Positions 1 to 64,000 of a stretch of 64,000 nucleotides of DNA are shown here, one piece after another (the first letter of the stretch is position 1; every line of letters begins with the position of its first letter). Location: positions 1 through 64,000 of the forward strand of contig JAJCXZ010000008.1 of the NCBI GenBank assembly GCA_029263175.1, written 5' to 3'. Source of the DNA: Acidimicrobiales bacterium (GTDB taxonomy: Bacteria > Actinomycetota > Acidimicrobiia > Acidimicrobiales > Aldehydirespiratoraceae). Below the pieces are notes generated by a model. It saw only the letters and a program-made list of their open reading frames with translations. It did no database searches and was not told where the DNA came from. A program made the position numbers and the translations under genes.

Positions 1-120
1 GCTACTAATAAAGCAGCCTAGAAGTCACACGCCAGAAAGCCCGCACCAAAGAAAGCAGCCAAGAAGGCACCCGCCAGAAAGGCCGCACCAAAGAAAGCAG
101 CCAAGAAGGCACCCGCCAAG
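1..120 (+). repeat. Tandem 42-bp coding repeat (14-residue Lys/Ala units)
   Basis: Two near-identical 42-bp units lie at 37-78 and 79-120, and a diverged partial unit at 1-36. They encode the basic tail. The unit at 1-36 differs from the others mostly by changes to T, including the one that makes the TAG. Confidence 0.75.
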
Positions 121-144
121 AAGGCCGCAAGGAAGCGTCGCTGA
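1..144 (+). CDS. 3' end of a Lys/Ala/Pro-rich histone- or HU-like tail (5' cut off by window edge)
   Basis: The frame ending at the TGA at 142-144 reads as an almost pure Lys-Ala-Pro-Arg tail (KKAAKKAPAKKAARKRR at the end). Such basic tails are found at the C-terminus of actinobacterial HU (HupB-like) and histone H1-like DNA-binding proteins, so a nucleoid protein is likely, but the globular domain lies outside the window. In this frame a TAG stop appears at 19-21. The first ~45 bases are a diverged version of the repeat unit seen at 37-78 and 79-120, so they may be low-quality sequence at a contig edge rather than a true stop. Confidence 0.5.
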
Positions 145-243
145 TCCGACGCCTCGTTCTCCACGAACGATGATCGAACGCTCCGGCCATGTGCCGGGGC
201 GTTCGCCGTTTTCCGGCGAGTAGAACCCCTAGCCTTCATCGCC

Positions 244-1944
<1,701 letters not shown>

Positions 1945-1988
1945 CTCGCGATTCCTCACACCTCCGTTGGCCTCGCCGATGGAGATGC

Positions 1989-2243
1989 ATGGCGAAGTCA
2001 GCAACCAAAACCGAGTGGAAAAGTCGGGCCGTCACCCGCTTGATCGAGGCCGGCTCGATGACGGAGTGCTTGCACTGCGGTGAGCGGGTCAAATTCAAGG
2101 CACGTGAACGTCAAATGCAGGTCATCTGCAACGTGTACATCGACGGCAACTGGGAACGCGTGGAGCACTTCCACGCCCCGTGCTACGAAGACGCCGGATT
2201 GCCCTATGGAGATCCCGGCGAGTGGACCCCGTCTCGGGGTTAG
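1989..2243 (+). CDS. Small conserved protein with zinc-ribbon-like cysteines
   Basis: An 84-aa cytoplasmic protein starting at MAKSATKTEW. It has a CLHCGERV pair (CxxC) near residue 27 and a later HFHAPCYED segment, so two Cys plus His/Cys could bind zinc. A longer frame exists upstream but overlaps ettA with non-conserved sequence, so the internal ATG is preferred. It follows ettA by 44 bp in the same direction and may be cotranscribed. No specific function is recognised. Confidence 0.7.
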   Translation: MAKSATKTEWKSRAVTRLIEAGSMTECLHCGERVKFKARERQMQVICNVYIDGNWERVEHFHAPCYEDAGLPYGDPGEWTPSRG

Positions 2244-2445
2244 GGCTTGATCAGGCCGTCAGCCTGACGCCCACCCAACGAACCTGAGCGTGATTGGACA
2301 CTCCCTGGGCGGGGCCAGGAATCGGGTCGATCGCTCATAGGCCCACGGTGCCGGCCGGGCAAGAGGCCGGTGACCCACTCTGCCCGATGCGATTCTTCGC
2401 GAACGGCGCGAGGGTTTTGGAGGTACTCGTTCGAAGAAGGTGTTG

Positions 2446-2985
2446 ATGAACGGTTCGAGCGTGACTCCGATAGATCCCCGAGCAGAGCACCTGGACGAAC
2501 TGACCGCCCTCTACGAAACCCGAATCGGCGACGTCTATTCGTTCGTCTATCGACGCTGTGGTGGATCTGTCGGGTTGACGGAAGACATCACCCAAGAGAC
2601 CTTCCTTGCCGCCGCTCGGCGATTCAACGAGCAGGGTCAGATCGTTGGGATCGGATGGCTCTACGAAGTGGCCCGCCGACGGCTCATCGACCACTGGAGG
2701 ACGACTGCCCGTAAAGAACGACGGCTCCGGATCCTCGCGGGGGGCCACTCAACAGAGCTGACTACCGACTTCACGGATTCGGTGGTCTCCAGCGAACGAC
2801 TCTTGGAGGCACTCGCCACGATTCCGGACTCGCAACGGGCCGCGCTCGTGCTGCGCTATCTCGACGGGTACACAACGAAGCAGGTCGCTGAACTGCTTGG
2901 TCGCTCGTTGAAAGCAACCGAGTCAGTCCTCGCCCGCGCAAGACAGAACGTCATTTCTCAGTACCGGGAGCAGGACTATGGGTAG
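2446..2985 (+). CDS. ECF-type RNA polymerase sigma factor
   Basis: About 179 aa with sigma-70 region 2 (VYSFVYRRCGGSVGLTEDIT, near residues 25-45) and region 4 (PDSQRAALVLRYLDGYTTKQ, near 128-147), the layout of ECF sigma factors. A GTG at 2440 is possible, but the ATG at 2446 has AGAAGG five bases upstream and is preferred. The stop overlaps the next gene by 8 bp, so the pair is translationally coupled. The partner is a membrane-anchored protein, the usual arrangement for an ECF factor held by an anti-sigma-like partner; that role is inferred. Confidence 0.88.
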   Translation: MNGSSVTPIDPRAEHLDELTALYETRIGDVYSFVYRRCGGSVGLTEDITQETFLAAARRFNEQGQIVGIGWLYEVARRRLIDHWRTTARKERRLRILAGGHSTELTTDFTDSVVSSERLLEALATIPDSQRAALVLRYLDGYTTKQVAELLGRSLKATESVLARARQNVISQYREQDYG

Positions 2986-4321
2986 GCCCGATCTCAGAGG
3001 GTCCATGTCCTCCCTCCATCACATCACGGCAGCCCCGAAACCAGCGTTCGTTGCGGAGTTGCGTGAGCAATTTGTTCGCGTGGCCATGGCAGCACCGCAC
3101 CCTGTTACAGAACCGTACGGAGATCCGGAGGACCTCATGAACGAGTCGAGCCTGACATCGAGCAGACACCACAAAGCTTCAGGAGTCCGACCCCGGGCTC
3201 GGAACGAATGGCTTATTGCGGCCGGGCTCGTTCTGGTGGCCGGCGTGGCTGCACTGGCCCTCTCGTTCGATTCTGGAGGCAACGATGTGCAGGTTGCCGC
3301 AGACGCCAAACTCGATGGCGCTGACGATACATCCACAGAGGAAACGATCGACCCGGACACGCTTGCGCGCTCTTTCATCGAAGCGTCAACGCCCGTTGAT
3401 GCCGCTGCGGCCATCGCATCGCTCGCCCCCGAGGCCGAGGTGAGTCTGGGTGGCTTCGGCAGCCAGTCTGATGGGGAAGCCTGGTTCGCCTGGAACCGCG
3501 CCATTGAGTGGGAGACAGTCGTGACCGGGTGTACCACGCTCTCATTGGGAGACCTTCGCTGCGACTACACGTACCACAATCCGTGGCTGGCGGCACTCGA
3601 GCAGCCCCCGATTGCCGGAAGCACCATGACGTTCACCATCGTCGACGGATCTATCACTGCCGTTTCAGAGATGATCGCGTTCGGGCCTTTCCGGCCGATC
3701 TGGGACGGGTTCCAGGCGTGGCTGGAACGCGTCCACCCATCGTCCGTTGCGCTCATGTTGACGAACGACAGGCAACCGGTTCTCACCGAGGAATCGCTCG
3801 AGGCGTGGAGCACGCACTCAGCGGAGTTCGTGGACGTCGTCCGACTTGGGACCATGGGTGAAGCGTTCATGGATGCCCTGCTCTCCTTCGACATCGAGCA
3901 GTTGAATGCAGCGGTCGGAACGGCCCGCGATCTCCACGAGGAGCGCTATCTGCAGGGATGGTCGGCAGCGACGAACTACGAGGTCATCGCCAGGCACCCT
4001 TGTGAGGTGACGGCCAATGAGGTCGTCTGCGTGGCTGAGGGTCGCGACGACTGGGGAGACGCCATCGGCCTGACGTTCCTGGACCGCTTCACGATCACCG
4101 TCGACAGCGACGGTATTGCCTCCACCGTCGTCTGGCATCAAGAGACCACACAGCCGGAGGTCTTCTCGGAATTCGACGATTGGATCCGGAGCGAGGATCC
4201 GGCATTGTTCGAAGCCGGGGGTGCGTGCGGAGGATTCTTCGAGGGCGGGTCGACGCCCGGCGCCTGCGCTCGGGCATGGGTCACGCACACTGATGCGTTC
4301 AACGCCGCTCGCACCAACTGA
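2978..4321 (+). CDS. Membrane-anchored partner of ECF sigma factor with two NTF2/SnoaL-like extracytoplasmic repeats
   Basis: A 447-aa protein: a cytoplasmic N-terminus containing KPAFVAELREQF (residues ~21-32), one transmembrane helix (about 78-96, WLIAAGLVLVAGVAALALSF) and a large outer domain. The outer part seems to hold two related halves, one beginning near DTLARSFIEAS and one near EAFMDALLSFDIEQL, each ~150 aa with W- and C-containing strands; this resembles tandem NTF2/SnoaL folds but is not certain. No canonical zinc anti-sigma motif is seen. It overlaps the sigma gene by 8 bp. The likely role is sensing or restraining the sigma factor. Confidence 0.75.
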   Translation: MGRPDLRGSMSSLHHITAAPKPAFVAELREQFVRVAMAAPHPVTEPYGDPEDLMNESSLTSSRHHKASGVRPRARNEWLIAAGLVLVAGVAALALSFDSGGNDVQVAADAKLDGADDTSTEETIDPDTLARSFIEASTPVDAAAAIASLAPEAEVSLGGFGSQSDGEAWFAWNRAIEWETVVTGCTTLSLGDLRCDYTYHNPWLAALEQPPIAGSTMTFTIVDGSITAVSEMIAFGPFRPIWDGFQAWLERVHPSSVALMLTNDRQPVLTEESLEAWSTHSAEFVDVVRLGTMGEAFMDALLSFDIEQLNAAVGTARDLHEERYLQGWSAATNYEVIARHPCEVTANEVVCVAEGRDDWGDAIGLTFLDRFTITVDSDGIASTVVWHQETTQPEVFSEFDDWIRSEDPALFEAGGACGGFFEGGSTPGACARAWVTHTDAFNAARTN

Positions 4322-4368
4322 CGGGCGCCGACGCAGGTCGCTCGACCCAAGGTCGATACCCTTCGACG

Positions 4369-5127
4369 GTGCATTCTCCCGATGATCACCAACTCGCGGC
4401 CGACCTGGCCGAACAGGCCGGGGCGCTACTTCTCGACCTCCGCGCCCGCCTGGCGGCCGACGACGCGCCCCCCGCAGTCCTCAAAGCCGAAGGTGACCGG
4501 CGGGCTCATGAACTGCTGATGCGAGAGCTGAGCGAGGCTCGACCCGCTGACGCGATCCTCAGCGAGGAAGGCAAGGACGACAAGGCTCGCCTCGAGGCAG
4601 AGCGAACCTGGATCGTCGACCCGCTCGATGGAACTCGTGAGTACTCCGAGGTTCCTCGCACCGACTGGGCCGTGCACGTTGCCTTGGTCAGCGACAATCG
4701 ACCAATCGCCGGCGCCGTTGCACTGCCCGGGTTGGGCCTGGTGCTCTCAACGGCCGACGTGCCCGTACTCGCGGCCGAGGGCGCCTCTCCTCCGCGCATG
4801 ATCGTGTCACGCAGCCGCCCACCCGCCGCGGCGACCCATGTCGCCGAGGTAATCGGCGCAGAACTCGTCGAGATGGGGTCAGCCGGCGCCAAGGCGATGG
4901 CCGTCGTGCGCGGCGAGTGCGAGGTCTACGTGCACAGCGGCGGTCAATACGAGTGGGATTCGTGTGCACCGGTTGCAGTAGCTGGCGCCGCCGGTTGCCA
5001 CGTCAGCCGCCTCGACGGTTCTGAGCTGCTCTACAACCAGGACGACGTCTACCTTCCCGACCTCGTCATCTGTCGCCCAGAACTCGCCGAAGCGGTGTTG
5101 GCCGCACTCGACACGTTTGCGGGCTAG
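4369..5127 (+). CDS. cysQ: 3'(2'),5'-bisphosphate nucleotidase / inositol monophosphatase family protein (CysQ-like)
   Basis: A 252-aa Mg-dependent phosphatase. It carries the family's metal motif WIVDPLDGTREYSE (near residue 80), an upstream SEEGKD segment supplying the metal-binding Glu, and the C-terminal EWDSCAPVAVAGAAG that places the last catalytic Asp. CysQ hydrolyses 3'-phosphoadenosine 5'-phosphate from sulfate assimilation; some homologues also act on inositol phosphates, so substrate is assigned by similarity only. The GTG start at 4369 has TACCCT six bases upstream and no Shine-Dalgarno site. It is convergent with the acetyltransferase gene at 5131, with 3 bp between stops. Confidence 0.88.
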   Translation: MHSPDDHQLAADLAEQAGALLLDLRARLAADDAPPAVLKAEGDRRAHELLMRELSEARPADAILSEEGKDDKARLEAERTWIVDPLDGTREYSEVPRTDWAVHVALVSDNRPIAGAVALPGLGLVLSTADVPVLAAEGASPPRMIVSRSRPPAAATHVAEVIGAELVEMGSAGAKAMAVVRGECEVYVHSGGQYEWDSCAPVAVAGAAGCHVSRLDGSELLYNQDDVYLPDLVICRPELAEAVLAALDTFAG

Positions 5128-5130
5128 CCC

Positions 5131-5580
5131 TCAGAGATTCAGCGAGTAGGCGTAGAAGTCAGCATTGGCGATCTCGTAGCCAAGCTTCTCGTAGAGATGC
5201 TGTCCGGCCCGGTTGGAGTGCTGAGTCAGTAGATCGATCCGCTTCGCACCATCGGCGATGGCGTGATCACGAGCCTGATCCATGAGTTGCGCACCGAGTC
5301 CTGTGTTGCGCTGATCGGCCGCCACATAGAGGTCGTAGAGGATGTGGATCTTCACCGCCTGCACCGAGCAGAACGATGAATAGCACTGCACGAATCCCTT
5401 CGCCGTGGCGCCATCCATCGCCACCCAGACGATCGACTCGTCGTTGGTGAGCCGGCTCGAGATGAACTCGGTGGCGAGCGAGAGGTCGGGCCGGCACTCG
5501 TAGAACTGCCGGTAGAGGTCGAAGAGTCGACCGACCTCAGCCGCATGAGAGAGGTCGGCGCGCACGATTTCGATGGTCAT
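5131..5580 (-). CDS. GNAT family N-acetyltransferase
   Basis: A 149-aa acetyl-CoA-dependent acetyltransferase, starting MTIEIVRADLSHAAEVGRLF. The acetyl-CoA loop is ADQRNTGLGAQLMDQ (Q/RxxGxG/A type, near residue 97) and the C-terminal HSNRAGQHLYEKLGYE segment is typical of GNAT motif B. An open frame continues far upstream but runs antisense to the UbiB-like gene, so the ATG at 5580 is used; it has TACCCT six bases upstream. The acceptor substrate cannot be told from sequence. Confidence 0.88.
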   Translation of the reverse strand: MTIEIVRADLSHAAEVGRLFDLYRQFYECRPDLSLATEFISSRLTNDESIVWVAMDGATAKGFVQCYSSFCSVQAVKIHILYDLYVAADQRNTGLGAQLMDQARDHAIADGAKRIDLLTQHSNRAGQHLYEKLGYEIANADFYAYSLNL

Positions 5581-5640
5581 GGCGGCAGGGTAGTCGTCAC
5601 ACCTGTTGGTCTCGCCGCTCCCGCCAGCCAGACTGGCGAC

Positions 5641-7233
5641 GTGAACGGTTCCCCCACCGAGCGTCCCGACGACTACGAGCTCGGCGTCTTCACCGAGAAC
5701 GGTCCGTGGACCGTCGTTCCCGATGAGCTCGTCTGGTACGCCGACGTCGAGGCACTTCGGGCTGCGACTCGCCGCCGACTCCCGGCCTTGATCACCCCGT
5801 CGCGCCGGTTTCCCGGGCGGCGGACGTTGAAGGTCGTCCGCCACTTCGGCGCCGGAGTCGTTGCGTGGTTCCTCACCGGTCGACGCAAGGGTGGCAGCGA
5901 ATCGACTGCCGATCTCAGCCGACGAATGCGTGAAGCGGCAGAGATCCTCGGCCCGACCTACATCAAGCTCGGTCAGATCATCTCCAGCGGCGAAGGCATC
6001 TTCCCGCCGGAGCTCGTCGCAGAGTTCATCAAGTGCCGCGACCAGGTTCCCGCCGAGACGTTCGACAAGGTCCGAGCCGTGGTTGAAGCCGAACTCGGTC
6101 GCCCAATGGAGCACGTCTTCGCCTCCTTCGAACGGACCCCGATCGCGGCTGCTTCGATCGCCCAGGTTCACGCGGCCACGCTTCTCGACGGGACAAACGT
6201 TGTGGTCAAGGTGCAACGCCCGTCGGTCGACGAGCTCGTTCACCAGGATCTGGCGGTGATGGCGTGGATTGCGCCAATGCTGGTCGGCCGCATTCCGGTG
6301 GCATCTCTCGCCAATCCGCCGGCACTCGTCGAGGTTTTCGCACACACGATCAGCGAGGAACTCGACTTTCGCGTCGAAGCCGCCAACATGCTCGACGTCG
6401 CCCAGGTCTTTGCCAAGCTCGGCCAACGCCAATTCGTGGTGCCTCGCCCCCATGCCGAGCTCGTGACTCGACGGGTCTTGGTGATGGAGCGGCTCGACGG
6501 ATTCCGATTCGACGATCTCGAGTCATACCAGGAACACGGAGTCGACACCCACGAAGTCGTGCGTTCGGGAATGATCGGGTTCATGGAGGGTGCGCTGATC
6601 CACGGCGTGTTCCATGGCGATCTGCACGGCGGCAATCTCTATGTCCGCCCGGACGGTCGCACGGCGTTGCTCGACTTCGGAATCACCGGCCGAATGAGCG
6701 AAAAACGACGGCTGGCCTTCGTGAAGCTACTCATTGCCGGCACCATGAACGACGCCATCGGACAACTCGGCGCTCTTCGCGACCTCGGTGCACTGCCCGA
6801 CGACACCGACCTCGATCAGGTCGCGCACGACCTCGGTCTGATGGACGAGATCGTCGATCCGACAACGATGCAGCCCGAGGAGCTCGTGGCGGAGCTACAA
6901 CGAGTCGTGAAGGCACTGCTCGGCTACGGCGCCCGCATGCCGAAAGAGCTGATGCTCTTCGTGAAGAACATGGTCTTCCTCGACGGCGCCATCGCCCGGC
7001 TCGCCCCTGATCTCGATCTCATCGCCGAGATCGCGCATGTGGCCACCTACTTCGCCACCACGCACGGCATGGAGCTTGCGGCCCAAGTCGGAATGGAGCC
7101 CACCGAATACGAGTTCGATGCTGACGGAATCAGGGCTGCATTCGGCGTTGACGGATCGGTTGAATCCCTGACCTATCGCGAACTCCAAGAGCGCCGCGCA
7201 ACAATCCGTCGACGCCTCCGGGCGCGCGCCTAG
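5641..7233 (+). CDS. UbiB/ABC1/AarF family atypical kinase
   Basis: About 530 aa of the ABC1/UbiB protein-kinase-like family, usually linked to isoprenoid quinone metabolism. Features are the KxGQ-type motif ([10 protein letters not shown]), the Ala-rich [11 protein letters not shown] nucleotide loop, VVVKVQRP with the conserved Lys, [10 protein letters not shown], and catalytic [11 protein letters not shown] and [10 protein letters not shown]. No clear C-terminal membrane anchor is seen. The frame opens at 5545, but that part overlaps the divergent acetyltransferase; GTG at 5641 has CAGACT six bases upstream and fits the leaderless start pattern. nucS follows 10 bp downstream, so cotranscription is likely. 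Confidence 0.88.
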
Positions 7234-7243
7234 AGTCGCCCGA

Positions 7244-7909
7244 ATGCGTCTCGTCGTCGCCGAGTGCACCGTTGACTACGACGGGCGCCTCCAAGCTCAT
7301 CTCCCTCCTGCCACTCGCCTCGTCATGGTGAAGGCCGATGGATGTGTGGCGGTCCATGCCGACGGTGGCGCCTACAAGCCGCTCAACTGGATGAACGCTC
7401 CCAACCGGCTGAACGAGGATCCCGAGGCCGGAGTCTGGACTGTCACGAGCCCCAAGGGCGAGGTACTCACCATCAGGTTCCACGATGTCGTCAGCGACAC
7501 CGCCCACGACATGGGCAGCGATCCGGGCCTTCAAAAGGACGGTGTCGAAGCCCATCTTCAGAAGCTTCTCGCCGACGACCCGACCTACATCGCCGCCGGG
7601 CTGAGGCTTGTGCGCCGCGAGTACCCGACCGACATCGGCCCGGTCGATCTCATGTGCAGGGACGAGGACGGCAACGCCGTGGCCGTGGAGATCAAGCGTC
7701 GCGGTGAGATCGATGGCGTCGAGCAGCTGACCCGCTATCTCGAGTTCTTGAACCGTGATCCGCTCCTTCGGCCAGTTCGCGGCATTTATGTCGCCCAGGA
7801 GATCAAGCCGCAGGCCAAGGTGTTGGCCACCGATCGCGGCATCGATTGGGTCGAAGTCGACTATGACGAGCTGCGGGGCATCGAGTCCCCCAACCTGAAG
7901 CTTTTCTGA
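7244..7909 (+). CDS. nucS: Mismatch-specific endonuclease NucS (EndoMS)
   Basis: 221 aa, full length for NucS, which cleaves both strands at mismatches and provides the non-canonical mismatch repair of actinobacteria that lack MutS/MutL. The N-terminal beta domain begins [16 protein letters not shown]. The nuclease core is in the C-terminal half: [17 protein letters not shown] followed by [20 protein letters not shown], giving the Asp, Glu and Lys of the RecB-like site. The protein ends in NLKLF, which looks like the beta-clamp-binding tail known for this family. The ATG is 7 nt after TAGAGT. It is in the same direction as ubiB and the VanW gene. Confidence 0.95.
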
Positions 7910-7935
7910 GCCGGGTCGCCGCTAGTTTGACGGCC

Positions 7936-9609
7936 ATGCGAAAGGCGCTCGTGTTGGTCGCGGCGCTGATCGTGGTGTTCGCGGCGGGATGGCTCATCGA
8001 CGACAAGGTTCTTGGCGACGACATCCCGCGCAACGTCTCGATCGGCGGTGTTGAAGTTGGTGGAACCAGCCTCGGCGACGCCACCCAGCGCCTCGACGGT
8101 GCCGACTTCGACCAGCGAGAGCTCACGCTGACCTGGTCGGGGCTTTCTGTCACCCGCACCGCTGAGGATCTCGGCGTGTCTGTCGACTACACCGACGCCC
8201 TCCTCGACGCGACCGACCGCGGCGGTCTGCTCGGCCAACCCTTTCGCTGGGTCGGTTCGCTTTTCTCGTCATCTTCACACGAGATCGTGTTCGACCTCGA
8301 CGACGCAGTGCTCGCGTCCTACTTCGGAATCGGTGACGACGCTGTCTTCCCGCTGGATTTCGGACGTCCGACCATCGAGTTGATCGACGGCGAGTTTGTC
8401 GAGGTCGATGCCCAGTCCGTGTCGACCGTCGACGTCGACGCCCTCCGGGACTCAGTGCTCGCGGCAGCAGCCGACGACACGATCGACGCAGAGATCGCCG
8501 TCCCTGTTGCCGGCGAAACAAGTGTTGATCGCGGCGCGGACGAGATCATCGCCCGGGCGACCGAGATGACCGAGGACGGCATTCAAGTCCGGCTGAAGGG
8601 CCAATTCGAGATCATCACCATCCCGGAGGCGGCCGTTCGATCCTGGATCGTGTTCGGCGGGACTCGTACGGCCCCGACGATCGAGCTGAATGCCGATCTC
8701 GTGCGGTCGACGATCGAAACCCTCTACGTCGGCATCGGCGAAAAGGGCAAAGACGCCGAGTTTCGCATCAGCATCACCGGCGAGGTTCTCATTGTCGGCG
8801 GCGCGCCGGGCAGCGTCTGTTGCGACCCGGCGATCGTGGACGCCATCCATGAGGCCTTGCTCGACGGCGACGAACTCGTCGAGGTCTGGCCGATCGAGGA
8901 CCCTGACGCGCACGGCGTGGCATGGGCCGAGTCGCTCGGCATCACCGATCTCGTCGGTGAGTTCACCACCTTCTACAAGGCCGGCCAGACCAGAGTCACG
9001 AACATCCACCGCATAGCGGAGCTGACTCAGGGTGCACTCATCCACCCCGGCGAGACGTTCTCGGTCAACGAGTATGTCGGTGTTCGAACCCGGGCCGACG
9101 GGTTCGTCGATGCGGGTGTGATCGTCAACGGCACCTTCCAGACGTCGGTCGGCGGCGGCATCAGCCAATACGCCACCACACTGTTCAACGCCGCCTTCTT
9201 CGCCGGACTCGACTTCGGCGAATACCAGAGCCACTCCATCTACATCAGTCGCTATCCCTACGGGCGCGAAGCCACGGTGTCACATCCGCACCCGGATCTC
9301 CAGATCGAGAACACCACTCCCTACACGGTGCTGCTCTGGCCCACCGTCACCGCCGACTCGATCACCGTGTCGCTCTACTCGACGCCCTACGTCACCGGTG
9401 AACAGACGGGGCAGACGGAGGGGCGCGAGGGGGCATCGTGCACCCGCGTCGAGACGGAACGCACGCGTACTTATGAGGATGGTCGAGCCGAGATCGACTA
9501 CGTGACTGCCCGTTACCGCCCCGAAGGCGTGGCCTGCAACGGCACCTCGACGAGATCCACAACCACCACGTCGTCCACAACCATCCCGACGTCGACCTCG
9601 TTACCGTGA
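7936..9609 (+). CDS. Membrane-anchored VanW family protein with peptidoglycan-binding-like repeats
   Basis: About 557 aa. An N-terminal transmembrane helix (MRKALVLVAALIVVFAAGW) anchors an extracytoplasmic protein. Two putative peptidoglycan-binding domains of the YoaR type cover roughly 30-290, followed by a VanW domain (~320-480) with FTTFYKAGQTRVTNIHR, PGETFSVNEYVG and GGGISQYATTLFNAAFFAGL. The C-terminus is a Thr/Ser-rich low-complexity tail. VanW proteins are linked to the cell envelope and glycopeptide-resistance clusters, but their biochemical role is unclear. A TTG at 7927 is possible; the ATG at 7936 is preferred because TAGTTT lies seven bases upstream. Confidence 0.88.
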   Translation: MRKALVLVAALIVVFAAGWLIDDKVLGDDIPRNVSIGGVEVGGTSLGDATQRLDGADFDQRELTLTWSGLSVTRTAEDLGVSVDYTDALLDATDRGGLLGQPFRWVGSLFSSSSHEIVFDLDDAVLASYFGIGDDAVFPLDFGRPTIELIDGEFVEVDAQSVSTVDVDALRDSVLAAAADDTIDAEIAVPVAGETSVDRGADEIIARATEMTEDGIQVRLKGQFEIITIPEAAVRSWIVFGGTRTAPTIELNADLVRSTIETLYVGIGEKGKDAEFRISITGEVLIVGGAPGSVCCDPAIVDAIHEALLDGDELVEVWPIEDPDAHGVAWAESLGITDLVGEFTTFYKAGQTRVTNIHRIAELTQGALIHPGETFSVNEYVGVRTRADGFVDAGVIVNGTFQTSVGGGISQYATTLFNAAFFAGLDFGEYQSHSIYISRYPYGREATVSHPHPDLQIENTTPYTVLLWPTVTADSITVSLYSTPYVTGEQTGQTEGREGASCTRVETERTRTYEDGRAEIDYVTARYRPEGVACNGTSTRSTTTTSSTTIPTSTSLP

Positions 9610-9616
9610 TGGCCCT

Positions 9617-10822
9617 GTGCGGCACGTTGACATAGAGATTGCGATCGTTGGCGCCGGACCGGCCGGGACCGCCGCGGCCACGATGCTGGCGCGGGCCGGG
9701 CGCGAGGTCGCAGTGTTCGATCGGGCGAGCTTCCCTCGCGACAAGTGTTGCGGCGACGGTCTGACCGCGTTGGCACTCCGGGAACTCGAAACCTTGGGCC
9801 TCTCCCCTACGACTGTCGAGAGTTGGCAGCCTGTGGACGATGTCGTCGTACGCGGACCATCCGGGCGCGAGACCCGCTATCCGCTGCCTGAGGGGCCTGG
9901 CCTCCACGCCGCCGTGGCGTGCCGCCAGGACCTCGACAACTCCCTCGTCGAACTCGCTCGAGCTGCGGGAGCCGATGTTCGTGAGTCGATGCCGTTACGT
10001 GACGCCACGGCGTCGAACGACCGCGTGGAGCTGACCGTAGGCGAAGATGAGCGTGTCATTGCTCGCCATGTGATCGCCGCCGATGGAATGTGGTCCCCGA
10101 CCCGCAAGGCACTCGGCCTGGCTGTCGAGGGCTACCGCGGCGAATGGCATGCCTTCCGCCAGTACTACCGCAACGTCTCCCCCCGAGCCTCTCGTGAGCT
10201 CGTCGTCTGGTTCGAGAAGGATCTTCTACCCGGCTACGCCTGGTCGTTTCCGCTCGCGAACGGACGAGCGAACATCGGCTTCGGTATCCAGCGCGGCGGC
10301 GCTCACGCTGTCGGCGACATGAAGGAACTGTGGCTCGATCTTCTCGATCGACCCCACATTCGAGACGTGCTCGGACCGGATGCGGAAGCCGAGGACCGCT
10401 ATCTCGCCTGGCCGATTCCAGCGCGCGTCGGTCGAGTGCCGCTCGTGGGTCCGTCCACCATGTTCGTGGGCGATGCCGCAGCGGTCACCGACCCTATGAC
10501 CGGCGAAGGGATCGGTCAGGCGTTACTCACCGGCCGGCTTGCCGCCGAAGCCATTCTGCATGCCGCCGATCCGGAGAAGTCCTATGAACGCGAGGTCCGG
10601 CGCGAGTTGGTTGCTGATGACCGCATGGCGCGCACTCTGATTCCTCTTCTTGGCCACCCGTTGATCACGCGCGCAGCGATCCGCCTCACCGGGGCCACCG
10701 GATGGACTCGGCGAAACTTCGCCCGGTGGATGTTCGAGGATTATCCCCGCGCCATGATCGCCACCCCGCGCCGCTGGCACAGAGGCATGTTCACCGGATC
10801 TGGAGCATTTGCTAAGGACTAG
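9617..10822 (+). CDS. Geranylgeranyl reductase family FAD-dependent oxidoreductase
   Basis: A 401-aa flavoprotein. The FAD Rossmann motif VGAGPAGTAAATMLARAG is near residue 11, followed by DRASFPRDKCCGDGLT, the mark of the geranylgeranyl/digeranylgeranyl reductase family, and the second FAD motif VGDAAAVTDPMTGEGIGQAL near 290. These enzymes reduce isoprenoid double bonds, for example on menaquinone or polyprenyl chains; the exact substrate is not shown by sequence. The GTG lies 7 bp after the VanW gene stop. Confidence 0.87.
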   Translation: MRHVDIEIAIVGAGPAGTAAATMLARAGREVAVFDRASFPRDKCCGDGLTALALRELETLGLSPTTVESWQPVDDVVVRGPSGRETRYPLPEGPGLHAAVACRQDLDNSLVELARAAGADVRESMPLRDATASNDRVELTVGEDERVIARHVIAADGMWSPTRKALGLAVEGYRGEWHAFRQYYRNVSPRASRELVVWFEKDLLPGYAWSFPLANGRANIGFGIQRGGAHAVGDMKELWLDLLDRPHIRDVLGPDAEAEDRYLAWPIPARVGRVPLVGPSTMFVGDAAAVTDPMTGEGIGQALLTGRLAAEAILHAADPEKSYEREVRRELVADDRMARTLIPLLGHPLITRAAIRLTGATGWTRRNFARWMFEDYPRAMIATPRRWHRGMFTGSGAFAKD

Positions 10823-10847
10823 CCCCCTCGGAGCCGATTCAAGGAAT

Positions 10848-11312
10848 GTGTCCAGTCCTCGCGCTACGAGCGCTCATGCCCTCGATGACGTGCTGTCGCG
10901 CTTGCCCAAGAGCGTCGGTGTCGGTCATCGCGGCCGTGACCGTCTGGTGATCAGCACTGGCGGCGTGTTCGTGTTGCACCCGCTCGAGCAGAGCGACTCG
11001 ACGTCAGAAGCCCGCGAAGACGCCCAGGAGCTCGCCGAAGTGACCCGTGACCGTCTGGCGGATCATGTGACATGGGTTCCGTTCGTCGATCGATTCCTTG
11101 TGGCTGACGATCCGAACGCCGGCCTCGGCGTCCTCCCCACCGGCTTCATCGCGTCAACCACCCTCGAGGGTCATGCTGTAGAGCCTCAAACTGCGACCGA
11201 TCTCTGTCGTCTCTTGGAGCTCGGGCATCTCTCGCCGCTTTGGCACCATGGCCTGCCGCGGACGAGCCCCACGGTCAACGGCGTGGTTGCGCACGGACGA
11301 CCACTCAGCTGA
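10848..11312 (+). CDS. Conserved protein of unknown function, NERD/nuclease-like strand pattern
   Basis: About 154 aa from GTG 10848; an in-frame TTG at 10809 overlaps the oxidoreductase gene and is less likely. Visible segments are DDVLSRLPKSVGVGHRGRDRLVISTGGVFVL and HVTWVPFVDRFLVADD. The alternation of short strands (RLVISTGGVFVLHPL, ...LVADD) recalls the nuclease-related NERD fold, but the catalytic residues cannot be confirmed. No signal peptide or membrane helix is present. I do not recognise a specific function. Confidence 0.6.
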   Translation: MSSPRATSAHALDDVLSRLPKSVGVGHRGRDRLVISTGGVFVLHPLEQSDSTSEAREDAQELAEVTRDRLADHVTWVPFVDRFLVADDPNAGLGVLPTGFIASTTLEGHAVEPQTATDLCRLLELGHLSPLWHHGLPRTSPTVNGVVAHGRPLS

Positions 11313-11336
11313 GCCCCATCCCTCTACGCTGGCCCC

Positions 11337-11855
11337 GTGACGGACGCGATCGATCGCATCGATGAACGTATCGATGAACTCTGGGAGGCCCTTCGGGGGA
11401 ATCCAGTGCTTGATCGACTCTTCTACACCGCCTCCGAAGCAGCCGACTTCTCGGTGCTGTGGCACACGCTCGGTGTGATCGAGGCGATCCTCGATGACGA
11501 TCCGACGACCGCGATTGCGATCAGCGCCGCACTCGGAGTCGAAGCCGGGCTGATCAATGGTCCTGTCAAGTCCCTGTTCAAACGCTCACGACCGCTGCAC
11601 GCGCACGATCGTCCGCACACGCTTCGTCAGCCGAAGACGTCGAGTTTCCCGAGCGGCCACGCCTCAGCCGCCATGGTGGCCGCGGCGATGCTCTCCCGAC
11701 GGGGCAGGGCACCGCTCTGGTACACGCTCGGTGCCATCGTGGCCACGAGCCGTATTCATGTGCGCATCCATCACGCCAGCGATGTCGTCGGTGGAATCGT
11801 GGCCGGCGTGGCCATGGGCAAGATCGCTCGCCGCCTCGCCGACCGTCTGCTCTAG
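11337..11855 (+). CDS. PAP2 superfamily phosphatase
   Basis: 172 aa with the full three-part acid phosphatase signature: KSLFKRSRP (KxxxxxxRP, near residue 79), PSGHASA (near 103) and SRIHVRIHHASDVVGG (SRxxxxxHxxxD, near 139). PAP2 enzymes dephosphorylate lipid phosphates such as phosphatidate or undecaprenyl diphosphate; substrate unknown here. Hydrophobic stretches around ~55-75 and 105-165 suggest a membrane protein. The GTG follows TACGCT by six bases. Its stop codon overlaps the stop of the small minus-strand gene at 11852. Confidence 0.9.
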   Translation: MTDAIDRIDERIDELWEALRGNPVLDRLFYTASEAADFSVLWHTLGVIEAILDDDPTTAIAISAALGVEAGLINGPVKSLFKRSRPLHAHDRPHTLRQPKTSSFPSGHASAAMVAAAMLSRRGRAPLWYTLGAIVATSRIHVRIHHASDVVGGIVAGVAMGKIARRLADRLL

Positions 11856-12025
11856 TTGACCGAAGCCGGTTCAGCGGGGGCGAGGGTCAGAATCATCCGC
11901 AGGTCGAGAAGGATGTCGGATACCTCGGCGCTGGCCACGAGCTCGCGGCGCTGTAGCCCGCCGAGATGGCGATCGATCAACGAGAGTGCCTCGTCGAGCT
12001 GGACTCCATCGATGGTTTCGGTCAT
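11852..12025 (-). CDS. Small acidic helical protein, 57 aa, unknown function
   Basis: A 57-aa frame starting MTETIDGVQLDEALSLIDRH and ending LTLAPAEPASVN. It looks like two amphipathic helices with many Leu, Asp and Glu. Evidence that it is real: the ATG is preceded at six bases by TAGGGT, the leaderless promoter pattern seen for many genes here; codons are GC3-rich; and it fits the gap exactly, its stop overlapping the PAP2 stop by two bases. It is too short for most gene-calling cut-offs. No family is recognised. Confidence 0.6.
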   Translation of the reverse strand: MTETIDGVQLDEALSLIDRHLGGLQRRELVASAEVSDILLDLRMILTLAPAEPASVN

Positions 12026-12114
12026 GACCAAACCCTAGCCGCGTGTTGAACGCCATCCCGCGGCGGGGCTGTGCCAAATTCGTGCCGGGGCCACTGCGAC
12101 CTACGATCCTTTCC

Positions 12115-12563
12115 ATGGACATCAAAGGTTCAGTAGTCGTTGTCACCGCTGGCGCCAGCGGAATCGGGCGCGCCATGGTGCCACGCTGGTCGAGCGTGGC
12201 TCCGGCCACTTCCTCATCAGCGCTTCAGCTGCAGGGCTGCTCCCCAAACACGGAGCCGTTGCGCTCGCCGAGTGGATTGCGATCACGCACGGCGACGACG
12301 GTGTTCGAGTCTCCTGTTTGTGCCCGCAGGGCGGGAGGACACCGATGACCGAGACCGACGGCGAGATGGCCATCGAAGTCGTCAAGGCGATGGGGATGAT
12401 CGAGCCGGAGGAAGTCGCCGACTGTGTGGCGGCAGGGCTCGCGAACGACCACTTCCTGATCCTGCCCCACCCTGAGGTTTCCACGTACGAACAGCGGCGC
12501 ACTGGCGATCGCGATCGGTGGCTGTCAGGAATGCGCAAGCTGCAGGCGACTCTGCCGGTATGA
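12115..12563 (+). pseudogene. Remnant of a short-chain dehydrogenase (SDR) gene with internal deletions
   Basis: The start MDIKGSVVVVTAGASGIGRAM is the Rossmann TGxxxGxG region of an SDR (its second residue of the motif changed to Ala). After 12180 the homologous sequence resumes in another frame at TLVERGSGHFLISASAAGLL, then jumps in frame to PKHGAVALAEWIAITHGDDG, so the catalytic YxxxK tyrosine is lost and only the Lys side remains. The C-terminus RVSCLCPQGG...LQATLPV is intact and ends at TGA 12561-12563. A deletion of roughly half the gene plus a second smaller one explains this. TACGAT seven bases before the ATG suggests the promoter survives. The stop overlaps the next gene start. Confidence 0.8.
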
Positions 12564-13636
12564 GCTTGGACCGCGCCACCGCGGCGGTCTACGAGGCCAA
12601 CGCGCTGGAGTGGACCGAGGCGCGCGACGGCAAGGACGTATCCGCCGCGGCACGGTTGATGACCCGTGCGCCAGGACGTGGACCGATCCTCGACGTCGGT
12701 TGCGGACCCGGCTTCTTCTTGGCCGAGCTTCCCGACGGTTCGGTGGGCCTGGACCCGACCGCCGGCTTCCTCGAACTACTGGCCGATCGAGTTCCGAACG
12801 CACTCGGCGTTCGTGGCGAAGCGGGAGCACTCCCCTTCCGGTCGGAGTCGATCGGCGGCGTGTTGGCCAATCACGTCTATCAACACCTACACCGTCATGA
12901 CCTGCCGATGGCGTTCGCCGATCTTCATCGTGTCCTCGAGATCGACGCACCCGCTGAGATAGTCGTCTTCGGTGGCGACAGTGAGCTGACCTACACCGAC
13001 GCGACCGATTCATTTCCGGGTCGCGGCTACTCGTTCTGGCCTGCCGATCGCTTTCACGATGTCCTCGTTGGCGCCGGCTTCGAGATCGAACAGTTCAAAT
13101 CCCGACCAGATGAGGAGTCGTCCCCACTCATCGCGGGCGTGCGACGCTCGCGGACTCTGCCCGACATCGTCGGGCCGGACATGCGGTTGCTTGTGTGTGG
13201 CCTGAATCCGTCCGTGTACTCCGCCGACGTCGCGGTGGGTTTCGGCCGGCCCGGGAATCGCTTCTGGCCGGCGGCACTCGCGGCGGGCCTCGTCACGCTG
13301 GATCGTGACCCCCGCCACGCCTATACCCACCACGGGATGGGAATGACCGACCTGGTCAAGCGGGCCACGCCGCGCGCCGACGAACTCTCGAAGGACGAAT
13401 ACGCCGATGGCGTCGGCCGACTCGACCGTCTGTGCGCATGGCTTCAGCCGGAGGCGGTCTGCATGGTCGGCCTCGCCGGCTGGCGGGCTGCCGTCAACCG
13501 TCGGGCCCTGGCGGGTTGGCAGAAGCAGCACCTCGGTGGGCGGCCCGTCTATCTGATGCCGTCGACCAGCGGCCTCAATGCCCACTCCAGTCTCGATGAA
13601 TTGGCCAATCACCTACGAGAAGCCAGCGCCGCGTAG
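12560..13636 (+). CDS. Fusion of SAM-dependent methyltransferase and MUG-type mismatch DNA glycosylase
   Basis: 358 aa. Residues ~1-195 are a class I SAM methyltransferase: ILDVGCGPGFFLAELPDG (motif I, near 43), VGLDPT, GEAGALPFRSESIGGV and LHRVLEIDAPAEIVVFGG. Residues ~205-358 resemble G:T/U mismatch-specific glycosylase (Mug): LPDIVGPDMRLLVCGLNPSV, then FGRPGNRFWPAALAAGL and the C-terminal PSTSGLNAHSS loop. Mug usually has GINPG in the catalytic loop; here it is GLNPS. The glycosylase removes uracil or thymine mispaired with G; the methyltransferase substrate is unknown. The ATG overlaps the SDR remnant stop (ATGA), so translation may be coupled. Confidence 0.85.
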   Translation: MSLDRATAAVYEANALEWTEARDGKDVSAAARLMTRAPGRGPILDVGCGPGFFLAELPDGSVGLDPTAGFLELLADRVPNALGVRGEAGALPFRSESIGGVLANHVYQHLHRHDLPMAFADLHRVLEIDAPAEIVVFGGDSELTYTDATDSFPGRGYSFWPADRFHDVLVGAGFEIEQFKSRPDEESSPLIAGVRRSRTLPDIVGPDMRLLVCGLNPSVYSADVAVGFGRPGNRFWPAALAAGLVTLDRDPRHAYTHHGMGMTDLVKRATPRADELSKDEYADGVGRLDRLCAWLQPEAVCMVGLAGWRAAVNRRALAGWQKQHLGGRPVYLMPSTSGLNAHSSLDELANHLREASAA

Positions 13637-13661
13637 GAAGATCTGTCACGCTGTCGCCGAC

Positions 13662-14723
13662 ATGTCTGTATTCGACCATCTCGATTTCGACGACCATGAG
13701 CAGGTTCTTTACTGCCGAGACGAGTCGGCGGGCCTTCGGGCGATCATCGCGATCCACAACACGGCGCTTGGGCCCGCTGCCGGCGGCTGTCGCATGTATC
13801 CATACGCCAGCGAGGACGACGCGCTCACTGATGTGCTTCGCCTCTCGATGGGCATGACCTACAAGAACGCCATCGCCGGTCTGCCGCTCGGGGGCGGAAA
13901 GTGCGTCGTGATCGCCGACCCGGTGAACGACGACAAACCGGCCCTTCTTCGAGCGCTGGCCACCCACGTCCAGTCCCTCGAGGGTCGCTACTGGACTGCG
14001 ATCGACGTCGGCGTCGGACCGGCTGATATCGAGCGCATGTCCGAGACCTGTGACTACGTCTTCGCCCGTGCCAGCCAGTTCCCCGACGGCTTCGGCCCGT
14101 CGCTCTATACGGCACTCGGAGGCTTCGCGGCCATTCGCGCCGGTGCCGCCCATGTATGGGGTCGAGAGGATCTCAGGGGGCTCAGCGTGGCGATCCAAGG
14201 CCTGGGCGCGACCGGCCATGATCTCGCCCGCCAGCTTCACGAGGCAGGGGCGGACCTGGTGGTTGCCGATGTGCGTCAGGAGGCCGTCGACGCCGTCGTC
14301 GCCCAGTTCGGTGCTCGCCCGGTCGATCCCAGGATCATCCACGCTCAGGACGTGGATGTGTTCGCGCCGTGCGCGTTGGGTGCGGTTGTCGACGACAGCT
14401 CGTTGCCGCAGATCAAGGCGCGTCTGATCTGTGGACTTGCCAACAACCAGCTCGCGGAACCACGCCATGGCGAAGCGCTGCGGTCCGCCGGGGTTGCCTA
14501 CGTCCCCGATTATGTGGCCAACGCAGGTGGAATGCTGGGGGCCGGCACTCACATCCATGGAAGCCCGAGCGCAGCCGAGTCACGCGAGCGCATCCTCGGC
14601 ATCTACGACACCACCCTCGAAATCCTTCGCCGCGCCGATGCCGAGGCCGTGTCGAGCTCTGGCATCGCCGATCAGATCGCCCGCGAGCGCATCAGTTCAG
14701 CCAACCGGTCAACCAAGGAGTAG
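13662..14723 (+). CDS. Leucine/valine/phenylalanine dehydrogenase family (Glu/Leu/Phe/Val dehydrogenase)
   Basis: About 353 aa from MSVFDHLDFDDHEQV. Substrate-binding GGCRMYPY and catalytic LPLGGGKCVV (Lys) lie in the N-terminal domain; the NAD-binding motif is VAIQGLGATGHDLARQL near residue 180, and YVPDYVANAGGML is the typical late signature. Length and motifs fit Leu/Val/Phe dehydrogenases, which reversibly deaminate branched or aromatic amino acids with NAD. Which amino acid is used cannot be fixed. It starts 25 bp after the fusion gene and is followed 4 bp later by the DUF1330 gene. Confidence 0.9.
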   Translation: MSVFDHLDFDDHEQVLYCRDESAGLRAIIAIHNTALGPAAGGCRMYPYASEDDALTDVLRLSMGMTYKNAIAGLPLGGGKCVVIADPVNDDKPALLRALATHVQSLEGRYWTAIDVGVGPADIERMSETCDYVFARASQFPDGFGPSLYTALGGFAAIRAGAAHVWGREDLRGLSVAIQGLGATGHDLARQLHEAGADLVVADVRQEAVDAVVAQFGARPVDPRIIHAQDVDVFAPCALGAVVDDSSLPQIKARLICGLANNQLAEPRHGEALRSAGVAYVPDYVANAGGMLGAGTHIHGSPSAAESRERILGIYDTTLEILRRADAEAVSSSGIADQIARERISSANRSTKE

Positions 14724-14727
14724 TCGA

Positions 14728-15048
14728 ATGTCCACGTATCTCGTCGCAATGATGACCGTTCACGATCCCGACACCTATCGAAAGTACACCGACCGGACGC
14801 CCGCGACCGTGAAGAAGCACGGCGGCCGGTTCCTCACGCGTGGCCAGGAGGTCTCGACCTTGGAGGGCGAGCCCTACGAAGGACGAATGGTGATCCTCGA
14901 GTTCCCCAGCACCACCGCGGCTCAGGCGTGGCTAGCCGACCCCGACTATGAAGAAGCGGCGACGTTTCGCCACGTGTCGTCCACTATGAGCATGCTGCTC
15001 ATGCAGGACGGCGGCGACAACACCGAGAACCCCGACCCAAAGCTCTGA
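14728..15048 (+). CDS. DUF1330 family protein (dimeric ferredoxin-like fold)
   Basis: 106 aa, MSTYLVAMMTVHDPDTYRKY onward, with the DUF1330 pattern GGRFLTRGQ, LEGEPYEGRMVILEFPS and AWLADPDYEEA. This fold resembles antibiotic-biosynthesis monooxygenase/EthD dimers; no enzymatic role is established. AAGGAG seven bases upstream of the ATG is a clear Shine-Dalgarno site, in contrast to many genes here, and fits a second gene in an operon with the amino-acid dehydrogenase. Confidence 0.88.
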   Translation: MSTYLVAMMTVHDPDTYRKYTDRTPATVKKHGGRFLTRGQEVSTLEGEPYEGRMVILEFPSTTAAQAWLADPDYEEAATFRHVSSTMSMLLMQDGGDNTENPDPKL

Positions 15049-15054
15049 CGGCGA

Positions 15055-16029
15055 CTACCCGGGAGCGAGGTCGCGGATGGCGTCGTCGATGTTGGTGTCG
15101 CCGAACGGCATCACCGACAACACCGGGCAGGTGATGCCGGCGTCGACGTAGCGCTGCACGTGCGCTCGGCACTCATCGGCGTTGCCGCTGATGATCAGGT
15201 CGTCGACGACAGCATCCGGGATCTTCTCGAGCGCACCCTTACGGTCGCCGGAAGCCCATTGTTCCCAGTGCTCACCGAGCTGATCGGTGCGTCCCATCCA
15301 CTCGTGGAATGCCTTGTAGACGGGCACGTTGAGGTAGGCCGCCATGGCGAACTTGCCCGAGGCGAGCACCGTCTCACGATCCTCAGTGGGTGCCACGAAC
15401 AAGCGCGCAGCCACTTCGGCTTCCGCGTTTTCTTCTCGAACGATGCCGGTGACCCGCGCGGTGTCGGCGACCGAGAGCCAGTTGACGATGGCCCCGTCGC
15501 CATCTCGGCCGGCGAGGCGCAGCATTCCTTCGCGTAGCGCGGCGATCAGGATTGGGGGTTGCTCCTCGATCTTCACCCCGAGGCGGAATCCGTTGATCGT
15601 GAAGGTGTCGTACTCCTCGGTGACTTTCTCACCGGCGAGAGCAGCGCGGAGAAACCTCACTGTGTCGCGCATGCGCTTGTAGGGCTCCTCGAAAGGGATG
15701 CCATTCCAGCGCTCGACGATCACATTGGACGATGTCCCGAGACCCGCCACGAAGCGACCGGGAGCAGCGCTGGCCATCGACGCGATCGACTGAGCGAGCA
15801 GCGCGGGACCCCTTGTGTAGACCGGAAGGATGGCCGTACCGAGACGCATCGATGGCGTCCAGACCGATGCCAGGGCAAGCGGCGTCAGGCCGTCTTCGCC
15901 CATGGCTTCAGCAGACCAGAGGTCCGTGTAGCCGGCGGATTCCAGTGCTTGGAATCGTTCACGCTGCGCGTGGAGCGGACCACCAAGCGGGACCGTCATG
16001 CCGTGTCGGGACTGGGGTGTTGCTGTCAT
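15055..16029 (-). CDS. LLM class (luciferase-like) probable F420-dependent oxidoreductase
   Basis: 324 aa TIM-barrel oxidoreductase of the bacterial luciferase-like class. Visible are YTDLWSAEAMGEDGLTPLAL, MRLGTAILPVYTRGP, GRFVAGLGTSS (phosphate-binding strand) and PPILIAALREGMLRLAG. Actinobacterial members usually use coenzyme F420 rather than FMN, so F420 is inferred. Start: the open frame continues to 16110, but ATG 16029 has TAGAGT seven bases upstream and gives the expected N-terminus. It converges with the DUF1330 gene. Confidence 0.87.
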   Translation of the reverse strand: MTATPQSRHGMTVPLGGPLHAQRERFQALESAGYTDLWSAEAMGEDGLTPLALASVWTPSMRLGTAILPVYTRGPALLAQSIASMASAAPGRFVAGLGTSSNVIVERWNGIPFEEPYKRMRDTVRFLRAALAGEKVTEEYDTFTINGFRLGVKIEEQPPILIAALREGMLRLAGRDGDGAIVNWLSVADTARVTGIVREENAEAEVAARLFVAPTEDRETVLASGKFAMAAYLNVPVYKAFHEWMGRTDQLGEHWEQWASGDRKGALEKIPDAVVDDLIISGNADECRAHVQRYVDAGITCPVLSVMPFGDTNIDDAIRDLAPG

Positions 16030-16077
16030 GGCCCTGACTCTAGGCCCACTGTCACACCCCCTCTGCATAGTGGTGAC

Positions 16078-16254
16078 ATGACCTCCCAGCTTCTTCTCCT
16101 CGAAGACCACCCCCAGTGGAAGCTCAACCCGAAAACCCGTGAGCAGGGCCTGCGTGGCATCGCCAACGCTCGTGCCGTGCTCCGGGAGGCTCAGGCAAAG
16201 GCTCGTGCGGAAGCGCTCGAGTCCGAGCCCGAGCCGCTTCCTGACGCAGCCTGA
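16078..16254 (+). CDS. Small conserved protein, 58 aa, unknown function
   Basis: MTSQLLLLEDHPQWKLNPKT followed by a charged helix REQGLRGIANARAVLREAQAKARAEALE. A long amphipathic Ala/Glu/Arg-rich helix dominates. Start supported by CATAGT six bases upstream of the ATG. It is divergent from the luciferase-like gene. No catalytic motif or membrane segment is seen and I do not recognise a function. Confidence 0.65.
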   Translation: MTSQLLLLEDHPQWKLNPKTREQGLRGIANARAVLREAQAKARAEALESEPEPLPDAA

Positions 16255-16290
16255 TCCGCTTTCGGTGCCGCATCCCCCACACTGGTGCTC

Positions 16291-16857
16291 GTGAAACGTG
16301 TCCTGCTCGCATTCCTCGCCCTGGTTCTGGCTCTTTCGTCGTGCACCGACACGACTGAGCGGGCAGCTGAGGTAGGCCGCGATGAATCCGCTCCCTTCGC
16401 AACGATTCCCGACCAGGAATCCCTGGCTCCCAATGCCACGGTCGACCGGGTGGTCGATGGCGACACGATCGTGGCCGACATCAATGGCACCCGAGAGCGG
16501 GTCCGGCTCCTGGGGATCGACACACCCGAATCCGTCGCCGAGACCAGGCCCGACCAGTGCTACGGCGTCGAAGCCAGCGACTATCTGAAGGCGCTACTGC
16601 CCAAGGGCACCGAGATCACCCTGATTCGCGATCAGGAGGCTCGGGACCAATACGACCGGCTGTTGGCCTATGTGGTTCGCAGCGACGACCAGCTCTTCGT
16701 CAACCTCGATCTTCTGCAACAAGGCTATGCCGGCGTCCTGATCTACTCGCCCAACGATCACTACGAAGCGCTGTTCACCGAAGCCGAGAACGCGGCGATC
16801 CGCGGCGATGTCGGTCTGTGGGGCGTCTGCGGAGGCCCCGACGTTCCCCTGGAGTAG
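16291..16857 (+). CDS. Secreted lipoprotein thermonuclease (SNase-like)
   Basis: About 188 aa. The N-terminus MKRVLLAFLALVLALSSC is a lipoprotein signal with lipobox LSSC. The staphylococcal-nuclease domain has VDRVVDGDTIVADI (Ca-binding Asp), RVRLLGIDTPESVAE (catalytic Arg and Glu) and QYDRLLAYV (second Arg). It likely degrades extracellular DNA or RNA at the cell surface. GTG 16285 is also in frame, but GTG 16291 sits seven bases after CACACT and starts the better signal peptide. Confidence 0.88.
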   Translation: MKRVLLAFLALVLALSSCTDTTERAAEVGRDESAPFATIPDQESLAPNATVDRVVDGDTIVADINGTRERVRLLGIDTPESVAETRPDQCYGVEASDYLKALLPKGTEITLIRDQEARDQYDRLLAYVVRSDDQLFVNLDLLQQGYAGVLIYSPNDHYEALFTEAENAAIRGDVGLWGVCGGPDVPLE

Positions 16858-16867
16858 CGTCGCCCTC

Positions 16868-17713
16868 GTGGAATTACTGGCCGAGGCACTCGGATTCAGC
16901 GCCGACCAGCCGCTCCTGATCCTGAGTGCTGATCTCGCCGGCTCGACGCACGCGGCCACCGCGGCCGTCCTCACGGCCATGCGCGACGGCGCGGCGACCA
17001 CCGCCACGCTCATGATGCCTGGACCATGGTCTCGCCACGCCGTCGACCAGCTCAACCACGGCGCTCATTCAAACGACGACGTGGGTCTTCACCTCACGCT
17101 CAATGCCGAGCTCGATTGCTTTCGCTGGGGGCCGCTCACCCACGCCCCGAGTCTGCTCGACGGCGACGGTGGATTTCCGCGCACCATCGCCGACCTGTGG
17201 GACCACGCCGATCTCGAAGAGGTTCGACGAGAGTGTCGGGCCCAGCTCGAACGGGCCCAGGTTTGGGGCCTCGACATCACTCATCTCGCCACCCACATGA
17301 GCGCTATGCAGCAACGGCCCGAGTTCTTCGACGTGCTGCTCGACATCGCCTGCCATGCGAACCTGCCTGTCCGTCTGGAAGGGTCCGGCGCAGAAACCGC
17401 CGCCGGATTTCCGTTCCGCCGACTCGCTGCCGAGGAAGGCATCTTCATGCCTGACCAGTTTCACCTGGTGCGCGGCGGCGCCCGCGCAGCGCTCGACGCC
17501 TACCTGGCAGCACCCAACAGAGGCGTCACAGAGATTGCCTTCGAGCCGGCACTCGCAGCCGAGGAGCTCCGTGCCATCGATCCGACGGCAACTGGCCGTA
17601 TCGACGATCTGGCGCTGCTGATCGATCGAACTCTTCCCGACCGTCTTGCTCGCGCCGGCATCATCACGATCGGGTACGCGTCGATCCGAGCGCTCCAGCA
17701 GTCTCGAGGCTGA
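16868..17713 (+). CDS. ChbG/YdjC-family carbohydrate deacetylase-like protein
   Basis: 281 aa. The YdjC fold is indicated by LLILSADLAGSTHAAT, GLHLTLNAELDCF and THLATHMSAMQQRPEFFDVL. The histidines expected to bind metal (GLHL and THxxTH) are present, but the usual ADDFG segment is ADLAG, so the second acidic residue is replaced by Leu. Family members remove acetyl groups from oligosaccharides such as diacetylchitobiose. With the missing acidic residue, activity may differ. GTG 16868 follows TAGCGT by seven bases; a longer frame upstream overlaps the nuclease gene. Confidence 0.8.
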   Translation: MELLAEALGFSADQPLLILSADLAGSTHAATAAVLTAMRDGAATTATLMMPGPWSRHAVDQLNHGAHSNDDVGLHLTLNAELDCFRWGPLTHAPSLLDGDGGFPRTIADLWDHADLEEVRRECRAQLERAQVWGLDITHLATHMSAMQQRPEFFDVLLDIACHANLPVRLEGSGAETAAGFPFRRLAAEEGIFMPDQFHLVRGGARAALDAYLAAPNRGVTEIAFEPALAAEELRAIDPTATGRIDDLALLIDRTLPDRLARAGIITIGYASIRALQQSRG

Positions 17714-17723
17714 GCCGACGGCG

Positions 17724-18098
17724 TCAGGTGCTGGTGATCGGGGCCAGCGCAGCAAACGCCGCCTGTCGCACATCGCGCAACTCGAGGAGCCAGGCGACAT
17801 GGTCGCCTTCAATCTTCACTGCGCCCCGCATGAACGACGCATCGGCACTGTGATCGCCCTTGAGTACCGCCAGCGCTTCGTCGAACGACAGCGTGGCCAC
17901 GACATCAGCCGCGTCGGCCTTGCCGGGAGCAACTCCCGTCACCACGCCTGCCTCGATGACAGCGTGGCAGGTGACCTTGCCGTCGGGCCCGCCAGTGATT
18001 GCGTACTGGAGAACGGCCGACGTGTCGCCGGTTGCAGGAAGGGCAGCCAGCGTGGCGGTGGCCTCGACGAACCAATCCTCGCTCAGAAACTGACTCAT
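17724..18098 (-). CDS. SCP2 sterol-binding-domain protein
   Basis: 124 aa, starting MSQFLSEDWFVEATATLAAL. The pattern LQYAITGGPDGKVTCHAVIE and ADVVATLSFDEALAVLKGDH matches small SCP2-like lipid-binding proteins. The ATG overlaps the stop of mca (ATGA), so the two are translationally coupled. The ligand is unknown; SCP2 domains hold fatty acyl, sterol or mycothiol-related substrates in different proteins. Confidence 0.83.
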   Translation of the reverse strand: MSQFLSEDWFVEATATLAALPATGDTSAVLQYAITGGPDGKVTCHAVIEAGVVTGVAPGKADAADVVATLSFDEALAVLKGDHSADASFMRGAVKIEGDHVAWLLELRDVRQAAFAALAPITST

Positions 18099-18982
18099 CC
18101 GGAAGCCTCCACTCGTTCGCGAATCCCGGCGAACAGGTCGTCCTCGGGACCGTCAGCCCATTCTGGCCCGCGGGCCAGGCGGTAGTCGTCCCACGGGTGC
18201 AGGCGGTCCTCGACATGGTGCGGGAGGCCGAACCAGAATGTCGACTCAGGGTCGATCTGGGTGGCGTGGGCCAGTAGACCTTCTCGGCGCACGTGCATGA
18301 AGCCTTCGATGTTCACCCGTGAGGTGATCTTGTGATCAGTATCGGGGCGATCGAACCAGCGCTCGTCGTACGGCGAATCGATGCCGTGATCGAGGAACGC
18401 ATCGTGGCGAGCCTGGATGCGGGCTCGGGACCAGCTCGAGTAGTAGGTCTTGATGACGGCCCACGGCTCACCGAGCTCCGGGCGGTAGTCGGCGGCCGCA
18501 GCACGCTCGACGGCGGGGTGGGTGATGTCGTAGACACGAAGGTGATCGGGATGCTGGTAGGCGCCCTGATCCTCCGGGTAGGTCACGATGACCTGCGGGC
18601 GTTCGAGTCGAAGTAGGCGCACGAGGCGGTCGACGGCCTCGTCGAGATCGGCGACGGCGAAGCAATCGGGATGGAAATTCGCGTCGCTCTCGGGCATCCC
18701 CGAATCGCGGTAGCCCAACATGTGGACCTGGTCGTAGCCGATCGCCTCCGCAGCGGCGGCGAGCTCGGCCCGGCGCACGGCTTGAAGGTTGTCAATCACC
18801 TCGGGGCGATCCATCGCCGGGTTGAGAATGTCGCCCTCTTCACCGCCGGTGCAACACACCAGGACGGTGCGAACACCCTCGGAGTTGTAGCGCGCGATCG
18901 TGCCGGCGCCCTTCGAGGCTTCGTCATCGGGATGGGCGTGCACCGTGAGAATGCACAACTGCTCGGTCGTGGCGTCGCTCAT
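18095..18982 (-). CDS. mca: Mycothiol S-conjugate amidase Mca
   Basis: 295 aa, zinc amidohydrolase of the LmbE/PIG-L family. HAHPDDEASKGAG near residue 15 and HPDHLRVYD near 143 supply the metal ligands. Length and the conserved HVRREGLLAHATQIDPESTFWFGLP region point to Mca rather than MshB. Mca cleaves mycothiol S-conjugates, releasing mercapturic acids for export, so the organism probably makes mycothiol. It heads a two-gene unit with the SCP2 gene. The start is preceded by TATCGT about ten bases upstream. Confidence 0.92.
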   Translation of the reverse strand: MSDATTEQLCILTVHAHPDDEASKGAGTIARYNSEGVRTVLVCCTGGEEGDILNPAMDRPEVIDNLQAVRRAELAAAAEAIGYDQVHMLGYRDSGMPESDANFHPDCFAVADLDEAVDRLVRLLRLERPQVIVTYPEDQGAYQHPDHLRVYDITHPAVERAAAADYRPELGEPWAVIKTYYSSWSRARIQARHDAFLDHGIDSPYDERWFDRPDTDHKITSRVNIEGFMHVRREGLLAHATQIDPESTFWFGLPHHVEDRLHPWDDYRLARGPEWADGPEDDLFAGIRERVEASG

Positions 18983-19060
18983 ATTCCAACCGACGATATC
19001 TCGCCGACCGACTCATCCACGAAGCTCGACCTCGGGGTCGTGGCTGCCGTCACCTTCCCG

Positions 19061-20290
19061 CTAGACCGTCGTCAACGGCTCCAACTCGGTGTCACCGTCA
19101 CCTTCAGGGTCGACCAGCTGCCACCCACAGCGGTAGGCCAGCAGCTCGCGACCCTCGTCCGGCCCGCTGGCGATGAGCTCGTCGCCCGAAAGGAGGCGAG
19201 CGCGGCCGCCGGGCCGATACAGGTACTGACCACCACGACGGATGGCCAGGACGGTGAAGCCGGGCTCGATATTGAACTGAAGCTCGGCCAGTGTTGCCTG
19301 GTCGGCTTCACTCCCCTCGCCCACCGGGAACTGCACGACTACCTCGTCACTGTCGCCGAGTGCGATCCCGAGGATGGGATGAACATCTTCTCGGCGCTCG
19401 ATCAGCCACACCATCTGCTGAGCGGCATCACCGATGTCTTCCGCGGCCTGCGACAAATGGAGGAGACCCCTGAGAGGCGAAGGATCAACCTTGTCGCTCG
19501 CTGCCCGAAGGACCCACAATTCGAGCCGGTCCTTCATCTCATCGAGACGGTCGGCAAGATGGCGGACCTCCGCCGCCAGGCCGAGGTCACGAAGCACGAG
19601 CGCGGAATACGCCAGACCAACCGCAACCTCTGACAGGTTCTTCATTTCGACGAGCACGTCGACGGCGCGATCGAGATCGGTGACGAACGGATCATCGGTG
19701 ATCTGGGGCGGCACCCACGGCTCGGCGGCAGCCAACTCACGGAGTCGGATGATGCCATCGGGAGAGCCTCGCAGGAACAGCACGTCGTCGGGGACGAGGA
19801 TCAGGTCGCCGGTCACATCGGTGATCCAGTTGCGTTCGCGCCGAACGGCCATCACTCGCATCCCCGTTTGGACCGGGAGCTCGTGGGCGCCAAGCGCCCG
19901 GTGGGCGAGATGGCTGCCCTGAGACACCAACACTCGGTGACTGACCTCTTCGGCTTCGGAAAGATCGGCCACCAACTGGGCGGGGATGCCGAGCCGGTGG
20001 GTGACGATGCGGGCGATGTCGACCGCGTCGTTGGCGATCCGCTCGATGGCACTGATCACCTGCAGCACCGAGGACATGCCCTCGCTCTCCTTGGGGTTGC
20101 GCACCGACATGATGCAGACGCCACGCATCTCCTGAACGAGAGTGCTCAGCTGCTCTTCGAGCTCGGTCACCTCCTCGGCCATATCGGGATCGTTGAAGAA
20201 CAACGCCGCATAGGCGAGGTCAACCATCAGCTCTGAGCTGTCTTTGGCCTCAGCCAGCATTTCCCGCAGATTTCGGGGTCTGTCGTCCAT
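19061..20290 (-). CDS. Tandem PhoU-TrkA_C (RCK C-terminal) protein, partner of the adjacent cation transporter
   Basis: 409 aa with an internal duplication. Each half has a PhoU-like helical segment (KDSSELMVDLAYAALFFNDP at ~17 and VEMKNLSEVAVGLAYSALVL at ~213) followed by an RCK C-terminal-type domain (GMRVMAVRRERNWI...GDLILVPDDVLFLRG, and EPGFTVLAIRRGGQYLYRPG). No membrane helices. It starts 24 bp after the SLC41/MgtE-like gene on the same strand, so it is likely a cytosolic regulatory subunit that senses ligand and gates transport; that is inference from fold and context. Confidence 0.82.
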   Translation of the reverse strand: MDDRPRNLREMLAEAKDSSELMVDLAYAALFFNDPDMAEEVTELEEQLSTLVQEMRGVCIMSVRNPKESEGMSSVLQVISAIERIANDAVDIARIVTHRLGIPAQLVADLSEAEEVSHRVLVSQGSHLAHRALGAHELPVQTGMRVMAVRRERNWITDVTGDLILVPDDVLFLRGSPDGIIRLRELAAAEPWVPPQITDDPFVTDLDRAVDVLVEMKNLSEVAVGLAYSALVLRDLGLAAEVRHLADRLDEMKDRLELWVLRAASDKVDPSPLRGLLHLSQAAEDIGDAAQQMVWLIERREDVHPILGIALGDSDEVVVQFPVGEGSEADQATLAELQFNIEPGFTVLAIRRGGQYLYRPGGRARLLSGDELIASGPDEGRELLAYRCGWQLVDPEGDGDTELEPLTTV

Positions 20291-20314
20291 CAGATCTCCT
20301 GGGTATCAATCAAA

Positions 20315-21550
20315 TCATGCAACGCCAACGGCGACGAGGGCGAGAATCAGCGTGAAGGCGCCCACAAAGTCGAGCGACGAGGTCACCATCGGTATGCCGA
20401 ATGTGTCGGGGTCGAGCCCGAATCGAACAGCAACGATCGTCGAGTAGTACGCCACGATCACCACACAGGCCGTAGCGAGCATGCCGCCCAGGAGGGCGAC
20501 GAGCACGATGTCGACCAATCCGGGGCTGGCCGCGTTGGTCAGGGCGCCGCCGATCTCGGCGATCACCCCCGCAGCAGCGAAGACTGGGATGGACAGCGCA
20601 AATGTCATCGCGATCTCGCCACTCGCTTCCGCGCCGGGTATCGGGCCTGGCGTCAAGAGACCGAGGTGCAGCTTCGAGGAGAGTCGACTCGACAACACTC
20701 CTCCGAGTGCTCCGGCCGTTCCAAGGAACCCCGGGAGCAAGACAAGTAGGACGGGGAACTCGACGAAATCGTCAAGCCGCTTCTCGATCGTGATGCCGGC
20801 GACCAGATCGAGCACGCCGGCGACGAGCAGGATCGGAAGCGACTCGCGCACGATGGTGCGCAGCATCTCGTGCGGCGTGTGCAACGACCACACCACTCCG
20901 ATGAGCGAAAGCACCGTGACCACAACCGCGATCGTCGGCGTCACCCCTCCGATCCCGGCCAATTCGGCCCCCCACACAAGCGCAGGGAGGCTCACGACGT
21001 CACCGGTTGCGGTCACCAGCGGAGCGACCACATTGTCGAGATCCCAGCCGTAGCGAAAGGATCCGCGAGCAAGGAGGAGCGTGATCACGAGGACTACAAC
21101 ACTCGCGATGATCCCGCCAACCGTGCTGACGACGATGAAGTCGGCAACCGACATCGTGGGCGACACGTTGAACACGATGGCGACGCCCTTGGCGAGGACG
21201 GCGAGGCCAACCGCCATCACCAGACTGAGCAGCATCGCGGCCGCGGTGTTCTGGCCGACGACCGTGTCGAGGCGAGGACTCAGCCGGAAAACACCGGTGT
21301 GGATGGATGTGCCGAGTCGGCTACCGAGCGCACCGAAGATATTCCCCTTCACCGCAAGCACTGCGGGAACCATGAGCAGCAGGCCGGGCAGCTCTTCGAG
21401 CTTGTCAGTGGTGGAAGCGAGGGTGACGCCGGCGACAAGGCTCGCGACGACGGCCACAAGGAGCGCGATCAGACTGTCCCGGTACGCGGCAGGATCACCC
21501 CCGATCAGCGCCTTCCACAGACGCGTGCGAGCGCGGAACCGATGTGCCAC
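20315..21550 (-). CDS. SLC41/MgtE-like divalent cation (Mg2+) transporter
   Basis: 411 aa, about ten hydrophobic helices, with two related MgtE-type membrane domains and no N-terminal CBS region. Signatures occur twice: VKGNIFGALGSRLGTSIHTG and PGFLGTAGALGGVLSSRLSS, plus PLVTATGDVVSLPALV and GIPMVTSSLDFVGAF. This duplicated layout is that of SLC41 transporters. Cation selectivity is inferred. Transcribed ahead of the PhoU/TrkA-C gene. The GTG start lies 7 bp from an alternative start of divergent lemA, with a CACAC-N5-GTGTG inverted repeat in between. Confidence 0.85.
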   Translation of the reverse strand: MAHRFRARTRLWKALIGGDPAAYRDSLIALLVAVVASLVAGVTLASTTDKLEELPGLLLMVPAVLAVKGNIFGALGSRLGTSIHTGVFRLSPRLDTVVGQNTAAAMLLSLVMAVGLAVLAKGVAIVFNVSPTMSVADFIVVSTVGGIIASVVVLVITLLLARGSFRYGWDLDNVVAPLVTATGDVVSLPALVWGAELAGIGGVTPTIAVVVTVLSLIGVVWSLHTPHEMLRTIVRESLPILLVAGVLDLVAGITIEKRLDDFVEFPVLLVLLPGFLGTAGALGGVLSSRLSSKLHLGLLTPGPIPGAEASGEIAMTFALSIPVFAAAGVIAEIGGALTNAASPGLVDIVLVALLGGMLATACVVIVAYYSTIVAVRFGLDPDTFGIPMVTSSLDFVGAFTLILALVAVGVA

Positions 21551-21587
21551 ACGCTAAGTGTGCTGGCTCCGCCGCCGATTGGTGGGT

Positions 21588-22148
21588 ATGGCGACTCTCT
21601 TGATCGCGGGCATCCCGATCACCCTCCTCCTGCTCTGGGCCATGGTCTCGTTCAACCGGTTCGTGTCGCAACGACAGCTGATCGACAATTCGTGGTCCAA
21701 CGTGGAGACAGAGCTCCACCGTCGCCATGATCTGATCCCGAATCTCGTCGAGACCGTCCAGGGCTACGCCCACCACGAGCAGGCGACGTTCGTCGAGGTC
21801 ATCGAGGCTCGACGAGGGGCCGTCGCCGCATCTGGTCCGGCCGAAAGTCATCAAGGCGTCGAGCACGCCCTGACCGTCGGACTTCGCCAGCTGATGGCGG
21901 TGAGCGAGGACTACCCCGATCTACTGGCCAGTCAGCGGTTTCTTGATCTGCAGCGCGAACTCGTGACAACCGAGGATCGGATTCAGGCGGCTCGCCGCCT
22001 GTTCAACGGAAACGTGCGCGACTACAACCGCAGAGTCGAGTCGATTCCGTCGCTGGTGATCGCTGCGATCGGCCGCTTCTCGAAGGCCGACTACTTCGAG
22101 GTCGAAGCGGCGGTGGCGCTGGCGCCGAGCGTTCGCAATATCGCCTGA
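21588..22148 (+). CDS. LemA family membrane protein
   Basis: 186 aa. An N-terminal helix (LLIAGIPITLLLLWAMVSF) is followed by the family core NSWSNVETELHRRHDLIPNL and VETVQGYAHHEQ. LemA proteins are coiled helical proteins anchored in the membrane with outward C-terminus; their function is unsettled. A GTG at 21558 is in frame but adds a basic stretch not expected; ATG 21588 gives the normal N-terminus. The 3' end overlaps the convergent nitronate monooxygenase gene by 58 bp. Confidence 0.88.
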   Translation: MATLLIAGIPITLLLLWAMVSFNRFVSQRQLIDNSWSNVETELHRRHDLIPNLVETVQGYAHHEQATFVEVIEARRGAVAASGPAESHQGVEHALTVGLRQLMAVSEDYPDLLASQRFLDLQRELVTTEDRIQAARRLFNGNVRDYNRRVESIPSLVIAAIGRFSKADYFEVEAAVALAPSVRNIA

Positions 22149-23038
22149 CAGTCATCCCACGTCGTCCGCAGGATCTGTTCGACCGGTTCCACGGTTGTGA
22201 TTCGTCCCTGGACCTGCCCCGACATGGCGAATCCACTCTCCATGTCGCCGCCGAAGTAGGTGCCCGTCATGTCGTCGACGCTGATACCGCCGGGCTCGTT
22301 GGCAGCGTCGAGCGCCTTGGCCTTTTCCGATGCCCACACGCGCATCGCCGGCCGATGATGACGGTTGACCAGGACGGTGTCGACCTCGGTGCCGTTCACG
22401 ATGGAGTTCTTCCAGTTGTCATGGATCGGCGACTCGACGGACGCGACCATGCGGGTGCCCATCTGGATCCCGTCTGCGCCCATAGCAAACGCAGCCGCCA
22501 TGGAGCGTCCGTCGACAAAGCCGCCGGCCGCGATGATCGGCACGTCGTAACGCTCCGCGATCTCCGGCACGAGGACCAGCGTTGACGCTCCATCCGCGTT
22601 CTTGAAGCCTCCGCCCTCGGAGCCTTCGACGAGCAGCCCATCAACACCGGCATCGATCGCTTTCGCGGCACCGCGCATCGTCGGCACGACGTGGAACACG
22701 GTGATGCCAAGCTCCTTGATCTTCGGCACCAGGACGGACGGATCGCCCGCCGAGGTGGTGACGAAGCTGATCTCGTTCTCCGCGACGAAGTCCACCATCG
22801 CTTCGGGATCGCGGATGAACATCTGTGCGAGATTCACACCAAAGGGCCTCTTGGTGAGTGTGCGCATCGCGGCGATTTCACTCTTGATGGCTTCCATGTC
22901 GCCCGACGACGTCTCGATGATTCCGAGTCCGCCGGCATTGGAAACCGCCGATGCGAGCTGCGATCGAGCGATCCAGCCCATGGGTGCCTGCACGATGGGA
23001 ATCTCGATCCCCAACAGTTCCGTGATCCGAGTCTGCAT
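22091..23038 (-). CDS. Nitronate monooxygenase (2-nitropropane dioxygenase family)
   Basis: 315 aa FMN TIM-barrel enzyme. Motifs are IPIVQAPMGWIARSQLASAV, SNAGGLGIIETSSGD, VDGLLVEGSEGGGF, VPIIAAGGFVDGRSMAAAF and GADGIQMGTRMVAS, the full class pattern. It oxidises nitronates or related substrates. ATG 23038 has TAGGTT seven bases upstream; the frame continues further but without a convincing start. The C-terminus overlaps lemA tail to tail by 58 bp, unusual for this otherwise tidily spaced region. Confidence 0.9.
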   Translation of the reverse strand: MQTRITELLGIEIPIVQAPMGWIARSQLASAVSNAGGLGIIETSSGDMEAIKSEIAAMRTLTKRPFGVNLAQMFIRDPEAMVDFVAENEISFVTTSAGDPSVLVPKIKELGITVFHVVPTMRGAAKAIDAGVDGLLVEGSEGGGFKNADGASTLVLVPEIAERYDVPIIAAGGFVDGRSMAAAFAMGADGIQMGTRMVASVESPIHDNWKNSIVNGTEVDTVLVNRHHRPAMRVWASEKAKALDAANEPGGISVDDMTGTYFGGDMESGFAMSGQVQGRITTVEPVEQILRTTWDDCQAILRTLGASATAASTSK

Positions 23039-23048
23039 TGCGTCGAAC

Positions 23049-24077
23049 CTAGGGGACGGTCCGGTCCGAGACCCAAGGCGCCGAGGGAGCGTCGATGAAC
23101 GCGGCAAGCTGAAGAAGCACAATGTCGTAGTTGACGCGCCAACCGGCGAAGTCCTCCCACGCTTGGTCTCGATCGGGCCTCACAGGCAGTCCTTCGTCAC
23201 AGAGTCGGTCGTAGACGGCGTCATACTCGGCGCGGGTAACGGCGATTGGATCTCCGAGCTGCGGGTCTTCGGGATAGTCGAACCCGAAGAAGTCGGCGAT
23301 TCGCCGCAACGCCAAGGTCCCGGTACGGATCATCAGCGCCGCCCGTGGGGCGCGGGGTAGATCGAGTGTCGAGTGATAGAGCGACGCAGCGTCGAGGGCG
23401 ATACCAGCACCGACAATCCAACTGCGGTCCGGGACGGGAGACCTGAAGAAGACGAGCATCGGGAACGACGTGTGAGACTCCTCGACCTCGACGAACCAGT
23501 CCTCCCACTCAGCCCACATCTCGCTGACTTGATCGAGACCCGAGATGCGTTGATTCCGCACCAGAAGTGAAGCTGCGCTTGCATTGCCGTCAAACCATGT
23601 CGAGCGCATGTGGAGCTTGGCGACGGCAGTCTCCCGCCGAGAAAACGACGTGTACATCGTTGGAAGGAAGCTGATCAGCAGCGCGACGATGCCCAAACCG
23701 ACCAGGCCCTCGAGGATCGCGAGCAGCAGAGTCGGCAGGTCATCGGTGGTGCGAAAGCCGAGGGTGGTGAGCGATGACCCGGAAAGCACAAGAGCCTCGC
23801 GGTAAGGCTCGACGCCAAGCGCCCAGAACGTGGCACTACATCCGAGCAGCACACCGACGCTCCAAACCAGCGGCAGCACGAGCAACGCCGTCGGCGCGAA
23901 ACGCGCCTTCGTGGACTCGCTTCCCCGGTGAAAAACCACCCGCAGGATCCGAAAGACCGCTCGCGAGATCCGGACCTGCTCGGCTCGGGGCACGACCACG
24001 GTTCGAATCGCCGAACCCATGGTGGCCAGAGCCATCATCGCGCCCGCTGTGCCTATCAGTATCCGCAGAACCGTCAC
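23049..24077 (-). CDS. Ion-channel-like membrane protein with TTLGF pore loop
   Basis: 342 aa. Hydrophobic helices lie near residues 5-25, 63-88 and 117-145; between the last two is YREALVLSGSSLTTLGFRTT, in the position of a K+-channel pore loop. The filter-like TTLGF replaces TVGYG, so selectivity is uncertain. The C-terminal half is soluble and alpha-helical (MRSTWFDGNASAASLL... to the end), probably cytosolic. It could be a two-helix channel subunit or a relative that does not conduct. It lies 10 bp upstream of the nitronate monooxygenase gene on the same strand. Confidence 0.65.
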   Translation of the reverse strand: MTVLRILIGTAGAMMALATMGSAIRTVVVPRAEQVRISRAVFRILRVVFHRGSESTKARFAPTALLVLPLVWSVGVLLGCSATFWALGVEPYREALVLSGSSLTTLGFRTTDDLPTLLLAILEGLVGLGIVALLISFLPTMYTSFSRRETAVAKLHMRSTWFDGNASAASLLVRNQRISGLDQVSEMWAEWEDWFVEVEESHTSFPMLVFFRSPVPDRSWIVGAGIALDAASLYHSTLDLPRAPRAALMIRTGTLALRRIADFFGFDYPEDPQLGDPIAVTRAEYDAVYDRLCDEGLPVRPDRDQAWEDFAGWRVNYDIVLLQLAAFIDAPSAPWVSDRTVP

Positions 24078-24135
24078 ACCGCCAGTCTGCCTGACCCGGT
24101 GTCGGGATCAGGGACTGGCGACGGTCGGTTTGCGA

Positions 24136-26394
24136 TCAGCCGATGGTGTAGGTCATCCACTCATCGCCCAGCGCTACGGCGACAGTGTTGCCGCTGATGC
24201 CCGGTGTGGCGTTGTAGTAGCCCTCGTTGGAGTTACTCGGATCAGCCAGGTCCTCGACCAACCAGGTGATGCCGTCGACCGTGGCGACCAGCCAGAAGTC
24301 GGGGAAGTACTCCGGATAGACGGGCTCCTCGTATCCAGCCGCGGCATGGATCTCCTCGACCTGGGCATACGCCTGATCCATGATTTCATCGAAAGAACCC
24401 TCGAAGGCCTGGAAGAACTCGCCGTCAGTGCCAGTCTCTGCGATCGCGGTGTAGGACGCCTCAACAAGATCCCCGGGCCAGCGCATCTGCCAGCCACTCT
24501 TCTGGTCGACAAGCACCGCGCCACCAGCATCGGTGATCAGGAATCGAGCAAAGCCGTCGTCATCGACCGCGATGTTGAACGTGTTGCCGTCAGCCTCGAA
24601 GCTGACCTCAAGACCTGTGAGCAGCGGCGGCTCGATGTACTCGGACTCGTATTCCTCGTATTCGGCGCGATCGATGACCGACGCCACGCCCGCGCCTTGG
24701 GCCTGACCGAACCAGATGTAGGTGCCGGAATCGAGACCCGGGATCTCAACCTGTTGCCAGTTCGAGCCGTCAGCGTCACCCCGCCAAACAACCTGGCTCG
24801 ACTGGAACTCGTCTCCGCCTTCGACATGCGAAGAACTGAGAAGGAGGACGCCACCTTCGACTGCCGCCATGCCGTCGTACCAGCCCGTCTGTTCGGGACC
24901 GTCGATCTCGATCCAACTCAGACCATCGGAGGAGAAGAAGAGCCGGGGGGCAGCAGGCTCGCGGTACGCCGGTTCCTCATAGCTGCCCTCGTAGTAGGCC
25001 GGCTCATCCACGACGTCCCATGCCTGAGCGATGAGGCCGGCATCGGTCGCAACGATCGTGCAGCAACCCTGCTCGACTGGCACCGAGCCGGGAGTCACCG
25101 TTCCGTCCCACGTACCGATCCATGCCGACGTCGAGTCAGACCCGCTGTTGTAGTCGAGGTAGTCGTCCCAGGTCATGCCGAGTTCGCTCCAGGGGATGAC
25201 ACGAACGACTGAGGGACCGGCCTCTCCCTCCGGCTCGGTGGTGGGGTAGGACGAGTCGAGAGCGTCGTCCGCCCGCTCCTCTTCCCAGTAGCCGTAGTCG
25301 ACGATCCGAACGCCATCGGGCGCAGGCTCCCAGCCCCAGCCCTCTCGACCGAGTTCCTCGGCGACGTCGGCAGGCATCGCAGACCAGAGATCAACCCAGC
25401 TCCACGTGCTCGTCGTGGCGTACCAACCGCCGTTGATCAACTCAACAGATCCGAGTCCGACGTTGGCTTCGACGAAGCTCGGCACGTCGGGTTGCTCGAC
25501 AGGAACGATGGTCGTGTTCCAGTTCAGCAGGTCCGTGGTGTGGCTGACGGTGACTGCGCCGCTCTCGCCGGTGGATTCATCCCACGTTTGGCTGGCCACC
25601 AGCAATCGGTCGCCGTCGGACTTCACGTAGCTGAAGTACTGCTCACCCCCAGGCAGGGCGAAACCTTCGACCACGGTCCAATCCTTGCCATCAGGCGACA
25701 CGGAGGCCTCGGGCCGGAACGTCCCGCCCTGCAACACCTGCTGTAGCGCCTCGCTGACAACCGGGTCGCTCCAGAGAGCCTCTTCGACAAAGCCGAATTC
25801 TTCGTCGGGTTCGTACGACGAGTAGAGACGTTCCTCGAAGTCTCGGCCGAGGTCGTCGACAGCGAGCCCAACCTCGGCGAAGTAGGCGAGTACATCCGGG
25901 CCCAGTCGTTCCTCGATGTCGGGAACGAGATCGCGAAGAGTTTCGTCGGATGGCTCGAAGACCTGGGACAGGCTCACGAATCCGCCCCGCCAGGGCAGGA
26001 TCCAACTCGGACCGCCATAGCCGTAGCCATACGCATCGCCGGCGTCGTAGGCGAAGTCGGCCTCGCCCTGGGTCGCTGCCCTCGTTGTGGACGGGTCGAC
26101 CGCGGCCGATTCAGCATCGGCTGAGTCTTCGGCGCTGTCGTCGGTATCGCTGGTCTCGGTGTCAGCATCGGCATCGCCGGCGACATCGAGCTCCTTGCTG
26201 CCGTTCTCATCGAGCAGCTTCACCGCGCCAACGGCGCCCACAACGAGCATGAACGCCGCGGCAACGGCGAGAATGCGCTGACGATTGACTCGCCGCTGTC
26301 CACGGTGCTCGATGTCCTCGAACGTCAGGTCGGGGATCTCTGCAGCATCGCCCAATCGGCCGACGCGACTACGAAGCTCATCGTCATGACTCAT
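24136..26394 (-). CDS. Large membrane-anchored partner of ECF sigma factor with extracytoplasmic beta-rich domain
   Basis: 752 aa. A short cytoplasmic region (1-40) precedes one helix (ILAVAAAFMLVVGAVGAVKL, 41-60), an acidic Asp/Ser/Thr linker (~66-105), then ~640 aa of repeated strands with Trp- and Asp-rich turns (SPDGKDWTVVEGF, SSDGLSWIEIDGP, VATVDGITWLVEDL), like a beta-propeller or sialidase-type repeat. The start overlaps the sigma gene end by 11 bp. By context it anchors or senses for the sigma factor; no known anti-sigma motif is seen. Very low pI and Tyr/Glu clusters stand out. Confidence 0.75.
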   Translation of the reverse strand: MSHDDELRSRVGRLGDAAEIPDLTFEDIEHRGQRRVNRQRILAVAAAFMLVVGAVGAVKLLDENGSKELDVAGDADADTETSDTDDSAEDSADAESAAVDPSTTRAATQGEADFAYDAGDAYGYGYGGPSWILPWRGGFVSLSQVFEPSDETLRDLVPDIEERLGPDVLAYFAEVGLAVDDLGRDFEERLYSSYEPDEEFGFVEEALWSDPVVSEALQQVLQGGTFRPEASVSPDGKDWTVVEGFALPGGEQYFSYVKSDGDRLLVASQTWDESTGESGAVTVSHTTDLLNWNTTIVPVEQPDVPSFVEANVGLGSVELINGGWYATTSTWSWVDLWSAMPADVAEELGREGWGWEPAPDGVRIVDYGYWEEERADDALDSSYPTTEPEGEAGPSVVRVIPWSELGMTWDDYLDYNSGSDSTSAWIGTWDGTVTPGSVPVEQGCCTIVATDAGLIAQAWDVVDEPAYYEGSYEEPAYREPAAPRLFFSSDGLSWIEIDGPEQTGWYDGMAAVEGGVLLLSSSHVEGGDEFQSSQVVWRGDADGSNWQQVEIPGLDSGTYIWFGQAQGAGVASVIDRAEYEEYESEYIEPPLLTGLEVSFEADGNTFNIAVDDDGFARFLITDAGGAVLVDQKSGWQMRWPGDLVEASYTAIAETGTDGEFFQAFEGSFDEIMDQAYAQVEEIHAAAGYEEPVYPEYFPDFWLVATVDGITWLVEDLADPSNSNEGYYNATPGISGNTVAVALGDEWMTYTIG

Positions 26395-26959
26395 CAGAGT
26401 CCTCCAAGATCACAGCGAGCCGATCGAGCGCACGGCTCAATCGGCTCTTCACGGTGCCGGGCGCGATTTCAAGCGCTTCAGCAGTTTGGAATTCAGACCA
26501 GTCGAGGAGGTAGCGAAGTACCACCACCGACCGTTGTTCGACCGGGAGCGCAGCCAGCGCAGCGTCGAGCTCAGGCTCCACGGCGGGCGCCGGCTGCGCT
26601 GCACGGTCGTCGGGGGATTCGGAGCGAAAGACCTCGCGCACCCACTTGCGGCGACGACTGCGGGCCCAATTCAGACCCACTCGGTACACCCACCCCGAAG
26701 GGTTGGCGTATCTTCCGACGTCGTCCCAGCGTTGGTAGGCACGGGCCATTCCCTCAGCCGCGGCATCGGCACCAAGCTCATCGTCTCGCAACGTGAGGGC
26801 CAGCGCCGTGGCGATGCGACGGTGATGCTCGGCGAAGAACGATCGAAAGTCGACGGCGACGGGCAGAACCCCGCCATCGCTGACCAACTCGAGATGCTGT
26901 TCCCGCTCGTTCACCACAGTCACATCCCGTAGACGCCTGAACACGGTGTTCGGTTCCAT
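26384..26959 (-). CDS. ECF/SigE-type sigma factor
   Basis: 191 aa. Region 2 is at ~45-105 (FRSFFAEHHRRIATALALTL ... GMARAYQRWDDVGRYANPSG, ending VGLNWARSRRRK) and region 4 at ~131-185 (ALAALPVEQRSVVVLRYLLD, EIAPGTVKSRLSRALDRL). About 40 extra residues precede region 2. GGGGGAAG close to the ATG at 26959 is a usable Shine-Dalgarno site. It is followed, with overlap, by the large membrane partner, repeating the arrangement seen at 2446-4321 and 45959-48014. Confidence 0.88.
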   Translation of the reverse strand: MEPNTVFRRLRDVTVVNEREQHLELVSDGGVLPVAVDFRSFFAEHHRRIATALALTLRDDELGADAAAEGMARAYQRWDDVGRYANPSGWVYRVGLNWARSRRRKWVREVFRSESPDDRAAQPAPAVEPELDAALAALPVEQRSVVVLRYLLDWSEFQTAEALEIAPGTVKSRLSRALDRLAVILEDSDES

Positions 26960-27037
26960 CTTCCCCCAAAAACCGAAATTGCTGCCGCTGGCCCACCGTA
27001 GAGGTGGACAACCGAGGGCCAGATCGGGTTGGGACGG

Positions 27038-30000
27038 TCAGCGCCAGTCTCGGGAGGTAGGCGCCTTGGTGACAGGCAGCGGTTCGATCTTGTCAGCCAC
27101 CACATTGATCACCCCTTCCTCTTTCTCCAGTCGGCCTCGGACTAGCAGGGCCGGCGCACCACGAGCTGCCTTCTTGTAGCGCTGCCAACACCCCTTCGAG
27201 ATCACCACATTGATGAGCCCGGTTTCATCCTCCAGGTTCAGGAACGTGGTGCCTCCGGCAGTAGCCGGCCGTTGGCGGTGAGTGACCACACCGCCGACGA
27301 ACACTCGCTCCCCTGCTGGATGGTCGACCAGTCCTGTTGCGGTGACCACCCCAATCTCAGTGAGCTCATCGCGAATGAAGATCGTGGGGTGACCGTCGGG
27401 GGCGACACCCGTGGCCCAGAGGTCCGCATGCGCGGTTTCCTCGGGCGACATGCCCGGCAGGGTCGGGGCATCGACACCGGTAATGATCCCGGGGAGGCGA
27501 TTGTCGGCCGTCTGCGCCATCGCCCCGGCCGTCCACAATGCCGACCGACGGTCAATGCCGAAGCAGCCGAAGGCTCCTGAAGTGGCGAGCGCTTCAAGAA
27601 TCGGCAAGGACATCTTCGGCACCCGTCGTCGCAGATCCTCGACTGACGCATACGGACGACCAGCTGCGATCTCCTCAGCCAGATCCGCCCCAATCCCCCG
27701 CACATAGTCGATGCCCAGGCGTACGGCTGCCTCGAGTTGCACCGTCTGCTCCGATGTGTGCTGCATCTCGCTGCCGTCAACCGGTTCGAGAGTGGCCGAC
27801 GCGGCCGATGCATTGAGGTCGGGCGTACGTACGGCCACACCATGGCGCCGAGCGTCGCCCACCAGCGTGTGGGGCGACCAGAAACCCATGGGCTGAGCGT
27901 TGAGCAGGGCCGCACAGAACGCCGCCGGGTAGTGGTACTTGATCCACGACGAGGCATAGACGAGATATGAAAACGACACGGAATGGCTCTCGGGAAAGCC
28001 GTAGTTGGCAAAGGCCGCGAGCTTCAGCCAGATCTGTTCGCCGAGTTCGTCGTCGATGCCGTTGTCACGCATGCCGGCGAAGAAGCGCTCCTTCAGCTGC
28101 TCCATGCGCTCCTTGCTGCGCTTCGACCCGACGGCCTGGCGCAGCTGATCGGCATCGGATGGTGTGAAGTTGGCGACGTCGATGGCGATCTGCATCAACT
28201 GCTCCTGGAAGAGCGGGATGCCGAGCGTCTTGGCCAACGAGTTTTCGAGGAGTGGATGGAGATAGGTGACAGGCTCGAGACCGTTACGCCGGCGAATGTA
28301 GGGATGCACCGAGCCGCCCTGGATAGGGCCTGGGCGGATGAGCGCCACCTCGACCACCAGGTCGTAGAAGCAACGGGGCTTGAGGCGAGGCAGGGTGGCC
28401 ATCTGGGCCCGCGACTCGATCTGGAAGACTCCGATCGTGTCGGCCTTCTGGAGCATGTCGTAGACCTCGGACTCCTGAGGGATCGCGGCAAGGTCAACCT
28501 CGACACCGTGGAAGTTGCGGATGAAGTCGATGGAATAGTGCAGCGCGGACAGCATCCCCAGCCCGAGCAGGTCGAACTTCACGAGCCCGGCCGCGGCGCA
28601 GTCGTCCTTGTCCCATTGCAGGACACTGCGGTTCGGCATACGCCCCCACTCGACCGGGCACACCTCGATCACCGGGCGATCGCACATGACCATGCCGCCG
28701 GAGTGGATGCCGAGATGGCGGGGAAAGTGCTCGACCTCGGCGGCGAGTTCCATCACCTGGAGCGGGATCGACGTGTCGGGGTCGGCGGCGCCCGCCCTCA
28801 CGTCGTGCCAGCGATCGACCTGTTTGGAGAACGCATCCTGTTGCCCCGGGGCGTAGCCGAGCGCCTTCGCCATGTCTCGAATCGCCGACTTCGATCGGTA
28901 GCTGATGACGTTGGCCACCTGGGCGGTGTGGTGACGACCGTGGCGGTCGTAGACGTACTGGATCACTTCTTCGCGTCGGTCACTCTCGATGTCGATGTCG
29001 ATGTCGGGTGGGCCATCGCGTTCGGGCGACAGGAACCGTTCGAAGAGCAGGCTGAGCGAGACCGCGTCGGCGTTGGTGATACCAAGGGCGAAACAGACCG
29101 CAGAGTTGGCGGCGGAACCGCGGCCCTGGCAGAGGATGTCGGATCGACGGCAGAAGTCGACGATGTCCCACACCACAAGGAAGTAGCCGGGGAACCCGAG
29201 CTGGTCGATCAGGGCCAGCTCTCGATCGAGCTGTGCCCACGCCCCCTCGACCCGCTCGGCCTCGCGGGAGCCATAACGGCGAGTGCCGCCTTCCTCAACG
29301 AGCCGGCGGAGAAACCCCATCTCATCGAGTCCGTCGGGGCATGGGTATGGCGGCAGGTTGGGCGCCACCAGCGAGAGGTCGAACGCACACTCGAGCCCAA
29401 GCGCGGCGGCACGTTCGACGACCCCTGGATAACGGGCAAAGCGGGCCGCTTGTTCCTCTCCGGATCGCAGGTGCATGCCGGTGGGCGGGAGCCAGCCATC
29501 GATCTCGTCGAGGCTGCGCCGGGCTCGCACCGCGGCCATCGCCGACGCCAGCCGTTTGCGGGCTACCGAATGGTGATGGGCGTTGGACGTTGCGACGATG
29601 TCGAGGCCCGCGGCCACCGCGAGCGCGGCCATCCCGTCGTTGCGGACCGAGTCGGTGGGCATGCCGTGGTCCCAGAGCTCGACAAACACATTCGGCCGAC
29701 CGAAGTCGCTGACGAGCCGGTCGAGTTCTCGTCGGGCAGCCGCAGGGCCTTCGTTCACCAGCGCTGCGGGCACCGGACCCTTGCGGCACGCGGTGAGCAC
29801 TGCCCAGTGGTCACCTGATCCGGTGCCGCCCAACTCGACCAACCGCTCGTAGTGGATACGAGGCGCGCCCTTCTCCCCCGCCAACTGACCTTCGCTGATC
29901 GCTCGGGCGAGGAGGGCGTAGCCGCGTGGACCGCGAGCCAGAACAACAAGATGCTGCCCGTGCGGATCGGGCGGGCCAGGCCGGCTCAGATCTGTACCAT

Positions 30001-30388
30001 CAGCCAACGTGAGTTCGGCGCCAAAGATTGTGGGCAGACCGACTGCTTTGGCTGCCTCGGAGAAGCGAACGACGCCGTAGAACCCGTTGTGGTCGGTGAG
30101 CGCCAACGCTTCGAGGCCGAGACGAGCTCCTTCCTCAGCCAGCTCCTCGGGATGCGAAGCACCATCGAGGAACGAGAAGTTGGAGTGGCAGTGCAGCTCG
30201 GCGTAGGGCACACGTCCGTGTTTTCGAACTGGCTCAGCAGGCGGGGTGTATTCGCCCCGTTTGCGCGTCCATGCCGGACTGTCACCCCCATCGCCGGCCC
30301 AAAGTTCCCGAACGCGCCCCGTCGTCGGACGATCAGACAGTGTCTGCTCGAGGTCCTTCCACGGCACATTCGGGCTGTTCCATCCCAC
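27038..30388 (-). CDS. dnaE2: Error-prone DNA polymerase III alpha subunit DnaE2
   Basis: 1116 aa C-family polymerase. The N-terminal PHP domain begins ELHCHSNFSFLDGASHPEEL; the catalytic acidic motif is PDIDIDIESDRREEVIQYV near residue 450; the finger region has PGPIQGGSVHPYIRRR; the C-terminus has an OB-fold (FLNLEDETGLINVVI). MGWNSPNVPW at the start and overall length distinguish DnaE2 from the replicative DnaE1. With ImuA' and ImuB it carries out SOS mutagenesis. The GTG start at 30388 has a LexA-type palindrome 15-30 bases upstream, so SOS control is expected. Confidence 0.95.
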   Translation of the reverse strand: MGWNSPNVPWKDLEQTLSDRPTTGRVRELWAGDGGDSPAWTRKRGEYTPPAEPVRKHGRVPYAELHCHSNFSFLDGASHPEELAEEGARLGLEALALTDHNGFYGVVRFSEAAKAVGLPTIFGAELTLADGTDLSRPGPPDPHGQHLVVLARGPRGYALLARAISEGQLAGEKGAPRIHYERLVELGGTGSGDHWAVLTACRKGPVPAALVNEGPAAARRELDRLVSDFGRPNVFVELWDHGMPTDSVRNDGMAALAVAAGLDIVATSNAHHHSVARKRLASAMAAVRARRSLDEIDGWLPPTGMHLRSGEEQAARFARYPGVVERAAALGLECAFDLSLVAPNLPPYPCPDGLDEMGFLRRLVEEGGTRRYGSREAERVEGAWAQLDRELALIDQLGFPGYFLVVWDIVDFCRRSDILCQGRGSAANSAVCFALGITNADAVSLSLLFERFLSPERDGPPDIDIDIESDRREEVIQYVYDRHGRHHTAQVANVISYRSKSAIRDMAKALGYAPGQQDAFSKQVDRWHDVRAGAADPDTSIPLQVMELAAEVEHFPRHLGIHSGGMVMCDRPVIEVCPVEWGRMPNRSVLQWDKDDCAAAGLVKFDLLGLGMLSALHYSIDFIRNFHGVEVDLAAIPQESEVYDMLQKADTIGVFQIESRAQMATLPRLKPRCFYDLVVEVALIRPGPIQGGSVHPYIRRRNGLEPVTYLHPLLENSLAKTLGIPLFQEQLMQIAIDVANFTPSDADQLRQAVGSKRSKERMEQLKERFFAGMRDNGIDDELGEQIWLKLAAFANYGFPESHSVSFSYLVYASSWIKYHYPAAFCAALLNAQPMGFWSPHTLVGDARRHGVAVRTPDLNASAASATLEPVDGSEMQHTSEQTVQLEAAVRLGIDYVRGIGADLAEEIAAGRPYASVEDLRRRVPKMSLPILEALATSGAFGCFGIDRRSALWTAGAMAQTADNRLPGIITGVDAPTLPGMSPEETAHADLWATGVAPDGHPTIFIRDELTEIGVVTATGLVDHPAGERVFVGGVVTHRQRPATAGGTTFLNLEDETGLINVVISKGCWQRYKKAARGAPALLVRGRLEKEEGVINVVADKIEPLPVTKAPTSRDWR

Positions 30389-30402
30389 CCACCCGACCGT
30401 AG

Positions 30403-30418
30403 ACGAACGTTTGTTCGT
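30403..30418. promoter_or_regulatory. LexA (SOS) box upstream of dnaE2
   Basis: ACGAACGTTTGTTCGT is a perfect inverted repeat, CGAAC-N4-GTTCG at its core, matching the actinobacterial/Gram-positive SOS box. It lies 15 bases upstream of the dnaE2 GTG, where bound LexA would block the promoter. The same core is found before imuA' at 35004-35017. Confidence 0.9.
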
Positions 30419-30454
30419 TTACCACCCCCAAAATTGCTGCTCCCAGACCCCTTC

Positions 30455-31390
30455 TCAGGTGGAAACCCCCCTACCAGAACGGGGATATCGGAGCCGCAGA
30501 GCGTCGCGGACCGTCTGCACCATGCGAGATGGTCGATCGCGAAACTCGCTGTAGGTGAAGTTCAGCACTTGCCAACCGATCACCGTCATACGATTTCGCC
30601 TGACCGCATCTTCTTCGAAGTCGATGCGGCTCAAGTGCCAACGGACGCTGTCGAGTTCGATCGCCAGTTTGAACTCCGGATAGGCCAAGTCCACTTCGCC
30701 GAGGAAGCCACCACTCGCCGAGAGCACCGGGTACTCGAACTCCGGCTTCGGTAGCTGATGCATCACCAGCAGGTCAGCGGCATCGCGACTCCATTGCGAG
30801 CGAGGAGTGCCGCCCTCCCCCATCCGTCTCTCGAGCGCCTCCCGAAGCTTGCCGCACCCATCACGTCCGCGCCGGCTGTGCATCTTCTGCACCCTGGCGA
30901 GCGTCTTCAGATCGATGCGCTTCTCCCGTACAAGGGAGTCGATCGCCTGGTCGAGTCGGCGCTCGTCGACCACCGCTCCGAGGTCCAGCACCGTTCGGCC
31001 GAGATCCGTGGATGGAATCCCATCGATCTCCAGTGGTTCGGCGAGTGCGAACTGTTTCGACTCGTGCACGGTGAGCCAGGGAATGGCCCGCGTCCAACCA
31101 CGCGGCACGATGATCTCCCTGACGCCCGGCGCAATACCATTCACGCCATGCAGGGCCGCGGCAGCGCGATGACTGGCCAACCCACCGCTGATCAGGCACG
31201 CCGCCACGAGATCACCGCGCCAAGAACGCCTCACGAGAGCGTGTCGATACACACCTCGATCGATCCGTTGCCACTCGCCGGCCTGAACGAGTCGCTCGAC
31301 CTGTCGACTACTCAGCCCTGCCACAAGTGCTTGACGCCGGCTGATGACTCCATGCTGTCGGTGCATGAGCGCCTGAATCTGAGGTTCCAC
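30455..31390 (-). CDS. AbiEi-antitoxin-like N-terminus with DUF559-type C-terminal domain
   Basis: 311 aa. The N-terminal part (HGVISRRQALVAGLSSRQVE, WQRIDRGVYRHALVRRSWRG) matches the winged-helix AbiEi-type domain of type IV antitoxin-like proteins. The C-terminal ~110 aa (LGEVDLAYPEFKLAIELDSV, WHLSRIDFEEDAVRRNRMTV) is of the DUF559/very-short-patch-repair endonuclease-like type, with an E-D-x-E core. Such proteins are common as single genes in actinobacteria, usually without a toxin partner; no AbiEii-type toxin is seen here. It sits between dnaE2 and the imu operon, in the same direction. Confidence 0.8.
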   Translation of the reverse strand: MEPQIQALMHRQHGVISRRQALVAGLSSRQVERLVQAGEWQRIDRGVYRHALVRRSWRGDLVAACLISGGLASHRAAAALHGVNGIAPGVREIIVPRGWTRAIPWLTVHESKQFALAEPLEIDGIPSTDLGRTVLDLGAVVDERRLDQAIDSLVREKRIDLKTLARVQKMHSRRGRDGCGKLREALERRMGEGGTPRSQWSRDAADLLVMHQLPKPEFEYPVLSASGGFLGEVDLAYPEFKLAIELDSVRWHLSRIDFEEDAVRRNRMTVIGWQVLNFTYSEFRDRPSRMVQTVRDALRLRYPRSGRGVST

Positions 31391-31527
31391 CGGTGACCGC
31401 CTGACGACTTGCAGATGTCAACGGGGAAGCCGACTCAGCATGCCCGGTCACTTGCTGAACCGCCACCCACACCGATCTGACCCCAAGTTTTCCACCGTGA
31501 CGGTGGTCTGGCGGCAGCAATTTCGGG

Positions 31528-32694
31528 TTAGAGGGTGAGGTAGACGGTTCGGACGGCGAGGGCTTCGCGGACTTCGGCGGTCATGTCTTCGGCGAACTCG
31601 GCTCGGTAGGCCTCGTCGGTCACGACCTGTACGGCGAACTGGAGGCCCGACATCATGCCGATGAACGCCGACACCAGCACGAGTTGACGGGTGAAGACCA
31701 ACTCGCCGCCGAGTACGTTCCAGTAGAGGGCCCAGTCAGCGGATCGGGTGAGTTCGGTGGCCGTCGTCCATTGCTCGAGCGTGCCTTCTCGCACCGTCAG
31801 CAAACCGAAGACGATGTAGAACGCGGTGATCACGGTCGCCACGAGCGCGATCTGGATCGCCTGGGCGACGAACAACAACATGCCGACGTTGAACTCCGCC
31901 CCACGGCCGAGCGCCGCGGCATTCGGCCGCTCGACATCGTCGCTGGGCACCAACCCCTCGACCGGAGTATCGACACACCGGCGCCGCACATCGGCCCAGT
32001 CGTCGAAGCGAGCGAGGTCAACGGTGATTCGGCGAACCGAAAACACGACGAACGCCCCACCGATCCCGGAGATGAGCACTGCCACAAGCGCGAAGTACGG
32101 GAGAGTGAAATCGTTGGCAACCTGCCACATCTCCGCGTTGAGGAAGATGAACGCGGAGAACACGAGCAGGATCGGCAATGACTTCATGGCGAGGGTGGCC
32201 ACGTCACCAATCTGGCGTGCGACCTGCCCGACCGACCATCGCATCATCGGGAGCAGACCCCACGACGTAACGACGTAGGCGAGACCAAGAATCACGAGGT
32301 TCAACACCAGGGTCGTGATCAGGTTGTCGCCAACCGAACTCTCCGACCCGATCGCCGTCGGCACGAGAGGCAGGCCGAGATAGAGGATGAGTTCCAAGAG
32401 GCCGACGCTGTTTGGCAGCTGCAGCGGCCGTCGCCCTCGGAATTGGTTGACCAATGCGAGCGCCGCAACCATCGCGACAACACCGGCAACGAAGGCGACG
32501 AGCTGGCTCCAGCCGTTCCACCGGTCACCGAACGCGAGGAACAGTTCGGCGAAGACGACAACCGTGAGGAACGGAGCAGTGCGAGTGAGCACGTCTTCGG
32601 TGGCCGAGTACTTGTCGATCAGGTGCGGTAGTCCACGGCGCACGAACCAGCGCTCACAACTGTCACGGGGGACGATTGTCGACGGCTCGGTCAT
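31528..32694 (-). CDS. Multi-pass membrane protein of unknown function
   Basis: 388 aa with about seven to eight hydrophobic helices: three near 40-85 and 98-115, two near 128-155, 168-190, 200-222, then 270-300 and 340-365. No transporter signature is recognised. The loop after helix six holds RRITVDLARFDDWADVRRRC. It ends in EALAVRTVYLTL. It starts 18 bp after imuB on the same strand and could be part of the SOS-induced transcript, but no functional link is established. Confidence 0.75.
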   Translation of the reverse strand: MTEPSTIVPRDSCERWFVRRGLPHLIDKYSATEDVLTRTAPFLTVVVFAELFLAFGDRWNGWSQLVAFVAGVVAMVAALALVNQFRGRRPLQLPNSVGLLELILYLGLPLVPTAIGSESSVGDNLITTLVLNLVILGLAYVVTSWGLLPMMRWSVGQVARQIGDVATLAMKSLPILLVFSAFIFLNAEMWQVANDFTLPYFALVAVLISGIGGAFVVFSVRRITVDLARFDDWADVRRRCVDTPVEGLVPSDDVERPNAAALGRGAEFNVGMLLFVAQAIQIALVATVITAFYIVFGLLTVREGTLEQWTTATELTRSADWALYWNVLGGELVFTRQLVLVSAFIGMMSGLQFAVQVVTDEAYRAEFAEDMTAEVREALAVRTVYLTL

Positions 32695-32712
32695 CTCCCC
32701 ATGATGGTCGCC

Positions 32713-34269
32713 TCAGTCCCACACCGCGGTGACCCACCATTGACCACCCTCGAGGGTGAGCATGCGGGCAACACCGTCGCTGGTGACGATCTGGAATCGG
32801 GCCTGGCGACGATGCGTTTCGGCGTCCCACCAACGCTCGTCGATCGGCCATGGACCTGCCCATGCCGCGATGTCAGCCCGACGTCGATCGTTGCGTAGTC
32901 CGGCTGGCGGCGCCGAGAGGAGGCCTCGGCCATCGACAAGCACCAGTTCACCGTCCTTGTCCACCACTTCAACGGCGCGGGGGGCACTGACCACCCGAGT
33001 GGGCGACGGGGTCGGCAACCCGCCTGGCCAGGGGGGCTGCTCCGGGTCGTCGAACAAGGTGCGACCCCGAAGTTCGACGGTGGCCGCGGGCACGAGCGAG
33101 AGTTGCTCGCCTGGATGACGCCCACCTCGCCGCTCGACCACACGTACGGCATCAGCGCCGAGCTGGCCTTGCAGACGAGCAGCAACCCTCGCCGCCCGTT
33201 CATCGACCTCCGTCTCTCCACCCCAGAACCCGAGCTGACGGCCTTTGGCCGCGATGAGGTCGTCGGGCACCAGCGACACCCGACTGATTCCACCGCTCGG
33301 CCGAGTGACCGCCGAACCGTTGAGCCAACCATCGAGTTGCCACCGCACACGATCAGCAACCGCTGCATCGGACAACGTGCCTTCGTGGCGCCAGAGCCGC
33401 ACCATCTCCTCACCGAATTCGGTTTCGGCTTCGATCGCCACCCGCACGCAGGTCACACCGTCTCGACCAAGGCGCTGATGGAGTTCGTCGGCCAGGCTGC
33501 GCGCCACAAAGGCGACACGATCAACCTGAAGCGCGGGCGGATCGATCTCGGCACTCACCGACCAGTCGACCGGTGGATACCGCGCATCGGGAGGACGCTC
33601 GTCGAGCCCCGATGAGAGCCGGTGAGCGGCAAGCCCTTCAGAACCGAAGCGAGCCAATACATCGGTGGCCGGCAACGCCGCAAACGCGCCGAGTGTGCGG
33701 ATGCCGAGCCGCACGAGCACGTCGGCCAACTCCGGCAGCTCGAGCACGGCCACACGCATCGGCGCCAGGAACTCGGCGACCTTCCCTTGGGGAATCAGGC
33801 GGGTTGGCTGAGCCGCCCGAGCCGCGAGCTCTGCCGCAAACGACCCGTCGGCAACACCGATACGCACTTCGGTGCGGCCGTTCAGCACCGTGCCCATGGC
33901 CTCACGAATGAGGTCAGCAACCTTCTCGTCGCCGCCGAAATAGCGAGACGGGCCACGGGTGATGACAGCACACGTGCCAGGACGAATGACCTCTATACGA
34001 GGCGTGATGTGGTCGAGAGTGCCGATCACCGGTTCGAACGTGCGGGCTTCGCGGGCCTCGTCACGCTCATGGAGTTGCAGATCAGCGCAGCGCGCTTGTG
34101 CCACTCGGCGGCGCAGCCCGCGCACGACGCCTTGCTCGCGAGCGCTCGGCGACGACGCCACGATCTTGTTGGCCTGGACGACGGCAATCGGCTCATCGAG
34201 CGGCGCCCCTGTGGCGACCACCGGCCAATCAGGACACCACGCCACAAGCGTGCGCACGGGGGCGACCAT
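32713..34269 (-). CDS. imuB: ImuB, Y-family polymerase-like mutasome subunit
   Basis: 518 aa, catalytically degenerate Y-family polymerase relative. The N-terminus (RTLVAWCPDWPVVATGAPLD) lacks the acidic pair of active polymerases, while VRLGIRTLGAFAALPATDVL matches the helix-hairpin region. The beta-clamp motif QLGFWG is at residues ~345-350, as known for ImuB. It links ImuA' and DnaE2 to the sliding clamp in SOS mutagenesis. It starts 3 bp after imuA' and therefore shares its LexA-controlled promoter. Confidence 0.93.
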   Translation of the reverse strand: MVAPVRTLVAWCPDWPVVATGAPLDEPIAVVQANKIVASSPSAREQGVVRGLRRRVAQARCADLQLHERDEAREARTFEPVIGTLDHITPRIEVIRPGTCAVITRGPSRYFGGDEKVADLIREAMGTVLNGRTEVRIGVADGSFAAELAARAAQPTRLIPQGKVAEFLAPMRVAVLELPELADVLVRLGIRTLGAFAALPATDVLARFGSEGLAAHRLSSGLDERPPDARYPPVDWSVSAEIDPPALQVDRVAFVARSLADELHQRLGRDGVTCVRVAIEAETEFGEEMVRLWRHEGTLSDAAVADRVRWQLDGWLNGSAVTRPSGGISRVSLVPDDLIAAKGRQLGFWGGETEVDERAARVAARLQGQLGADAVRVVERRGGRHPGEQLSLVPAATVELRGRTLFDDPEQPPWPGGLPTPSPTRVVSAPRAVEVVDKDGELVLVDGRGLLSAPPAGLRNDRRRADIAAWAGPWPIDERWWDAETHRRQARFQIVTSDGVARMLTLEGGQWWVTAVWD

Positions 34270-34272
34270 GGG

Positions 34273-34992
34273 TCAGCCCTGCGCAACGAGCGCCGGTGCT
34301 TCGATGTGCACGAGCTCTGGCCGGCCAAGTGGACCGGGTAGCAACAGATCGGCCGATCGAGGTCGAGCAGATGCCCCTCGTCCACCGCCACTCACCGTCA
34401 CCCGACGGGATTGCAGCACTCCATGACCACACCCGAGCCCCGACCATTCGCTCTCCATGACCTCGAGTTGCACGTCTGCACCGCTCGGCCAACGACCGTT
34501 GGTGCACACCAGCACCGATCCCCGCTCACGCAACCGGGCAGACAGGCGCCGAGCCTCGGCGTCACGCACCCGATGACGGGGTGCCACCAACACGATGTCG
34601 ACAGCACCAACGAGAGCAGCCACTGCCGAACTCCACGACGACGCCTCCGGGTCGACAACGAGCACCCGCTCGAGAGCAACACCCACTTCTTCAGCGGCCG
34701 CGAGCCCGAGATCTGGATCGCCAACCACAGCAACCCATGAACCAGCTGTCGACGCGGCGGCAGCAACAGCCAACGCCAACGCTGTCGACCCCGAGCCCGC
34801 AACCGACACCGTGGAGCCACGCCGCAAACCTTCAGGAAAAAGACCGGTCAACTCATCGAGAAGTGGCAATGTACGTTCCCGAGCCAGCGCCATCGGAGCG
34901 ACACGATCGCCAACGAGTTGTAGCCTGGCGCGCCGATCTGCGATCGCCTCGTCGGGGTCGACGACAGAAGGCAACAACTCCGCAGCAGCCAT
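34273..34992 (-). CDS. imuA': ImuA', RecA-like mutasome accessory protein
   Basis: 239 aa. It resembles a shortened RecA core: LFPEGLRRGSTVSVAGSGST, with a degenerate Walker A (GSGSTALAL), then AGSWVAVVGDPDLGLAAAEE and VDIVLVAPRHRVRDAEARRL. ImuA' works with ImuB and DnaE2 in DNA-damage-induced mutagenesis. Name given by position and family; E. coli lacks it. The ATG at 34992 has a long LexA palindrome immediately upstream. Confidence 0.88.
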   Translation of the reverse strand: MAAAELLPSVVDPDEAIADRRARLQLVGDRVAPMALARERTLPLLDELTGLFPEGLRRGSTVSVAGSGSTALALAVAAAASTAGSWVAVVGDPDLGLAAAEEVGVALERVLVVDPEASSWSSAVAALVGAVDIVLVAPRHRVRDAEARRLSARLRERGSVLVCTNGRWPSGADVQLEVMESEWSGLGCGHGVLQSRRVTVSGGGRGASARPRSADLLLPGPLGRPELVHIEAPALVAQG

Positions 34993-34996
34993 ACCA

Positions 34997-35024
34997 CATC
35001 ATACGAACAAATGTTCGTATGATG
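34997..35024. promoter_or_regulatory. Extended LexA (SOS) box upstream of imuA'-imuB
   Basis: A perfect inverted repeat with 12-nt arms (CATCATACGAAC and its complement) around a 4-nt centre AAAT. The core CGAAC-N4-GTTCG is the SOS consensus. It ends 4 bases before the imuA' ATG, so it must overlap the promoter or start site. The 28-bp perfect symmetry is longer than a LexA dimer needs. Confidence 0.92.
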
Positions 35025-35082
35025 CAAGCTGGCCGTACCAAATCGAGTGAGTCGCGAGCCGGGTCGATTACCGTCGACGGCC

Positions 35083-36117
35083 GTGACCTTTGAGCCGATC
35101 CGCACCGAGCGACTGATACTTCGCCAGTCCCGCCTCAGCGATGCCGAGGCCGCCTTCAAGCGCCGCAACCTCCCCGAGGTCGCTCGCTACCAGGATTGGG
35201 AGATGCCCTACACGAAGGAGCGGGCCGAGAGGAGAATGGCCCAGCTCGTCGAGATGGACGGTCCACTCGACGACCGAGGGTGGTCTCTCACGGTCGTCGA
35301 CGCGGCCGATCCAGACCAGATCGTGGGCGACCTTGCGGTCGAGATCACGTGGGGTGGTCGCAGCGCACTCGTCGGCTACACCTTCCACCCTGACCACTGG
35401 GGACAGGGCTACGCGACCGAAGCAACCGAAGCCATCATCCGGTATCTCTTCCTCGACTACGGCGTCACCCGGATCGAATCGTCGGCACATCCCGACAACT
35501 CGCTGTCGCTACGCGTCATGGAGGCCTGCGGACTCGTTTTCGAGGGTCTGACCCGCCAGTCCTTCTGGGTGGGCGACGAATGCTCCGACGACATCCTGTA
35601 CGGCATGCCCCGCCCCGACTGGGACGCCTGGATCAACCGTCCCCGGCATCGACCTGACCGCGTTGAGCTGGTTCCGGTCACCGAGGACAACCGGCGGGCA
35701 GTCGGCGCCCTCGTCACCCACAAGTCCCAGGAACGCTTCGTCTCCCCGATGATGGGCAACTTCCGAGACGCGCTCGTGCCGCCCTCGCTGGACGGTGCGA
35801 CTCTGGTGCCTTGGTACCGGGCCATCGAAGCCGACGGCGAGATCGTCGGCTTTCTCATGGCCGCCGAGATGACCGAGACCCATGCCAATCCGTACCTCTG
35901 GCGGCTCCTGATCGACCGCATGCATCAGCGAAGAGGTGTTGCTTCGACAGCGCTCGACCAGTTCGAGAGCCGCTGTCGTGAGCATGGCGCGACCGCGATC
36001 GAAGTGTCGTGGTGCGAGGGGCCCGGCTCACCCGCTCCGTTGTATCTGGCACGGGGTTATGAGCCGTCGGGCAGGATCGAAGACGGCGAGACCCATGCCG
36101 TCAAGCCGCTGACCTAA
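35083..36117 (+). CDS. Tandem GNAT acetyltransferase (two GNAT domains)
   Basis: About 344 aa. The first domain (1-175) is RimJ-like: FEPIRTERLILRQSRLSDAE, HPDHWGQGYATEATEAIIRY and SAHPDNSLSLRVMEACGLVF. The second (~190-344) is a DUF/Spermidine-type GNAT: VELVPVTEDNRRAVGALVTH, IVGFLMAAEM and RMHQRRGVASTALDQFESRC, with acetyl-CoA loop QRRGVA. Each domain has its own acetyl-CoA loop. GTG 35083 is preferred over GTG 35047 because TACCGT lies eight bases before it. Substrates unknown. Confidence 0.85.
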   Translation: MTFEPIRTERLILRQSRLSDAEAAFKRRNLPEVARYQDWEMPYTKERAERRMAQLVEMDGPLDDRGWSLTVVDAADPDQIVGDLAVEITWGGRSALVGYTFHPDHWGQGYATEATEAIIRYLFLDYGVTRIESSAHPDNSLSLRVMEACGLVFEGLTRQSFWVGDECSDDILYGMPRPDWDAWINRPRHRPDRVELVPVTEDNRRAVGALVTHKSQERFVSPMMGNFRDALVPPSLDGATLVPWYRAIEADGEIVGFLMAAEMTETHANPYLWRLLIDRMHQRRGVASTALDQFESRCREHGATAIEVSWCEGPGSPAPLYLARGYEPSGRIEDGETHAVKPLT

Positions 36118-36143
36118 CCGAGCGCCGTTGAGCCCCCAGGCAT

Positions 36144-37829
36144 TCAGGAGTGGCTCAGCCGGCAGTAGCACGACGCCTTGATTTCGACGTCGGTGCGTGC
36201 CAGTGCCAGGTCGAGCCGGGCGCCGATGATGCCGGCCTCGGCGTCCTTTCCCAGCCGGGTCAGGCATTCGTGGAACCCGTGGAGGCTCCAGACGTTGTCT
36301 GGGTGTTGGTGGGCCCGGGGCAGGGTGTCGTCGAGTCCGAGATCGGCGCGATACACGGCCTCGGCGTCTTCGACTCGGCCCTGTTCGAGGAGCAGCGCGC
36401 CGTAGGCGTGCCGTGTCGGCTGCATCCAGCCCCAGGGCTCGTCGTAGGGCAGGCTGTCGTCGAGTTCGATGGAACGGCGCAGGTGGGCGAAGGCTGCCTC
36501 ATGGTTTCCGCGGCGGTACTCGAGCTCGCCATCGAGCATCTCGGAGGCGATGGCGAGGATGTCGTGGCACGAGTTGTTGAACAGGTAACGGGTATCGGGG
36601 ACACGCCCGACGGCTGCCCGGAACCGGGTCTGCTCGGCGGCCGCCTCTTTGATGTGGCCAGAGGCGGCGTAGGCGACACCTTTGGCGTAGTGGATCATGG
36701 CCGTGGTCACGCAGAACAAACCGGCGTCATCAGGGAACGGCGTATCGAGAATCTCCGTCCACTTCCCGAAGCGGATGAGAACATGCATCCGCATCGAAAC
36801 GAATCCCTCGAGCCAGTCGGCCATTGGTGGAGACTCCACGTTCAGCAGCTCGGTTGGCAGGGTCGCCACCATCTCGTCGGCCGCCGTGAGTGCAGCCTCG
36901 TACTGTCCGAGAAACATCGCCCCGTAGAGTTTGAAATGGTAATTGTGCGACCGGTAGAGGGAGTAGAAGTTCAGAGCTCCCTCCCGCTCGAGGTACTTGC
37001 TGTCGGCATTGATCGCCGCCGCGTTGGAGTCCACGACGTTCTGATAGTGACCACACAACACATCGATGTGGGTCGGCATGTGCTGCAGGTGGCCCGCGTC
37101 GGGGACGAGCCCGCGAAGCCAGTCGGCGGGGCGAAGCGCCAGCTCCGGGTGGGGTGACATCTCCATGAGGTGGAGGTACATGTGCAGGACGCCAGGGTGT
37201 GAGCGACCGGCCGGGGTGGCGAGGGCTCGCTCTATCACTTCGCGGGCTTCGGCGGTGTCGGCCCCGCTTGCGGGCTCCCCGGTCGCAAGATCCCAAAGCG
37301 CCCACGGCGTGCGGTTCATCAGGGCTTCGGCGAAGAGGGCAGCGACGTCCAAGTCGTCACCGTGGTCGCGGTAGACGGATCGCATCGCGTCGGCGTAGGC
37401 ATCGTTCCAGATCGTGCAGTCAGCATCGGGTCGAGGCGATGGGTACCGGGCGGGAAGGGCGGAGATGAGTGCCTGCTCGGCCGCGGTCCCCGTCGAGGCA
37501 GTGGCGAGGGCGCGCTGGGTCGCGCTGTAGGACGTCGACACCGACTCCGAGAGATCTTCGACGTCAAACGCGTCCCACGGCTTGTTGTAGTTGGGTCCCG
37601 CCGCATATGCGATACCCCAATGCGCCATCGCGCAGCCCTCGTCGCACTCGGCGGCTCGCCTGAAACATCGGACGGCCTCCTCGTGATTGAACCCGTAGGT
37701 CCAGATCAAACCCCGGTCGAACCACAGCTGAGCCTCCCGCGAGTCGGTCGAGGCGACGCGGTGGTGCGTCCCCAGATCGTAGTAGTCAGCCAGTTCGCCC
37801 TCGTGAAAGGGATCCTCCAACACGCTCAC
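36144..37829 (-). CDS. TPR-repeat protein, unknown function
   Basis: 561 aa soluble protein. TPR-like helices appear at the start (FDRGLIWTYGFNHEEAVRCF RRAAECDEGC) and near the end (LDGELEYRRGNHEAAFAHLR, LLLEQGRVEDAEAVYRADLG). The middle part has conserved HLMEMSPHPELAL and HMPTHIDVLCGHY, a pattern seen in a widespread uncharacterised TPR family. It lacks a signal peptide. GGAGG seven bases upstream supports the GTG start at 37829. It is convergent with the GNAT gene. Confidence 0.8.
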   Translation of the reverse strand: MSVLEDPFHEGELADYYDLGTHHRVASTDSREAQLWFDRGLIWTYGFNHEEAVRCFRRAAECDEGCAMAHWGIAYAAGPNYNKPWDAFDVEDLSESVSTSYSATQRALATASTGTAAEQALISALPARYPSPRPDADCTIWNDAYADAMRSVYRDHGDDLDVAALFAEALMNRTPWALWDLATGEPASGADTAEAREVIERALATPAGRSHPGVLHMYLHLMEMSPHPELALRPADWLRGLVPDAGHLQHMPTHIDVLCGHYQNVVDSNAAAINADSKYLEREGALNFYSLYRSHNYHFKLYGAMFLGQYEAALTAADEMVATLPTELLNVESPPMADWLEGFVSMRMHVLIRFGKWTEILDTPFPDDAGLFCVTTAMIHYAKGVAYAASGHIKEAAAEQTRFRAAVGRVPDTRYLFNNSCHDILAIASEMLDGELEYRRGNHEAAFAHLRRSIELDDSLPYDEPWGWMQPTRHAYGALLLEQGRVEDAEAVYRADLGLDDTLPRAHQHPDNVWSLHGFHECLTRLGKDAEAGIIGARLDLALARTDVEIKASCYCRLSHS

Positions 37830-37964
37830 TGTCGAACCTCCGCTGTCTCACCTCGGGTCATGGCGACAGCGAACCTAGCCGACGCTCGCTGAGGACCCGT
37901 CAGCTCAGGCGGATCACCGGCTCGCTCGGTGAGCCACGCCGGGCTCACGGCTACCATGCGCCCA

Positions 37965-38051
37965 ATGATCGACCTCAAGAAGAACTCCATCGACCTCGGA
38001 ATCGTCGTCCGTGACAGCGAAGCAGCCCTCTCCTTCTTTCGCAGTCGCTAG
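37965..38051 (+). pseudogene. 5' stub of a VOC (glyoxalase-like) gene
   Basis: A 28-codon frame, MIDLKKNSIDLGIVVRDSEA followed by ALSFFRSR and a TAG. The sequence is the first beta strand and helix of a VOC-superfamily protein, after which homology ends. TACCAT upstream fits a leaderless promoter. The rest of the gene has been lost, probably by deletion next to the arylsulfotransferase-like gene. Confidence 0.55.
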
Positions 38052-38087
38052 CAACCCACCGCCGATCACTGCAGCCGAGGAGGCACC

Positions 38088-39233
38088 ATGGGATGGTCAG
38101 TGAACCGACCAACCGGACTGACCTGGAGCCGACCCGACCTGTCGACCAAGGGGTACACGCTCGTCACCCCGAGCTCCGACAAGACGGCCTATCTCATCGA
38201 CATGGACGGCCGGGTCGTCCACACATGGACCTTCGACGCCATCAACCCCGGGTACGGACGCCTACTCGACAACGGCAATCTCCTCATGTCCGGGTCCGAT
38301 GTCGACCTCCCGGAACCGCCGGAGGACGAGCCCACCAAAGCACCGCCGCCGTTTGCCGCCCACGTGACCCGTCTCGGCGGATACAAGACGACCCTGCTCG
38401 AGGTCGACTGGCACGGCAACGTCGTCTGGAGCTACGAGAACAGATTCCAGCATCACGACTTTGTGCGCCTTCCCAACGGCAACACGATGGTTCCCGAGTG
38501 GGTGGAGCTCTCGGAGGAACTCCACAAGAAGGTGCGCGGCGGGCACCGACTGCCGCGTGAACGGCTGCCCCGGCTGCTTGGCGACGACCTGGTCGAGATC
38601 GACCCGGCGGGGACCGAGGTTCGCCGCATCCACACATGGCGACTCTTCGACCCGGTTCGGGATCCCATTCATTCGACCAAACGACGGTGGGAGTGGACCC
38701 ACGTCAACGGCATCGATGTGAACGGCGCGGGCGACATCGTGTTCTCGGCGCGGACGAATGACCGCGTGTGCGTCATCGATGGCGCGACCGGAGAGCTCAA
38801 ACTCAAGTTCACCGACACCCACGGCCAACATCACGTCACGTGGGTGGGCGACGACCTGATACAAGTGTTCGACAACGGCGTATCGGCCTCACGGGTTTTG
38901 GAGATTCGCGTCAGCACCGGCGACATAACCTGGAAGTACGAGGGCCAACCGCTGCACCAATTCTTCTCGAACTACATCTCCGGTGCAGAACGACTGTGGT
39001 CCGGCTCGGTGCTCGTCTGCGAGGGATCGAGCGGCCGTCTATTCGAGGTGACCCGCGACAACCAAGTCGTTTGGGAGTGGATCAACCCCTTCGTCAATCA
39101 GCGAGCCAACGGAGACCCGGCCGTGGGTATCTACCGAGCGCACCGATACCAGACTGACCACGCTGCCCTCCAGGGCCGCGACCTCGACCCACAAGCTCAC
39201 GCGAACCTCAATCGCATCAACGGTCTGATGTAG
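38088..39233 (+). CDS. Arylsulfotransferase (ASST)-like beta-propeller protein
   Basis: 381 aa. Repeated strands with Asp-Gly/Trp turns (LIDMDGRVVHTWTFDAINPG, LLEVDWHGNVVWSYENRFQH, HHDFVRLPNGNTMVPEW) match the arylsulfotransferase-type propeller; the HHD around residue 124 and the later HHVTWVGDDLIQVFDNG carry the conserved His positions. No signal peptide is seen, although many family members are secreted, so function as a sulfotransferase is not certain. GAGGAGG just upstream of the ATG is a clear Shine-Dalgarno site. Confidence 0.82.
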   Translation: MGWSVNRPTGLTWSRPDLSTKGYTLVTPSSDKTAYLIDMDGRVVHTWTFDAINPGYGRLLDNGNLLMSGSDVDLPEPPEDEPTKAPPPFAAHVTRLGGYKTTLLEVDWHGNVVWSYENRFQHHDFVRLPNGNTMVPEWVELSEELHKKVRGGHRLPRERLPRLLGDDLVEIDPAGTEVRRIHTWRLFDPVRDPIHSTKRRWEWTHVNGIDVNGAGDIVFSARTNDRVCVIDGATGELKLKFTDTHGQHHVTWVGDDLIQVFDNGVSASRVLEIRVSTGDITWKYEGQPLHQFFSNYISGAERLWSGSVLVCEGSSGRLFEVTRDNQVVWEWINPFVNQRANGDPAVGIYRAHRYQTDHAALQGRDLDPQAHANLNRINGLM

Positions 39234-39274
39234 CCGCCGTCGATGGAGTTTGAACGCCGCCGGGCCACATCCCA

Positions 39275-39385
39275 CTACGCACCGAACTCCTCTCGCCAGC
39301 CCAACGTCGCGCCGAGTCCGTTCAGATCGGGGTCGAGCAACACCTCGTGGTCATCGATCCGCTGGTTTCGACGAGAACCCGCTGA
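39275..39385 (-). pseudogene. HesB-like gene remnant E (middle part only)
   Basis: The minus-strand frame reads NQRIDDHEVLLDPDLNGLGA followed by TLGWREEFGA and a stop. RIDDHEVLLDPDL is nearly identical to RIDDHELLLDPDL of the complete HesB-like gene at 50237-50545; sequence before and after does not match it. It lies in the 155-bp gap between two unrelated genes and has no start codon of its own. Confidence 0.6.
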
Positions 39386-39388
39386 CGG

Positions 39389-40306
39389 TCAGTGAAAGAT
39401 GTCGAGGGGAAAGTGCAGCGACACGAGCCAGTTGGGCGCGTTGACGATCTCACTGATCCGCAGGTTGGCCGCGGTGCTGCACAACAGGTAAGCGTCGGCT
39501 GGTTCGAGCCCGCGATTCGTCCCGAGCCACTCGATCATGAAGCGGGTCGCATTGCGGGCATTCTCGTGGAGGTCGGGGCCGTGCGCAGTCGTGATGTGTA
39601 CTTCTGAATCCGACAGTGCGGGTCGGCTCCTTCGCCGGGCTTGGAACTCGGCGACGTCGAGGTCGCGGCGCACCGTCAACCGGACCGTCGCCGTCATGGG
39701 CGATTCCACAGCACTCCCGCAGACTTCTCCGTCGCCTTGCGCGCAATGACAGTCGCCGATCGAGAACAGGGCACCGTCGGCGTGAATCGGGAGCCATGCC
39801 GTCGAGCCACCCACGAGATCCCTCGTGTCGAGGTTGCCGCCGTTGGAGCGAGGGGGAAATGTGTCGAGGCGGCCGCTCTCGCGCGGCGCGACACCGATCA
39901 CGCCGGGAAACGGTTCGGCGGGAAGTTCGATTCCGCTCGCGAACCTGCAGATCGCACCGTCGAGCTCCCAGTGGTGAATGTGCGCGCAGTCGAAGTCATC
40001 GGCCAACAACCCGAACTCTGGAAGGACGCCACTCCAGCCCCAACCCTTGTGTTCCATCTTCACGATGTCGACCTCGAGCGTGTCGCCGGGGCGTGCACCC
40101 TTGACGTAGATGGCCCCACTGAGGGCGTGCGCGAGAGTCGGATCGGCAGCGGCGTAGTCCTCGTCGGTCCATGTTGGTTTCACCTGGCCGATCGGTTCTG
40201 CGCACTCGACAACCACCACGTCGCCTGACTCGATCTCCAATCGGACATCAACCTCGCGATCCCAGTACGTGTGGGTGACATCGTCGCCGAGGTGGTGTTC
40301 TGTCAT
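39389..40306 (-). CDS. Acetamidase/formamidase family protein
   Basis: 305 aa. The family is shown by VVVECAEPIGQVKPTW, ALSGAIYVKGARPGDTLEVD, GWGWSGVLPEFGLLAD, FPGVIGVAPRESGRLDTFPP, GGNLDTRDLVGGSTAWLPIH and GDCHCAQGDGEVCGSAVE; the last carries the conserved metal-site region. These enzymes hydrolyse formamide or short amides to release ammonia. It stands alone on its strand. Substrate assigned by family only. Confidence 0.9.
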   Translation of the reverse strand: MTEHHLGDDVTHTYWDREVDVRLEIESGDVVVVECAEPIGQVKPTWTDEDYAAADPTLAHALSGAIYVKGARPGDTLEVDIVKMEHKGWGWSGVLPEFGLLADDFDCAHIHHWELDGAICRFASGIELPAEPFPGVIGVAPRESGRLDTFPPRSNGGNLDTRDLVGGSTAWLPIHADGALFSIGDCHCAQGDGEVCGSAVESPMTATVRLTVRRDLDVAEFQARRRSRPALSDSEVHITTAHGPDLHENARNATRFMIEWLGTNRGLEPADAYLLCSTAANLRISEIVNAPNWLVSLHFPLDIFH

Positions 40307-40452
40307 CGTGGCCCCTCAAGATGGTCGGCGTTCAAGCAGACATCGTGGATCGCCAGCGTATCCAGCTTCATGGCAGGCACTTCTTCACGAAGTTCGCTGA
40401 CGACCCTCGGCCAGACCATCCCGTAATCCGAGGTTCGTGCTGGCGAGTTGAG

Positions 40453-40872
40453 CTACTCGGCGGAACTGTCGTACTCCATGGCGAGGGCGGGGTTCCCACC
40501 GGGGTCTTCAAAGGCGATGAGGTGCCCTACGTGAGAGATGGTGAACTTCTCCATCAGAATGCGGCCTCAAGCGGCGAGGATCCGTTCGCTGACAGTGTCG
40601 ACGTCGTCGACGCCGAAAGTGCACTCGAACCCCAAGGTTGGTGCGTCGTCGAGAAGCTGCCGGCGCTGCTGGATCGCACCCATCGGCGCTGCTCCGGTCC
40701 CGTCCAAGATCTGCACAAATCCGCGAGGCCCGTAGTCCTGGAACTGCCAACCAAAGACAGATCCATAGAACACCTGGGTGGCATCGACGTCATCGGTATT
40801 GATAGCGGAAGTTGGGTCAAACGTGGGCTCATTGGTCCCATCGTGAGAATCGAATTCTCGCCACCGGGACAC
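40453..40872 (-). pseudogene. VOC (glyoxalase/bleomycin-resistance-like) gene broken by a premature TGA
   Basis: Minus-strand frame MSRWREFDSHDGTNEPTFDP, then INTDDVDATQVFYGSVFGWQ typical of the VOC domain, reaching DTVSERILAA and a TGA at 40567-40569. The same frame then continues GRILMEKFTISHVGHLIAFE and DPGGNPALAMEYDSSAE to a stop at 40453-40455. VOC proteins have a Gly-Gly where the TGA falls (AAGGRI), so GGA to TGA is the simplest explanation. A complete ~139-aa protein would otherwise result. Confidence 0.8.
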
Positions 40873-41248
40873 TCGCGTGCGGAGTTACTCCATTACGCAC
40901 CCACCCGGACGCGTTTCGCTACCGACACAGCCAGGTTGGGACTACGTCGTGTTCGCCCATACTGGTCTCTTCACCGCCCTTTACGGACTCTCGGGCTTGG
41001 ACCATTCCAGCGCATCGCGCACTTTGTGTGCCCGACGGGACAAGCATTCGGATCGAAACTGCGAGACGAACTGCGACCAGATGCCTCTACCTCGATGAAG
41101 GTCTCCACGTACTCGGGAACGAACTGCGAGTCGTCACCCTGACACCGCTGACCCGTGAGCTCGTCTCGCACGCAGTGTGACGCCAGTCCGGAGCAGCGAC
41201 CGTCGTTGCACACGGCCGAACCGTGGTCGACCGAGGTCGTCGAGATCT
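40873..41248. other. Noncoding gap before the tetR gene
   Basis: No convincing gene is seen. Frames on both strands are short and composition is less GC-rich than neighbours. Minus-strand fragments such as ESVKGGEETSMGEHDVV could be decayed coding sequence, but I cannot assign them to a family. Confidence 0.45.
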
Positions 41249-41278
41249 TGACTTCGGTCGGTCGAACGAATTAGTCTG
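41249..41278 (+). promoter_or_regulatory. Candidate tetR promoter with overlapping palindromic operator
   Basis: TTGACT (41249-41254), an 18-bp spacer, and TAGTCT (41273-41278) form a plausible -35/-10 pair. The spacer together with the last -35 base (41254-41271) is an imperfect 18-bp palindrome, TTCGGTCGGTCGAACGAA, 14 of 18 positions symmetric. This is the usual place for a TetR-family autoregulatory operator. Confidence 0.5.
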
Positions 41279-41292
41279 TAACCGGAGGACAC

Positions 41293-41925
41293 ATGGCCAG
41301 AGTTGCTACTAAAAAGGTCGAGGCAACTCGGATCGGCCTCTTGGACGCGGCGATCGATGTGTTGAAGACAGACGGCTATGCGGGCCTGACAACTCGGGCG
41401 GTCGCTAGGACGGCTGGTGCGCCGATGAGCCAGATCCAGTACCACTTCGGTTCGAAAGAAGGACTGGTATTGGCTCTCTTCGACTACATGAATTCTCAGC
41501 TCCTCGAACGCCAGAGCGCCATGTTCCTCGACCCCGGCCTGAGCTTGTCCGAGCAGTGGGATCTGGCGTGCGACTATCTGGACGACGACCTGGCGTCGGG
41601 GTATGTAAACGTTCTGCAGGAGTTGTCGGCGGCCGGATGGACGAGCCCTGAAGTGGGAAGGGTCATTGGCGAGGGTCTGCTGGGATGGGTTGAGCTATTG
41701 CGCGGGCTCGCCCAGACAGCCATCGAACGCCATGGGTCGCCCGGCCCGTTGACCGCCGACGACATCGCGGCGCTGGTCTGTAGCAGCTTCCTCGGTGCGG
41801 AGTCGATATTGCTGCTCGGTCTGGAGGAGCGCGGCGCTCCTGTTCGTCAAGCTCTACGGCGATTCGGCGGGATCATCGAGAAGCTCGAGGAAAACCAGGT
41901 CGAAGTAGCGCGCGGGGAAGGTTGA
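41293..41925 (+). CDS. TetR/AcrR family transcriptional regulator
   Basis: 210 aa. The N-terminal helix-turn-helix is ARLTTRAVARTAGAPMSQIQ-like (GLTTRAVARTAGAPMSQIQY, then HFGSKEGLVLALFDY), the TetR signature. The C-terminal ligand-binding domain is helical (LLERQSAMFLDPGLSLSEQW, LGWVELLRGLAQTAIERHG). GGAGG lies four bases before the ATG. It is the first gene of a close-packed set of four, so it probably represses its own operon through the palindrome in its promoter. Confidence 0.9.
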   Translation: MARVATKKVEATRIGLLDAAIDVLKTDGYAGLTTRAVARTAGAPMSQIQYHFGSKEGLVLALFDYMNSQLLERQSAMFLDPGLSLSEQWDLACDYLDDDLASGYVNVLQELSAAGWTSPEVGRVIGEGLLGWVELLRGLAQTAIERHGSPGPLTADDIAALVCSSFLGAESILLLGLEERGAPVRQALRRFGGIIEKLEENQVEVARGEG

Positions 41926-41928
41926 CCC

Positions 41929-44034
41929 ATGCGTGCGAGGCTGCCGAGCACCGAGGGTTCGATCGATCGGAGCGGAGTCGCTATCCACTACGAGACCTAC
42001 GGGTCAGGCGAGCACACGATTGTGTTCGTCCCGACCTGGTCCCTTGTGCATTCGCGGGCGTACAAGGCTCAGATCCCCTATTTCAGCCAGCACTTCCGCT
42101 GTATCACCTGGGATCCTCGCGGCAACGGCAAGTCGGACCGCCCAGATGATCCGGGGGCGTATCGCCTGAAAGACTATGTCGACGATGCCCTGGCGGTCAT
42201 GGACGCGACATCCACACAACGGGCGGTCATGTTCGGCTGGTCACTGAGTGGCATGGTCGTTGCCGCTCTCGCGGCATACCACGGCGAACGAGTCCAGGCC
42301 GCAATCACCGTCGGCACCAACTCGCCTGTCGTGCCGACCTATGAGTACAAGACCTACTCAGCCTTCGACGCCGACCTTGCTCAGAGCGATCCCCAAGGTT
42401 GGGAGAAGTACAACCGCACATACTTGTCCAGTAACTATCCGGACTTCGCCGACTTCTTCATCCGTGAGATCTTCACGGAACCACATTCCACCAAGCAGAT
42501 CGAGGACTGCATCGGTTGGGCCGCAGAGACCAATGCCGAGGTCATGATTGCGACCATGGACGCCGACGATCCGGACGACCTTGTTCTTGACGAGGCCGCC
42601 TATCGACGCATCGACTGTCCCATGTTGTTGATTCACGGCGAGCAGGACACGATCGCGCCGGTAGCGGTCTCGGAACAGATCGCGGAGTTGGCCGGCGGCG
42701 AACTCGTGATCATTCCTGGCAGCGGGCATGCCTCACACGCTCGAGTTCCTGCTCGCGTCAACACCACCATGCGAGACTTTCTCGCGAGGCATCTCGGTAC
42801 ATGGGCACCCAAGCGGCGTCCATCAAGCGGCCGAACCAAGAAGGCGCTCTACCTGTCGTCGCCCATTGGACTGGGCCACGCCCGTCGCGACTTGGCGATA
42901 ACTCGCGAACTGCGCCTGCACCATCCCGGGCTACAAGTCGACTGGTTGGCCCAGGATCCGGTGACCCGCTTTCTCGAGGCACATGGCGAACGGGTCCACG
43001 CCGCGAGCGCTGTCCTTGAAAACGAGTCCACTCACATCGAGAGCGAAGCAGGCGAGCACGACCTCAACGCCTTCCAAGCGATCCGCCACATGGACGAGAT
43101 CCTCATCGCCAACTTCATGACGTTCCAGGAGGTACTCGAGCAGGAACCCTACGACCTGGTCATAGCCGACGAAGCCTGGGATGTCGATCACTATTGGCAC
43201 GAACACCCTGATCTCAAGAAGGCGCAGATCGCGTGGCTCACCGACTTCGTTGGGTGGGTACCTATGCCCGAAGGAGGCTGCCAAGAGGCACTGCTCACCG
43301 CCGACTACAACGCGGAGATGATCGGCCACGTCGAAGACCATCCCCAGCTCCGCGATCGAGCAATCTTCGTGGGCAATCCCGGCGACATCGTCGCGCTCGA
43401 GTTCGGCCCGGACCTGCCCGCCATGCGCGAATGGATCCCTGACCATTTCGACTTCTGCGGCTATGCGCTCGGCCACCATCCTGACCAACTCGAACCGCGC
43501 CAGGAACTGCGCCACCAATTCGGCTGGGACGACGACGAGAAGATCTGCGTTGTCACCGTCGGCGGTTCAGGAGTCGGTTCCAGCCTCATTGAGCGAGTAC
43601 TCGCCGCGTATCCCATAGCCAAGCGCCAAGTGCCTGAGTTGCGGATGATCCTCGTCACTGGGCCACGTCTCGACCCCGCTTCGTTCATACTCCCTTCGGG
43701 CGTCACTGCCCACGGATTCATCCCGGATCTCGACCGCCTCCTGGCCGCATGTGACCTTGCCGTAGTGCAAGGCGGACTCACGACGACGATGGAACTGGCC
43801 GCCGCAGGCACTCCTTTCCTGTACTTCCCTCTCCGCAACCATTTCGAACAGAACGTGCACGTGGCCCACCGACTCGAGCAGTACGGGGCCGGTCGCAAGA
43901 TGATCTACGACCAAAGCGATCCGGACCACATCGCACACTGCATGCTCGCTGAACTTGTCTCACCACGACAACCACGCCCAGTCGAGAGCGATGGAGCATC
44001 CAGAGCTGCAGCCATGCTCGCTGAGCTGCTCTAG
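41929..44034 (+). CDS. Fusion of alpha/beta hydrolase and UGT/MGT-like glycosyltransferase
   Basis: 701 aa. Residues ~10-285 are an alpha/beta hydrolase with oxyanion-side WDPRGNGKSD, nucleophile elbow GWSLSG (Ser ~105), LLIHGEQDTIAP and catalytic-His region GSGHASHARVP. Residues ~305-701 are a GT-B glycosyltransferase: ALYLSSPIGLGHARRDLAIT, FVGNPGDIV, AHGFIPDLDRLLAACDLAVV and the donor-site LTTTMELAAAGTPFLYFPLR with NHFEQNVH. Both halves seem complete. The enzyme may glycosylate and hydrolyse or esterify one hydrophobic substrate; no substrate is indicated. It starts 3 bp after the TetR stop. Confidence 0.85.
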   Translation: MRARLPSTEGSIDRSGVAIHYETYGSGEHTIVFVPTWSLVHSRAYKAQIPYFSQHFRCITWDPRGNGKSDRPDDPGAYRLKDYVDDALAVMDATSTQRAVMFGWSLSGMVVAALAAYHGERVQAAITVGTNSPVVPTYEYKTYSAFDADLAQSDPQGWEKYNRTYLSSNYPDFADFFIREIFTEPHSTKQIEDCIGWAAETNAEVMIATMDADDPDDLVLDEAAYRRIDCPMLLIHGEQDTIAPVAVSEQIAELAGGELVIIPGSGHASHARVPARVNTTMRDFLARHLGTWAPKRRPSSGRTKKALYLSSPIGLGHARRDLAITRELRLHHPGLQVDWLAQDPVTRFLEAHGERVHAASAVLENESTHIESEAGEHDLNAFQAIRHMDEILIANFMTFQEVLEQEPYDLVIADEAWDVDHYWHEHPDLKKAQIAWLTDFVGWVPMPEGGCQEALLTADYNAEMIGHVEDHPQLRDRAIFVGNPGDIVALEFGPDLPAMREWIPDHFDFCGYALGHHPDQLEPRQELRHQFGWDDDEKICVVTVGGSGVGSSLIERVLAAYPIAKRQVPELRMILVTGPRLDPASFILPSGVTAHGFIPDLDRLLAACDLAVVQGGLTTTMELAAAGTPFLYFPLRNHFEQNVHVAHRLEQYGAGRKMIYDQSDPDHIAHCMLAELVSPRQPRPVESDGASRAAAMLAELL

Positions 44035-44088
44035 TGGTCAAGGCGGCATGTCGAACAGTGCTAGCTATCCAAAGAAGGGGCCATCGCA

Positions 44089-44456
44089 ATGACAACCAAA
44101 GCCAGTGCTGATAGGAAGGTCCTTGTCGGGCTCACCCACGGAAAAGACGAACCCGAGAACCTGCTCATCGCATACCTCATGGGGGTCGAGGCGCTCCGAG
44201 CCGGAAAAGAGGCAATGATGGGGCTGACCAAGGACGGAATCGAAATCGCCGCCGAAGGCTTCGCGTCCCAGGTGGAACTCCCCGGCGCCCTCTCGATCAC
44301 CGACCTTCATGAAGAGTACGTCGATGCTGGCGGGCGCTTCTTGGTGTGCCCGGTCTGCGTGGCTCGAAGAGGCCCGCTGGACACCGAACGCCGAAGTCAG
44401 CGGCCCCGGCTGTGCACGAATACGCAGCGGGGGGCTCACTGACCTTCAGCTACTGA
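44089..44456 (+). pseudogene. DsrE-family gene with two frameshifts
   Basis: The frame from ATG 44089 gives a DsrE-like fold: RKVLVGLTHGKDEPENLLIA, YLMGVEALRAGKEAMMGLTK, and RFLVCPVCVA, with a CxxC. Near 44370 homology moves to the next frame (ARWTPNAEVSG), and near 44405 to the third (APAVHEYAAGGSLTFSY) ending at TGA 44454-44456, the normal C-terminus of the family. Two single-base insertions or sequence errors explain this. Read uncorrected, the frame ends at 44442. DsrE proteins are sulfur carriers or small NAD-like binding trimers. Confidence 0.78.
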
Positions 44457-44474
44457 CTCTCAAGGAGACGAACC

Positions 44475-45488
44475 GTGGAGCTCATCACCGACGTTCGAGA
44501 ATTGACGCACATTGCGTACGGGTTCAAGGCAGCCAAGGCCATGTTGTCGGCGCTCGAGTTGGGTGTGTTCGAGTGCCTGAAGGACGAGCCCGGTTCTCTC
44601 GATCAGGTCGCCGTGGCGACAGGGCTGGCAGAAAACCGCCTGGAAACATTGCTAACCGCCCTGGTCAGCCTCGGCCTGCTCTCGAAAACGGGCGACCTCT
44701 ATGAGAACGCGCCAGCGGTGCAAACGTTCCTCGTGTCATCGCAGGCGACGTATCTCGGCGACTACCTGCTACTTCAGACCGACAGGTTCCTGTTCCCGGC
44801 ATTTGTCGAACTCAGCGAAGTGCTACAAGGGCACGGCGCGGGAACGGCCTGGGGTGAGTATCAAGACCTGATGGCAGACCCAGCCGTCGCGGCCGAGTTC
44901 AGCCGAGGCCAACACGCCGGGTCGTTGGGCCCAGCCGCCGCGCTCGCCAGGAAGACCGACCTGGCCGGCCGCACACGGCTGCTCGACGTCGGCGGGGGGA
45001 GCGGCGCATTCACGATCGCTTGCTGCAACCGCAACCCATCACTGCAGGCGACGATCCTCGACTTTCCGAACGCTCTCGGAGTCGCTCGTGAGTTCGTCGA
45101 AAGCGCGGGACTCGGCGAACGAGTGGACCATTTCGCCGGGGACGCCCTGAATGCAGAATGGCCCGATGGCCATGACGTCGTATTGATGTCGTTCCTCGCG
45201 AGCGCTGTCAGCGGCGACACAATCGGTCCGTTGTTCCACAGAGCTTTTGCCGCTCTGCCCGCGGGTGGGCTGCTGGTCGTTCATGACTTCATGGTCGATG
45301 ACGATCTGACCGGACCCGCCGACGCCGCGCTGTGGTTCTTGAGCTGCATGTTCAACAGCGCTGACGCGCGGGCGTTGACCCCTTCGCTGATCACCGACCA
45401 CATGATCGACGCCGGGTTCGTTCATGCCGAAGTCCAGCCGCTCATACCCGACCTGACGTGCGTTGCCAGTGCGCTCAAGCCCGGTTGA
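44475..45488 (+). CDS. SAM-dependent O-methyltransferase (acetylserotonin/BchU/TcmO type)
   Basis: 337 aa. The N-terminal ~90 aa is a winged-helix dimerisation domain (ALELGVFECLKDEPGSLDQV, RLETLLTALVSLGLLSKTGD). The methyltransferase domain has RLLDVGGGSGAFTIACCNRN (motif I, ~170), TILDFPNALGVAREF, and GGLLVVHDFMVDDD. This layout is that of plant/bacterial small-molecule O-methyltransferases. The catalytic His of classical members is not obvious, so other acceptors are possible. AAGGAG eight bases before the GTG is a good Shine-Dalgarno site. It is the last intact gene of the tetR cluster. Confidence 0.88.
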   Translation: MELITDVRELTHIAYGFKAAKAMLSALELGVFECLKDEPGSLDQVAVATGLAENRLETLLTALVSLGLLSKTGDLYENAPAVQTFLVSSQATYLGDYLLLQTDRFLFPAFVELSEVLQGHGAGTAWGEYQDLMADPAVAAEFSRGQHAGSLGPAAALARKTDLAGRTRLLDVGGGSGAFTIACCNRNPSLQATILDFPNALGVAREFVESAGLGERVDHFAGDALNAEWPDGHDVVLMSFLASAVSGDTIGPLFHRAFAALPAGGLLVVHDFMVDDDLTGPADAALWFLSCMFNSADARALTPSLITDHMIDAGFVHAEVQPLIPDLTCVASALKPG

Positions 45489-45584
45489 TCTAGCCCGGCG
45501 CGGCCGTGACGCGACGTGGGCGCGAGTGCTGCTGTGAGAGGGATCTACCGAAACCAGGCGCAACTGCTGAAGGGAGTGCAAATC

Positions 45585-45647
45585 ATGACTAACGATCTGA
45601 AGGTCGATGCCGAGCTGCTGCGAGCCGAGGTACGCCAGAAGTACAAG
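45585..45647 (+). pseudogene. 5' stub of a second methyltransferase-like gene
   Basis: Twenty-one codons from ATG 45585, MTNDLKVDAELLRAEVRQKY then K, with AGGGAG upstream. This resembles the N-terminus of arsenite-methyltransferase-like SAM methyltransferases. At 45648 homology stops abruptly and a minus-strand HesB-like remnant begins, so a deletion has joined two truncated genes. The frame runs on to 45728 but that extension is antisense to the remnant and not meaningful. Confidence 0.5.
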
Positions 45648-45746
45648 ATCGAGCAACACCTCATGCCCGTCGATCTGACGGCGGATGTAGCCGTCGACGC
45701 GACGGCCCTTCGTTCTGGCATCAACTGACACCTCGAACCACCCTCA
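45648..45746 (-). pseudogene. HesB-like gene remnant D (UGA-to-middle part) with retained hairpin
   Basis: Minus-strand frame: TGA (45746-45744), then GWFEVSVDARTKGRRVDGYI and RRQIDGHEVLLD, ending at the junction with the methyltransferase stub. It aligns with GKKFEVSVDTRTKGRRLDGY of the complete gene; differences are largely synonymous or conservative. The in-frame UGA is kept (one codon closer to FEVSVD). The GGTGTC-AGTT-GATGCC hairpin at 45717-45732 is kept with wobble pairs. Upstream of the UGA no homology is left. Confidence 0.7.
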
Positions 45747-45958
45747 AACCCCTCATATCTGGAACCCGCCCGCATGTACCTGATTGAGCGGGTGCTAGAC
45801 CGCGGTTGCGTGTGATTGTGGGCGTCTGACCTGAGTGCCAACGAGGCCGCGTCCGGCCCGTCTTATCCGATTGCCACACAACCCAGCCCTCCGAGGTCCT
45901 CGATACGAACGTCCTGATCTCGCGACGGTTTTGCGCGCTACGTTGCGACTAAGAGGGT

Positions 45959-46486
45959 GTGATCACAGTGCGGCAACCGACGACTGCGAATGCCGAGCGG
46001 CTCCAGACCGTGTATCGGACCACATTCGCGGAGCTGTCGGGCTACGTGCTCGTTCACACCAGTGGCGATCGTGAGCTCGCTGAGGATCTGGTGTCCGAGA
46101 CCTACTTCCATGCGGCTCGCCGAGCCCAACAGGGCCGGGTCGAGGAAGTGACTATCGGTTGGCTGAAAACTGTTGCCCGGCGACGGCTGCTCGACCACAT
46201 TCGACGCGAGATCAGCCTCAGGGGACGTGCCGACCGGCTGAAGAACGAGGTTGCCTCAGCACGTTCCGAAGAGATTCCCGATCGGTCTGAACTGTCGATG
46301 GTCTACGAGGCGCTCGACACTTTGCCGAGCGATCATCGCCTGGTTCTGGTCCTGAACCACCTTGATGGACTGCGAGTGCGGGAGATCGCCGAGATCATCG
46401 AACGCAGTCCGGATGCCACCGAATCGCTGCTTCGTCGCGCTCGCAGCGGTTTCAGGGCGGCCTATCGGAGTATGAACGATGACTGA
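45959..46486 (+). CDS. ECF-type RNA polymerase sigma factor
   Basis: 175 aa. Region 2: LSGYVLVHTSGDRELAEDLV followed by SETYFHAARRAQQG and TIGWLKTVARRRLLDHIRRE; region 4: ALDTLPSDHRLVLVLNHLDG and EIAEIIERSPDATESLLRRA. The GTG start has AGAGGG close upstream. The stop overlaps the next start by 8 bp, exactly as at 2978-2985. It is more similar in style to the factor at 2446 than to that at 26384. Confidence 0.88.
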   Translation: MITVRQPTTANAERLQTVYRTTFAELSGYVLVHTSGDRELAEDLVSETYFHAARRAQQGRVEEVTIGWLKTVARRRLLDHIRREISLRGRADRLKNEVASARSEEIPDRSELSMVYEALDTLPSDHRLVLVLNHLDGLRVREIAEIIERSPDATESLLRRARSGFRAAYRSMNDD

Positions 46487-48014
46487 CGACGATCTTGATC
46501 AGACCTTGGGGCGGGCTGCCTCAGCAGGGCGGTTGTCGTCTCGGTTTGAAGAAGAGCTGCTGCTACGTCTGTCTTCATCTGCGTTCGAAACCGACGACCA
46601 GATGGAGGCTGGGAGCGGAAGCGACGTGGTGGTCGTTCTCGACGAGCCTCCGGGTCGCCGGGCTGGACGGGTCACACTCCTCGTCGCAGCGGCAGCGATC
46701 GTGGTGGCTGGTGTCGGTGGCGCCATCGCGCTTCGGGCAGGTGATGGTTCGACGACGGTAGAGACCGACTCCGTTGACTCGCAGGTGGAGGCAGACTCCA
46801 TGACTCCAGACATCGTGCCTCAGCCGCGCCCGTCCGGTACGAGGGGTGACACGCTGGAGTGGGAGCTCGGCGCCACCCCGGGTGACCCGAGCGGTTTGGT
46901 CCAGCTGATGAGTGACGGCAAGACGCTCTACTGGATAGGTAACCGCATATACAGCTCCGTTGAGGGGAAGACGTGGACTGAGGTCGAACTCGATGGTGGC
47001 TCTGTACCCGACCTGGTTGGACAAGGGATGGTCGACGCCGTGTGGGCTGGCCAGCTGGTGGCCTCAGAGGCCAGCGGAGCGAACGTTCGTGTGGAGATCG
47101 CGGGCATCGACGGGTCCTTGCGGACTGCCACACTCTCCCCCCGAGTCGACGGTGACGCGACCACGATGGTCGGTGTCCACGGCGCTCGTGCGACTATTGG
47201 CCCGCGCGGTGTCGTCGTTGCGGCGCGGCTGAGTGTGCTGGACTTCGGTCCGCTGATTGTCGAGGTGCTCGGCATCGATGCCGGCTTGGTCGAGTCGATC
47301 CACCTAGACGACGACGGCGTGAGCGAGACGTTGGTGGTCCAGCTGCCCACTGGTTCCGAACGGATCCGGCTCCTTGACCACGGAATCGTTGACTCGCACG
47401 ACCTGGCGATGGCACCGACCGGGCCCATCGGATGGCACACCACCGACGGCACCAGCTGGAGGCTGATTCCGACCGTCGGCCCCTTCACCCCCGGGGACCA
47501 CACCGAGGTGAGTGTCACCGCGACCACCGCTGGTTTCGTCGCCGTTGACACCATGGGCCAGGGTTGGTTCTCGACGGATGGGACGTCCTGGCCCGAGATC
47601 GACGGCCAGACCGATCCGCTGGGCGGCAGCGATGTCATCGCGTGGAGCGGTCAGGCCCTGACGCTCGGACGCATCACGGGTCTCCAAACCATCAGCGACC
47701 ATGGGCTTGCGTCGCTGCCCTTGACCGACGCTGATGCCTGGTCGACATTCAATAGATCATTCGGGGCCGGCGAGGCTGGCATCGCCTATCTGGTCGACAT
47801 CGATCCCGACGCTGCGACCTTCGACATCGTCTACTCACCCGATGGCATCTCGTGGCAGCGACAGGCGCTGCCCGAAGGAATAGGCGATCTGTATTGCTGC
47901 TTCCTCGACGTCTATGGCGTTGTGGTCGGCCGCGAACAGGTGGCTGCACTCGCCGATGGCGACGACGGTCTCGAGCTGTGGCTCGCGACCCCGACCACCC
48001 AGGAGAACTCATGA
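46479..48014 (+). CDS. Membrane-anchored partner of ECF sigma factor, extracytoplasmic repeat domain
   Basis: 511 aa. A cytoplasmic part (~1-62, helical, SSRFEEELLLRLSSSAFETD) precedes a single helix (RVTLLVAAAAIVVAGVGGAI, ~64-84) and a beta-rich outer domain with SVEGKTWTEVELDG, TTDGTSWRLIPTVG, STDGTSWPEIDGQ and SPDGISWQRQALP. These DG-x-x-W repeats are also present in the 752-aa protein at 24136, so the two outer domains are related. Probable anti-sigma or sensor role from context. Confidence 0.77.
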   Translation: MTDDDLDQTLGRAASAGRLSSRFEEELLLRLSSSAFETDDQMEAGSGSDVVVVLDEPPGRRAGRVTLLVAAAAIVVAGVGGAIALRAGDGSTTVETDSVDSQVEADSMTPDIVPQPRPSGTRGDTLEWELGATPGDPSGLVQLMSDGKTLYWIGNRIYSSVEGKTWTEVELDGGSVPDLVGQGMVDAVWAGQLVASEASGANVRVEIAGIDGSLRTATLSPRVDGDATTMVGVHGARATIGPRGVVVAARLSVLDFGPLIVEVLGIDAGLVESIHLDDDGVSETLVVQLPTGSERIRLLDHGIVDSHDLAMAPTGPIGWHTTDGTSWRLIPTVGPFTPGDHTEVSVTATTAGFVAVDTMGQGWFSTDGTSWPEIDGQTDPLGGSDVIAWSGQALTLGRITGLQTISDHGLASLPLTDADAWSTFNRSFGAGEAGIAYLVDIDPDAATFDIVYSPDGISWQRQALPEGIGDLYCCFLDVYGVVVGREQVAALADGDDGLELWLATPTTQENS

Positions 48015-48901
48015 CCACAAAGCTGAAGTCGGCCACCATCCACATCAGCCATCCGCAGATGATGTTCGTGCTCGCCGGCATCGCGGTGGCCGGCCTGCTG
48101 GCAGGGGCTTGCTCGGCCACTGGCACGACCGCGACGTCAACCGCCGAAGAGGCCGACCCAGCAGAACTGGCAGAGCCGGTTGCGACTGCGCAGCCCGTCA
48201 CCCCGACGTTCGATGTGGACCCGGCGGGAGGACCTTGGGATCTGGTCGGCATCGGTGACAGTTTCATCGGCTGGTCGACGATCGCCGAGCAGTATGCGGA
48301 ACTCCTCGGCGAAGACCTCGGCATTGAGATCAACGTTGCCAAGATTGTCAACCCCACGACGAATCGGCTCGAATACTTGCGGACCAACGACGCTGCTCAG
48401 GACCTGCTGGCCGAGGCAGAGATCATCATCGTGCAGCCCCAACCGGGGCAGCCATCACTTGCGGCGTGGCGTCCCTATTTCGCCGGCGAGTGCGGCGGGG
48501 CCGATGATCAGGAATGCTTCCGAACGGCGCTCGCCGACTTCGACCTGTACATCGGAGAACTCTTCGACGAGATAATTGCGACTACACGCGATGACGCCGT
48601 CATCATCGCGACTCTGGTGGGAGCCTGGGGTGTGGCCGCGTTCAACCCGGGCATCGAGAAGGACGACCCGGAGGCTTACCGCATCCTCGTGGACCACGTC
48701 ATCAACCTGCAGCAGCTTTCTGCGGCTGCCGCGGCAGATCGCGGCATCGCCACAGTCGACGTCAGTCTCGCCTTCCACGGCCCTGACTACTACCAGCCCG
48801 CAGCCGAGGCCTACCTCCTGCCCGACCGGACTCATCCCTCCGATGAGGGCTCGCGTGTCGTTGCCGAGTTACTGCACGGCCTCACCGCCAGCGCGCCATG
48901 A
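48011..48901 (+). CDS. Secreted SGNH/GDSL-type hydrolase lipoprotein
   Basis: 296 aa. Signal peptide with lipobox (LAGIAVAGLLAGACSATGTT) then the SGNH core: LVGIGDSFIGWSTIAEQYAE (catalytic Ser in GDSF) and the C-terminal LLPDRTHPSDEGSRVVAELL (Asp-x-x-His). Such enzymes are esterases acting on acyl or acetyl groups outside the cell. Its ATG overlaps the stop of the membrane partner (ATGA) and follows AGGAG, so it is the third gene of a sigma-partner-lipoprotein operon and a likely target or component of the response. Confidence 0.85.
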   Translation: MTTKLKSATIHISHPQMMFVLAGIAVAGLLAGACSATGTTATSTAEEADPAELAEPVATAQPVTPTFDVDPAGGPWDLVGIGDSFIGWSTIAEQYAELLGEDLGIEINVAKIVNPTTNRLEYLRTNDAAQDLLAEAEIIIVQPQPGQPSLAAWRPYFAGECGGADDQECFRTALADFDLYIGELFDEIIATTRDDAVIIATLVGAWGVAAFNPGIEKDDPEAYRILVDHVINLQQLSAAAAADRGIATVDVSLAFHGPDYYQPAAEAYLLPDRTHPSDEGSRVVAELLHGLTASAP

Positions 48902-49072
48902 GAAGCGCTGACCAAACCTGAAAGCTCGCCGAGATTCTCCTCGCAGGAGCTCGAACGCGTTCTGATACCAATGGTCCGAGCGGTGACAGACCGCACAGAA
49001 CAAACGGTGGCATGGGAGTGCGAGCTGACGCAGATCGGGCAGTATCGAGTTGGCAAGCCGGACGAGCGGTAC

Positions 49073-49200
49073 TCAGATCAGTTCGATCGGACAAGCCGCA
49101 CCGTTGAGGCCATCCACGGGCGCGCCGAGCTTGCGGCCGAACAGGCCACCGCGGGTGATCGTCAGCTCAACCGGCAACTTGAGGAGATCCAGGCCGAGCG
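49073..49200 (-). pseudogene. HesB-like gene remnant B (C-terminal part)
   Basis: Minus-strand GLDLLKLPVELTITRGGLFG then RKLGAPVDGLNGAACPIELI and a stop at 49073-49075. It matches the last ~40 residues of the complete copy. Most differences are third-base synonymous; only GGV to GGL and GAA to GAP change residues. It begins exactly at the stop of the monooxygenase-like gene, so the N-terminal part was lost. About 20 bp beyond the stop are also shared with the complete copy. Confidence 0.75.
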
Positions 49201-49500
49201 TCAGACGTCGTCGTGGCCATCCAGGTTGACGATCCGAAGCGCCTGCGTGTCCATAAACGGCGCGAGCACGTCCATCAGCCCCGTCTCCATCCGCCAGGCG
49301 AGGTAGGCGTCGTAGTTGGCGCGCGTTGCCCACTTCTCCCACAGAACGATCCGATCCGGGTCTTCCTGGTCGCCATATGTCTCTATCGACTCGCAACCCT
49401 CGAAGGCGCGGGTGTCGACGAGCGCCGAGCGAAGCACGTCCAGCAGTTCCTTGCCTTTGCCCGGATTGCACGGAAACTCAACGATGGCCGTGTGAGACAT
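49201..49500 (-). CDS. Antibiotic biosynthesis monooxygenase (ABM) domain protein
   Basis: 99 aa: MSHTAIVEFPCNPGKGKELL, RAFEGCESIETYGDQEDPDR, IVLWEKWATRANYDAYLAWR. This is the dimeric ferredoxin-like ABM fold found in heme-degrading and quinone-forming monooxygenases and in stress proteins. An open frame extends upstream, but ATG 49500 gives the complete domain and has GAGGGG upstream. It is flanked by remnants B and C of the HesB-like gene, both on the same strand. Confidence 0.85.
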   Translation of the reverse strand: MSHTAIVEFPCNPGKGKELLDVLRSALVDTRAFEGCESIETYGDQEDPDRIVLWEKWATRANYDAYLAWRMETGLMDVLAPFMDTQALRIVNLDGHDDV

Positions 49501-49556
49501 GGGAAATCCCCTCAGAAGGTATGTGACGAAACGTATACGAGCGCCGAACATCTGTC

Positions 49557-49686
49557 GATCGGCTCGATGGGACGGGCCGCACCGTCGAGCCGGTCGACTG
49601 CTGCGCCGAGTTTTCGTACCGAACACGCCACCTCGGGTGATGGTGAACTCAACGGGCAGCTTGAGGAGATCCTGATCGAGCAACAC
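49557..49686 (-). pseudogene. HesB-like gene remnant C (C-terminal part, frameshifted)
   Basis: Minus strand: VLLDQDLLKLPVEFTITRGG followed by VFGT, then a one-base insertion and LGAAVDRLDGAARPIEPID in the next frame. It aligns with the complete copy over about 42 residues. The Cys of GAACPIEL is Arg here. No start or stop in the expected place remains. Confidence 0.7.
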
Positions 49687-49962
49687 CCCCGGCCCGATTG
49701 GCCGACCGACCGGATGAACAGACACGCGTTTTGGGCACGCCGAAGTCGACGAGCATCGCGGGGCACCCCTCGGTGAGGAAGATGATGCCGACCTCGGACC
49801 CGCCCATAAGTGCCGACATCGGGCGGCTGGAGCGTCGGTGAGGCGCAGGGCCCCTGGCTCTGCTTGGGTAGGCGCACGATTTTGTGAGAGGGAGCAAGTA
49901 TGAGCGACCAACCAGACTGAGGGATTAGGCCGGAAACGTATTGACCACTGGTTGTTGTCCTG
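49687..49962. other. Gap with possible decayed coding sequence
   Basis: No intact gene is seen. A minus-strand frame contains MSALMGGSEVGIIFLTEGCP followed by AMLVDFGVPKTRV, which reads like a protein fragment but is not assigned. The region lies between remnant C and a small membrane-protein gene. Confidence 0.4.
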
Positions 49963-50172
49963 ATGATGTTCGGGTGGTGGGCGCGGGCAACATATGAAGT
50001 CGGGCTGACCGCCATCATCATGGGCGTGTGGATCTTGATGGGGTCGGTGGCCGCAGCGACGTGGGTCGTGAACCGATGGAATCGGTGGTGGGTGTGGGGT
50101 GCCGTGTCCGTGGTGTTCGTGATCCTGGCCGCGGTCGGTTTGGAATTCATCACCATCGTCGAAGAGTTCTAA
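49963..50172 (+). CDS. Small membrane protein, two helices, unknown function
   Basis: 69 aa, MMFGWWARATYEVGLTAIIM. Two hydrophobic helices (~12-35 and ~44-62) are separated by a Trp/Arg-rich turn (VVNRWNRWWVW). The protein ends GLEFITIVEEF. Two adjacent ATG codons could start it. No Shine-Dalgarno site is obvious. Similar short two-helix proteins are frequent in actinobacteria, and nothing indicates function. Confidence 0.5.
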   Translation: MMFGWWARATYEVGLTAIIMGVWILMGSVAAATWVVNRWNRWWVWGAVSVVFVILAAVGLEFITIVEEF

Positions 50173-50236
50173 CTACTCTCGGTTCCGCCAGCTCATAACC
50201 GGGAATGTGGAGCGGGCACGCCGGACGAGCGTTACT

Positions 50237-50545
50237 TCAGATCAGTTCGATCGGACAGGCCGCGCCGTTGAGGCCGTCGACTGCCGCGCCGAGCTTTCGG
50301 CCGAACACGCCACCACGAGTGATCGTGAGTTCGACGGGCAGCTTGAGCAGATCGGGATCCAGCAGCAGCTCGTGATCATCGATCCGCTTGCGGGTGTAGC
50401 CGTCGAGCCGGCGACCCTTCGTTCTGGTATCAACTGACACCTCGAACTTCTTGCCTCAACCGAACGGTTCGAGCAGGTCGACAATGGCCGTCCCACCCTT
50501 GCGGCGAATGTTGGCCGCCGCCTTCTCGGTCACATGAAGTTCCAT
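50237..50545 (-). CDS. HesB/IscA-like protein, candidate selenoprotein with in-frame UGA (codon 30)
   Basis: 102 codons from ATG 50545 to TGA 50237-50239 if the internal TGA at 50456-50458 is read as selenocysteine. Before it: MELHVTEKAAANIRRKGGTA, then IVDLLEPFG; after it GKKFEVSVDTRTKGRRLDGY, TRKRIDDHELLLDPDLLKLP, VELTITRGGVFGRKLGAAVD, GLNGAACPIELI. The VTEKAAANIR start and VDP-x-L-like LLDPDLLKLPVELTI segment match the HesB/IscA fold, and the UGA is where the first conserved Cys of the iron-sulfur scaffold family lies (G-[C/U]-G). HesB-like selenoproteins are known in other bacteria. A hairpin of SECIS type follows. CAGGGT ten bases before the ATG fits a leaderless promoter. Alternative: a nonsense pseudogene, or a 67-aa frame from GTG 50440. 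Confidence 0.7.
50426..50441 (-). promoter_or_regulatory. Candidate bacterial SECIS hairpin downstream of the UGA
   Basis: On the minus strand GGTGTC-AGTT-GATACC forms a six-pair stem (one G-U) with a 4-nt loop. Twenty nucleotides separate the UGA from the loop, and the loop has G as its second base. These values fit the bacterial SECIS model as I recall it (loop 16-37 nt from UGA, a G among its first two bases). Confidence 0.55.
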
Positions 50546-50728
50546 AGCGGGTTCAACCCTGTCACGGTTCGTGCGATTCCCCAACCACCGAGACCGGTCC
50601 GTCCCCAGTTGAAACGGGGGTCTCACCCCACCGTTTGATTCTTCGACGTGTGGGGGCCGAAGCCCCCGGTTCTGACTCCATCGGCGCTGGCACGGCCAAC
50701 TTGAGACAGCGGAGTAGGGTCGGCGACC

Positions 50729-51469
50729 GTGAGTGCCCAAGGCCGAGCTGAGAAGAACAACGAACAATTCGACGAATGGATTCGCCACGCGAACCAGAGT
50801 GGCGAGACGCCGGCGATCCCAGCCGCCACAGTCATCGTGCTGCGCGATACCGACCAAGGTTTGCAGACCCTGATGTTGCGGAAGAACTCCAAGATCGCCT
50901 TCGGCGGTATGTGGGTCTTCCCCGGCGGCAAGATCGACGCCGACGACCATGACGAATCCGGGGATCTGATCGTCGCAGCACGGCAGGCCGCGGTACGAGA
51001 AGCCCACGAGGAGGCTCAGCTCGTAGTCGATGTCGAGTCGCTCGTGATGTTCGCCCACTGGATTCCGCCATCCATCGCGCCGAAGCGCTTCGCCACGTGG
51101 TTCTTTGCCGCCCGTGTTGATCACGCGCACGCCGTGATCGACGACGGCGAGATCGTGGAGATGGAGTGGACATCGCCGGCCGCCGCGCTTGCCCGACACC
51201 ACGAAGGCGACATCGAGATCGTGCCGCCGACATGGGTCACGCTCCACACCTTGCGGGACTACACAACCGTCGCCGAAGCACTCACCGCACTCGACGAGGC
51301 ACCGGCACGCCACTATGCGACCAAGGTCGGCAAGACGGACGAGGGTCGCATGGTGATGTGGCAGGGCGACGCCGCCTACGAGAGTGGTGATGGCAACACC
51401 GCGGGCGCCCGCCACCGCCTCCAGATGCTCGAATCGGGCTGGGTCTACGACGACTCGGGAGCTCTGTAA
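50729..51469 (+). CDS. Nudix hydrolase
   Basis: 246 aa. The Nudix box runs from FPGGKIDADDHDESGD to QAAVREAHEEAQLVVDV (GX5-insertion-REUXEEXGU type, with an extended loop), near residues 65-105. Nudix enzymes hydrolyse nucleoside diphosphate-linked compounds, including oxidised nucleotides, CoA or NADH; substrate not known. GTG 50729 follows TAGGGT by eight bases. The P-type ATPase gene begins directly after its stop. Confidence 0.87.
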   Translation: MSAQGRAEKNNEQFDEWIRHANQSGETPAIPAATVIVLRDTDQGLQTLMLRKNSKIAFGGMWVFPGGKIDADDHDESGDLIVAARQAAVREAHEEAQLVVDVESLVMFAHWIPPSIAPKRFATWFFAARVDHAHAVIDDGEIVEMEWTSPAAALARHHEGDIEIVPPTWVTLHTLRDYTTVAEALTALDEAPARHYATKVGKTDEGRMVMWQGDAAYESGDGNTAGARHRLQMLESGWVYDDSGAL

Positions 51470-53803
51470 GTGACCACCGAGCTCCCAGGGCTCACGGCGG
51501 CTGAGGTCGATGAGCGCATCGCTGACGGCCGTGTCAACGATGTGCCCGACGCTCCGGTCCGCACGTTGCCGCAGATCATGCGGGCCAACATCTTCACTCC
51601 GGTCAACGCAATCATCGGCACGCTGTTCGTTCTGATCCTTGTTGCCGGCTATCCGGCCGACGCACTCTTTGCCGGAGTGGTTGTGTCCAACAGCATCATC
51701 GGGATCGCTCAGGAGGTGCAGGCTCGACGCACCCTGAACGCGTTGGCGGTGTTGTCAGCGCCAAAGGCTCGCGTCCGCCGAAATGGTGTGGCCGAAGAGA
51801 TCGGCGTGAGCGGAGTGGTGGCCGACGATCTACTCGAGCTCTCCCCTGGCGATCAGGTTGTCGTCGACGGTGAGATCGTGCTTGGTATCGGACTGGAGAT
51901 CGATGAATCGCTGCTCACCGGCGAGAGCGACCCTGTCGACAAGAATCTGGCTGACGAGGTGATGTCTGGCTCGTTCGTATCGGCCGGCTCTGGCCTGTAC
52001 CGCGCCACCAAGGTCGGAGCCGACAGCTATGCCGCCAAGCTCGCCGAAGAAGCCCGTCGCTTCGAACTCGCCGGGAGCGAACTGCGAAAAGGCGTCAACC
52101 TGGTCCTGCGGTGGCTGACGTTCATCATTCCGCCGGCCTCTGCCCTGCTGCTTCTGCGCCAACTCTCCACCCAAGACCGGTGGCAGGACGCGTTGCAAGC
52201 CACCGTCGCGGCAGCCGTCGCGATGGTGCCCGATGGGCTTGTGCTCCTGACCAGCTTGTCGTTCATCACCGGCGTCATCGCGCTCGCCCGGCGCCAAGCT
52301 CTCGCCAAGGAGCTGGCCTCGGTGGAGCTCCTCGCCCGCGTCGACACGTTGTGCCTCGACAAGACCGGCACGATCACGACCGGCGAGATCTCGCTGGGTG
52401 GAATCGTTGCGCTCGGCACCACAACCGAAGACGAGGCGGCAGCGGTGCTCGGCGCCCTCGGAGCATCCGACCCATCCCCCAACGCCACCCTTCAGGCGAT
52501 CGTGGCGAACTACGGATCGCCCGGTTGGGAGACGGGCGAAAACATGCCGTTCTCGTCGGCGCGCAAGTGGGCGGCGACCGAATTCATCGGTCGAGGCACC
52601 TTCTATCTCGGCGCACCGGACATCCTCTTCGACAACGACGATGACGCCGAACGAGCAATCGCCGACAAGGCAGCGGCGGAAGGCACACGAGTTCTTCTCG
52701 TCACTCGATCCGACGAGGGCTGGCTCGGGAACGAACTGGGTCAGAGCCGCACACCGGTCGCCCTTGTCCTGCTCGAGGACACAGTCCGCCCGGATGCCGA
52801 GGAGATCCTCGCGTACTTCCAGCGCCAGGGCGTCGATCTGAAAGTGATCTCGGGAGACAACCCGGCCACCGTTGCCGCGGTCGCCCGGCGGGCCGGTGTG
52901 AGCGATAGCGCCAGCGGCTACGACGCCCGCAACCTTCCCGATGAACAAGAGGCTCTCGCCGACGTACTCGAAGTCACCACCGTCTTCGGGCGGGTCACGC
53001 CCCACCAGAAACGCGCCATGGTGCACGCCCTGCAGAGCCGCGGTCGCACCGTGGCAATGACCGGCGACGGGGTCAACGATGTCCTCGCGCTCAAGGACGC
53101 CGACATGGGCATCGCCATGGGCGCCGGCTCATCGGCGACTCGGGCAGTTGCCCAACTCGTGCTCCTCGACAACAAGTTCGCCACCCTTCCTCGCGTGCTG
53201 GCCGAGGGCCGCAAGGTCATCAACAACATCGAGCGCGTGGCCAACCTGTTCCTCACCAAGGCGGCCTATGCCGTCCTGCTCACCGCTCTCGTCGGCATCG
53301 CGGGATCGCCGTTCCCGTTCCTTCCTCGCCAGCTCACACTAATCGGCACATTCTCGATCGGGCTCCCCGGCTTCTTCCTCGCCCTTGCCCCCAACGATGC
53401 GCTCGTGCGCCCGGGCTTCCTCGAACGGGTTTTGCGCTTCTCCATTCCCGCCGGAGCGACCGCCGGGGCGGTGACGTTCGGGCTCTACGAGATCGTTCGC
53501 CGGATGGACAATGTCACCCTCGCGGAAGCACGAACCGCCGCCACCGTGACACTCCTGCTGATCGGGCTGGCGATCCTCATCCTCATCAGCCGACCCTTGA
53601 AGCCATGGAAGCTCGGACTCGCTGCGGTCATGGCTGCGTTGTACGCACTCAACATGTTGCTCCCCGCCGCCCGGGAGTACTTCGAGCTCGATCTACCGCC
53701 GGCCGGTGCATGGGTGGCGGTCACGATCGCCGGAGCTGTCGGCGCTGCCGGTGCGACCCTCGTAACTTCCTTCCTCGACCACCGACATGACGCCGACACC
53801 TGA
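51470..53803 (+). CDS. CtpE-like P-type cation ATPase
   Basis: 777 aa membrane transporter. It has the actuator motif SLLTGESDPVDK, phosphorylation site CLDKTGTITTGE (Asp near residue 300), nucleotide-binding and hinge motif AMTGDGVNDVLALKDADMGI, and an ion-site helix AVAMVPDGLVLLTSL where CtpE-type Ca2+ pumps have MVPEG. No N-terminal heavy-metal domain. The final ~200 residues form about six helices. Calcium is the likely ion by similarity to actinobacterial CtpE. It starts at the base after the Nudix stop and overlaps the lipid kinase gene by 17 bp, so the three form an operon. Confidence 0.88.
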   Translation: MTTELPGLTAAEVDERIADGRVNDVPDAPVRTLPQIMRANIFTPVNAIIGTLFVLILVAGYPADALFAGVVVSNSIIGIAQEVQARRTLNALAVLSAPKARVRRNGVAEEIGVSGVVADDLLELSPGDQVVVDGEIVLGIGLEIDESLLTGESDPVDKNLADEVMSGSFVSAGSGLYRATKVGADSYAAKLAEEARRFELAGSELRKGVNLVLRWLTFIIPPASALLLLRQLSTQDRWQDALQATVAAAVAMVPDGLVLLTSLSFITGVIALARRQALAKELASVELLARVDTLCLDKTGTITTGEISLGGIVALGTTTEDEAAAVLGALGASDPSPNATLQAIVANYGSPGWETGENMPFSSARKWAATEFIGRGTFYLGAPDILFDNDDDAERAIADKAAAEGTRVLLVTRSDEGWLGNELGQSRTPVALVLLEDTVRPDAEEILAYFQRQGVDLKVISGDNPATVAAVARRAGVSDSASGYDARNLPDEQEALADVLEVTTVFGRVTPHQKRAMVHALQSRGRTVAMTGDGVNDVLALKDADMGIAMGAGSSATRAVAQLVLLDNKFATLPRVLAEGRKVINNIERVANLFLTKAAYAVLLTALVGIAGSPFPFLPRQLTLIGTFSIGLPGFFLALAPNDALVRPGFLERVLRFSIPAGATAGAVTFGLYEIVRRMDNVTLAEARTAATVTLLLIGLAILILISRPLKPWKLGLAAVMAALYALNMLLPAAREYFELDLPPAGAWVAVTIAGAVGAAGATLVTSFLDHRHDADT

Positions 53804-54686
53804 AGACGTGTCGGCACACACCGTGCACCTGTTGGTCAGCCCCGATGCGGGCCGAGGGAAGGCAGCGGACGCGCTCGAAGACATTCGGGCGACCCTGGCT
53901 GACGAGGGCGTCGCCGTGTTCGACATCACCGCGGACTCCGCTTCGGACTCAGCCGAAGCTGCTCACCGTGCGGTCGCCGACGGGGCTGATCGCATCATCA
54001 CCGTGGGTGGTGACGGCCTCGTCCACCTGGCTCTGCAGGCAGTTGCCGGGACAGGCACGGTCCTCGGCGTGATCCCTGTCGGCACCGGCAACGACTTCGC
54101 GGGGGCGCTCGGGCTGCCGACCGACCCGACGGAAGCCACTCGCGGCGCTCTCGGCCCTGTCTCTCCCACCGACGCGCTCCAGGTCGGGGACCACTGGGTC
54201 GCTTCAGTTGCCACCGCCGGCTTCTCGGGCGACGTGAACGACCGGGCGAACCGCATGCGATACCCGCGAGGTCCATCTCGCTACACCATCGCCACCTTGC
54301 TCGAACTTCCTCGCCTCCGAAACCGCTCTGTCCGTTTGACCGTGGACGGCATTGCGCATGAGTACGACGCCGCGATGCTTGCGTTGGCCAACACCCGAGA
54401 TTTCGGCGGCGGTATGCAGATCTGCCCGGCTGCGGACGCGACCGACGGATTCGTCGACGTCACGGTTGTGGCTGACATCGGACGCATCGAACTCTTGCGT
54501 TTCTTCCGGCTGGTCTTCGACGGACGTCATCTCGGTCATCCGAAAGTGCACACACACCGGGGCGCGGAGATAACCATTGAGTGCGATGAACTGGTGTTGT
54601 GGGGCGATGGCGAACCACTCGGCGCGGCGCCCGTGAGCTGTCGTGCCGTATCCGGAGCGATCCAACTTGCTCGTCGCGCTCAGTAG
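53787..54686 (+). CDS. Diacylglycerol/sphingosine kinase-family lipid kinase
   Basis: 299 aa. The DAGK catalytic domain is marked by LLVSPDAGRGKAADALEDIR, ITVGGDGLVHLALQAVAGTG (GGDG nucleotide loop) and LGVIPVGTGNDFAGALGLP. The C-terminal half has the beta sandwich with GGGMQICPAADATDGFVDVT. It phosphorylates a lipid head group such as diacylglycerol, feeding phospholipid synthesis. The start lies inside the end of the P-type ATPase gene. Confidence 0.9.
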   Translation: MTPTPEDVSAHTVHLLVSPDAGRGKAADALEDIRATLADEGVAVFDITADSASDSAEAAHRAVADGADRIITVGGDGLVHLALQAVAGTGTVLGVIPVGTGNDFAGALGLPTDPTEATRGALGPVSPTDALQVGDHWVASVATAGFSGDVNDRANRMRYPRGPSRYTIATLLELPRLRNRSVRLTVDGIAHEYDAAMLALANTRDFGGGMQICPAADATDGFVDVTVVADIGRIELLRFFRLVFDGRHLGHPKVHTHRGAEITIECDELVLWGDGEPLGAAPVSCRAVSGAIQLARRAQ

Positions 54687-54703
54687 GCGACGGCGAGCCG
54701 AGA

Positions 54704-55075
54704 TCAGGCAGTGCGGGCCATCGCGTTGCGGGCACGATCTTCGGCGACACGCTTGCGACCAATGATCGGTGTGGTCGGAGGAAAGCCGGCGTCGGCGCGT
54801 TCGCTCTCGGACTCGCCACCCCAGTAGCCGAGCTCACGGTTGGTGCGGGCGTACTCCCGGCACCTCGACAGGGACTCGCACGCAACACAGATCAGCCGTG
54901 CTGAAGCTTCGCGGCGGACGCGCGCTTCGGGTCGCTCGGCGAAGGGCGCAAAGAACAGGTCGCTGTGCCCGGCGCAGGATGCTGTATCCATCCATCCCGT
55001 CGGGCCCACCGGTCCGGCGGTCTCCGTGTCGAACATGTCGATCATTTGCGTGCTCGCTTCCCTGGGGACTTTCAT
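54704..55075 (-). CDS. WhiB family transcriptional regulator (Wbl)
   Basis: About 123 aa. Wbl core: WMDTASCAGHSDLFFAPFAE, then RLICVACESLSRCREYARTN and LGYWGGESESER. Four cysteines (one, then CxxC, then C) bind a [4Fe-4S] cluster, and G[Y]WGG is the sigma-factor-contact turn. The basic tail GRKRVAEDRARNAMARTA would contact DNA. ATG 55075 is used; GTG 55081 is also possible. A 17-bp perfect palindrome lies ~107 bp upstream. Which WhiB subgroup it belongs to is not certain. Confidence 0.92.
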   Translation of the reverse strand: MKVPREASTQMIDMFDTETAGPVGPTGWMDTASCAGHSDLFFAPFAERPEARVRREASARLICVACESLSRCREYARTNRELGYWGGESESERADAGFPPTTPIIGRKRVAEDRARNAMARTA

Positions 55076-55181
55076 GCACACCGCCCGATGTGTCGCCTGG
55101 TTCCCCGTTCGGCTATGCCCGAATCTAGGAAATCACAGCGCAAATGTCCCGTGAATCGCGATACATCTTTTTGCTAGTCGA

Positions 55182-55198
55182 TATCTGTCCGACAGATA
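55182..55198. promoter_or_regulatory. Perfect 17-bp palindrome upstream of whiB
   Basis: TATCTGTC-C-GACAGATA is an exact inverted repeat with 8-nt arms. It lies between the end of the histidine kinase gene and whiB, in AT-richer sequence, about 107 bp before the whiB start. No T-run follows it, so it looks like a protein-binding site rather than a terminator. Confidence 0.55.
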
Positions 55199-55247
55199 GT
55201 TGCTGTTTGAACTACCTGCTGCGCAAATTCGACACGATCTACTGACG

Positions 55248-56777
55248 TTAGTCGGTGAGTTGGGGCCAGCGCACAACGAACCGAGCGCCGCCACTTGGGG
55301 CGTTCGTCACCTCGACGGTTCCACCCGTCGATGTGGCGGTTTCTCGCACCACGGCGAGGCCGAGCCCCGCTCCTCCCCCATCCCGAGTGCGAGCAGCATC
55401 GAGGCGGGTGAAGCGTTCGAAGACACGCCTCCGATCGGCGTCGGCAATGCCATCGCCGTCGTCGTCCACCCACAAGGTCACCTGTCCGTGTTCGGTGCGG
55501 AGCCCGATCCAGACGTTGCCCGCCGCATGGCGCGCGGCATTGTCCAGCAGGTGGGTGACGATCCTGCCGGCCGCGTCCTGGCTGCCGCGAATCCGACCGG
55601 CCGAGACGCCTTGGGTGTCGACCGGCACGGCACGGCGGCGAGACGCTTCGGCCAACACGATGTCGTCGAGGTCGATCGGCGACGCGTGGGCAGCCGACCC
55701 CTCGTCTCCTCGCGCCAGCACAAGGAGGTCCTCGACGATGCGTTGCAGCCTGGTGCTCTCCCCGAGGACGCCCTCGGCCAAGGTCGCGACCGTCGATGAC
55801 TCCGGATTACGCAAGGCCACCTCGGCCTCGCTGCGCAGTACCGCCACCGGTGATCGGAGCTCGTGGGAGGCATCGGAGACGAATTGGCGAAGGCGCTGAT
55901 CATCAACCTCCAGTCGATCGAGCATGAGGTTCATCGTGGTGGCAAGGTCTGCGACTTCGTCGTCGGTTCCCGGCACCGGCACCCGCTCGTGAAGCGTTCC
56001 GCCGGAGATCTCAGCGACACGAGCCGTGATCGCATGCACCGGTCGAAGCGCTCGCCCAGTGAGGAGCCACGTCGCCAGGCCACCAACCAACACGAGGATC
56101 GGGATGCTGATCCAGGCGAGCGACCGAATGCTGTCGAGACTGCGGGTTACGTCACCAATTTCGGCGACGAGCAGGTACTCCTGCCCGTCCAGGGCTGACG
56201 TGATGAACCGGATATCGAGCGATTCGCCGGCGGCACCATCGCCAACGCCCTGCTCGCCCAGGACCTCTGCCGCGAAGATGTCGTCGAAGTCGATCTCGAC
56301 AACGAAGCTGAACAACTCCTCGACGGTGAGTTGAGGAACGATGACCGAATCCGGGAACTGGTTGCCCGAAAGGATCGCGGCCTCGCCGGTGCCGATGTCC
56401 AGGAGCGCCAGCCGACCGAAGTTGGTGAGCACCGCCAGCGGCTCGCCATCCTGCACACCTGCTGCTTCTGCGAATTCATCGAATACGCCGAGATTTTGCA
56501 GCTCGAAGAGTTGAGCCTGCACGAAAGCGATCTCGTCCATCGCGATGAACTCGTCGTCGAAGAAATCGTCATCGATTCCTTCGACGCTGAGCTCGCTGAA
56601 AAAGAGCACCTCCTCCACCACGCTCAGCTGGTCGGTGACGGCGACGTCGACAGCATCATTCACCAGACGTTGCTCCACGGCCCCGACGCCGACGGTCGCA
56701 GCCAGCAATCCAAGGCCGGCCGCCACCACGACCACGAGGCCGGTCAGCCGAGCGCGTACCGAGAGTCGTCGTGTCAC
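55248..56777 (-). CDS. Sensor histidine kinase
   Basis: 509 aa. Two transmembrane helices (~10-32 and ~237-260) bracket an acidic outer sensor domain (~33-236) rich in Asp, Glu and Phe (DDFFDDEFIAMDEIAFVQAQ). Then HAMP, HisKA (FVSDASHELRSPVAVLRSEA, phospho-His), N box (HLLDNAARHAAGNVWIG) and ATPase G boxes (VDDDGDGIADADRR, GGAGLGLAVV). It is the partner of the response regulator upstream; GTG start and regulator stop overlap by four bases. Confidence 0.92.
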   Translation of the reverse strand: MTRRLSVRARLTGLVVVVAAGLGLLAATVGVGAVEQRLVNDAVDVAVTDQLSVVEEVLFFSELSVEGIDDDFFDDEFIAMDEIAFVQAQLFELQNLGVFDEFAEAAGVQDGEPLAVLTNFGRLALLDIGTGEAAILSGNQFPDSVIVPQLTVEELFSFVVEIDFDDIFAAEVLGEQGVGDGAAGESLDIRFITSALDGQEYLLVAEIGDVTRSLDSIRSLAWISIPILVLVGGLATWLLTGRALRPVHAITARVAEISGGTLHERVPVPGTDDEVADLATTMNLMLDRLEVDDQRLRQFVSDASHELRSPVAVLRSEAEVALRNPESSTVATLAEGVLGESTRLQRIVEDLLVLARGDEGSAAHASPIDLDDIVLAEASRRRAVPVDTQGVSAGRIRGSQDAAGRIVTHLLDNAARHAAGNVWIGLRTEHGQVTLWVDDDGDGIADADRRRVFERFTRLDAARTRDGGGAGLGLAVVRETATSTGGTVEVTNAPSGGARFVVRWPQLTD

Positions 56778-57460
56778 AAGCTGGCGATCAGTTCGACGAT
56801 CTGATAGCCGACACCTCGCACGGTCCGCACCGTCTCGACACCGAACGGCCTGTCGATCTTTCGGCGTAGGTAGCCGATGTACACCTCGATGATGTTGGGA
56901 TCACCCTCGAAGTCGATACCCCACACCTCGTCGATCAGTTCGTGCTTGGCGACGGGGTCGGGAGCCTTGCGCATCAGCGATTCGAGCACCGCGTATTCCC
57001 TGGGGGTCAGCTCGATGGTGGTTCCGGCTCGCCGCGCATTCCGCAGTGCAGGATCGAGCTCCAGGTCGCCGACCCGCATCGAGATCGCGGGCCCCGACGC
57101 CGATCCGCGGCGAGCCAAAGCGCGAAGCCGTGCGGTCAGCACCATGTGGCTGAACGGCTTGCGCAGATAGTCGTCGGCGCCGAGCTCGAAGCCTTCCGCC
57201 TCGTCGTACTCCCCATCCTTCGCGGTCAGCATGAGGATCGGGGTCCAGTTGTCTTCCTCTCGTAGGGTGCGACAGACCTCGTAGCCGTTAAGGCCCGGGA
57301 GCATGATGTCGAGCACGATCGCCGCATAGCTGCCTTCGCGGGCTCGCCAGAGACCATCGTGACCATCGTTCACGACGTCGACATCGAAGCCATCGGCCTC
57401 GAGACCGCGGGCGATCGACTGCGCCAGCCGTACTTCATCGTCGACTACAAGGATCCGCAC
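56774..57460 (-). CDS. OmpR/PhoB-family response regulator
   Basis: 228 aa. Receiver domain with acidic pair VVDDEVRL, phospho-acceptor IVLDIMLPGLNG, and LTAKDG/YLRKPFS; the C-terminal winged helix has ELTPREYAVLESLMR and VWGIDFEGDPNIIEVYIGYL, RRKIDRPFGVETVRTVRGVG. The style resembles MprA/CseB-type regulators. GTG 57460 is chosen because CAGACT lies six bases upstream. The CTCAG repeats just upstream of its start are the likely binding site. Confidence 0.92.
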   Translation of the reverse strand: MRILVVDDEVRLAQSIARGLEADGFDVDVVNDGHDGLWRAREGSYAAIVLDIMLPGLNGYEVCRTLREEDNWTPILMLTAKDGEYDEAEGFELGADDYLRKPFSHMVLTARLRALARRGSASGPAISMRVGDLELDPALRNARRAGTTIELTPREYAVLESLMRKAPDPVAKHELIDEVWGIDFEGDPNIIEVYIGYLRRKIDRPFGVETVRTVRGVGYQIVELIASL

Positions 57461-57504
57461 TCCAAGAGTCTGCCTGACCCGCCCCATCGGTGGCTGAGAG
57501 CGTT

Positions 57505-57539
57505 CTCAGCTCTCTCAGGATTGCCTCAGGAGCACTCAG
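57505..57539. promoter_or_regulatory. Four CTCAG direct repeats, probable response-regulator boxes
   Basis: CTCAG occurs at 57505, 57514, 57525 and 57535, spaced 9, 11 and 10 bp, with the inverted CTGAG at 57494. About one helical turn between repeats is typical of OmpR/PhoB-type binding. The site is between the divergent response regulator and the secreted-protein gene, so it may control both. Confidence 0.65.
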
Positions 57540-57585
57540 GCACGGTGTGGTCATCGAATCCCCCAACCCAAGAAAGGGACCACTC

Positions 57586-58299
57586 ATGGATGAGATCACC
57601 CAACCAACTCCAGCCCCCAAGGCCGGCAAACACCACAGCGTGATGCTCGGAGCATTGCTCGGTGCGGTGGCGCTGGCCGCCACGATTGTCGGCGTCAGCA
57701 CCGTCGCCGGCGCCCAGGATGCACCGACGACCGACGACACCGCCACCGCCCTCAGTGTCGGAGACGACACGGTCGACGACGAGATGTGGGCACCGTTTGA
57801 AAAATGCATGGCCGAACAACTCGGCGATCTCTGGGAAGAGCCCAGCTTTGACGACGCTGACCTTGACGCGATCGAGTTCATCGAGCCGACCGAGGAAGAC
57901 TGGGCGGCGTTGGATGCTGCCTGGGAGGCCGCTGACGCAGCTTGTGTCGAACTTCTCCCCGAGAGTGCCCAGATCGAGCTGGCGGCGTTCGAAGCCTTCG
58001 ACCAGTGCCTGGCCGATGCCGGCGTTCTCGACGAGAGCTTCGGTCCAGCCGTTCACATCGAGACCGGCAGCGGTTTCCAGTTTGCTGTTTTCGGCGACAT
58101 CGAGGGGTCGATCACCATCACCGGTGACAGCGACGGCGTCGTCATGTCCACCGATGGCGGCGTGACCTTGCTCGATGAAGCTGACCTCGACGCTGAATGG
58201 GAAGCGATCGACGCTGCTCACTCGGCATGTGAGGACCTGCTGCCCGAAGGCGCCGTCGACGGCGACATCTTCTTCGGCGAGGAGATCTTCGAGGACTGA
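57586..58299 (+). CDS. Secreted acidic protein of unknown function, likely target of the two-component system
   Basis: 237 aa from ATG 57586 (AGAAAGGG upstream). A basic-hydrophobic N-terminal segment (HHSVMLGALLGAVALAATIV) acts as signal or anchor; the mature part is very acidic, with two related Cys-containing units, MWAPFEKCMAEQLGDLWEEP and AAFEAFDQCLADAGVLDESF, plus further Cys at ADAACVELLPES and AHSACEDLLPEG. The four Cys may form two disulfides. No known domain is recognised. The acidic sensor domain of the adjacent kinase has similar composition. Confidence 0.75.
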   Translation: MDEITQPTPAPKAGKHHSVMLGALLGAVALAATIVGVSTVAGAQDAPTTDDTATALSVGDDTVDDEMWAPFEKCMAEQLGDLWEEPSFDDADLDAIEFIEPTEEDWAALDAAWEAADAACVELLPESAQIELAAFEAFDQCLADAGVLDESFGPAVHIETGSGFQFAVFGDIEGSITITGDSDGVVMSTDGGVTLLDEADLDAEWEAIDAAHSACEDLLPEGAVDGDIFFGEEIFED

Positions 58300-58324
58300 T
58301 AGTCAGGCGATCACCACAACCCGG

Positions 58325-58358
58325 ACGGGAGGGTGCCCACGTGGCACCCTCCCGTTTT
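58325..58358 (+). terminator. Rho-independent terminator
   Basis: A 13-bp perfect stem (arms ACGGGAGGGTGCC and its complement) with a 5-nt loop CACGT, followed by TTTT. It starts 26 bp after the stop of the secreted acidic protein gene and is the strongest terminator seen in the window. Confidence 0.9.
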
Positions 58359-58377
58359 CGCGTGATGAGATGGGCCC

Positions 58378-58791
58378 ATGGACCGATCCCGTGGCGCCCT
58401 CGGCACAACAACGGCTGCGTTCGCGATCGGCTTCGTCATCCACAACGGCGACCACATGCGCCGAGGATTCGCCGGGATCGCTGATGGGGTGATCCTGGGC
58501 GGCACCATCGTGGCGATGATGACAGCGGTGATGATCACCCTGGTCGTGCTCAGGCACCCGACTGCTCCTGCAGTCTGTGCAGTCGCCGCCGCCGCGATTG
58601 CGTTCGGGGTTGCCGCTTCCCATCTGCTCCCTGATTGGGGCCCGTTGAGCGACTCGCTGCCCGACGGTGACGTCGATGCGATCACATGGGTTGCCGTCTT
58701 CGCCGAGATCCTGAGCGGCGCCGCTGTGGCGGTGATCGCCGTATCAATCCTGCGACGCCACGACTACTCCCCCACCATCGACTGGGCCTGA
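58378..58791 (+). CDS. Small membrane protein with four helices, unknown function
   Basis: 137 aa: helices near 10-22, 36-58, 64-85 and 104-125 (GVILGGTIVAMMTAVMITLV, AITWVAVFAEILSGAAVAVI). N-terminus MDRSRGALGTTTAAFAIGFV, IHNGDHMRRG. No motif is recognised. It follows the terminator, so it has its own promoter. It is convergent with the CoA-transferase gene, 9 bp apart. Confidence 0.7.
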   Translation: MDRSRGALGTTTAAFAIGFVIHNGDHMRRGFAGIADGVILGGTIVAMMTAVMITLVVLRHPTAPAVCAVAAAAIAFGVAASHLLPDWGPLSDSLPDGDVDAITWVAVFAEILSGAAVAVIAVSILRRHDYSPTIDWA

Positions 58792-58800
58792 GCTCGAGCG

Positions 58801-60003
58801 TCAGACGCTCGCGACCACGCCGTCGTCGTGGAGCGCCCCGATCTCAGCAGCTGACAACCCCAGCGACTCGCTGAGAATCTGCTCGGTGTGTTCACCAAGA
58901 CGGGGCGCACGGGTGGGTTCCACCGGCAGCAGCCCGCTGAAGGCAACGGGGGATCCCGGCGTGAGGTACGTGCCGATACCCGGCTGTTCTACATTCCGGA
59001 AGAGTTCGCTCTCCGTCGAACAGCGCGGGTCGTTCTCGACGAGCTCGGTGAACGTTTGGTAGCGGCCCCAGCACACACCAAGCGCGTCGAACTGCTCGGC
59101 CACCTGATCGATGGTGTGAGCAGAGATCCAGGGTGCGATCTTCGCGGTGACCGCCTCCCGGTGAACGAAGCGCTCGCCCTCGTCCCGGAAGTTGGTCTTC
59201 AGCTCGGCCTCGAGCTCGGCGACGGCGTCCGTTGCATGAGTGGCTTCGAGAAGCCCCGACCACTGCTTCGGACTGATCCCGACCGCGTAGACGATCGTGC
59301 CGTCGGCACATGTGAAGGTCGTCCCGTAGGCGCCGTAGAGGTCGTTGCCGAATCGCTGACGTTCGGTGCCGTTGATCTGGGCCTCGGCCACATGGCCGAG
59401 AGCGCTCACTGCGACCAGAGCGACGTCGGAGAGAGCCAGCGACATATGCGCCCCCACACCGTGCAGGATCCGCCGTCGGTCTGCCGCCAGGATCGCGATC
59501 GCCGCAGTCTGACCACAGATCAAGTCCCACGCCGGGAGTACATGATTGACCGGCTCGGTAGAGCCGAGGGGTCCGGTCACCAGCGGGTAGCCAATAGCGG
59601 AGTTGACGGTGTAGTCGAGCGCGGTTGAGCCATCTCGATTGCCGGTGATGTTCAGCGAGATCAGGTCCTCACGGTGCTGCGACAAGATGTCGTGGCTCAT
59701 CCAACCCTTGGCCGGGAAATTGGTGAGGAACGTGCCGGCATCGGCGATCAGTGCCGTCAGGATTTCCTTCGCCCGGTCCGAACGCATGTCGACCGCGATC
59801 GAACGCTTCCCCTTGTTGAGCCCGGCCCAATAGATCGACTCGCCGTCTTCGGTGAGTGGCCAACGGCCGTAGTCGATGCCGCCGCCTATCTGATCGAAAC
59901 GGATGACATCCGCGCCCAGTTGGGCGAGCGTCATTCCTCCCGATGGCGCAGCGACGAACGCCGTTCCCTCGACCACTCGCAAACCATCAAGAGGGGGAAT
60001 CAT
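58801..60003 (-). CDS. Family III CoA-transferase (CaiB/BaiF)
   Basis: 400 aa. Family features are LDGLRVVEGTAFVAAPSGGM, TLAQLGADVIRFDQIGGGID, NKGKRSIAVDMRSDRAKEIL, and DYTVNSAIGYPLVTGPLG; the catalytic Asp of the family lies in the FTxxD-type region near 160-170. It transfers CoA between carboxylates, for example in breakdown of aromatic or branched acids. It is divergent from a thiolase gene, suggesting a shared acyl-CoA degradation role. The ATG is at 60003. Confidence 0.9.
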   Translation of the reverse strand: MIPPLDGLRVVEGTAFVAAPSGGMTLAQLGADVIRFDQIGGGIDYGRWPLTEDGESIYWAGLNKGKRSIAVDMRSDRAKEILTALIADAGTFLTNFPAKGWMSHDILSQHREDLISLNITGNRDGSTALDYTVNSAIGYPLVTGPLGSTEPVNHVLPAWDLICGQTAAIAILAADRRRILHGVGAHMSLALSDVALVAVSALGHVAEAQINGTERQRFGNDLYGAYGTTFTCADGTIVYAVGISPKQWSGLLEATHATDAVAELEAELKTNFRDEGERFVHREAVTAKIAPWISAHTIDQVAEQFDALGVCWGRYQTFTELVENDPRCSTESELFRNVEQPGIGTYLTPGSPVAFSGLLPVEPTRAPRLGEHTEQILSESLGLSAAEIGALHDDGVVASV

Positions 60004-60141
60004 TTGTGTCCTATCCAGCTAGCGGACCGGATGCGGATTCTACCCCTGCCGGCCGTCGGCTGGGGAACGGCGTAGCGCAGGGGTTACAGTCCTGCTCAGC
60101 GCGTCTGCGCCTCGCTTATCGCCCCCCACAGAGGAGCTCTC

Positions 60142-61341
60142 ATGCCCGAAGCAGTCATTGTCTCGACCTCGCGCACGGCCATCGGCCGCGCCAACAAGGG
60201 TTCATTCGTCGACGTTCGACCCGACGACATGTCGTCGTTCATCCTCATGGATGTGATGGGCAAGATCGATCTCGACCCGACCGAAGTCGAAGACGTCATC
60301 TGGGGCATCGGTCAACCCGGCGGCGAGGGTGGCTACAACATCGCCCGTGTGATTTCGTCCTTGAAGGGTCTTGAGATCCCGGGCGTCACCGTCAACCGGT
60401 ACTGCTCGTCGTCGCTGCAGACCATCCGCATGGCCGCGCACGCCATCAAGGCCGGCGAGGGCGATTGTTTTGTCGCCGGCGGGGTCGAGACGGTCAGCCG
60501 CTACAGCCAAGGTGCTGCCGACACCGGCTCACACAATATGAAATTCACCGACGCTGAGAGCCGCACGCAGTCGCGCGCCGGTGGCGGCGCCGAAACATGG
60601 CAGGCCCCCGAGGGTCTTCCCGACATCTATATCGCCATGGGCCAGACCGCTGAGAACGTGGTCCAGCAGACCGGCATCAGCCGTCAGCGTCAGGACGAGT
60701 GGGGCGTGCAGTCCCAGAATCGTGCCGAAGCCGCTCAGGCTCGTGGCCTGTTCGAGCAGGAGATCACTCCGTACACGCTCGCCGACGGCACGGTCGTCGG
60801 CCAGGACGACGGCATCCGCGCCGGCACCACCTACGAGAAGGTGTCGACCCTCAACCCGGTCTTTCGGCCCGACGGCACCGTCACGGCCGGCAACGCCTGC
60901 CCCTTGAACGACGGCGCGGCCGCCGTTGTCGTGATGAGCGACACGAAGGCCAAGGCACTGGGCCTCGATCCGATCGCCCGCATCGTGTCGTCGGGCGTCT
61001 CTGCTCTCAACCCGGAGATCATGGGCCTCGGCCCGATCGACGCCAGCCGCCAGGCGCTTGCCCGCGCCGGCATGACCGTCGCCGATCTCGATCAGGTCGA
61101 AATCAACGAGGCGTTCGCCGTCCAGGTCATCGGCTCGGCCGACGTCCTCGGCCTCGATGAGAGCAAGCTCAACCCCAACGGTGGCGCCATTGCGCTCGGT
61201 CACCCCTTCGGCATGACCGGTGCTCGCATCATGACCACCCTGCTCAACGGCCTCGGCGACTCCGGCGGCACCGTCGGTCTCGAGACCATGTGCGTCGGCG
61301 GCGGCCAGGGCATGGCGATGATCGTGGAGCGCCTGAACTAA
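60142..61341 (+). CDS. Acetyl-CoA acetyltransferase / thiolase
   Basis: 399 aa thiolase. The nucleophilic Cys is in VNRYCSSSLQTIRMAAHAIK (near 88); the second catalytic region is NPNGGAIALGHPFGMTGARI (His) and the third ETMCVGGGQGMAMIVERLN (Cys). It performs thiolytic cleavage or condensation of 3-ketoacyl-CoA. GAGGAG is found just upstream of the ATG. The last 27 bp are duplicated after the stop. Confidence 0.93.
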   Translation: MPEAVIVSTSRTAIGRANKGSFVDVRPDDMSSFILMDVMGKIDLDPTEVEDVIWGIGQPGGEGGYNIARVISSLKGLEIPGVTVNRYCSSSLQTIRMAAHAIKAGEGDCFVAGGVETVSRYSQGAADTGSHNMKFTDAESRTQSRAGGGAETWQAPEGLPDIYIAMGQTAENVVQQTGISRQRQDEWGVQSQNRAEAAQARGLFEQEITPYTLADGTVVGQDDGIRAGTTYEKVSTLNPVFRPDGTVTAGNACPLNDGAAAVVVMSDTKAKALGLDPIARIVSSGVSALNPEIMGLGPIDASRQALARAGMTVADLDQVEINEAFAVQVIGSADVLGLDESKLNPNGGAIALGHPFGMTGARIMTTLLNGLGDSGGTVGLETMCVGGGQGMAMIVERLN

Positions 61342-61410
61342 CTCGCAACATCGCCGCTCGGCGCCAGCCGAGCCAACGCACCAGCGATGATCGTGGAGCG
61401 CCTGAACTAA
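61315..61410 (+). repeat. 27-bp direct repeat of the thiolase 3' end with a hairpin between copies
   Basis: The sequence at 61315-61341 (coding end and stop of thiolase) is repeated exactly at 61384-61410, 69 bp apart. Between them lies a perfect hairpin GCTCGGC-GCCA-GCCGAGC (61356-61373) without a T-run. The second copy is noncoding, since the thiolase frame has already stopped at 61339-61341. Confidence 0.85.
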
Positions 61411-61490
61411 TCGGGGAGGAAGTAACGGTCAACCCTCGGCGTCGGGACGAGTGGCGGTACCATCACCGGCGCCTGCTATGGAGGAATCCC

Positions 61491-63944
61491 ATGGACACCA
61501 CCACCGTTGACGTCGACGCCGGTCACTTCTTTCTCGGACCCGTTGTCGACCCGGAATCCGGCGACGCCATCGCCGATGAACGAATCATCTACGAGGCCTC
61601 CGATCTGACCACCCACGGCGTGATCGTCGGCATGACCGGCTCTGGCAAGACCGGCCTCGGGATGTGCCTGCTGGAAGAAGCGCTGCTGCAGGGCATTCCC
61701 ACCCTGGTCATCGACCCGAAGGGCGACATGGGCAACCTCTTGCTCACGTTCCCCGATCTGGCGCCCAGCGACTTTCGACCCTGGATCAATGAGGGCGAAG
61801 CCAAGCGTGACGGGGTGAGTCCCGATGAGCTGGCTGCCTCGACTGCGGAGATGTGGGAGAGCGGCCTCGCCGGCTCTGGCATCGGCAAGGATCGTCTGGC
61901 TCGCCTCCGCGCCGAGACCGAGATGACCATCTACACGCCGGGTTCGACGGCAGGCGTTGCGCTCAACGTGATCGGGGACCTACGAGCACCAATCGACACC
62001 AATGACGCGGAGTCACTTCGAGAGGAGATCGACGGGCTCGTCCAAGGTCTCCTCGGTCTCGTCGGCGTCGAGTCCGACCCGCTGTCCGGTCGCGAACACG
62101 TCCTTCTGGCCAACCTGATCGACCACAGCTGGTCGGCCGGCAAGGACCTCGATCTCGCTCGGCTGCTCGCCCAGATCCAGACCCCGCCCATGCGCAAGCT
62201 GGGTGTCATCGAAGTCGACACGTTCTTCCCTCCCTCAGATCGCACCGCGCTCGCCATGAAGCTGAACGGCCTGCTTGCCTCGCCGGCATTCGCCGCTTGG
62301 GGCCAGGGCATTCCGCTCGATATCGCCTCGATGTTGGAAACGCCTGACGGCAAACCCCGCGCCGCGATCATCTCGATCGCTCACCTCTCCGACGAAGAGC
62401 GGCAATTCGTGGTGACGCTGGTGTTGTCGAAGCTGGTCACGTGGATGCGGTCCCAGCCCGGTAGTCCCGACTTGCGCGCTCTCGTCTACATGGATGAGGT
62501 CTTCGGCTTCGTGCCACCGACGGCCGCCCCGCCCGCCAAGCGCCCGATCCTCACCATCCTGAAGCAGGCCCGCGCCTTTGGCGTCGGCATGGTGCTCTCC
62601 ACCCAGAACCCCGTTGATCTCGACTACAAGGCCATCTCCAACGCCGGCACCTGGATGATCGGCCGGTTGCAGACCGAGCGCGACAAGGCCCGCCTGCTCG
62701 AAGGCATGCGATCAGCCGGCGGCGAAGCGGACATCGACGCGATCGGCGACACGATCGGTGGGCTCGGCAAGCGCAAGTTCCTGCTCCACACCACCCGCGG
62801 CGGAGCTCCCACCACGTTTGGTACTCGCTGGGCGATGTCGTACCTCCCCGGACCGCTCACCCGCGACCAGATCTCGATGCTGATGGAGGACCAAGGAGGT
62901 GCGACTCCGCTTGCGGCCGCGCCCAGTACCGCCCAAGTCGACACCGCTACCACCGCCGCCCCGGCCGCGGCGGTGACCGGAACGCCTGCCGCACCTGAGC
63001 TCGCCGACGACGAGTCGGCCATCGCTCCCGAGGTCGCCGACGGTGTGCAGGTCAAGTTCCTCGATCCCGCCGCTGCCTGGGCCGAAACGGCCGGCGGCGA
63101 AGCCGGCGGACTCCGGCTCCGGCCCGCACTCGCCGCTCGGGTTCGTCTCCTCTTCGACGACACCAAGGGCGACCTGCGTCACGAAGCGGAATGGGAGGCG
63201 GTCGTGCCCGCCCTTGGCCCCGACGTCGATGGCGCTGACTTCGTGCCCGTCGACTACGACGATCGCGATCTTCGCTCCGCACCGCCCGATGGCGCCGTTT
63301 ATGTGCTCCCTGACGCAAAGATCCACACGAAAACGTTCTTCCGCGACGCCGAACGGACGCTCAAGGATCATCTGTACCGCAGCGAAACTCTCACACTTCT
63401 GCGCAACGACGAGTTGAAGCTCTACAGCAGGGTCGACGAGACAGGCGAGGAGTTCTCGCAGCGCTGCGAACGAGCCGCTGATGACCGTCTCGATGAGGAA
63501 GCCGCAAAGCTGCGAGATGCGATGGCCAAGAAGCAAGATCGCATCCGTGTCGCCATCGCCAAAGCCGAAGACCGTGTGGCGGAGCTGAAGAGTGATTCCT
63601 CGGACCGGAAACGCAACGAGGTACTGAGCGGAGCGCTCGATGTCATCGGCGGCCTGTTCGGCGGCAAGAAGAGTGCCCGCAGCGTGCTCGGTGGAGTCCG
63701 CCGGGCGTCGTCGAATCGCCGCACGAGCGCCAACGCTTCGAATCGCCTCGAGACGGCCAAGAACCGACTCGAGGAGAAGGTGGACGAACTGGATCAGCTG
63801 GCCGAGTTGCTCACCGACACGCTGGAAGATGCAGCTGACGAGTGGGACACCAAGGCCGCGGCGATCGAAGAGTTTCCCGTGGGCCTCGAAAAGACCGACA
63901 TCACGGTCGAAGATCTGGTCCTGGTCTGGGTTCCAACCAGGTGA
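61491..63944 (+). CDS. HerA/DUF853-type P-loop ATPase
   Basis: 817 aa. The ATPase core has Walker A GMTGSGKTGLG (~43), Walker-type LVIDPKGDMGNLLL and Walker B ALVYMDEVFGF, then LTILKQARAFGVGMVLSTQN and the sensor-like NAGTWMIGRLQTERDKARLL, matching HerA/FtsK-like DUF853 proteins. After an Ala/Thr-rich linker (~480-525), a second domain and long coiled coils (ERAADDRLDEEAAKLRDAMA, NRLEEKVDELDQLAELLTDT) follow. Role in DNA or macromolecule processing is inferred. ATG 61491 with GAGGA upstream is chosen; the frame opens earlier within the thiolase end. Confidence 0.85.
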   Translation: MDTTTVDVDAGHFFLGPVVDPESGDAIADERIIYEASDLTTHGVIVGMTGSGKTGLGMCLLEEALLQGIPTLVIDPKGDMGNLLLTFPDLAPSDFRPWINEGEAKRDGVSPDELAASTAEMWESGLAGSGIGKDRLARLRAETEMTIYTPGSTAGVALNVIGDLRAPIDTNDAESLREEIDGLVQGLLGLVGVESDPLSGREHVLLANLIDHSWSAGKDLDLARLLAQIQTPPMRKLGVIEVDTFFPPSDRTALAMKLNGLLASPAFAAWGQGIPLDIASMLETPDGKPRAAIISIAHLSDEERQFVVTLVLSKLVTWMRSQPGSPDLRALVYMDEVFGFVPPTAAPPAKRPILTILKQARAFGVGMVLSTQNPVDLDYKAISNAGTWMIGRLQTERDKARLLEGMRSAGGEADIDAIGDTIGGLGKRKFLLHTTRGGAPTTFGTRWAMSYLPGPLTRDQISMLMEDQGGATPLAAAPSTAQVDTATTAAPAAAVTGTPAAPELADDESAIAPEVADGVQVKFLDPAAAWAETAGGEAGGLRLRPALAARVRLLFDDTKGDLRHEAEWEAVVPALGPDVDGADFVPVDYDDRDLRSAPPDGAVYVLPDAKIHTKTFFRDAERTLKDHLYRSETLTLLRNDELKLYSRVDETGEEFSQRCERAADDRLDEEAAKLRDAMAKKQDRIRVAIAKAEDRVAELKSDSSDRKRNEVLSGALDVIGGLFGGKKSARSVLGGVRRASSNRRTSANASNRLETAKNRLEEKVDELDQLAELLTDTLEDAADEWDTKAAAIEEFPVGLEKTDITVEDLVLVWVPTR

Positions 63945-63979
63945 ATCGCCGCCACACTCCGGATAGGTTCGATCCCTTC

Positions 63980-64000
63980 GTGATCGCAACGAAATCGTCA
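63980..64000 (+). CDS. Possible start of a gene cut by the window end
   Basis: GTG 63980 is preceded at ten bases or so by TAGGTT, the leaderless pattern common here. Only seven codons are visible, so no identity can be given. Confidence 0.3.

Follow-up and report, generated by a model that had tools for sequence, protein, structure and literature searches.

We found that a short minus-strand gene in the window (the whole stretch of 64,000 nucleotides analysed here) encodes, by a combined reading that we hold at a probability of roughly 0.93, a selenoprotein of the IscA/SufA fold in which UGA30 is selenocysteine (Sec), transcribed from a SigR/SigH promoter, and that the same gene anchors an insertion hotspot. 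Decoding of the TGA as Sec, and with it a genuine selenoprotein, appears near certain from the comparative evidence. The original prediction had proposed such a candidate, and it is now strongly supported by the conserved TGA, a covarying SECIS hairpin, the presence of tRNA-Sec, SelA and SelB, and a Cys homologue. The features of the gene are:

50237..50545, minus strand: selenoprotein gene, 102 codons, Sec at codon 30 and Cys at codon 97
50456..50458, minus strand: in-frame TGA at codon 30, read as selenocysteine (one per homologue; Cys column in L160)
50426..50441, minus strand: bacterial SECIS hairpin GGTGTC-AGTT-GATACC (covariation)
50555..50580, minus strand: SigR/SigH-type promoter GGAAT-N18-GTT, 9 nt before the ATG

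The ATG lies at 50545 and the terminal stop, also a TGA, at 50239-50237, giving a product of 102 residues. When the coordinates were read again, the 102-codon frame, the UGA at codon 30 and the continuation to a stop were as first claimed, and the ORF list under table 11 contained only the 67-aa part 3' of the TGA, matching the earlier statement that the standard code leaves just this portion. A homologue was found in 22 of the 51 genomes of the same family, and every full-length family homologue (55-99% identity) carried exactly one in-frame stop, which was a TGA. A profile search of 395 Acidimicrobiia genomes returned 27 further homologues outside the family, each with a single in-frame TGA, together with one weak partial match containing two TGAs. 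Base-by-base reading of 25 of these 27 showed the TGA, the spacing and the hairpin unchanged, and the TGA occupied the identical site in all 45 sequences read. Since TGA, frame and hairpin recur in 22 family genomes and 27 further genomes of the class, their combination is not a product of chance. At a threshold of E<=1e-3, none of the class homologues (22 in the family and 27 others) had Cys at the Sec position. The alignment with Cys homologues that had been proposed as a check gave one clear case, L160, from another class of the phylum, which is a plain ORF with Cys at the Sec30 column (41% identity to the Sec30 protein over 88 columns, hhalign E 3e-14). The fact that L160 carries Cys in this column is the Sec/Cys pairing expected for a selenoprotein. 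Codon changes between close pairs were mostly synonymous both 5' and 3' of the TGA, and dN/dS between full genes was 0.13-0.18.

Judged by sequence, these genes form a putative selenoprotein lineage that is class-wide, Sec-only so far and previously unannotated, and that adds to a group of marine and environmental actinobacteria. In the literature we found no paper combining Acidimicrobiia, selenoproteins and SECIS; one pairing selenocysteine with Acidimicrobiia exists. Two other candidates were rejected: viral carriage of the gene, as the viral contigs held no relative of it, and matches to ECF sigma factors with 'one TGA', in which the TGA is the natural stop.

The hairpin begins 14 nt past the TGA and has G as its second loop base. 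Sequence, distance and loop G were thus as originally described, and the structure is conserved. In 44 of the 45 sequences the distance from the first base of the TGA to the stem is 17 nt, and in L113 it is 20 nt. Across 37 distinct sequences, 99.6% of cells were paired, compared with 21.6-66.7% in slid controls. Double (compensatory) changes were observed in 4 of the 7 SECIS pairs (G-C to C-G, G-C to A-U, U-A to G-C and G-C to A-U), several of them being synonymous codon changes; slid partners yielded at most one pair with double changes, and the shuffle control gave 0/500. In the proposed mechanism, SelB with Sec-tRNA-Sec would read this hairpin 14 nt after UGA30.

Three of the components whose presence was to be checked, tRNA-Sec, selA and selB, were found in the genome of the window. 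The tRNA-Sec scored 64 bits (cut-off 47) with anticodon tca, and selA (387 bits) and selB (296 bits) are adjacent genes, both above their curated cut-offs. We surveyed tRNA-Sec in 80 hand-chosen genomes, 49 with the selenoprotein gene and 31 without. It was above the cut-off in 41 of the 49, the remaining 8 being gene-bearing MAGs in which none was seen; of these, two reach a completeness of at least 95 or 90%, and the rest are fragmented or less complete. Since 20 of the 31 genomes lacking the gene also have tRNA-Sec above the cut-off, the selenoprotein gene is not what maintains Sec decoding.

The assignment to HesB/IscA-like proteins held at the level of the fold and failed at the level of sequence. 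The selenoprotein had no match in Pfam, a PDB sequence search returned no relative, and the HesB-type models TIGR01911 and NF038090 gave no match even at E 10; the sequence link to HesB is weak. The sole NCBIfam match was NF041239, the 'CC/Se motif family (seleno)protein', which the window protein reached with 18.7 bits, below the cut-off of 40, and which all 17 family members scanned matched with scores under the curated cut-off (best E 6e-6). Only this one curated model recognises the gene, and at a score under its cut-off, so that automatic annotation likely misses it. The AlphaFold2 model (pLDDT 81) matched SufA in Foldseek (E 2.6e-4) and in structure comparison (VIA, Z 8.3, 83 aligned, rmsd 2.9). 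Good structural matches were SufA/IscA and almost nothing else, with all but one of the VIA rows listed being IscA/HesB-type or putative Fe-S biosynthesis entries. In the model the protein has an IscA-type scaffold; its sequence is distantly related to NF041239 and lies outside the HesB-like selenoprotein models.

Sec30 and Cys97 are the only invariant chalcogen residues in the family, and the three-Cys metal site (C..CxC) is absent. Fold order, with a weak pairwise alignment to the ErpA of the same genome, weakly suggests that Sec30 occupies the first conserved Cys position of the IscA/SufA fold (IscA Cys35); this ErpA-type protein is encoded separately in the genome. With the Fe-S carriers IscA, SufA and ErpA the protein shares the fold, but it lacks their C-terminal C-x-C pair and a Pfam match. 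With the HesB-like selenoproteins (TIGR01911, NF038090) it shares the IscA fold and a Sec near the first conserved Cys, but not the UxGP motif reported for them (PMC13188914). With NF041239 it shares Sec or Cys at the motif, and the Cys homologue L160 also matches that model (33.9 bits); however, the motif in the window protein is G-U-G rather than CC, and the C-terminal part has diverged. The homologues outside the family (L108-L132) carry Cys/His-rich C-terminal tails, for example HKHTAACRH, HAHGPG or DGSCNVC, in place of ACPIELI, suggesting metal binding.

The promoter motif GGAAT-N18-GTT, which corresponds to the SigH/SigR consensus (PMC10012870), was read at similar places and spacing in about 21 of the 22 family genomes, and upstream of only a few of the class loci outside the family. 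The genome encodes a SigR-like sigma factor that scores 245 bits, under the cut-off of 251.6. Transcription would probably start from this SigR/SigH (thiol-oxidation stress) promoter, which ends 9 nt ahead of the ATG, and the mRNA may perhaps be leaderless. Because of the promoter type, a role in thiol/metal redox stress is likely, and the predicted thiol-stress promoter gives the lineage a role that can be tested.

The original prediction placed the gene in an accessory region. This is correct, and the gene itself marks an insertion hotspot, with partial copies of its own 3' part downstream that had been missed. The features of the region are:

50237..50447, minus strand: 3' part of the gene that recurs downstream, from boundary X (gene nt 99) to the stop
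49557..49689, minus strand: partial copy f1, codons ~59-102, left end lost, 82% identity
49052..49189, minus strand: partial copy f2, about codon 65 to the stop, left end lost, 86% identity
45739..45757, minus strand: motif M (ATGAGGGGTTNACGCG-like), directly before copy f3 (alignment)
45647..45738, minus strand: partial copy f3, codons 34-64, left boundary at X intact
39323..39363, minus strand: partial copy f4, codons 53-66, at the distal edge, the point from which synteny with a congener is restored
39364..50236: variable region from the gene to the outermost partial copy (cargo listed by Pfam)
50729..51469, plus strand: NUDIX hydrolase gene, conserved flank
32716..34960, minus strand: homologues of imuB and imuA', conserved flank on the opposite side (end approximate)

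Throughout the family the gene sits between imuA'-imuB and a NUDIX-ATPase pair. In genus g9 its stop lies 20-150 nt from the NUDIX gene, which represents the empty site; in genus g6, 3.3-7.8 kb of other genes lie between the two, and in genus g1, that of the window, the gene and its inserts are inverted relative to the flanks. The flanking imuB/imuA' (window 32716-34960) are homologues of DNA-damage mutagenesis genes, and a LexA-box-like sequence, CGAACATATGTTCG, is found between imuA' and the selenoprotein gene in g9, with a variant in g6. Cargo at 39364..50236 includes an FmdA/AmdA-type hydrolase, an O-methyltransferase, an ECF sigma factor, a GDSL-like hydrolase and an ABM-domain protein, and the arrays across the family hold hydrolases, methyltransferases, regulators, SnoaL, glyoxalase and ABM proteins. 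No cargo is common to the arrays of G000 and its congener G019, though their flanks are 86% identical. Directly 3' of the ECF sigma factor gene, 46479-48014 encodes a 511-aa protein without a Pfam match that may be the anti-sigma factor of its neighbour. A small gene at 49963-50172, convergent with the selenoprotein gene, encodes a predicted membrane protein of 69 aa (GC3 0.83), also without a Pfam match. A near-perfect palindrome of ~47 bp (AACTGGCGGCA..TGCCGCCAGTT; L178, L179, L060:10244-10300, L026:3133-3194) occurs in more than 20 places in the congener G020, one of them directly 3' of its selenoprotein gene, and in the window's genome a copy of it abuts a truncated partial copy on contig C77.

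Besides the four partial copies in the window, others occur in genera g1, g6, g7 and g8; at 20 loci outside the family, copies of this kind were absent. All 12 aligned copies with an intact left end begin at X, that is at gene nt 99 (codon 34), which is nine nt past the TGA codon and lies immediately ahead of the SECIS hairpin; these copies include the whole hairpin. The same 12 are preceded by the ATGAGGGGTTNACGCG-like motif M (~16 nt) at near-constant spacing to X. Right ends reach the stop codon unless truncated. On contigs that contain the full gene as anchor, every partial copy lies downstream on the same strand, and in four genera unrelated cargo genes stand between the copies. A combined M and X model, run over the 51 family genomes, gave strong matches only at anchors joining at X and at M-bearing copies, and none in genomes without the selenoprotein gene. 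One copy lies off-array, on C77, and its flanks had no counterpart in congeners in an empty-site comparison. Two candidate explanations of these boundaries were rejected: M resembles the gene's own leader around GGTTGA only and lacks the GGAAT box, and an inverted repeat bounding the 3' part is not kept across genera.

The 5' and 3' parts of the gene disagree among congeners, with values of 0.88 (5') and 0.77 (3') for G000 and G019, and of 0.80 and 0.89 for G019 and G020. The distal G019 copy is closer to the 3' part of G000 (0.80) than to its own (0.74). This discord, together with the likeness of the distal copy, agrees with a model in which new units come in at the anchor and older 3' ends are moved outward. 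For copies compared with full genes, dN/dS was 0.08-0.29, near the full-gene values, as expected if each copy was once a working 3' end. An element-borne replacement 3' end, a fixed junction and an empty site in relatives, three marks of site-specific accretion, were found. Accretion through insertion at X is likely from these comparisons. In the four genera, small elements would have entered the gene time and again, always at the one point immediately 5' of the SECIS; each would have brought a new 3' half, and the displaced halves would be left downstream between cargo genes.

A dedicated site-specific insertion system is possible. Tentatively, we propose a cassette system whose landing site is the selenoprotein gene and whose units each have, at the start, a replacement for the 3' half together with its SECIS and, at the end, M. 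If this is true, insertion never breaks the selenoprotein, and the same-direction array resembles an integron without the integron integrase. A Sec-decoding signal would be carried within mobile DNA and, if the process is site-specific, the cassette-capture system would be an undescribed one. Among the Pfam matches listed for about 90 array cargo ORFs (one table giving the best 25 of 33 families) there was no recombinase; 10 tyrosine recombinases are encoded elsewhere in the window's genome. Reverse transcription from the 3' end, halting at a bound SECIS, was rejected as a source of the copies: it would stop on the 3' side, yet the copies contain the whole hairpin.

A real rival to such a dedicated system, if a somewhat doubtful one, is spread of the copies from a single truncated ancestor, through ordinary homologous recombination or tandem duplication. 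The 207 bp of shared sequence would suffice, and the cargo matches listed include no recombinase and the 51 genomes gave no integron integrase. However, four genera retain M and its exact spacing to X but not the rest of the flanking DNA, copies are confined to the downstream side on the gene's own strand, and cargo differs completely between congeners.

It is unlikely that the copies are functional short paralogues, starting from an ATG of their own inside M (M-R-G-x-R/P-x-FEVSVD...) and multiplied with neighbouring genes. By inspection, 11 of the 12 copies have M in their own frame, and GC3 is 0.82-0.84 in three copies. On the other hand, 3 of the 12 have a stop at codon 4 of the M frame, 3 lack the ATG, and others contain stops or frameshifts. 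One of those with a stop in the M frame, G019_f, nevertheless keeps the following 69 codons intact at dS about 1. The low dN/dS between copies and full genes (0.08-0.29) would suit short paralogues, but is equally expected of former functional selenoprotein 3' ends.

A chromosomal integron whose attI lies within the selenoprotein gene seems to us very improbable. In its favour are the smallness of the cargo units, repeated sites that all point one way, entry beside the anchor and the reappearance, now and then, of one cargo behind different copies. Against it, no TIGR02249 integrase scored above the cut-off in any of the 51 genomes, no attC-type core was seen by eye, and the right half that the sites have in common is coding sequence of 207 bp. 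That the TGA is a true stop or an assembly error in a decaying gene, with the 67-aa part or nothing translated, is scarcely credible, for while table 11 gives the 67-aa ORF alone and truncated copies of the same region lie nearby, the same TGA occurs in 49 genomes from independent assemblies, purifying selection acts on both sides of it, the SECIS covaries and the promoter sits ahead of codon 1.

The array that we attribute to accretion at the selenoprotein gene has likenesses to two known systems. Like chromosomal integrons, it has small cargo units and same-direction recurring sites adjoining an anchor, but no integron integrase scored above the cut-off and no attC was recognised by eye. As when genomic islands accrete at the 3' ends of tRNA or protein genes, the insert restores its target and old 3' ends stand in tandem downstream; here, in contrast, the units are small, their listed Pfam matches include no integrase, and what they carry is a 207-bp 3' piece of a selenoprotein gene together with its SECIS.
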